Source: Thermoflexales bacterium
Lineage (GTDB): Bacteria > Chloroflexota > Anaerolineae > B4-G1 > DUEL01
Reading direction: 5' to 3'
Length of the DNA stretch: 33,261 nt
Assembly: GCA_014360895.1 (NCBI GenBank)
Contig: JACIWQ010000026.1
Location: 1-33,261 of the forward strand
Shown here: positions 1 through 33,261 of the stretch, in pieces
How the letters are laid out: the number at the start of each line of letters is the position of its first letter
Numbering within the stretch: the stretch's first letter is position 1
The notes under the pieces: model-generated
Database searches by the model: none
What the model was told of the DNA's origin: nothing
Seen by the model: only the letters and a program-made list of their open reading frames with translations
Program-made: the position numbers and the translations under genes

Positions 1-209
1 CCGCGACGCGGCGAGCCGCTCGCGGCGTGGCCGAAGCAATCCCCAAAGGTGACGGGAGATTGCTTCGCCCTTCGGGCTCGCAATGACCCTCCGCCCTTCG
101 GGCTCGCAATGACCATTGCAGGCCCCAGGTTTCCGGGCAGGCCCCCTACTCCGCATTTCCAACCTGGGGTATAATCGGATATGTCGGAAGGTCATCTCCA
201 GGAGCTGAC

Positions 210-821
210 ATGCTGCCCTACGTCATCGGCCTGACCGGCAACATCGCGACCGGCAAATCCACCGTGGCCCGCATGCTGAGAGACCTGGGCGCGACGGTCA
301 TTGACGCCGACCGGGTAGCTCACGAGGTGATGCGGGCCGGAACCCCGGTCCATCGGGCGGTGGTGGAGACTTTCGGCCCCCAGGTCCTTCGGCCCGATGG
401 GGAAATTGACCGTGCCCGCCTCGGCGCCGTCGTCTTCTCCGACCCCCAGGCGCTGGCCCGATTGGAGGCCATCGTCCACCCGGCGGTGCTGGAGGAGGTG
501 GCCCGCCGCATCGCGGCCGCGCCAACCCCGGTCGTCGTGGTGGAAGCCATCAAACTGATAGAGTCGGGGATGGCCGAAGCTTTTGACGCCCTCTGGGTCA
601 CCACCTGTCCGTCTGAGGAGCAGGTCCGGCGGCTGATGGCCGACCGGGGCCTATCCCGTCCGGACGCAGAACAGCGGGTCCGTGCGCAACCGCCCCAGGA
701 AGCCAAAATCGCCCGGGCCGATGTCGTCATCGCCACCGATGGGTCGCTGGAGGAGACCCGCGCGCAGGTAGAGGCCGCCTGGCGGGCCCTGCTGGAGCAG
801 GCAGAGAATGGCAAGCGGTGA
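210..821 (+). CDS. coaE: Dephospho-CoA kinase
   Basis: N-terminus IGLTGNIATGKSTVARMLRDLGATVIDADRVAHEV is the CoaE P-loop and DADR motif; SD-like CAGGAG upstream of the ATG. Confidence 0.96.
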   Translation: MLPYVIGLTGNIATGKSTVARMLRDLGATVIDADRVAHEVMRAGTPVHRAVVETFGPQVLRPDGEIDRARLGAVVFSDPQALARLEAIVHPAVLEEVARRIAAAPTPVVVVEAIKLIESGMAEAFDALWVTTCPSEEQVRRLMADRGLSRPDAEQRVRAQPPQEAKIARADVVIATDGSLEETRAQVEAAWRALLEQAENGKR

Positions 822-1635
822 ACGCCTCTACACGACCGAAGCTATCATCGTCCGGCGGCGGGAGCAGGGAGAGGCGGACCGGGTCTTAACCCTCTGCACG
901 CCGCAGGGGAAGCGGGTCGTCATCGCGAAGGGGGCCCGAAAACCGAGCAGCCGGAAAGCCGGACACCTGGAACTCTTCGCCCGGGTCCGGATGGTCGTGG
1001 CCCGCAGCCCGTCTTCATGGGATGTGGTCAGCCAGGCAGAGGCGCTGGACCCTCACGCGGCACTGCGGGGCGACCTGGTCCGGGGCACCTACGCCCGCTA
1101 CGTGACCGAACTCTACGACCGCTTCGTCGCCGAGGACGAGGGGGGGCCGGCGCTCTTTGACCTCCTGAGCCGCACGCTGGACTATCTGAGCCAGATAGAG
1201 GTCGGGGAATCCGTCCCGCCGGCGCTGGACCTGCTGGTCCGGGCCTACGAACAGCGGTTGCTGGCCCTGGTGGGCTTTCGTCCCGAATGGGGACGGTGCA
1301 TGGGGGAGAGGGAGGGCCGCCTTTGTGGGCGTTTGCTACCGGTGAGAGGGCGAACCCCGTTGGGCCTGGACCCAGAGCGAGGCGGGGCGCTCTGCGCGGA
1401 GTGCTTCCAGGCCTCGGCGGCCCAGCCGTGGGTCATCCCGCTCTCCCCGGCCGCGCTGGGGTTGCTGCGCGCCTGCCAGCGGCTGCCCTTTGCCCGTCTG
1501 CGGGAACTGCGCGTCTCCCCGGCCCTTCTGACGGAGGTGGAGCGGGCCATGCACCACTATCTCACCTACCACCTGGAACAGGATATTCGCACCGGCACTT
1601 TCCTCCGCCGGCTCCGAAGGACGCGCGAGCCTTAG
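808..1635 (+). CDS. recO: DNA repair protein RecO
   Basis: YTTEAIIVRRREQGEADRVLTLCTPQGK N-terminal OB-fold signature and C-terminal zinc-binding-type cysteines; overlaps the coaE 3' end. Confidence 0.93.
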   Translation: MASGERLYTTEAIIVRRREQGEADRVLTLCTPQGKRVVIAKGARKPSSRKAGHLELFARVRMVVARSPSSWDVVSQAEALDPHAALRGDLVRGTYARYVTELYDRFVAEDEGGPALFDLLSRTLDYLSQIEVGESVPPALDLLVRAYEQRLLALVGFRPEWGRCMGEREGRLCGRLLPVRGRTPLGLDPERGGALCAECFQASAAQPWVIPLSPAALGLLRACQRLPFARLRELRVSPALLTEVERAMHHYLTYHLEQDIRTGTFLRRLRRTREP

Positions 1636-1664
1636 GAAGAGGCGTAGTAGAAGGGCGCTTGCTC

Positions 1665-4169
1665 CTACAAAAGGTCCACCGGGTCCACGTCCACCAGCCA
1701 GCCCGGGGGTATGGGGGCCGACCGCAGGAAGCCCGGCGGGTCGGGGTGGCGAAGGACCATCTGCCAGCGGTAGTACCCCCGCAGCCGGGCGAAGAAGCAG
1801 GGGACGGGGCCGATGAGGTCGGTCGCCGGAAGGCCGGCCCGGCGGAGCGCATCCCGTAGCCGTTCCCCCAAATCCAGCGCCGCCACCTCCGCCCGACGCG
1901 CGTCGGTGTGGCGGTAGACCAGACGGGCCAGTCGGGTGTACGGGGGGTACCCGGCCTCTCGCCGGAACTCCAGTTCCCGCTGGACAAACCCCAGGTAGTC
2001 GTGGTGCTCCACGGCGGTGATGGCATAGTGGTCGGGGTGGTAGGTCTGAAGGACCACCCGACCGCCCATCAGCCCCCGTCCGGCCCGCCCGGCCACCTGC
2101 TCCAGCAACTGGAAGGTGCGCTCGGCGGCGCGGAAATCGGGCAGGTGCAGCGCCGTATCCGCCGAAATCACCCCCACCACCGTCACCAGCGGCAGGTCCA
2201 GCCCTTTGGCAATCATCTGCGTCCCCACCAGGACATCCGCTCCTCCGTCGGAGAAGACCTGGAGGATGTTCCAGTGGGCCTGCGCGGTGCGGGCCGTATC
2301 CCGGTCCCAGCGCAGGACGCGCGCGCCGGGCCAGCGGGCCCGGACGGCCTCCTCCAGCCCCGCCGTCCCCAGCCCGAAGGGGCGGATGGCCGGGGAGCCG
2401 CAGCGGGGGCACGACTCCGGCATCGGCTCCCGCCGTCCGCAATGGTGGCAGACCAGATGGCCGATGTCGCCGTGAAAGGTCAGGGGGACGTCGCAGCGGG
2501 GGCAGCGGGCCACGGTGCCGCAGGAACGACAGAAGATGTGCGTCGCCGTGCCCCGCCGGTTCAGGAACAGGATGACCTGCTCCCCACGCGCCAGGGCCTC
2601 GTCCACGCTTTGCTGGAGGGCCCGGCTGAAGATGGAGCGGTTCCCCGCCCGCAGTTCGGCCCGCATGTCCACCACCTGGACCGACGGCAGGTCCAGGTAG
2701 CGGGCCTCCTCCGGGCCTTCCGTCAGGGGTCGGTAGCGGGTTCGGTGGACGCCGTAGACGGTTTGGAGGTCGGCCAGGCGTTGGCGGTGGCCCAGGATGC
2801 GGCGGCCCAGCACCAGCAGGCGGAACTCCCCCCGCGCGGCCCGCAGGTACGATTCCAGACTGGGCGTCGCCGAGCCCAGGATGACCACCGCCCCGGTCCG
2901 CCGGGCCAGTTCCAGCGCCGCCTCCCGCGCGTGGAAGGCGGGTCGGGCGGCCTGCTTGTACGAGGGGTCGTGCTCTTCGTCCACGATGACGAGCCCCAGC
3001 GGGTCCAGCGGCGCGAAGAGGGCGGAGCGGGGGCCGATGACCACGTCCACCAGTCCGGCCCGGGCGCGCCGCCAGACGTCGTACCGTTCCCCCTCCCGCA
3101 TCTGGCTGTGGAGGACGGTCACCCGGCCGGGGAAGCGGGCGGCGAAACGGGCCACCGTCTGGGGGGTGAGGCTGATCTCGGGCACCAGGACAATCGCTTT
3201 GCGGCCCTGCGCCAGGACTTCCCCCACCGCGCGCAGGTAGAGTTCCGTCTTGCCGGAGCCGGTCACGCCGTAGAGGAGGAAGACGGCGGATTGCCGATTG
3301 CCGATCGCGGGCCGAATTTCGTCCCACGCGGCCTGCTGGTCGGGCGTGAGGGGAAGCGGTTCGGAGGGGAGGAAGACACGGCCCTCCAGCGGGTCCCGCC
3401 ACCGTTCCTCCAGGTCAAAGGCCACCAGCTCGCGCCGGTGCAACTGATTCAGGTGCTGACGGGTACATCCGGTCTGGGCGTAGACCCAACTGACGTCCAC
3501 CGGCCCGCCTTCGGCGCGCAGGAAGTCCAGGACGGCGCGGTAGACGGGGGCGCGCAGGCCCTTCAGGGCATCCGCCGCATCCGCGCCGGGGAGCAGGCGG
3601 ACGGTGGTCACCTGCAGGGGGCGGGCGCGGGGCGAGCTCAGGACGGGGGTACGGGTGAGGATTTTGCGGCGGACCAGGCGGTCGGCGGCGGCGCGCCAAT
3701 TGGAACGAGGGAAAGCCCGGTCTATCTGAGCGCCGGTCAGCGGCCCGCGACGGCGCAGGAGGTTCACCAGATGCCGCTCCAGCGAGCTCAGGCGCGCGTC
3801 CGGCGGGGGGTCCCCGACCAGTTCCAGCCGGGTGTCCGTCAGGCCGACGACGCCGGGGGGAAGCATCAGCAGGAAGCACTCGTGGAGGGGGGAAAGGGTC
3901 TGGTCGGCGATCCAGCGGGCCAGTTCTATTTGGACCGGCAGGAGGACGGGCCGGGGGTCTACCAGCGCGGCCACCGGCCGGGTCTCCTCCACCGCCGGGG
4001 CCGGGGGCCGCTCCACGACGACCCCGTAGAGGGCGCGGGGGCCGAAGGGGACCTGGACCAGCGAGCCGACCTCTACCCGTCCCTCCAGGGATTCGGGGAG
4101 GTGGTAGTCAAAGGTCGGGGTCGGGCCCGGCCCGAGGGGGTTCAGGACGACGACGCGGACGAATTTCAT
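1665..4169 (-). CDS. priA: Primosomal protein N' (PriA helicase)
   Basis: [25 protein letters not shown], paired-Cys zinc-binding region [39 protein letters not shown]. Confidence 0.97.
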
Positions 4170-4181
4170 GGGCGAAACCGC

Positions 4182-4871
4182 TTACGTCTCCTCCCCCACG
4201 ATGCGGCCGTCCAGCATGCGGATGTGGCGCCGGGTGTGGGCAATCATTGCCGGGTCGTGGGAGACCAGAATGATGGTGCGCCCCTCCGCGTTCAGTTCCC
4301 CCAACAGGCGGATGACCTCCGCGCCGGTCCGGCTATCCAGGTTGCCCGTCGGTTCGTCGGCCAGGATGACGATGGGGTCGTTGGCCAGCGCGCGGGCGAT
4401 GGCCACCCGCTGCTGCTCCCCGCCGGAGAGTTCGGTGGGCCGGTGGTTCCGTCGGTCCGCCAGCCCGACCCGTTCCAGCAGATAGAGCGCCCGCTCTCGC
4501 CGTCGGGTAGGGGGAATCCGGGCAAAGTACATGGGAAATTCCACGTTCTGCAGCGCGGTCATGGTGGGGACCAGGTAGAAGGACTGAAAGACGAAGCCGA
4601 CTTCCCGGCGGCGGTAGGCCGCCAGTTCGTTCTCGTCCAGCGCCGTCAGGTCACGGCCCCGTACCCAGATATGCCCCGCGGTGGGCCGGTCCAGACCTCC
4701 CAGCAGGTAGAGCAGAGTGGATTTCCCTGAGCCCGAGGGGCCGGTAACCCCGAGAAATTCCCCTTCCGCCACCGTCAGGTCCACACCGTCCAGCGCGTGG
4801 ACCGTCTCCCGGCCCATGGGGAACTCCCGGCGCAGACCCTCAATCCGAATCAGCGGGGTTTTCTCGTTCAA
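4182..4871 (-). CDS. ABC transporter ATP-binding protein (LolD/MacB-type)
   Basis: Walker [12 protein letters not shown], signature [15 protein letters not shown], Walker [14 protein letters not shown]; apparent TTG start. Confidence 0.95.
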
Positions 4872-4878
4872 ACTGGCC

Positions 4879-5679
4879 TTACCCCCCGAAGATGACGGAT
4901 TGGCCCATAAACAGGCCGCTGATGAGCGTGGGGACCAGAGCGATCAGGGCGAACAGAAGCCAGATGGCCAGAACCAGCGCGGTAGCTTTGCGGCCGGAGA
5001 GCCGGGTGACCACCGTGGTCCCCACCACCAGCAGGGCCAGGTTCCAGAACAGGAAGAGGTCTACGCGGCTCAGGAATGAAGAAGCCAGCAACTGGCCTGT
5101 GGTGGGAGGGGATTGCAGCATCTCACCGACAGATCGGGTATCCGCTACCAGCCCGGAGAGGCCTGGATGTGCGATTAACTGACCGGTGAAGAGGATGTAA
5201 AGGGTCTGCAGGAATCCCCGCAGGGCGTAGGGAATCCAGGCCCAGACCACCATGCGGAATAGAGCCCCGAAGGAGGCATGGCCTCCCGCCACCATTCCGA
5301 CCAGATAGAGCGCCCCGGCCCAGGCCAGCCACCCCACCACCAGACCAAGGACGGCCGTAATGGACGGGAAAACGGTGATAACGAGAGGTGAGGCCGCAAT
5401 CTGCTGGGCCTGTTCCATTTGCTGCCGCTGCTCCGGAGAGAGCATCTCGTCCATCTGGGCCTGTATCTCCGCCACCGCCTCGCGTGCCAGGCGGGCCTGG
5501 ATGGGGCTGCCCACGACGATGGGCAGGATCACCATGACGACGGCGATCAGAGCAGGCAGCCACCAGAGCCGACGGCCATTCTCATTCAGATACCGGAACG
5601 TCGCCCGGGGCCGCGCGACAATCCCCCACAGCAGGCGGAGGAGCCCCATTTTCTGCGGTTGAGAGACCTCTTCGTTCAT
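4879..5679 (-). CDS. Yip1-domain-like multi-pass membrane protein
   Basis: Start trimmed to MNEEVSQPQKMGLLRLLWGIVARPRATFRYL; several hydrophobic segments; Yip1-like N-terminal pattern. Confidence 0.75.
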   Translation of the reverse strand: MNEEVSQPQKMGLLRLLWGIVARPRATFRYLNENGRRLWWLPALIAVVMVILPIVVGSPIQARLAREAVAEIQAQMDEMLSPEQRQQMEQAQQIAASPLVITVFPSITAVLGLVVGWLAWAGALYLVGMVAGGHASFGALFRMVVWAWIPYALRGFLQTLYILFTGQLIAHPGLSGLVADTRSVGEMLQSPPTTGQLLASSFLSRVDLFLFWNLALLVVGTTVVTRLSGRKATALVLAIWLLFALIALVPTLISGLFMGQSVIFGG

Positions 5680-5745
5680 CACGTCCTCCTCGTTCTCCCA
5701 GTTTCGCCTGGCTGAAGCGCCAGGCTTCATTGCAAAGCCCCTTGT

Positions 5746-5766
5746 GTGGGACAACTGTTGTCCCAC
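5746..5766. repeat. Palindrome GTGGGACAAC-T-GTTGTCCCAC
   Basis: 10-bp perfect arms; same family as 24821-24848 and a degenerate copy at 23885-23911. Confidence 0.8.
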
Positions 5767-5788
5767 AAACCGCACAGATGGGTAGATT

Positions 5789-6421
5789 TTACGGGGTCGG
5801 AGGGGCCTCCCCCACTGGCACCACGCGCACCCGCAATCCTTCCACCGCCACCACTCGGATGGGTGTCCCGGTGGGGATGGGAGCATCGGCGACGGCGGTC
5901 CAGAGTTCGCTGCGTACCTGGACGGTTCCGGTGGGGTCAATGGGGGTGGTGGCGACGCCCTCCGCGCCGACGATGGTCTGAGTTCCGGTTTTGGCTGCCA
6001 GGCGCTGGGCGCGCACGGCCAGCCGGAAGACCCAACCGAAGAGGCCGGCGGAGATGACCGTCGCGCCTGCCACCACCCAGGGGGATAGGGCAACGCCCTC
6101 GCCGGGCCGGAAGAGCAGCACCGACCCGACCACCAACCCGATGACGGCAGCCAGGGTCAGCCCGCCGCTCTGCACCTTCAGGTCCACCAGGAAGAGGACC
6201 AGGGCCGCCAGCAGGATGCCCAGGCCGATGTAGTTGACCGGCAGGCGAGCGAATCCCATCGTCGCCAGGAGCAAGCAGATGACCGCCGCCGCCTCCGGAA
6301 AGCCGGTGCCGGGAATCGTCCACGCCGCCGCCAGGGCCCACAGTCCCAAAAGCAAGAATATGTAGGCTACGTTCGGGTTCGTCAGGAACTCTTGCAGGGT
6401 GATCAGCCAGTCTCCGCCCAT
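5789..6421 (-). CDS. NfeD-like membrane protein
   Basis: MGGDWLITLQEFLTNPNVAYIFLLLGLWAL..., several TM segments and a C-terminal OB-fold-like domain (VGAEGVATTPIDPTGTVQV). AGGAGGGCTT precedes the ATG at 6421. Confidence 0.85.
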   Translation of the reverse strand: MGGDWLITLQEFLTNPNVAYIFLLLGLWALAAAWTIPGTGFPEAAAVICLLLATMGFARLPVNYIGLGILLAALVLFLVDLKVQSGGLTLAAVIGLVVGSVLLFRPGEGVALSPWVVAGATVISAGLFGWVFRLAVRAQRLAAKTGTQTIVGAEGVATTPIDPTGTVQVRSELWTAVADAPIPTGTPIRVVAVEGLRVRVVPVGEAPPTP

Positions 6422-6533
6422 AAGCCCTCCTGACAAGGTTGCAGGGAGCATTGCGGTACTCCGCTGGCGCTGTGTGCCTGACTGCGAACAAAAGGGTGCT
6501 TGTAGTGAGCGACGAGGCGCAGCGGAGTTGCGG

Positions 6534-6953
6534 TTATCTCAATATCTCCGGATAATCCACTCCGCCCGATTTCAGGTACTGCTCTATCAGGCCGGGCAGG
6601 CGCTCGGGGATTTGGGCGGAGCCCACCAGCACTTGGTCGCCGATGAAAAGCATGGGCACCCCGCGCCAGTCGTTCGGCACCCGGTAGGCGTCCATGGCCT
6701 TCATCCAGAGTTCGTAGTTGGCCTGATCGGAGACCGCCAGCATTTTGATCTCCAACTGGTCGCCGTACTGCTTCTGGAGCGGCGGCAGGACCTGATCCAT
6801 GACGTAGTGGCAGTGGGGACAGGTCTCCGAATAGAAGAGGACCGCCCGCACGACAGGCTTCGCGGCGGTGGGACCGGTCGCTCCCGAGGAGCACCCGACC
6901 AGCATGGTCAGCACAAAGAGAGCTGCCAGGATTCGGCGCATGTTCACCTCCAT
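6534..6953 (-). CDS. Thioredoxin-fold lipoprotein
   Basis: Lipobox-like LTMLVGCSSG; CPHC redox motif; RGVPMLFIGDQVLVG. Confidence 0.82.
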   Translation of the reverse strand: MEVNMRRILAALFVLTMLVGCSSGATGPTAAKPVVRAVLFYSETCPHCHYVMDQVLPPLQKQYGDQLEIKMLAVSDQANYELWMKAMDAYRVPNDWRGVPMLFIGDQVLVGSAQIPERLPGLIEQYLKSGGVDYPEILR

Positions 6954-6960
6954 AAAGTAT

Positions 6961-7058
6961 TACGTATTGCGTATTCCGTTTGTCGCGCCGGCGGCCAGGC
7001 CGGTAGGGTACAGGCGGACAGCCTGCGCTACGCATACTCACGGAATACGGAGTACGCA
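6961..7058. repeat. Composite intergenic repeat, GGAATACGCAATACG arms around a GC-rich core
   Basis: Left tacgtattgcgtattccgt, right acggaatacggagtacgca, with gtacaggcggacagcctgc in the middle. Confidence 0.75.
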
Positions 7059-7062
7059 GCAC

Positions 7063-9927
7063 TCACGGCCGCGCGGCCATCACGGTATGCAGCGCGCTGC
7101 AGGCCGGACAGGCGCCACCCGGACGGATAATGGCAAAGCCGTCCTGGGGGTCGTCAAAGTAGCGCAGGAAGTCCACGTTCCAGATGATGATGCCGCGCAC
7201 CAACCCGCTCTCCCGGGCCAGTTGGACGGCCTCCGCCAGCCAGGCCGCCTGCTGGGCGTTCGTCGTCTCCCGGGCCCACCAGAGGTGGTCCGGGAAGGTC
7301 GGAACGCCCTCCTGGGACGCGTAGCCCAGTTCGGTGTAGAAGAGTTGTTTGGTGCCGCCGAAGATGTTGTAGTAGAGTTGCATCTGGGGCAGGAAGTACC
7401 AGGAGTGGTGATGGCGGCCGTCGTCGGCGGGGTGGCCGCTGACCGCCGACGGCGAGGTGGCGCCGAAGTTGTAGTGGACGCCCAGGTAGTCCATGCAGTC
7501 GGCGCCGCCGGCGGCGTAGATGCCCTGCAGGAACATCCGGTCGTCGCAGCCGGTGGGGGTGCACTGGTCAAAGGCGCCGGTGGGGGCCGGAGCGGCGGCG
7601 ATGACCAGGGTGTTGGGGTTGGCGGCCTTCACGGCGTCGTAGGTGGCGCAGAGGAGACGGGTATAGGCCTCCGGGCTGATGTAGCCCGGCTGCCACTCCC
7701 GGTCCACGTTCGGCTCGTTCCAGACCTCAATGGCGTCCGCCCCGGCGGCGGCCAGACGCGCTGCCCAGCGGGCAAAGTTCTCCTCAAAGCCCTGCTGGGT
7801 GACCATGCCCGCCGGCCCCACGGTGCCGATCAGTATCTTGAAGCCGCGCCGGTGGGCCGCGCCGATGACGGGCGCCGTCTCCTGGGGGTAGCGGACCTGG
7901 GCCTTGACCCAGGTCATCCCGGCGTAGCGCATCTTGTCGGCGTAGGGCAGGTCCAGGTTCCAGACGTGGCCGCCGATCTCAAAGGGGCCGCCCTGGGCCA
8001 GGGTGCCCGGGTTCTGCTCCGCCAGCGCGGCCAGGCCGCCGGGCAGAGGGCCGAAGACGGCCTGAACCTTCTCCGGCTCGTACACTTCCAACATGCACTG
8101 CCACCAGTCTATCCCTTCCGTCTTCTGGAGGTGCCACCAGTTGATGTCGGGCCAGAAGTAGCGCCAGCGGTAGAGGGCCGGGGCCCGCTCCCAGCCGTAG
8201 TCGGCGGCCAGCGCGGTCAGGTCCACGTAGTATCCGGCGGGGATTTTTTCCAGAGGACGGCCGCCCTGGGCGGCAGCGCGCGCGTCCTCATCCCGGGCCT
8301 TCAGGTCCCAGGGGGGCACCCGCAGCGGTTCTCCCAGACTGCCGTCCTGCCGGGCGGCGCGCAGATAGACCCGCCAGTAGGTCTCGTTCCCGACGTCCTC
8401 CCGGACCAGCAGGACGCGCGGCGGCGTCTCGTCGTAGGGGCTCTGGTCCAGGTCCACCGCCCGCCCGCAGAGATGCCAGTTATTGCGCTGTTCGGCGTTC
8501 TCCATGGGCTGCCAGGCCAGGGCGACGGTGGAGAGGTAATCCCAGCCCGCTTCCTCGGCGACGCGCCGCCGCAGGGCCTGGAAACTGTCGTCCACCCGGT
8601 CGTTCAGCCGCAGCCAGTCGTATTGTTTGCCGCTGGGGTCGGGCAGGTAGACCAGGGACTGCAGGGTCCCGGTGGGCGACGAGGACTGGACGAATTCGGT
8701 GTAGATGGACGGTTCGGCCGCCGGCTCGGCGGCGCGGGCCCGGGCAATCGCGCGGGCGGAAAGGGGCACCGTACTCCAGACCGGACGGGAGATGAGGCCC
8801 GGGTCGCTGTAGATTTCCTGGGAGAGGCCCCAACCGTAGAGGCTGGACGCGATGAGGTAGGAGCGACCGGCGCGCCGGTAGACGGTGAGCAAGCTCTGGC
8901 CGTCGGGGGCCCAGGTGGGGGTGGAGCCGGAGCCGAAGAGGTCGGTGGACGAGAGGCGGAGCATCGGCTGGGCCTGGGGGCCGCCGCGCGCCGCCCATTC
9001 CAGCGTGCTGACCTGGACGGTGGCATACCCGGCGCGGGCAATGGTGTAAGCCAGCCGCTTCCCGTCGGGCGACCAGGCCGGGTCCGATTCGTTGACGTCC
9101 GGGCTGTTGGTGACGTTGATCTCGGTGCCCGCCAGGTCGCCGTCAATGAAATAGAGAAAAATATCCTGGTTGCCGTTGCGGTAGGAGACGAAGGCGACTG
9201 CCGAGCCGTCGGGCGACCAGGCCGGGCTGTAGTCGGGGGCGGGGTCCGTGGTCAGCCGCCGGACGTTGTTCCCGTCGGCGTCCATGACGTAAATATCCAG
9301 GTTGTCCTCGCGGTAGGACTCAAAGGCGATTTGTTCGCCGTCGGGCGACCAGGTGGGGCCGCCGTCAAAGCCGGGGTAGCGGGTGAGGCGGATCAGCGCG
9401 CCGCCTTCCAGGTCCAGCAGGTAAATATCCCAGTTGCCGCCGCGACGGGAGGCGAAGGCCAGGAGGGAGCCGTCGGGCGACCATGCGGGGTCCCGGTCCT
9501 CCGCCGGGTCGCTGGTGAGGCGGACGATTTCGCGGGTGGTCTGCTGGATGGCGTAAATGTCAGCGTTGCCGTTGCGGCGAAGGGTGAAGGCGACGGCGCC
9601 GCCGCTGCCGAAGGGAGTGGGGGTGGGACCGGCGCTGGGGTTGGGGAGCGGCGTCGGGGTGACGACGACGGTGACCACCGGCGGGCGGGCGCTCAGGGCG
9701 ACGCCGGCGCGGTAGAGGGCCAGGGCCAGCGCGGCCAGGATGAGGCCGTTGGCCAGGACCAGCAGGGCCAGCAGGCGCAGGGCGCGGGGAGAGAGGACGA
9801 CGGACGGCACTCCGCCGGCACTGCGAGCCTGATTCCGAACGGGGCGACGCAGGCGCCGCCGCACTGCGGCCCAGAACTGTTGGGGGAAAGAAAGCTCTCC
9901 CGATTGAGAGACCGGCCGGTCGTCCAT
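7063..9927 (-). CDS. Membrane-anchored multidomain protein: TM, PD40/TolB-like beta-propeller, M15 peptidase-like region, clan GH-A glycosidase-like domain
   Basis: Start trimmed to MDDRPVSQSG. TM segment ALRLLALLVLANGLILAALALAL; repeated PAWSPDGS...F.S.R.GN.DIY units; WHLCGRAVDLD...NWWHLQ; EVWNEPN and FYTELGY. Confidence 0.8.
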   Translation of the reverse strand: MDDRPVSQSGELSFPQQFWAAVRRRLRRPVRNQARSAGGVPSVVLSPRALRLLALLVLANGLILAALALALYRAGVALSARPPVVTVVVTPTPLPNPSAGPTPTPFGSGGAVAFTLRRNGNADIYAIQQTTREIVRLTSDPAEDRDPAWSPDGSLLAFASRRGGNWDIYLLDLEGGALIRLTRYPGFDGGPTWSPDGEQIAFESYREDNLDIYVMDADGNNVRRLTTDPAPDYSPAWSPDGSAVAFVSYRNGNQDIFLYFIDGDLAGTEINVTNSPDVNESDPAWSPDGKRLAYTIARAGYATVQVSTLEWAARGGPQAQPMLRLSSTDLFGSGSTPTWAPDGQSLLTVYRRAGRSYLIASSLYGWGLSQEIYSDPGLISRPVWSTVPLSARAIARARAAEPAAEPSIYTEFVQSSSPTGTLQSLVYLPDPSGKQYDWLRLNDRVDDSFQALRRRVAEEAGWDYLSTVALAWQPMENAEQRNNWHLCGRAVDLDQSPYDETPPRVLLVREDVGNETYWRVYLRAARQDGSLGEPLRVPPWDLKARDEDARAAAQGGRPLEKIPAGYYVDLTALAADYGWERAPALYRWRYFWPDINWWHLQKTEGIDWWQCMLEVYEPEKVQAVFGPLPGGLAALAEQNPGTLAQGGPFEIGGHVWNLDLPYADKMRYAGMTWVKAQVRYPQETAPVIGAAHRRGFKILIGTVGPAGMVTQQGFEENFARWAARLAAAGADAIEVWNEPNVDREWQPGYISPEAYTRLLCATYDAVKAANPNTLVIAAAPAPTGAFDQCTPTGCDDRMFLQGIYAAGGADCMDYLGVHYNFGATSPSAVSGHPADDGRHHHSWYFLPQMQLYYNIFGGTKQLFYTELGYASQEGVPTFPDHLWWARETTNAQQAAWLAEAVQLARESGLVRGIIIWNVDFLRYFDDPQDGFAIIRPGGACPACSALHTVMAARP

Positions 9928-9938
9928 TGTTGTGCATT

Positions 9939-10022
9939 TTACCACAAAGACACGAAGACACAAAGGGAATTAACAATTTAAAAATTAACAATAATTCTTC
10001 GTGTCTTGGTGTCTTCGTGGTT
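9939..10022. repeat. Intergenic inverted repeat, ACCACNAAGACACGAAGACACAAAG family
   Basis: accacaaagacacgaagacacaaag / cttcgtgtcttggtgtcttcgtggt arms around an AT-rich centre; related copies at 15285-15418. Confidence 0.85.
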
Positions 10023-10023
10023 T

Positions 10024-10896
10024 CTAAACCAACTCCTCCAGCAGACGCCGGATTTGCTCCGGGCGGAGTTTCTCCAGGGGCCGGGGGGCCAGCGGGCCGG
10101 CCCTCAGCGCCGGGACCTGCTCCTCGTAGGCGGGCCGGTCCTCCACCTGGTAGAAGACGCCGATGGGGATGCGGTCGCCCCATTCCAGCGCCCTCGCGAA
10201 GGCCGCCATTTTGTCGGTGACGTCGTAGGTCGGGTCGTCCTGGAGTTTGTAGACCCGGGGTCGGTAGTAGTCGTAGGAGTTCTGGCGGTTGAAGGTGACG
10301 CAGGGCTGGAAGATGTCTACCAGCGCGTAGCCCCGGTGACCCAGCGCGCGGACGATGGTCTCCGTCAGGTGGTTCAGGTCGCCGGACCAGGAGCGGGCGA
10401 CAAAGGTCGCGCCTGCCGCCAGCGCCAGCGCGATGGGGTTGACCGGCAGTTCAAAGGCACCCCACGGGGAGGTCTTGGTCACCCGGCCCCGGTCGCTGGT
10501 GGGGGAATACTGGCCCTTCGTCAGGCCGTAGATGCGGTTATCCTGGATGATGTCCACCAGGCCGATGTTGCGGCGGGCGGCGTGGAGCATGTGGCCCAGC
10601 CCCTCCGCGTAGGCGTCGCCGTCGCCGTGGGTGCAGATGACCCGCAGGCCGTGGTTGGCCAGCCGGATCCCCGTCGCCACCGGGACCGTCCGGCCGTGCA
10701 GGGTCATGTAGCCGTTGGCGCGGGTGTAGTCGGGGAGTTTGCTCCCGCAGCCGATGCCACCCACAATCATCACCTGGTGCGGCGCCAGCCCCACCTGGGC
10801 CAGCGCCCGCTTCACCGCGTTCCAGATGGCAAAGTTCCCACACCCGGTACACCAGGTGGGGCGAACGGGACTGGCGAAGTCGTCTACGGTAACCAT
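10024..10896 (-). CDS. korB: 2-oxoacid:ferredoxin oxidoreductase, beta subunit
   Basis: RPTWCTGCGNFAIWNAVKRAL, GGIGCGSKLPDY, HGDGDAYAEGLGHMLHAARRN (TPP-binding beta subunit). Confidence 0.94.
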   Translation of the reverse strand: MVTVDDFASPVRPTWCTGCGNFAIWNAVKRALAQVGLAPHQVMIVGGIGCGSKLPDYTRANGYMTLHGRTVPVATGIRLANHGLRVICTHGDGDAYAEGLGHMLHAARRNIGLVDIIQDNRIYGLTKGQYSPTSDRGRVTKTSPWGAFELPVNPIALALAAGATFVARSWSGDLNHLTETIVRALGHRGYALVDIFQPCVTFNRQNSYDYYRPRVYKLQDDPTYDVTDKMAAFARALEWGDRIPIGVFYQVEDRPAYEEQVPALRAGPLAPRPLEKLRPEQIRRLLEELV

Positions 10897-10912
10897 TGCG
10901 CTTCCTCCACAA

Positions 10913-10991
10913 ACGGAACACGCGATACGGAATACGCAATACGCAGTACGGAATACGCTATGGGGTACGTATTGCGTATTCCGTGTTCCGT
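10913..10991. repeat. Intergenic inverted repeat, GGAATACGCAATACG family
   Basis: acggaacacgcgatacggaatacgcaatacg versus cgtattgcgtattccgtgttccgt; related to 6961-7058. Confidence 0.85.
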
Positions 10992-12706
10992 AAGATGTAC
11001 TCCGGCGAAATCGGGCGGCCGTCCCATTTCAGGATGCGGCGGGAGACGGTGTGGCCCGTCGCCATGCGGAGCAGGTCGGCGAACTGGCCGGAGTAGTTGC
11101 CCTCCACGGCAATCGTCTCGCCCGTCAGGAGGGACTCCACACCCTGGGGCACGGGCCAGATGTCGGCAAAATGGAGCATCCGGGCCCGCACGCCCTGCTC
11201 GCTCAGCCGGTCCACCGCCTCCCGCAACGGCCCGTAGGTGGAGCCCCAAGCGATGAAGGTCAGTTCGGCGTCCTCCGGCCCATAGACGGTGGGCGGGCGC
11301 ATCTCCGCCCGGGCCGTCTCCAGTTTGCGCATCCGCTTGGCGTGCATCCGACGGCGATTCTCGGCGTCCTCCTCAATGTGGCCGTACTCGTCGTGCTCAT
11401 CGCTGGAGGAGGCGTAGACCGCCTTCGGGTGGCCGGGGATCGCGCGGGGAGAGACGCCGCTCTCGGTGAACCGATGCCGTTTGTACTCGCCCTCCAGGCT
11501 GTCCAGTTCCGCCTCCGTCAGGAGTTCGCCCCGGTCTATGACCACCGCGTCAAAGTTCAGGTCCTCCGGGGCCACGTCCCGGACGGAGGTCGCCAGGTAG
11601 TGGTCGGAGAGGACGATGACCGGGGTCTGGTAGCGCTCGGCGAAGTTGAAGGCCCGCCAGCCGGCCTCAAAGGCCTGCTCCACCGTCCCCGGAGCCAGGA
11701 TGATGCGCGGGAACTCGCCCTGGGAGGCGTGGAGGACGAAGAGGAGGTCTCCCTGCTCGGTCCGGGTCGCCAGGCCGGTGGAGGGGCCGGGCCGCTGGGC
11801 CTCGTAGACGACGACGGGGACCTCCGTCATCCCGGCCAGGCCCAACGCCTCCACCATCAGGGAGAAGCCGCCGCCGGAGGTAGGGGCCATGGCCCGCACC
11901 CCCGCGTACCCGGCGCCGATGGCCATACAGAGGGCGGCAATCTCGTCCTCCACCTGGAGGGTGACGACGCCGTACTCTTCGGCGTGGGCGGCCATCCACT
12001 CCAGGACGGGGCTCCCCGGCGTCATCGGGTAGCCGGAGACGAAGCGGCAGCCGCCCGCCAGCGCGCCCATCGCAAAGGCCTGGTTGCCGTTGAGCAGGAG
12101 CCGCCTCGGCGCGCCCGGCACCGCCTCCATCCGGAAGGGGAAATCGTCTTGGAAGGGACGGGAGGCCTTCACGCCCGCCGCGATGACCCGCAGGTTGGCG
12201 TCCACCACCGCCGGCCCTTTGCGGGCGAAGTTATCCCGTGCCACGCTCTCAATGTAGGCCGGGTCAAAGCTGATGAGCCCCGCGGCGACGGCGAAGACCA
12301 GCGTGTTGCGCATAATCGCGCTTCCTCCCGCCTCCTCCGCCAGTTTGGAGAGGGGGATGGAGAAGTACTGGACGTCGGGCCGACGGGGGACCTCGGGGAG
12401 GCCGTCTTTTTCGTCGTAGACGACGGCGCCGCCGGGCACCACCGCGCCGATGTGCCGCCGGACCGTCTCCTGGTCCAGGGCCAGGAGCAGGTGGACCGGC
12501 TCGGTATGGCTGTAGAGGGGACGGCGGGCGAGGCGGACGGTGAAGAAGTTGTGGCCGCCGCGGATACGGGAATGGTAGTCGGCGAAGCCGAAGACGTGGA
12601 GCCCGCCGCGCACCAGCGCCTGGGAGAATCCCACGCCGCTGGATTCCAGGCCCATCCCGGCTTCGCCGCCGATGCGGATGGTCAGGTCATCCAATGGGGA
12701 GAACAT
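10958..12706 (-). CDS. korA: 2-oxoacid:acceptor oxidoreductase, alpha subunit (fused gamma-alpha)
   Basis: N-terminal gamma-type IRIGGEAGMGLESSGVGFSQAL; GNQAFAMGALAGGCRFVSGYPMTPGSPVLEWMA. ATG at 12706 has an upstream GAGGTG. Confidence 0.93.
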   Translation of the reverse strand: MFSPLDDLTIRIGGEAGMGLESSGVGFSQALVRGGLHVFGFADYHSRIRGGHNFFTVRLARRPLYSHTEPVHLLLALDQETVRRHIGAVVPGGAVVYDEKDGLPEVPRRPDVQYFSIPLSKLAEEAGGSAIMRNTLVFAVAAGLISFDPAYIESVARDNFARKGPAVVDANLRVIAAGVKASRPFQDDFPFRMEAVPGAPRRLLLNGNQAFAMGALAGGCRFVSGYPMTPGSPVLEWMAAHAEEYGVVTLQVEDEIAALCMAIGAGYAGVRAMAPTSGGGFSLMVEALGLAGMTEVPVVVYEAQRPGPSTGLATRTEQGDLLFVLHASQGEFPRIILAPGTVEQAFEAGWRAFNFAERYQTPVIVLSDHYLATSVRDVAPEDLNFDAVVIDRGELLTEAELDSLEGEYKRHRFTESGVSPRAIPGHPKAVYASSSDEHDEYGHIEEDAENRRRMHAKRMRKLETARAEMRPPTVYGPEDAELTFIAWGSTYGPLREAVDRLSEQGVRARMLHFADIWPVPQGVESLLTGETIAVEGNYSGQFADLLRMATGHTVSRRILKWDGRPISPEYILRNTEYAIRTP

Positions 12707-12717
12707 GGGACACCTCG

Positions 12718-13065
12718 TCACTGAATACGCACGATCACCCGGCCGCGCCGCCAGAGGGCTTCCAGGTTGTAGTAGGCGCGGACCTGGGGGTCAAAGATAT
12801 GCACCACGACCGGACCGTAGTCCATCAGAATCCAGCCAGATGATGGCTCTCCTTCCACGTGCAGGGGGGAGACGTCCAGAGCTTTCTCAATCTCCTCCCG
12901 GATTCCGCTCTCCAGCGCCTGCAATTGTCGGTCGCTGGTGCCGCTGCAGAGGACGAAATAGTCGGTCAGCATGGTCAGTTCGTGGATGTCCAGGAGCAGG
13001 ATGTCCTCTCCCTTCTTCTCCACGATGACGTCCACAATTTGTCGGGCCAGGTCTATCGGTTCCAG
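12718..13065 (-). CDS. rsfS: Ribosome silencing factor RsfS, probable CTG start
   Basis: ORF track starts at a GTG at 13035. Extending to CTG at 13065 gives (M)EPIDLARQIVDVIVEKKGEDILLLDI with AAAGGAGG just upstream; a TGA lies two codons upstream of the CTG. Confidence 0.88.
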   Translation of the reverse strand: MEPIDLARQIVDVIVEKKGEDILLLDIHELTMLTDYFVLCSGTSDRQLQALESGIREEIEKALDVSPLHVEGEPSSGWILMDYGPVVVHIFDPQVRAYYNLEALWRRGRVIVRIQ

Positions 13066-13111
13066 ATTTCACCTCCTTTCACCATAGAGCAAACTGCATC
13101 GGGCAGGTAAA

Positions 13112-14278
13112 TCATCCCATCCTCCTCTGGCGGTCCATCAGGCCCACGAAGGCCGTCCAGAGCAGCCCGCCCAGAATGACCATCGCGGCGACCTGGAAAG
13201 GGTGCAGCCCCGCGGCCTGGTGCCAGCGTTCCATCGCCCCTGCCATCCCCGTTCCCGCGATCATTCCCACAGAGAACATCGCCGCAAAGACCCCCGATGC
13301 CTTTCCCCGCGTGAGGGGAGTCGTCTCATCGGCGACCAGGGCCGACTTGGCCGGGAAGAGGATGCCAAAGCCCAGGCCGTAGAGGAACATCGCCCCCATC
13401 ATCGGCCCCCAGGTGGTCAGGAACGAAAGGAGCAGGAGGGCCCCAGCGATCAGCGCCATTCCCAGGACGACGGTCGGGAGACGGCCCCACCGATCGGAAA
13501 GGCGGCCCAGCGGCGAGGCCTGCAGCAGGCTGGCCGCCAGGGCGAAACTTCCAAAGAGCATCCCCACCCGCGCGGCGGTGAATCCCCGCGCTTCTCCGAT
13601 CAGAGGTAGAAAGACCAGCAGGGTTCCCAGGGCGAAAGTCCAGCAGAACGAGGCGACGAAGGAGACAGAGAGCCTCGGGCGCAACAGCGCTCGCCAACCG
13701 CCACTGAGGGCCCCGGTCTCCTCTTGGGAAGGACGGCCCCCCTTCAGCTGCCCCAGGGCGACCAGCGCCATCAGGAACATCAGAGCCGAAAGCCCCAGGA
13801 AGACGGCGGGGTATCCTAACCGGTCCCGGATGAGGCCTCCCAGCGGTGGGCCCACCAGGCCGGACATCCCATAGGCGACGCCGTAGAAGGCCATTGTCCG
13901 CCCACGGGCCGTGGGCAACGAGGCATCCCCCAGGTAGGCCAGACACGCGGGAGTCACCAGCGCACTCCCCAGGCCATGCAGCGCCCGAACGGCCAGCAAC
14001 GCCTGGGGTGACCGAAGGGCCGGGTAAATCATCAGCGCCGTCCCCACCGCCAGCAACCCCACAACCAGCGGGAGTTTGCGCCCCGCGCGGTCAGTCCACA
14101 TCCCCCCGCCCAGATTTCCGAAGAGGTTGGCCACCGAAAAGGCCCCCACAATCCACCCGGCAAGGCCAACAGTAGCTCCCAGCATCCGGGCATATGGCGA
14201 GATCAGGGGAGAAAGGCCGTGCGTGTCCAGGAAGAGAATGAATGTGATCAGGTAGACCAGAGCCAGTTCTATCGCCAT
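13112..14278 (-). CDS. MFS transporter
   Basis: MAIELALVYLITFILFLDTHGLSPLISPYARMLGA..., about 12 hydrophobic segments, MWTDRAGRKLP motif; GGAGGAG upstream of the ATG. Confidence 0.9.
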   Translation of the reverse strand: MAIELALVYLITFILFLDTHGLSPLISPYARMLGATVGLAGWIVGAFSVANLFGNLGGGMWTDRAGRKLPLVVGLLAVGTALMIYPALRSPQALLAVRALHGLGSALVTPACLAYLGDASLPTARGRTMAFYGVAYGMSGLVGPPLGGLIRDRLGYPAVFLGLSALMFLMALVALGQLKGGRPSQEETGALSGGWRALLRPRLSVSFVASFCWTFALGTLLVFLPLIGEARGFTAARVGMLFGSFALAASLLQASPLGRLSDRWGRLPTVVLGMALIAGALLLLSFLTTWGPMMGAMFLYGLGFGILFPAKSALVADETTPLTRGKASGVFAAMFSVGMIAGTGMAGAMERWHQAAGLHPFQVAAMVILGGLLWTAFVGLMDRQRRMG

Positions 14279-15264
14279 GCGCTCTCCTCCGGGCGAGAAC
14301 TCCCGTTCCAGAGAGATGCCGCCTCCGCCGCGCTCTGCGCCGCGCCCAGGACGACCATCAGCCGGATGCGGGCCTTGGGGCCGTTCAGGCCGGGGGAAAA
14401 GAGACAGCCCATCTCCTTCAGCGTCCGGTGGCCGCCGGGATAGCCGTAGGCGTCCCAGACCCGACCGGAGGGGCAGCGACTGGCGATGACGACGGCCACG
14501 CCCGCGTCCAGGGCCTGTTGGATAATGGGGATCCACCACGGCGGCACGCGGCTGGCGCCCAGCGCCTCAATCACCACGCCCCGCGCGCCCCGCGCCAGCG
14601 CGTCCTCCAGCATCTCCACCTCCATCCCGATGGTCAATTTCAGAAGGACCACCCGCTCCTCCAGGCGCGGGCAGGGGAGGACTTCCCGCTCCAGCCGCCA
14701 GGGGATGTGGACCCGGTCGCCCTCCACCCGGCCCAGCGGCCCCCAGCCGGGGGACTGGAAGGTGGCGGGGGAGAGAGTGTCGGTCTTGGTCACAAAGCGC
14801 GCGGCATGGATTTCGTCGTTCAGGACAACCAGCGCGCCCAGCCCGCGCGCCTGGGGCGACGCCGCCACCCGAACCGCCGCCCAGAGGTTGGCCGGGCCGT
14901 CCGCGCCGACCTCCGAGGCCGTCCGCATCGCGCCGGTGAGCACAATGGGCGCCTCGCCGGGGACGGTCAGGTCCAGCAGGTAGGCCGTCTCCTCCAGGGT
15001 GTCGGTCCCGTGGGTGACGACGACCCCCGCGACCTCCGGGTCCGCCGCGTGCGCCGCGACCCGCTCCCGGATGCGCCAGAGGTCGCCCAGGGTGAAGTGG
15101 GAACTGGGCAGATTGCAGACTTCCTCCACGGCCAGTTCCGGCGCGCCAGGGGGCAGGACGGCGGTCAGGTCGGCCGCCGTCAGCGCGGGAACGGCGCCGC
15201 CGCGCGCCGGGTCGTGGCGCATCGCCACCGTCCCGCCCGTCGTCAGAACCGCTACCTTCGCCAT
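14269..15264 (-). CDS. Asparaginase family protein
   Basis: VAVLTTGGTVAM and VVVTHGTDTLEETAYLLDLT catalytic motifs. Confidence 0.94.
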   Translation of the reverse strand: MAKVAVLTTGGTVAMRHDPARGGAVPALTAADLTAVLPPGAPELAVEEVCNLPSSHFTLGDLWRIRERVAAHAADPEVAGVVVTHGTDTLEETAYLLDLTVPGEAPIVLTGAMRTASEVGADGPANLWAAVRVAASPQARGLGALVVLNDEIHAARFVTKTDTLSPATFQSPGWGPLGRVEGDRVHIPWRLEREVLPCPRLEERVVLLKLTIGMEVEMLEDALARGARGVVIEALGASRVPPWWIPIIQQALDAGVAVVIASRCPSGRVWDAYGYPGGHRTLKEMGCLFSPGLNGPKARIRLMVVLGAAQSAAEAASLWNGSSRPEESAWR

Positions 15265-15284
15265 TGACCTCCTTATGAAATTAA

Positions 15285-15418
15285 AACCACCAAGACACAA
15301 AGACACGAAGTATTTGCCTTTATTTTTGAAAACCACCAAGACACAAAGACACGAAGTATCTATTGTTAATTTTTTAATTGTTAATTGTTAATTCTTTGCG
15401 TCTTCGTGTCTTCGTGGT
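15285..15418. repeat. Intergenic repeat, ACCACCAAGACACAAAGACACGAAG family: two direct copies plus one inverted arm
   Basis: aaaaccaccaagacacaaagacacgaagtat occurs twice (about 15285 and 15330); inverted arm ctttgcgtcttcgtgtcttcgtggt at about 15394-15418. Confidence 0.88.
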
Positions 15419-18400
15419 AATTCCTCGCTCAGCCGCAGTGAGAGGACCTGGCTGACGCCGTCGGGGCCCATGGAGACGCCGTAGACGGTGTCGGCGGCCT
15501 CCACGGTGCCCCGGTTGTGGGTGATGACGATGAACTGGGTGCGCTGGGCCAGTTCCGTCAGCAGGTCCCGGAAGCGGGCCACGTTCGCCTCGTCCAGCAT
15601 CGCGTCCACCTCGTCCAGGACGCAAAACGGGGTCGGGCGGACCTTCAGTATGGCGAAGATGAGGGCGACGGCGGTGAGGGCCCGCTCGCCGCCGGAGAGC
15701 AGGGCCAGGCTCTGCAGCCGCTTGCCCGGGGGACGGGCCAGGATGTCCACGCCGGTCCGGGCCAGGTCGTCGGGGTCGGTCAGTTCCAGGCGGGCCGACC
15801 CGCCGTTGAAGAGACGGGCGAAGTATTCCTCAAAGGCCTGGGCAACGGCCTCAAAGGTCTCCCGGAACGTCTGCTCCATCATCCGGTCCAGGTCGGCGAC
15901 GACGGCGCGCAACCGGGCCGAGGCCGCCTCCAAATCGGCGACTTGCTCGGAGAGGAAGCGGTAGCGCTCGTTGACCTCGGCGTACTCCTCCGGCGCGTTG
16001 GGGTTCACCGGCCCCAGTTGGCGCAGACGGCTCTTGAGGCGGTGGATTTCCTCTTCCAACCCCTCCGGCAGTACCTCCACCACGGGCAGGGAGGTGACCA
16101 GCGGCGCCAGCGGCAGCGGTTGCTGGAGCCGGACGGCACCGCGCACCTCCAGGTCCACCAGTCCCAGGTCTTCCTGGATGCGCTCTTGGAGACGGGTCAG
16201 GCGGTCCTGGGCGCGGGAGACCTCCAGGCGGGTCGCGTTCCACATTTCCTCCGCCTGACGGATGCGGGCCGTGAGCCGTCGCTCCTCCTCTTCGGCCGCG
16301 TCCTGTTCGGCGGCCAGCTGGTTCAGTTCCTCCTCCGCCGGGCCGATGCGGGCGCGGGCCTCCCGGAGCGCCTCTTCGTGGCGAGCTGTCTCCCGGCGGA
16401 GCGCCTCCAGGCGCTCGCCGACCGCTTTCCGCTCCCGCGCCAGTTCGCCCAGCCGGGCCCGCCGGGCCTCCGATTCCCGCCGGATGCGGTCCAGCGCGGC
16501 CTCCTCGCGGGCCCGCAGCGCGCGCCCGTTCTCCAGCGCCTGACGGGCCAACGCCAGGTCGGTACGGGCCTGGGCCAGGGGGGCCTCCGCCTGGGCCAGA
16601 CGGGCGGCCATCTCATCGGCGGCGCGGCCGACCTCCTGGCGGCGCGCTTCCCACTCCGCGATGGCCTGGACGACCCGCGCCAGTTCCGCCTCCTGCTCCT
16701 CCCGCCTGCGGCGGACGGCTTCCAGGCGGCCCGGTAGTTCCTGCCAGGCCCGCTCTCGGGCCAGGAGTCCTCCTTCGGCGCGGCCGACGGTCACCGTCCC
16801 GTCGGCGGCGACGATTTCGCCCTCCCGGGTGACGCATCGGCCCCCGGGGGGCAGGGTCGGCGCCAGCGCGCGGGCCGCCTCCAGGTCCTCCACCAGCCAC
16901 ACCCGGCCCAGCAGCGCCTCCACCAGGGGCCGGAAGCGCTCTTCACACCTCACCCTACCCACAGCGGCTTCGCCGGAGGGAGCGCCGCCGCAGGCGGCGG
17001 GGGAGGGGTGAGGGCGCGCGCTGATTTCTGCCAGTGGGAGCAATATGGCCCGCCCGTCCTCGCCCAGGAGACGGCGCGCGGCCCGGACGACCTCCCAATC
17101 CTCCACCACGACGGCCTGCAGGCGCGCACCCAGGGCGGCCTCCACGGCCCGCTCCCACTCCGGCGGCACCTGCATGATCTGGCTCACCAGTCCCACGACG
17201 CCCGGCAGTCCGGCCTGAAGGATACGGCGCGTCCCTTCGGTCAGGCCGGCCATCTCGTCCCGCATGCGGGCCAGGAGTTCCCGTTCCGCCTCCAGGCGGG
17301 CCTGAAGGGCGCGGGTCTGGGCCAGCGCCGCCTCCAGTTCCTCCCGGCGGGCCCGCAGGGCGCGCAGTTCGGCCTCTATCCGCTCCCGCTGGAGGGCCTC
17401 TTCCCGGACCCGGCGGCGCAGGTCGGCCAGTTCCGCCTCCAGTGCGGCGACGCGGGCTTCCTGCGCGGCCACCCGCTCCTGGAGTTCCGCTTCCTGCGCC
17501 TGAGCCGCGCGCACCCGCTCCGCCTGGGCCGTCTCCTGGGCCCGGAGGGGCTCCAGTTCCGCCTGCAGTTCTTCCTCCCGGACGGTCAGCAGGCGCGCGC
17601 GTTCGGTCAGGGCGGCCAGTTCCCGCTGGGCGGCGTCCATGCGCTCGTGGAGGTCGGCGACGCGGCGGTAGGCGTCCCGCAGGTCGTTGCGGAGTTCGGT
17701 TTGGCGACGGCGCAGGTCGGCCAGGCGGACGGCGACGGCTTCCGCCTCGGCCTGCCGGGCGGCCAGGGCCTCCTCGGCCGCGCGGGCCCGCTCCTGGGCC
17801 CGCCGCAGTTCCTCCTGGGCCTGGCCCCAGTGGTAGCCGTACCAGGCCCGCTGGAGTTGTTTCAGGTAGCCGGAGACCCGCTCGTACTCCTGAAAGCGGG
17901 CCATCTGCTCCTCCAGCCGCTTCAGGCGGGGGGCGATTTCACTCAGGAGGTCGCGCACCCGCTCCAGGTTGCGCTCCGTCTCGTCCAGTTGGGCCGCCGC
18001 CTCCTCCCGCCGGGCGCGATAGACGGCGATACCGGCAGCTTCCTCAAAGAGGGCGCGCCGCTCCTGAGGCTGGAGGGAAAGGGCCATATCCACCAGTCCC
18101 TGGCCGATGACGGTGTAGGTGCGCTGGGTCAGGCCGCTCTCAGCCAGGAGGTCCATCAGGTCCCGCAGGCGGACGCGGTTGCCGTTGAGAAGGTATTCGC
18201 TCTCGCCGGAGCGGTAGGCGCGCCGCCCGAGGGTCACTTCGGAAAAGTCCACGGGGAGCCATCCGTCGCCGTTATCCAGGGTGAGGAGGACCTGGGCCAT
18301 TCCGGCGCGGGGCCGGCGGCCGCTGCCGGAGAAAATCATATCCTCGGTGGTCTTGCCGCGCAGGAGGCGCAGGCTCTGCTCGCCCAGGGCCCAGCGAATG

Positions 18401-18528
18401 GCGTCGGCGATGTTGGATTTGCCGGAGCCGTTGGGGCCGACAATGGCCGTGATGCCGGTCGGGAAGACGAACTCCGTCCGGTCGGCGAAGGATTTATAGC
18501 CCTGCAGTTCCAGACGTTGGAGGCGCAT
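15388..18528 (-). CDS. smc: Chromosome segregation protein SMC
   Basis: N-terminal GPNGSGKSNIADAIRWALGEQS, long coiled coils, central hinge, C-terminal LLSGGERALTAVALIFAIL and CVLDEVDAMLDEANV. Confidence 0.97.
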   Translation of the reverse strand: MRLQRLELQGYKSFADRTEFVFPTGITAIVGPNGSGKSNIADAIRWALGEQSLRLLRGKTTEDMIFSGSGRRPRAGMAQVLLTLDNGDGWLPVDFSEVTLGRRAYRSGESEYLLNGNRVRLRDLMDLLAESGLTQRTYTVIGQGLVDMALSLQPQERRALFEEAAGIAVYRARREEAAAQLDETERNLERVRDLLSEIAPRLKRLEEQMARFQEYERVSGYLKQLQRAWYGYHWGQAQEELRRAQERARAAEEALAARQAEAEAVAVRLADLRRRQTELRNDLRDAYRRVADLHERMDAAQRELAALTERARLLTVREEELQAELEPLRAQETAQAERVRAAQAQEAELQERVAAQEARVAALEAELADLRRRVREEALQRERIEAELRALRARREELEAALAQTRALQARLEAERELLARMRDEMAGLTEGTRRILQAGLPGVVGLVSQIMQVPPEWERAVEAALGARLQAVVVEDWEVVRAARRLLGEDGRAILLPLAEISARPHPSPAACGGAPSGEAAVGRVRCEERFRPLVEALLGRVWLVEDLEAARALAPTLPPGGRCVTREGEIVAADGTVTVGRAEGGLLARERAWQELPGRLEAVRRRREEQEAELARVVQAIAEWEARRQEVGRAADEMAARLAQAEAPLAQARTDLALARQALENGRALRAREEAALDRIRRESEARRARLGELARERKAVGERLEALRRETARHEEALREARARIGPAEEELNQLAAEQDAAEEEERRLTARIRQAEEMWNATRLEVSRAQDRLTRLQERIQEDLGLVDLEVRGAVRLQQPLPLAPLVTSLPVVEVLPEGLEEEIHRLKSRLRQLGPVNPNAPEEYAEVNERYRFLSEQVADLEAASARLRAVVADLDRMMEQTFRETFEAVAQAFEEYFARLFNGGSARLELTDPDDLARTGVDILARPPGKRLQSLALLSGGERALTAVALIFAILKVRPTPFCVLDEVDAMLDEANVARFRDLLTELAQRTQFIVITHNRGTVEAADTVYGVSMGPDGVSQVLSLRLSEELPRRHEDAKN
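16948..17013. repeat. 66-bp palindromic repeat in frame within the smc hinge region
   Basis: Outer arms cctcaccc / gggtgagg, inner gccgccgcaggcggc; encodes about PHPSPAACGGAPSGEAAVGRVR. Confidence 0.75.
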
Positions 18529-18599
18529 TTTTGATAGGGAAGTAGACAGGTAAACAAGTTAAAAGTAGACAAGGGGAACAGCGGCGGGAGCGAACCGAG

Positions 18600-18725
18600 T
18601 CAGTCAGCAGTTTCTCCTGCCAGGCGGGCAACCGCCTCCAGCACAGCGTCGGATAACCAGTAGCCTTGAAAGCGCATCTCTTCCAGTACCAGTTCCTCCG
18701 GGTAGTGCAGAGTTATCGCTCTCAT
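18600..18725 (-). CDS. Hypothetical 41-aa protein (MRAITLHYPEELVLEEMRFQGYWLSDAVLEAVARLAGETAD)
   Basis: Not in the ORF track. SD-like GGAGGAGCG before the ATG; ATGA overlap with the upstream ttcA-like stop. Confidence 0.55.
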   Translation of the reverse strand: MRAITLHYPEELVLEEMRFQGYWLSDAVLEAVARLAGETAD

Positions 18726-19486
18726 CGCTCCTCCCCCAAAACTCCACCGGAATCAGCTCTTGTCGTTCGGTGCCGCGCTCCGCCAACTCCTGTGCCCTTT
18801 ATGGCGATTCGCCACAGGTTGGCGCGGATGTGGGCCTGCTGGCGGGGGCCGAAACTGCGCAGGAAGTCCTCTACTTTCTGACGGTTGGCGTCCCGGCCGT
18901 ACGGACAGGGCGGGGCCAGCGGGGTGCCCGCCGTCCGCGCGTAGGCGGCCAGGTCTTTGGCCGGGATGTAGACCAGCGGCCGGATGACGGTAATCCGTCC
19001 ACCGAAGAACTCCACCTTCGGCTCCAGGGTCTCCAGGCGGCCGGTGAAGAGCAGGTTCATCAGGGCCGTGACGGCGACGTCGTCGGCGTGGTGGCCGAGG
19101 GCCAGTTTGTTGCAACCCAGCGCGTCGGCGGCCAGGAAGAGGGCCTTGCGGCGGTTCCAGGAACAGCGGAAGCAATCGGGCGGCAACAGCTCCTCCGGCG
19201 GGAACTCCAGCGGGACGAAGCGGTATTCCACTCCGCGCGCCTCCAGCCAGGGGGCCAGGATTCCCGTCAGGTCGGGGAATCCGGCGGCGGTGCCCACGAC
19301 GTGGACGGCGACCACTTCGTAGGGAAACCCGGCCCGCTCCCGATACGCCAGCATCAGGTCCAGGAGGCTGGCGCTATCCTTGCCACCGGAGAGGGCCACT
19401 GCCACCCGGTCCCCCTCCGCCAGCAGGTCAAACTCTTTGCAGGCCCGGGCAAAGGGTTTGAGCAACGCAGAAAGGACACCCTTCAC
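18722..19486 (-). CDS. ttcA: TtcA-type PP-loop tRNA sulfurtransferase
   Basis: VALSGGKDSASLLDLML PP-loop, CFRCSWNRRKALF, LALGHHADDVAVTALMNLLFTGRL; apparent GTG start. Confidence 0.88.
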   Translation of the reverse strand: MKGVLSALLKPFARACKEFDLLAEGDRVAVALSGGKDSASLLDLMLAYRERAGFPYEVVAVHVVGTAAGFPDLTGILAPWLEARGVEYRFVPLEFPPEELLPPDCFRCSWNRRKALFLAADALGCNKLALGHHADDVAVTALMNLLFTGRLETLEPKVEFFGGRITVIRPLVYIPAKDLAAYARTAGTPLAPPCPYGRDANRQKVEDFLRSFGPRQQAHIRANLWRIAIKGTGVGGARHRTTRADSGGVLGEER

Positions 19487-19509
19487 GATTCCGAAGGTCA
19501 GATAGCCTG

Positions 19510-19716
19510 TTAAACCGGTATGGAAGTCACTTGATATTCAATCCGCCCCGGCAAAGTCACGCGGCGCGAAGCGTCCAGAATCTCCATAGACACAAGATTC
19601 CCGGAAGCATCGTAGTCCAGTATCACCCCGGGCTTATCCTCGTCGCTTTCCGCCACCGGTTTCTCGGAGAAGATAATGGTGAGCGTATCCGTTTCGGGGT
19701 CGTAGATAACTTTCAT
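19510..19716 (-). CDS. DUF2283 family protein
   Basis: MKVIYDPETDTLTIIFSEKPVAESDEDKPGVILDYDASGNLVSMEILDAS; start overlaps the stop of the upstream gene. Confidence 0.85.
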   Translation of the reverse strand: MKVIYDPETDTLTIIFSEKPVAESDEDKPGVILDYDASGNLVSMEILDASRRVTLPGRIEYQVTSIPV

Positions 19717-20000
19717 CCTCCTGTCCTCCAATACTTTGCCACCTTGCTGGTCCGGTACACGGTTACCACTGCCGGGGGAACGCGATCAACATCCACGAGC
19801 ACCCGCAGCAAATACATCTTGGGCGGTTCGCCTGATGGAAGCCGGGACTGATAAACCGCGCGGCCTTCGCGGACAAATTCTATTTGCTCCGGGGCTGCCA
19901 GGACCTTGGCTACGTCTTCTTCGGTGATTTGGCGCCGAGTCATCTCCTGGTGCGCGTGGTCAGTGATACGGTAGCAAGTGATCGGTTTTATCTCCGCCAT
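19713..20000 (-). CDS. DUF4258 family protein
   Basis: YRITDHAHQEMTRRQITEEDVAKVLAAPEQI...; overlaps the DUF2283 gene (GGATGA). Confidence 0.82.
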   Translation of the reverse strand: MAEIKPITCYRITDHAHQEMTRRQITEEDVAKVLAAPEQIEFVREGRAVYQSRLPSGEPPKMYLLRVLVDVDRVPPAVVTVYRTSKVAKYWRTGG

Positions 20001-20010
20001 ACTTTATCGT

Positions 20011-20199
20011 TCAACTGACCAGGCGGATATGGTCCACACTGATATCAGTGCAACGCTGGTGCAATTTGCGGTCGGCGGTCCAGAAGAGGGCTCCGAACTG
20101 CCGTTGTCAGGCGATCAACATTTGATCAGCAGCACTCGGCCAGGGAAGTTTCAGCAGAAGTGCCACCGCGATACTGGCATCTATGACCACTGGCGGCAT
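20011..20199 (-). pseudogene. Internally deleted PIN-domain (VapC-like) toxin remnant
   Basis: Reverse-strand reading MPPVVIDASIAVALLLKLPWPSAADQMLIA-stop-QRQFGALFWTADRKLHQRCTDISVDHIRLVS-stop: PIN N-terminus and C-terminus without the middle. Confidence 0.7.
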
Positions 20200-20247
20200 A
20201 CTTCCTCCCATTGATGTATCCGCTCCTGGCGGGCCTCACCAATCGGG

Positions 20248-20551
20248 TCACCCGGATATATCCCCCATCTGCACCTCCTTGCTCCAGACAGGCCACCACC
20301 CGCCAGAAGAATCGCCCCCCGAAGGGCCTTCACCCCTCCACTGCGCTTTCTTCTTGCCGCGCTGCAGTTCTGCCAGCCGGATGACCAGTCGGAGCGCTTC
20401 GTTTACTGCCTCTTCATCCGGAAAGACCTTCGCGACATCCGGGTCCAATAAGACCAGGTTCGTCCCGGCGCGGTATCGGGCTGCATATTTGCCCCGCCCC
20501 CCCTTTCAACAGTTCGCGCAAATCGTACTCAGGGCGCAATTCGTCATTCAT
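20248..20551 (-). pseudogene. Frameshifted antitoxin-like gene next to the PIN remnant
   Basis: MNDELRPEYDLRELLKG in one frame and KYAARYRAGTNLVLLDPDVAKVFPDEEAVNEALRLVIRLAELQRGKKK in another, joined at a C7 run (20497-20503). Confidence 0.65.
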
Positions 20552-21588
20552 TAACGGACCTCCGGCCGAATTTCCCGGCCCTCGTACTGCCGCCGATAGT
20601 ACTCCCGGTAGTGCTCGCCGCTCTTGATGGGGCGCCACCACCATTCGTTCTCCACGTACCAGCGCACCGTCTTCTCCAGCGCCTGTTCAAAGGTATGGGA
20701 GGATTCCCAGCCCAGCGCGCGGATTTTGCTGATGTCCAGCGCGTAGCGGCGGTCGTGGCCGGGCCGGTCCCGCACCGGCTGGATGAGCGAGTGGGGCTTG
20801 CCCAGCAGGTCCAGAATGGCGCGCGCCATATCAATGTTGCGCGTCTCCACGCCGGTGCCCAGGTTGTAGACTTCCCCGGGCTGGCCCCGGTGGAGCACGA
20901 TGTCTATCCCTTCGCAGTGGTCCAGGACGTACTGGTAGTCCCGCATCTGGGAGCCGTCGCCGTAGAGCGGGAGCGGCAGGTTATCTATCGCGTTGGTGAT
21001 GAAGAGCGGCACCACATTCTCCGGGTACTGGTACGGGCCGATGTTGTTGGAGCCCCGGGTGATGGTCACCGGGACCCCGAAACTGGTGAAGTAGGCAATA
21101 CAGAGCAGGTCGCCGCCCGCTTTGGAGGCCGAGTACGGGCTGCGGGTGTGCAGCGGGTCCGTCTCCTTCGCCCGTCCCTCCAGAATCTCCCCGTACACCT
21201 CATCGGTGCTCACCTGATGGTACCGTTCCAGCCCGAACTCCTTCGCCGCCTCTAACAACACGTAAGTGCCGAAGACGTCGGTGCGGATGAACTCGTCCGG
21301 CTCCATCAGAGACCGGTCCACGTGGGTGGCGGCGGCAAAGTTGACGATGGTATCCACCCCGAAGGCGCGGATGGTCTCCCGGACCTTTTCCGCGTCGCAG
21401 ATGTCGGCGTGGACGAAGGCGTAGCGGCCCGCGAAGGCCTCCGCCACGTCCTTGAGATTGGCCAGGTTGCCCGCATAGGTCAGTTTGTCGTAGACGACGA
21501 TACGGTAATCGGGATATTTTTGCAGCATATAGCGGACGAAGTTGGAGCCGATAAAGCCGGCTCCTCCGGTCACCATCAGCGTGTGCAT
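20551..21588 (-). CDS. rfbB: dTDP-glucose 4,6-dehydratase
   Basis: MVTGGAGFIGSNFVRYML Rossmann motif; YHQVSTDEVYGEI; YSASKAGGD. Confidence 0.96.
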   Translation of the reverse strand: MHTLMVTGGAGFIGSNFVRYMLQKYPDYRIVVYDKLTYAGNLANLKDVAEAFAGRYAFVHADICDAEKVRETIRAFGVDTIVNFAAATHVDRSLMEPDEFIRTDVFGTYVLLEAAKEFGLERYHQVSTDEVYGEILEGRAKETDPLHTRSPYSASKAGGDLLCIAYFTSFGVPVTITRGSNNIGPYQYPENVVPLFITNAIDNLPLPLYGDGSQMRDYQYVLDHCEGIDIVLHRGQPGEVYNLGTGVETRNIDMARAILDLLGKPHSLIQPVRDRPGHDRRYALDISKIRALGWESSHTFEQALEKTVRWYVENEWWWRPIKSGEHYREYYRRQYEGREIRPEVR

Positions 21589-21614
21589 CTCTTCCTCCTA
21601 TCTCGGATGACGGT

Positions 21615-21643
21615 ATTATACCCTATCGGGATGGGCTTCGCAA
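21615..21643 (-). promoter_or_regulatory. Sigma70-like promoter for rfbB
   Basis: Reverse strand TTGCGA, 17 bp, TATAAT. Confidence 0.65.
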
Positions 21644-21648
21644 ACGGC

Positions 21649-21677
21649 TTGACAATTGGTCAGGCCTGGCATACAAT
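21649..21677 (+). promoter_or_regulatory. Sigma70-like promoter for the FHA gene at 21685
   Basis: TTGACA, 17 bp, TACAAT; the ATG starts 7 nt after the -10. Confidence 0.75.
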
Positions 21678-21684
21678 TTTTTGT

Positions 21685-22482
21685 ATGAACCGCATCGCGC
21701 GCTTTGAGGCTCTGGCGGAACAATGGGTAGAGGGGACGTTCGCCCGGCTCTTCGGCGGGCAGATTCACCCCCTGGAAGTGGCCACCCATGTGGCCCGGGC
21801 GATGGAGGACGTCTGCTCCCAGGCCGCCGACGGCACCCCCATAGCCCCGACCCACTACCAGATTGACCTCCACCCGCAGGACCTGGACGCGCTGCGGGCG
21901 CGCCACCCCGCGCCGGAGGAGGAACTGGCCCGCTACGTGGAGGACCTGGCCCGCCAGGCCGGAATGCTCCTGTTGACCCCACCCGTTATTACCCTGAACC
22001 CGCTCCCGGACATGCCCAACCATACGGTGCGCGTTCAGGCTTTCCATGAGCAGGCGGAGAGCCGCGATGAGAGTGTCACCCGCCAGATGGATGGGGGCGC
22101 CCCGCCGCCCGCAGAGCCATCCCCGGGCTACTGCTTCCTCATCATCGGCGGACAGCGACACGTCCCCCTGACCGCGCCCACGGTCAACATCGGGCGGGCG
22201 CTGGATAACGACATCATCATAGAGCACCCCCATGTCTCCCGCCACCACGCCCAACTCCGCCGCCGCTACGGCCGCTACGTCCTCTACGACCTGGGTAGTT
22301 CCGGTGGGACGCTGGTCAACGGCTACCCCGTCCAGGAGTGCGTCCTCCGCTCCGGAGACGTCATCTCTCTGGCGGACTTTGAGATCATCTACGGCGAAGA
22401 GCCCTCCCCTCCTCCCGGTGAACCGCCCGAAGAGGCATCCACCACAGAGGGAATCCCTGTCCAGCCCCAGGAATTGCAATGA
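21685..22482 (+). CDS. FHA-domain protein with N-terminal DUF3662 (FhaA-like)
   Basis: FEALAEQWVEGTFARLFGGQIHPLEVATHVARAMED; FHA core INIGRALDNDIIIEHPHVSRHHAQLRR (reads VNIGRALDNDI). Confidence 0.92.
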   Translation: MNRIARFEALAEQWVEGTFARLFGGQIHPLEVATHVARAMEDVCSQAADGTPIAPTHYQIDLHPQDLDALRARHPAPEEELARYVEDLARQAGMLLLTPPVITLNPLPDMPNHTVRVQAFHEQAESRDESVTRQMDGGAPPPAEPSPGYCFLIIGGQRHVPLTAPTVNIGRALDNDIIIEHPHVSRHHAQLRRRYGRYVLYDLGSSGGTLVNGYPVQECVLRSGDVISLADFEIIYGEEPSPPPGEPPEEASTTEGIPVQPQELQ

Positions 22483-22919
22483 TAGCGGGAGAAGTCCTCT
22501 TGCTGGCCCTGCGTATCCTCCTGGCCATGCTCCTCTATACCTTCCTGGCCGCGCTCTTCTTCCTTCTCTGGCGCGATCTGCGCCGCAGCGCCGGACGGGA
22601 GACAATCCCCCGCGAAGAGATGCGCCTGGTGGTTGTGAAGGCAGGGGAGCGCGGGCCGGAACCGGGCACCGTCTTCCCTCTCCAAGAGGTGAATTCCCTG
22701 GGACGCGCCCCCTCCAGCACCATCCGTCTATCCGACCCGTTCGTATCGTCCCACCACGCCCTGATTACCTGGCGGGAGGGACGCTGGTGGCTGGAAGACC
22801 TGGGGAGCAAGAACGGCACCACGCTCAACGACGAACCGGTCACCCGCCCGACCGTGGTGGATTCGGGGGACCTGATTGGCATCGGGAAGGTCGTTTTCCG
22901 GATAGAGGCCGGGGAGTGA
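22479..22919 (+). CDS. FHA-domain protein with N-terminal TM helix (FhaB-like)
   Basis: N-terminal TM; NSLGRAPSSTIRLSDPFVSSHHALI...LEDLGSKNGTTLN. Confidence 0.92.
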   Translation: MIAGEVLLLALRILLAMLLYTFLAALFFLLWRDLRRSAGRETIPREEMRLVVVKAGERGPEPGTVFPLQEVNSLGRAPSSTIRLSDPFVSSHHALITWREGRWWLEDLGSKNGTTLNDEPVTRPTVVDSGDLIGIGKVVFRIEAGE

Positions 22920-22978
22920 CCCCCCGCAGACTTCCGCTCTGAAGAGCTTTGTGCAACATCCAACTGCCGGAGGATGTC

Positions 22979-23881
22979 GTGAAACTCACCACCATGCACG
23001 ACGCCATCGCCCAATACGTCCACGACGGCGACACCGTCGCCATTGAGGGCTTCACCGCCTGCATCGGCTTCGCCGCCGCCCACGAAATCATCCGCCAGGG
23101 CCGGCGGGACCTGGTCCTCTGCCGGATGACCCCCGACCTGGTCTACGACCAGATGGTCGCGGCCGGGTGCGCCCGGAAACTGGTCTTCTCCTACCTGGGC
23201 AACCCCGGCGTGGGCCCCCTGCACGCCATCCGGCGCGCGGTGGAGAAGGGCATCCCCAACCCCCTGGAACTGGAGGAGTACTCCCATTTCGGGATGGTCG
23301 GGCGCTACATCGCCGGGGCCTACCGCCTCCCCTTCTTCCCCCTCCGCTCCTACGTGGGCAGCGACCTCCCGAAGGTCAACCCCCGCATCCAGTTCGTGGA
23401 GAGCCCCTACGGGGACGGGCCCGTCGCCGTGGTGCCGCCCCTCAACCCCGACGTCGCCATCATCCACGCCCAGCGGGCCGACGTCCACGGCAACACCCAA
23501 CTCTGGGGACTGCTGGGGGCCCAGAAGGAGGCCGCCTTCGCTGCCCGGCACGTCATCGTCGTGGTAGAGGAGATTGTAGACGAAGAGGTCATCCGCTCCG
23601 ACCCCAACCGGACCCTCATCCCCGGCCTGATCGTGGACGCGGTGGTCCACGAGCCCTACGGCGCCCATCCCTCCTACGTCCAGGGCTACTACGACCGGGA
23701 CAACGACTTCTACCTGCGCTGGGACGAGATCAGCCGGGACGAGGCCGCCACCCGCGCCTGGCTGGAGGAGTGGGTCTACGGCGTCCGGGACCGGGCGGAG
23801 TACGTGGAGAAGATGGGCCGGGAGACCTGGGAGCGGCTCAAGCCCGCCCAGGCCTGGTCCCGCCCCGTCAATTACGGTTAG
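22979..23881 (+). CDS. CoA transferase subunit A (GctA-type)
   Basis: GDTVAIEGFTACIGFAAAHEIIRQ...; GTG at 22979 preceded by GGAGG. Confidence 0.88.
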   Translation: MKLTTMHDAIAQYVHDGDTVAIEGFTACIGFAAAHEIIRQGRRDLVLCRMTPDLVYDQMVAAGCARKLVFSYLGNPGVGPLHAIRRAVEKGIPNPLELEEYSHFGMVGRYIAGAYRLPFFPLRSYVGSDLPKVNPRIQFVESPYGDGPVAVVPPLNPDVAIIHAQRADVHGNTQLWGLLGAQKEAAFAARHVIVVVEEIVDEEVIRSDPNRTLIPGLIVDAVVHEPYGAHPSYVQGYYDRDNDFYLRWDEISRDEAATRAWLEEWVYGVRDRAEYVEKMGRETWERLKPAQAWSRPVNYG

Positions 23882-23927
23882 CCCGTAGGACAACGGCTCG
23901 CAGTTGTCTACATTGCAGGAGATGGCT

Positions 23928-24692
23928 ATGAGCGACTACTCTCCCTCCGAGATGATGATCGTCGCCGCGGCGCGGGCGCTGGCGGGGGTCCGGACGGTCT
24001 TCGTGGGCGTGGGGCTTCCCAACGTCGCCTGCAACCTGGCCCAGCGGACCGTCGCGCCGGACCTGGAACTGGTCTACGAGAGCGGGGTGTACGGCGCGCG
24101 GCCAGCCCGCCTCCCCCTCTCCATCGGCGACCCGGCCCTGGTCACCGGCGCGCTCTCCGTCTGCTCTATGGCCGACCTCTTCGGCCTCTACCTGCAGGGG
24201 GGCCGGATAGAGGTGGCCTTCCTGGGCGGCGCGCAGATTGACCGCTTCGGCAACCTGAACACCACCGTCATCGGCGACTACGCCCGCCCCAAAGTCCGCC
24301 TGCCCGGCTCCGGCGGCGCGTGCGAGATCGCCATCCACGCGAAGCAGGTCTTCATCATCATGCGCCTGAGCTGCCGGTCCTTCGTGGAGCGGTTGGATTT
24401 TCTCACCAGCCCGGGCCACCTGGGCGGCGCGGGAGAGCGAGAGCGGTTGGGGATGCCGGGCCGGGGGCCGCAGGTCGTTGTCACCGACAAGTGTGTCTTC
24501 CGGTTTGACCCCGCCAGCGGCGAGATGGTGCTGGTGAGCCTCCATCCGGGGGTCCGGCTGGAGGACGTCCGGGCCGAGATGGGCTGGGAGCCCCGCGTCT
24601 CCCCCGACCTGAGGGAGACAGAGCCCCCAACCCCTGAGGAACTGCGCCTCCTGCGGGAGGAACTGGACCCGCTGGGGGTGTATCGGTCGTAG
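23928..24692 (+). CDS. CoA transferase subunit B (GctB-type)
   Basis: YESGVYGARPARLPLSIGDPALVTGA and GGAQIDRFGNLNTTVIG; AGGAG upstream of the ATG. Confidence 0.88.
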   Translation: MSDYSPSEMMIVAAARALAGVRTVFVGVGLPNVACNLAQRTVAPDLELVYESGVYGARPARLPLSIGDPALVTGALSVCSMADLFGLYLQGGRIEVAFLGGAQIDRFGNLNTTVIGDYARPKVRLPGSGGACEIAIHAKQVFIIMRLSCRSFVERLDFLTSPGHLGGAGERERLGMPGRGPQVVVTDKCVFRFDPASGEMVLVSLHPGVRLEDVRAEMGWEPRVSPDLRETEPPTPEELRLLREELDPLGVYRS

Positions 24693-24696
24693 GATT

Positions 24697-24915
24697 CACC
24701 GCAAAGAGCGCAGAGGGCGCAGAGACGATGAAAGGTTTTTTCTCTGCGTTCTCCGCGTCCTCTGCGGTTTCAAAGGATTTACCGCGGAGAGCGCAGAGGG
24801 CGCAGAGAAGACTTTTGAGTGTGGGACAACTGCGAGCAGTTGTCCCACAAAGCGCAGAGGGCGCAGAGACGATGAAAGGTTTTTTTCTCTGGGTTCTCCG
24901 CGTGCTCTGCGGTTA
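24697..24915. repeat. Composite intergenic repeat, ACCGCRRAGAGCGCAGAGGGCGCAGAG family, with a nested palindrome
   Basis: Two related hairpin units; the second contains gtgggacaactgcgagcagttgtcccac. Confidence 0.88.
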
Positions 24916-24927
24916 AAGGGAGGAGTT

Positions 24928-26115
24928 ATGCGAATCCAGGACGTGGTCATCCTTTCCGCCGTGCGGACGCCCATTGGGGCGTTCGGCGGCGCGCTGAAGG
25001 ACATCCCGGCGGCCCGGCTGGGGGCGGTCGCCGCGCGGGCCGCGCTGGAGCGGGCCGGCATCCCCCCCGACGGGGTGGACGAGGTCATCTTCGGGTGCGC
25101 CCGCCAGGCCGGCAACGGCCCCAACGTCGCCCGGCAGGTCGCCTGGCACGCGGGGGTCCCCGTGGACCGGCCCGCCTTCACCGTCAACAAGGCCTGCGCC
25201 AGCGGCCTCAAGGCCGTCACCCTGGGAGTCCAGTCCATCCTGACCGGTGAGAACCAGGCCGTCCTCGTCGGCGGCGTGGAACAGATGTCCCAGATTCCCT
25301 ATCTCCTGCTGAAGGCCCGCTGGGGCTACCGGCTGGGGGAGGACACGGTGGTGGACGCGATGTACCGGGACGGCTACATGTGCCCGCTGGCGGAGATGCT
25401 GATGGGGGAGACGGCGGAACTGCTGGCGGAGCGGTACGGAATCTCCCGCGAGGAGCAGGACCGGTTCGCGCTGGAGAGCCACCGGAAGGCGGTGGCAGCG
25501 TGGGAGAGCGGCGCTTTTGCGGGCGAGGTCGTCCCGGTGGAAGCCCCCGGCCCCAAAGGGGGGACGGTCATCGTGGAGCGGGATGAGCGTCCACGGGCGG
25601 ACACGTCGCTGGAGAAACTGGCGAAACTCCCACCGGCCTTCAAGAAGGACGGGACCATCACTGCCGGGAACGCCTCCGGCATCGCCGACGGCGCGGCCGC
25701 GCTGGTCGTCGCCTCCGCCGACTGGGCCCGGGCCCACGGGCTGACGCCGAGCGCGCACTTTCTGGGCTTCGCCTCCGGCGCCGTCCACCCCCGGGAGATG
25801 GGGTTGGGCCCCGTCCCCGCCACCCTCCGGCTGCTGGAGCGGACGGGGCTTTCGCTGGACGACTTTGACCTGATAGAACTGAACGAGGCCTTCGCCGCGC
25901 AGGTGCTGGCGGTGGAGCGGGAGTTGCCCTGGGACCCGGCCCGGCGCAACGTTCACGGCGGCGCGGTCGCGCTGGGCCATCCCACCGGATGCACCGGCGC
26001 GCGCATCCTGGTCACCCTCCTCAACGCCCTGCGGGTCCACGGCCGGGCGCTGGGCCTGGCGACCCTCTGCGTCAGCGGCGGGTTGGGGATGAGCGTGGCG
26101 GTGGAAATTCTTTAG
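24928..26115 (+). CDS. Acetyl-CoA acetyltransferase (thiolase)
   Basis: [63 protein letters not shown]. Confidence 0.95.
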
Positions 26116-26145
26116 GTGACCGTCACCTTTGAGGTGACGGTCACC
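26115..26145. terminator. Doubly palindromic hairpin between convergent thiolase and yajC
   Basis: ggtgaccgtcacc tttga ggtgacggtcacc: arms are perfect reverse complements and each is itself near-palindromic. Confidence 0.6.
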
Positions 26146-26152
26146 TTTCCGA

Positions 26153-26419
26153 TCACTCGCCGGAGGGCCCCACCCGTCGGCTGATGGCCCCGATGTTGAA
26201 GCGAATCTCCACCCCAGGGGCAACCTCCAGGCGCGCCAGGCCGCTCTCCCGGTCCAGGTAGGTCAGTTTGCCGTAGATGCCGCCGATGGTGATGACCTCG
26301 TCGCCAACCTGGAGTTCGTCCATACGTTGCTGGTATCGCTTGCGCGCCCGCCACTGGCTCCAGAGCATGAAGCCCAGCATGGCGGCAATAAAGATGATGA
26401 GAACAAGGGTTTGGTCCAT
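26153..26419 (-). CDS. yajC: Preprotein translocase subunit YajC
   Basis: Single TM then RKRYQQRMDELQVGDEVITIGGIYGKLTYL. Confidence 0.93.
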   Translation of the reverse strand: MDQTLVLIIFIAAMLGFMLWSQWRARKRYQQRMDELQVGDEVITIGGIYGKLTYLDRESGLARLEVAPGVEIRFNIGAISRRVGPSGE

Positions 26420-26429
26420 GGGGTCTCCT

Positions 26430-26515
26430 GTGAAAGTGAAAAGTGAGACGTGAAAAGTGAAACGTGAAAAGTGAAACGTGAAAAGTGAAACGTGAAAGGT
26501 GAAAAGTGAAGCGTG
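26430..26515. repeat. Tandem repeat of about 14 bp, GTGAAAAGTGAAAC
   Basis: Three or more near-perfect consecutive GTGAAAAGTGAAAC units plus degenerate flanks. Confidence 0.85.
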
Positions 26516-26523
26516 GGGTGGGA

Positions 26524-28875
26524 TCAGGGCCGCTCCGCGATGACCGCCTGGCCCAGGGAAATCCCCGCGATGACCGCCTGGCCCAGGGAGATGCCCGCGT
26601 CGTTGGGCGGGACCAGGCGGTGGACGTAGACCGTGAACCCCGCTTCCTCCAGGAGTGCCATCGTCTTCCCCAGCAAGGTGATGTTCTGGAAGACGCCGCC
26701 GGAGAGGGCCACTTCGTTCAGGCCGGTCCCGGCGCGCAGCCGCAGGCAGACCTCCCGCACCATCGCCGCCACGCCGTTGTGGAAGCGGGCCGCGATCACG
26801 CCGACGGGCACCCCGTCCCGCACATCCTCCACGACGGCCCGGACCACCGGCGCCGGGTCTATCTCCTCTCCCACTCCGAATGGGTACGCCTCCTCCACGC
26901 CCTCCGCCACCTGCATCTCCAGTTCCACCGCCGCCTGGGCCTCGTAGTTGATCTCCTGGCGCACCCCGGCCAGCGCGGCGACAGCATCAAAGAGCCGCCC
27001 CATGCTGGAGGTGGGGACGACGTTCAGCCCTTGGACCAGTTGCCGCTCCAAGACGGCCCGTTCGGCCTCCGTCGCGGCGGCCACGGGCGGCAGGCCCTCG
27101 TCCCAGGAGACCCCCGCCGCCCAGAGGTGGGCCAGGGCCGTCCGGTAGGGCCGCCGGATCGCCGCGTCGCCTCCGGGAAGGGGGATGTAGCGGAGGTGGG
27201 CCACCCGCCGGAAGGACGCGTAGTCCGCAATCAGAAACTCCCCACCCCAGATGGCCCCATCCGTCCCGTAGCCGGTGCCGTCAAAGGCCACGCCGATGAC
27301 CGGACGGTCGCCCGCCAGTCCGTTCTCCGCCATGCACGCGGCGATATGGGCGTGGTGGTGCTGGACGGGGACGAGGGGCAGACGGCCTGCCCGTTCCCGC
27401 GCGTAGCGGGTGGAGAGGTAGGCCGGGTGCAGGTCATGGGCCACGACCTCCGGCTCCACCCGGAAGGTCCGCTTCAACTGCTCCACCATGTCCTCAAAGA
27501 AGCGCAGCGTCTCGTAGTTCTCCATATCGCCGATGTGCTGGCTGAGGAAGGCATACTGCTCGCGGGTCAGGCAGAAGGTGTTCTTCAGTTCGGCCCCCAC
27601 CGCCAGGACAGGCCGGACGGAGAAGGGCAGGTGGACGGGGTACGGCGCGTAGCCGCGCGAGCGCCGGATGGGGAGTTCGGCCCCCCGAAAGATGCGGGTG
27701 ACGCTATCGTCGCAGCGGGCGTGAATCTCCCGGTCGTGGAGGAGGAACGCATCCGCCAGTGCGGCCAGCTGCTCCAGCGCCTCCTCGTTCCGGGTGACAA
27801 TGGGCTCCTCGGAGTAGTTGCCGGAGGTCATCACCAGCGCGAGGGGGAAGCCCTCCGCCGGTTCCAGGAGCAGGTAGTGGAGGGGGGTGTAGGGGAGCAT
27901 GACGCCCAGGTAGCGGTTGCCCGGCGCCACCAGCGGGGAGATGGGGGCATCCGCCCGGCGGCGCAGGAGGACGATGGGCCGCTGACGGGAGGTCAGCAGG
28001 GCCCGCTCTGCCTCGTTTACCTCGCAGTACCGCTCCACCGTCGGGAGGTCAAAGGACATAATGGCGAAGGGTTTGTCCACCCGTCCCTTGCGCTCCCGCA
28101 GGCGGGCCACCGGCGCGTCGGTGGTGGCGTCGCAGGCCAGGTGGAATCCCCCCAGTCCTTTGACGGCGACAATCCGGCCCTCCCGAATCGCCGCACGCGC
28201 GGCCTGCAGGGCCTCCTCGCCGTAGAGGGGTGGGGCATCCGGCGCGGCCCGGAACTCCAGCCGTGGCCCGCAGACCGGGCATGCGTTGGGCTGGGCGTGG
28301 AAACGGCGGTTGGCCGGGTCGTCGTACTCTGCCTGGCAATCCGGGCACATCACGAAGGGAGCCATCGTCGTGTTGGGCCGGTCGTAGGGGATGTCCCGGA
28401 TAATGGTGAAGCGGGGGCCGCAGTTGGTGCAGTTGATGAAGGGGTAGCGGTAGCGCCGGTCGCGGGGGTCAAAAAGTTCCCGCAGGCAGTCGTCGCAGAT
28501 GGCGACATCCGGCGAGATGGGGACGAATTCCCCCGGCCGGGCCTCGGAGTGGAGGATGCGGAAAGGCCTCACCCCCACCCCCCCCCCCCCCTCCCCCTCT
28601 CCCGTGTGATGGGAGAGGGGAAGGGGGGTGACGGTGATGCGCTCAATGCGGGCCAGAGGTGGGGCCTCTGTCCGCAGGCGGGCGATGAATTCGTCCAGGA
28701 CGGCCTCCGGGCCCACCGCTTCTATCTCCACCCCGGAGGAACTGTTGAGCACCCAGCCGGAAAGGCCCAGGCGGGTCGCCAGGTTGTAGACGAAGGGGCG
28801 AAAGCCCACCCCTTGGACGATGCCGGTAATGTGGATGCGGCGGGAGACGAGGGGGCTGTTAGCGGCGCCGTCCAT
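26524..28875 (-). CDS. hypF: Carbamoyltransferase HypF
   Basis: Acylphosphatase-like [26 protein letters not shown]; paired CxxC zinc fingers; [27 protein letters not shown]. Confidence 0.96.
28569..28632. repeat. Palindromic repeat with a C14 run, in frame within hypF
   Basis: tcaccccca-C14-tccccctctcccgtgtgatgggagaggggaaggggggtga; encodes [18 protein letters not shown]. Confidence 0.75.
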
Positions 28876-30178
28876 TCTGGGCCACCTTTCCCAGGGCCAG
28901 GAGGGCCGCCAGCGCGGCGGCCACCAGGCCGGGGTTTGTCTTCAGAAACGAGGCCGCGCCTCTCAGGGGAGCAGGGACGGCCGCCGGGAGAGCAGGCGAT
29001 GGCGTCGGTGGGGGCGTGGGGGTCGCCGTCGGCGAAGGGGTGGGCGTCGCGGTGGGCGTGGGAGTCGGCGTGGCGGTGGGGGTCGGCGTCGCCGTCGGCG
29101 ACGGCGTGGGTGTGGGGGACGGCGTAGGGGTCGTCGTTGGCGTTGGCGGGAGGGGCGAAGGTATCGGCGATGGCAGCGGTGAAGGGGACGGTAAGGCCGC
29201 AGGCATCACCGCCGGAGATGCCCCAACCCGGTACGCCTCCGCCAGTTCGCGGGTCAGGTTCAGGTAGAGTTCTCCGTACCCCATGCTGGGCTCAATCTGC
29301 GTCCCCTCCATCCATTCGTTGAAACTGGTGACGATGACCCAGTCGGCCCCGCTCTGGGTCGCGCCCTGCCAGCAGCGGCGATAGTACTCCCCACCGGCCC
29401 GGTCGCGGACGAAGGCGTCGGCGCGGCCGGTGGCCCGGTCGTCGTATCCGGGCATGACCGTTGCCACCCAGAACTTCTCCGCACCGTTCCGGGCGCTCCA
29501 ATCCCGCACCCGTCGGCCCCAGCGGGTCAGCACCCCCTCCGGCGCCGGGTCCCAGGCGACGCTGTAAAGATGGTTGCCGTCAAACACCCGCAGGTAGTCC
29601 AGGTTCGTCCCTTCGGCAATCCAAATGGTCTCCCGGTTGGGGTCCACCTCCTGCCGGATGGCCTGCCAGGTCTCCACAGAGTACCGCTCCTGTCGCCAGA
29701 AGAAGATGACGGGACGCCCGCCCACCCGCAGGTAGGCAGGATGGGCCGCGTGGACCGTCCGCAGATGCCGGAGCGCGGCGACCACGTCGCCGGTGGAGTG
29801 GATGAAAGGACTGGTCAGTTCCAGGTCCACGGCGGCGGCGAGGCCATGTCGGGCCGCGATGTCCAGGAGCAGCGCAAAATTGGTCTCCGTCTGGTTGTTG
29901 GCGATCCAGGGGCCGTACCAGGACTGGACGAGAGCATCAATCCCGGCCTGACGGGCCCAGAGGACGTGCCGCTCTATGGTCGCCGGGTCGGCGGAGACAT
30001 ACCGCTGGGTCGGGTAGTCGGAGAGAGACCGTTCCCAGGTCGTCATGTCGTACCAGGCGTAGTAGAAAGCCAGAACCAGGCGCTCCCCGGAGGCGTGGAG
30101 GGTGGGCGCGCCGAGTCCGATGAGCACCAGTCCCAGAAGAAATCCATATCCGCATTTCCGAAACATCGTGGGATGCAT
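28859..30178 (-). CDS. GH99-like glycoside hydrolase with Pro/Thr-rich linker and C-terminal TM anchor
   Basis: Signal-like N-terminus; [48 protein letters not shown] tail; hydrophobic C-terminus. Start may instead be 30166. Confidence 0.85.
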
Positions 30179-30211
30179 TCTACCATACAACGCCGAAGAT
30201 TGGAAGTCCAT

Positions 30212-30240
30212 TTGGCCTCCGGCCTGACTTGTGGTACAAT
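30212..30240 (+). promoter_or_regulatory. Sigma70-like promoter for the PHP gene
   Basis: TTGGCC, 17 bp, TACAAT; GTG begins 7 nt after the -10. Confidence 0.6.
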
Positions 30241-30247
30241 CGTTCCC

Positions 30248-31048
30248 GTGATTCCCGATTTCCACACCCATACTCATTTCTCCTTTGATAGCCAGGCCCT
30301 GCCGGAAGAGGTCTGCCGGGCCGCCGTGGCCCGGGGGATGCCGGAGGTCGCCCTCACCGACCACATGGACCTGAACCCGCTGGACGGGGGCTACGGCTAC
30401 TTCCGGCCGGAGGCGCACTGGCAGGGCCTGCAGGACTGTCGGGCCCAGCTGGACGGCCGCGTGCGCGTCCACATCGGGCTGGAGTGCGGCGAACCCCACC
30501 TCTTCCGGGAGGGGTTGAGCGGCATCCTGGCCGCCCACGAGTACGACGTGGTCCTGGGCTCCATCCACTGGGTGGGGCACCGTCCCGTGGAGACGGCCGA
30601 GTTTTTTGACGGCCTGGACTTCCAGGAAGGGATTGAGCTCTATCTGGAGGAACTGGCCTGCCTGGCCGAGGAGGGTGATTACGACATCCTGGCCCATCCG
30701 GACATCATTCGGCGGGCGGTTTTTCACCGATTCGGCCGAACGGACCTGGATTGGACTCCCTACGAGGCCCCGATGCGGCGGGTTCTGCGGGTGGTGGCCG
30801 GACGGGGGAAGGCGCTGGAAGTGAATACGTCCTACCGGCGGCGCGGCATGGGGCCGCCCGGGCCGTCTATCCAGGTCCTGCGCTGGTTTCGGGAGGAGGG
30901 GGGCCGGTGGGTTACCCTGGGCTCCGATGCCCATCGCCCGGAGGATGTGGGCGCGGATTTCGGGGAGGCGCTGGATATGGTTCGGGCGGCCGGGTTTGAG
31001 GGGGTCGCCGTCTTCCGCCAGCGAAGGCCGTACCGGGTTCCGATTTGA
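30248..31048 (+). CDS. PHP-domain histidinol-phosphatase-like protein
   Basis: [57 protein letters not shown] start. Confidence 0.92.
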
Positions 31049-31189
31049 TTCCGGCATCCGGGCACAAAACTTCGTTGGAAATCAGACGCGGATGAACGCG
31101 GGCAGTGGCCCAGAGAATCCGTTCGGTGTTCAACAGGCGGACGCCATCGCCGACGCTGCCCATCTGACGCCCAATCAGGCGGAAAGCGT

Positions 31190-31251
31190 GTCTGAAAAGT
31201 CCTGTGCGCCCAAAGTATACCCGAAGGTCAACCTATAGCAACTTTTCAGAC
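31190..31251. repeat. 11-bp perfect inverted repeat (62-bp element)
   Basis: gtctgaaaagt (31190-31200) and acttttcagac (31241-31251). Confidence 0.75.
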
Positions 31252-31276
31252 TATCTCTTGGATTTCAGGAGGTAGA

Positions 31277-32245
31277 TTGAGCCCTCTTCTGGATGTCCGG
31301 GACCTCACCGTGCGCTTCTACACGCTGGACGGCGTTGTCCACGCCGTCAACGGCATCTCCTACACCCTGGACGAGGGGGAAACACTGGGGATTGTCGGCG
31401 AGAGCGGGTGTGGCAAGAGCGTCAGCGTCCTGGCCCTGATGCGGCTGATCCAGGAGCCGCCGGGCCGGATTGAATCCGGGCAGGCCCTCTATCGGGGCGA
31501 GGACCTGCTCCGACTGACCGAGGAGCAGATGGAGCAGGTGCGCGGGAAGGAAATCGCGATGGTCTTCCAGGACCCGATGACGGCCTTCAACCCCGTCCTG
31601 ACCATCGGCCGCCAGATTGCCGAGACGCTGGTCACCCATATGGGGATGTCCTGGCGGGAGGCCTACTCCCGGGCAGCGGAACTGTTGACGATGGTGGGTA
31701 TCCCCCAGGCGGCGGAGCGTTGCAGGGACTATCCCCATCAGTTCTCCGGCGGCATGCGCCAGCGGGCGATGATTGCGATGGCCCTGGCCTGCAACCCCAG
31801 CATCCTCATCGCCGACGAACCCACCACCGCGCTGGACGTCACCATCCAGGCGCAGATTATAGACCTGGTCAAGCGGCTGCGGGACCAACTGGGGATGGCC
31901 GTCATCTGGATCACCCACGACCTGGGCATCATCGCCGGTCTGGCGGAGCGGGTGCTGGTGATGTACGCGGGCTTTATTGTGGAGAAAGGGCGGGTGGACG
32001 ACATCTATAGCACCCCGCGCCATCCGTACACGCTGGCGCTCTTGCGTTCCCTTCCCCGGGTGGACCGCTCCAGCGGGGACCGGCTGGCGACCATTGGTGG
32101 GTTGCCGCCGGACCTGCTCCGCCTGCCCGAGGGTTGTCCCTTTGCCCCCCGGTGCGCGTTGGTGCAGGAACGCTGTCGGTATGAGCGTCCGGTTCTGCGC
32201 CCCGTCGGCCCCGACCACGAGGCGGCCTGCTGGATAGACCTTTAG
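31277..32245 (+). CDS. Oligopeptide/dipeptide ABC transporter ATP-binding protein (OppD/DppD-type)
   Basis: [37 protein letters not shown]-terminal [17 protein letters not shown] start after AGGAGG. Confidence 0.94.
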
Positions 32246-32264
32246 CGGATACGGATGAGCGCGG

Positions 32265-33245
32265 ATGAACGCGGATAACGTGCTGGTCCGAGTGGAAAAC
32301 CTGAAGAAGCACTTCCCCATCACCCGGGGCATCCTCGTCCAGCGCCAGGTGGGGGCGGTGCAGGCGGTGGACGGCATCACCTTTGACATCTACCGGGGGG
32401 AAACCCTGGGGCTGGTGGGGGAGAGCGGTTGCGGCAAGACGACCGCCGGGCGGACCATTCTGCTCCTGTATCCCCCGACCGCCGGGCGGGTGATTTTTGA
32501 CGGGACCGACCTGACGGCGCTCAAAGGCGAGGCCCTGCGCCGGATGCGTCGCCGGATGCAGATGGTCTTCCAGGACCCCTTCGCCTCGCTGAACCCCCGG
32601 ATGACCATTGCCCGCATCATCGGCGAGCCCATCCGGGTCCACAAATTAGTCTCCAATCGCAAGGAAGAGATAGAGCGGGTCCAGGAACTGCTCCGGCTGG
32701 TGCAACTGAACCCCCGCTTCGTCAACCGCTACCCGCACGAATTCTCCGGCGGTCAACGGCAGCGCATCGGTATCGCCCGCGCGCTGGCCTCTAATCCGGA
32801 ATTCATCGTCTGCGATGAGCCTATCTCGGCGCTGGATGTCTCCATTCAGGCCCAGATTGTGAACCTGCTGGAGGACCTGCAGGACCAGTTGGGGCTGACC
32901 TACCTTTTTATTGCCCACGACCTGAGCATGGTCCGCCACATCTGCGACCGGGTGGCGGTGATGTATTTGGGTCGGATTGTGGAACTGGCCCCGAAAGACG
33001 AACTCTACGACCATCCGCTCCACCCGTACACCCAGGCGTTGCTCTCGGCGGTGCCGGTGCCGGACCCGGCGGTGGAGCGGCGCCGTCGGCGCATCATTCT
33101 GGAGGGGGACGTCCCCAGCCCGGTCAACCCGCCCCCGGGCTGCCGGTTTCGTACCCGCTGCCCGCTGGCCGCGCAGTGCCCGGATGAGGAGCCGGTCTGG
33201 CGGGACGTGGGGGGTGGGCACTGGGTGGCCTGCCATCAGGTGTGA
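32265..33245 (+). CDS. Oligopeptide/dipeptide ABC transporter ATP-binding protein (OppF/DppF-type)
   Basis: [51 protein letters not shown]-terminal [13 protein letters not shown]. Confidence 0.94.
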
Positions 33246-33261
33246 CGGGATATGGCGGCGG

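Follow-up and report, generated by a model that had tools for sequence, protein, structure and literature searches.

The window, that is, the whole stretch of 33,261 nucleotides of DNA analysed here, encodes a membrane-anchored protein of three folded parts. By sequence, the family to which it belongs is best seen as a LAS/M15-like branch, hitherto undescribed, that carries a propeller, and the window genus, one of uncultured Chloroflexota, as holding a pseudopeptidase of this branch that bears a glycosidase. For the function of the protein, we give an even chance to the reading in which a membrane-held, zinc-binding pseudopeptidase and the propeller recognise the wall and tether a working PslG/GH39-like glycosidase at the cell surface. 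Only part of the protein is covered by the Pfam and NCBIfam models applied here, and a search of the open-access literature found no paper on this architecture.

Protein architecture and reading frame

The gene lies on the minus strand (7063-9927, stop included; Table 1). A sequence-only reading of the window had described a continuous ORF of 955 aa; it is indeed one ORF, with a length of 954 aa plus the stop. An antisense ORF of 1037 aa (6868-9981, plus strand) overlaps it, and the minus-strand frame is preferred on the grounds of homology and selection. Within the window genus, dN/dS is 0.106 for the propeller, 0.128 for the M15-like domain and 0.077 for the glycosidase domain, values that show purifying selection on each of these folded parts.

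The same reading had proposed an N-terminal transmembrane helix, five or more PD40/TolB-like repeats, an M15-like middle and a C-terminal clan GH-A glycosidase, and this three-domain outline holds. Hydropathy places a single helix at about residues 52-71 and shows no similarly hydrophobic stretch elsewhere; the N-terminal side of the helix has a net charge of +7, and from this positive charge the rest of the protein is predicted to lie outside. The Pfam PD40 model matches in 5 stretches (E 3.3e-46; 154.8 bits against a cut-off of 20.9), and reading of the repeats suggests that the propeller probably has six blades. A TolB profile also matches it (E 2.7e-52), at 178 bits against a TolB cut-off of 343, so the TolB model is not reached. 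The propeller thus resembles TolB/PD40 propellers in its repeats and profile matches, whereas the protein differs from them in falling far under the TolB cut-off, in its membrane anchor, and in its fusion to an M15-like and a glycosidase domain. The motifs singled out earlier are all present, including WHLCGRAVDLD (H485, D492), NWWH (N596, H599), EVWNEPN (E738) and FYTELGY (E866).

Table 1. Predicted features of the protein, in window coordinates; HDEH members are the relatives that retain the full His-Asp-Glu-His quartet
Feature	Residues	Position	Strand	Basis or remark
Membrane-anchored protein: TM helix, PD40 propeller, M15-like putative pseudopeptidase, GH-A domain	954 aa	7066..9927	(-)	
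Single TM helix	about 52-71	9715..9774	(-)	hydropathy
PD40/TolB-like beta-propeller	about 109-385	8773..9603	(-)	
M15/LAS-like domain	400-632	8032..8730	(-)	predicted structure, pLDDT 90
Gln473		8509..8511	(-)	in place of Arg, invariant (37/37) in HDEH members
Asn483		8479..8481	(-)	in place of Ser of SxHxxGxAxD (36/37 HDEH members)
His485		8473..8475	(-)	first predicted zinc ligand, kept
Asp492		8452..8454	(-)	second predicted zinc ligand, kept
Asn596		8140..8142	(-)	in place of catalytic Glu; Asn in 6/6 genus members
His599		8131..8133	(-)	third predicted zinc ligand, kept
Clan GH-A TIM barrel, PslG/GH39-like	644-954	7066..7998	(-)	
Glu738		7714..7716	(-)	of WNEPN, after strand 4; predicted acid/base
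Glu866		7330..7332	(-)	of YTELGY, on strand 7; predicted nucleophile

Identity of the middle domain

The middle domain is predicted with good local and global scores (pLDDT 90.3, pTM 0.86). A Foldseek search against 350,542 PDB chains ranks LdcB from first to fourth and the Hedgehog N-domain fifth, with E values of 0.35-1.2, which are not significant. The model is consistent with an M15 fold, an assignment that is statistically not strong by structure search. Sequence profiles behave in a similar manner. None of the Pfam M15 models matches the window protein, whose middle region is without any Pfam match, and single relatives reach M15_3 and M15_4 below cut-off only (E 0.005-0.2). The M15_4 profile nevertheless aligns in register on HxxGxAxD with scores of 26.8-30.2, against a maximum of 24.8 in 60 column-shuffled controls. 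A VanY profile from the phylum aligned over the motif only, the sample of the window's order contained no VanY at E <= 1e-10, and a profile search of the domain against PDB sequences gave no meaningful match. An origin from a viral M15 endolysin was rejected, with no fold match in the viral library.

The residues of the site are more informative. The quartet H485-x6-D492...E596-x2-H599 is retained in 37 of 105 domains, and these HDEH relatives share the H-x6-D and E-x2-H spacing of the SpLdcB quartet H153, D160, E204 and H207 (PMC4087270). Additionally, relatives such as L022 have an Arg 16 residues ahead of the His, as counted in the alignment, and in a D-Ala-D-Ala carboxypeptidase R138 and H154 are likewise 16 apart (PMC11266112). 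When every alignment column was scanned for positions fixed in the 37 and mostly lost elsewhere, only R473, S483, D492, E596 and H599 emerged; R473 and S483 are columns outside those defining the HDEH group, with Arg in 37/37 and Ser in 36/37 of its members. D492 and H599 are separated by 107 residues, and 99 of 105 members either have both or have lost both.

Could the middle domain never have been M15, with HxxGRAxD and EWWH forming some other metal or ligand site on an unrelated fold? The Foldseek E value of 0.35 and the lack of a match in the viral library or of a Pfam match above cut-off speak for this view. Against it stand six positions whose order and spacing fit the LAS pattern, including two that played no part in selecting members, a coherent list of the top five folds, and the D492/H599 coupling, and we consider it distinctly unlikely. 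The residue patterns indicate that the active site of the core family is of M15/LAS type.

Among known systems, the LdcB/VanY-like L,D-carboxypeptidases (M15B, LAS superfamily; PDB 4jid, 4mph) are the closest: they share the H-x6-D...E-x-x-H order and spacing, SxHxxGxAxD, the upstream Arg, the best fold matches and the peptidoglycan context. They differ in that the Asp and the last His are 47-52 residues apart in LdcB (from residue numbers, PMC4087270) and 107 in the family, which also has a propeller and a TM helix; the window protein has lost the Glu, Ser and Arg, and identity is about 10% with a non-significant E. The N-terminal domain of Sonic/Indian Hedgehog, an M15-related pseudopeptidase, shares the zinc triad and has the LAS fold that is a candidate for the middle domain, but belongs to an animal signalling ligand without propeller or glycosidase, and no sequence match to the window protein was found. 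In Hedgehog the M15 site serves protein interaction, with the zinc triad used for binding (PMC11266112).

Decay of the active site

In the window protein the pattern is Q473, N483, H485, D492, N596 and H599, in which the predicted zinc triad is kept and the three other positions are lost. The H-x6-D...H triad is likewise present in 6/6 genus members, as is Asn596, so that the earlier remark that the Glu before WH had become Asn applies to the whole genus. The catalytic residues were checked and are absent; the window protein should therefore not be filed as an M15 peptidase. The suggestion of a degenerate or binding-only domain gains sequence support from this loss of Arg, Ser and Glu alongside a kept triad and purifying selection, and the window domain may still bind in the manner of an M15 peptidase.

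Across the family, Glu596 is retained in none of the 46 members without D492 or H599, and it is gone in 22 members in which both are present. Mapped on the tree, the intact state requires a minimum of 3 changes, of which well-supported branches force 2; for the three states taken together the figure is 8. By this reconstruction from sequence, the Glu was lost at least two to three times. The counts are of sequences and not of events, and the pairs available for a test of paired lineages were too few to reach significance.

These observations bear on two other readings of the domain. The first is that it still works as a peptidase with shifted or slower chemistry, making the protein a two-enzyme wall hydrolase that cuts peptide and glycan. 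All six genus members keep the three predicted zinc ligands, and the domain is under purifying selection. Moreover, the E204A mutant of SpLdcB retains residual activity (PMC4087270), so a missing Glu alone is no proof of inactivity. Here, however, other residues stand in place of Arg473, Ser483 and Glu596, all three of which persist in the 37 HDEH members (Ser in 36/37), and many relatives are without the ligands themselves, which implies that the family does not need the chemistry. We regard a working peptidase as unlikely. The second reading takes the domain for a functionless, decaying remnant, in which only the glycosidase matters and the N-terminal part does no more than hold it to the membrane as a stalk. 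The loss of three catalytic positions, with further losses elsewhere in the family, would fit decay. Yet the dN/dS of 0.128 is near the propeller value, and the domain is full length in all genus members and class-wide, even in lineages where the whole site is lost. A remnant is, in our assessment, highly improbable.

The fused glycosidase

The C-terminal part is predicted as a barrel of eight strands (pLDDT 81) and shows the marks of clan GH-A, namely a TIM barrel with a Glu after strand 4 (NEP) and a Glu on strand 7; E738 and E866 are invariant in the glycosidase alignment. Foldseek places PslG first (E 5e-14, probability 1.0), closely followed by other clan GH-A enzymes, and a profile search finds GH39 beta-xylosidase and PslG (E 5e-4). 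The sole Pfam match is GH113, under cut-off. PslG and the GH39 beta-xylosidases share the barrel fold and both Glu positions, while the window barrel is 18% identical to PslG and is fused to a putative pseudopeptidase.

A stand-alone homologue occurs in the window's own genome (C259, about 1050 aa). It belongs to an order-wide protein with a TM helix and an N_BRCA1_IG domain, whose C-terminal glycosidase is homologous to the fused one (67-68% identical) and whose N-terminal domains differ from those of the window protein. In a tree of these domains, the fused ones group in a clade of their own, lying outside every stand-alone domain sampled from the order (support 98/93), which rules out a recent copy of the genome's own stand-alone gene. 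On this tree, the fused domains would derive from an older paralogue or an unsampled relative.

Further glycosidases were seen in passing. Three clan GH-A proteins of about 1045, 444 and 409 aa stand in tandem at L103:6407-12142 and in C259-C260 of the window's own genome, and the first of the array has an N_BRCA1_IG domain in the own-genome homologue. At 28862-31057 (minus strand) the window encodes a predicted glycosidase of 732 aa with a GH99-like domain (E 3.2e-26) and a WbsX match.

Distribution of the core family and of the fusion

The same protein is found in five other species of the genus at 90-92% identity; among these five records, contig ends cut two at the N-terminal side and one at the C-terminal side. 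The fusion of propeller, M15-like domain and GH-A glycosidase is confined to the window genus, in 6 of 7 genomes, and its presence in six genomes rules out an assembly artefact. The remaining genome (G005, 93% complete) gave no match to the M15-like part or to a propeller-M15 gene. That genome does have the stand-alone glycosidase gene; the missing propeller-M15 gene reflects either loss or an assembly gap.

Outside the genus, relatives align to about residues 42-630 and no further. Of 298 genomes of the class, 130 have the M15-like domain, almost all of them as a single copy. Since five genus species carry the protein and the core protein occurs class-wide, the ORF is not a chance one. In a collection of species-representative genomes, a scan yielded 80 best loci, and nearly all have titles that name Chloroflexota, Anaerolineae or orders belonging to them; one is labelled Bacteroidetes, perhaps through a binning error. 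The glycosidase is found among these 80 only in five loci of the window genus. In the others the chain stops 0-47 residues past the M15-like domain, with the exception of one that has 107 residues after it and runs off its contig. Nearly all the genomes are MAGs, and statements on absence are limited accordingly.

From these alignments, the core of TM helix, propeller and M15-like domain appears to be an undescribed family spanning the class, with the addition of the glycosidase alone peculiar to the window genus. The sequence-only reading did not know this architecture as a standard one; the PD40-M15 part of it is class-wide and no isolated curiosity.

Gene neighbourhood and peptidoglycan context

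In one large clade of the family (the majority of L060-L078 and of L141-L183), the next gene downstream, on the same strand, encodes a membrane-anchored M23 peptidase. It often overlaps the M15-like gene or sits 4 bases away. It was found beside 46 members, each of them with a broken M15 site; beside the 35 intact members whose downstream sequence is long enough, it was found in no case. Because all M23-linked members fall in a single clade, the link counts as one association. A general rule for broken sites is ruled out, as 17 broken members with enough flank have no M23 gene, including those of the window genus, of its order, and L161 of the M23 clade itself. The strict pair of HxGxD and HxHxE is found in 30 of the 46 M23 proteins, and by a looser pattern 39 of the 41 with an HxH motif have HxxxD upstream. 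A pseudopeptidase-endopeptidase operon is possible in this clade. A search of the seven genomes of the window genus for an M23 gene of this type elsewhere gave no match at E <= 1e-10. With no M23 neighbour in the window's order, the peptidoglycan link of the window protein runs through its relatives only. The window genome contains mraY and transpeptidases, which rules out a loss of peptidoglycan as the cause of the dead site.

The neighbourhood also bears on a reading that leaves the cell wall uninvolved, in which the glycosidase edits an exported polysaccharide and the rest anchors a polysaccharide biosynthesis or export complex. PslG, the best fold match, acts on Psl at the inner membrane (PMC9075953), and a GDP-mannose dehydratase-like gene lies within the window together with the GH99-like protein. 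The adjoining genes, however, are housekeeping genes and no export cluster, and the M15/LAS site and the M23 partner of relatives point to peptidoglycan. This reading is, to our mind, very improbable.

Other features of the neighbourhood may be recorded. Directly upstream (10027-12721, minus strand) are the beta and alpha genes of a 2-oxoacid:ferredoxin oxidoreductase, with no evident functional link. Four ORFs of 329, 452, 225 and 436 aa (21619-26223, minus strand) have no Pfam match at E 1e-4, and some are perhaps not genes. Elsewhere in the family, a 1710-aa ORF (L080:391-5520) combining PG_binding_4, beta-lactamase-like, glutamine amidotransferase, propeller and PGA_cap parts stands directly before an intact M15-like gene.

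Proposed function and significance

In the favoured reading of a wall-recognising tether, the N-terminal helix would sit in the cell membrane with the remainder outside. The propeller and the M15-like domain would together make up an old unit for recognition of the cell wall or of its stem peptides. The peptidase of the window genus is probably unable to cut, its substrate Arg, its Ser and its catalytic Glu being gone, and the domain may have turned into a zinc-containing binding domain. The PslG/GH39-like glycosidase would be the working enzyme, kept at the envelope by the older unit, where it probably trims wall-linked or exported polysaccharide. The identity of the domains and, for other lineages, the adjacent M23 gene lead us to infer a role in remodelling. 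A wider proposal, which we put forward as possible though doubtful, is that the PD40-M15 family repeatedly shifts from peptidase to wall-docking scaffold, with a partner doing the cutting (the downstream M23 peptidase or the fused PslG-like glycosidase) and the dead zinc site guiding these hydrolases.

Pseudoenzymes are usually known as single cases. In the present family, related bacteria carry the same wall-peptidase site in intact, half-broken and fully broken forms, and two lineages have a candidate partner enzyme. This natural series is suited to the study of how an enzyme may become a binding scaffold, and makes it possible to test if a dead M15 site continues to bind the wall and guides other hydrolases. 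In addition, the reading offers a hypothesis of function for a protein present in 130 of the 298 sampled genomes of a large and mostly uncultured class.
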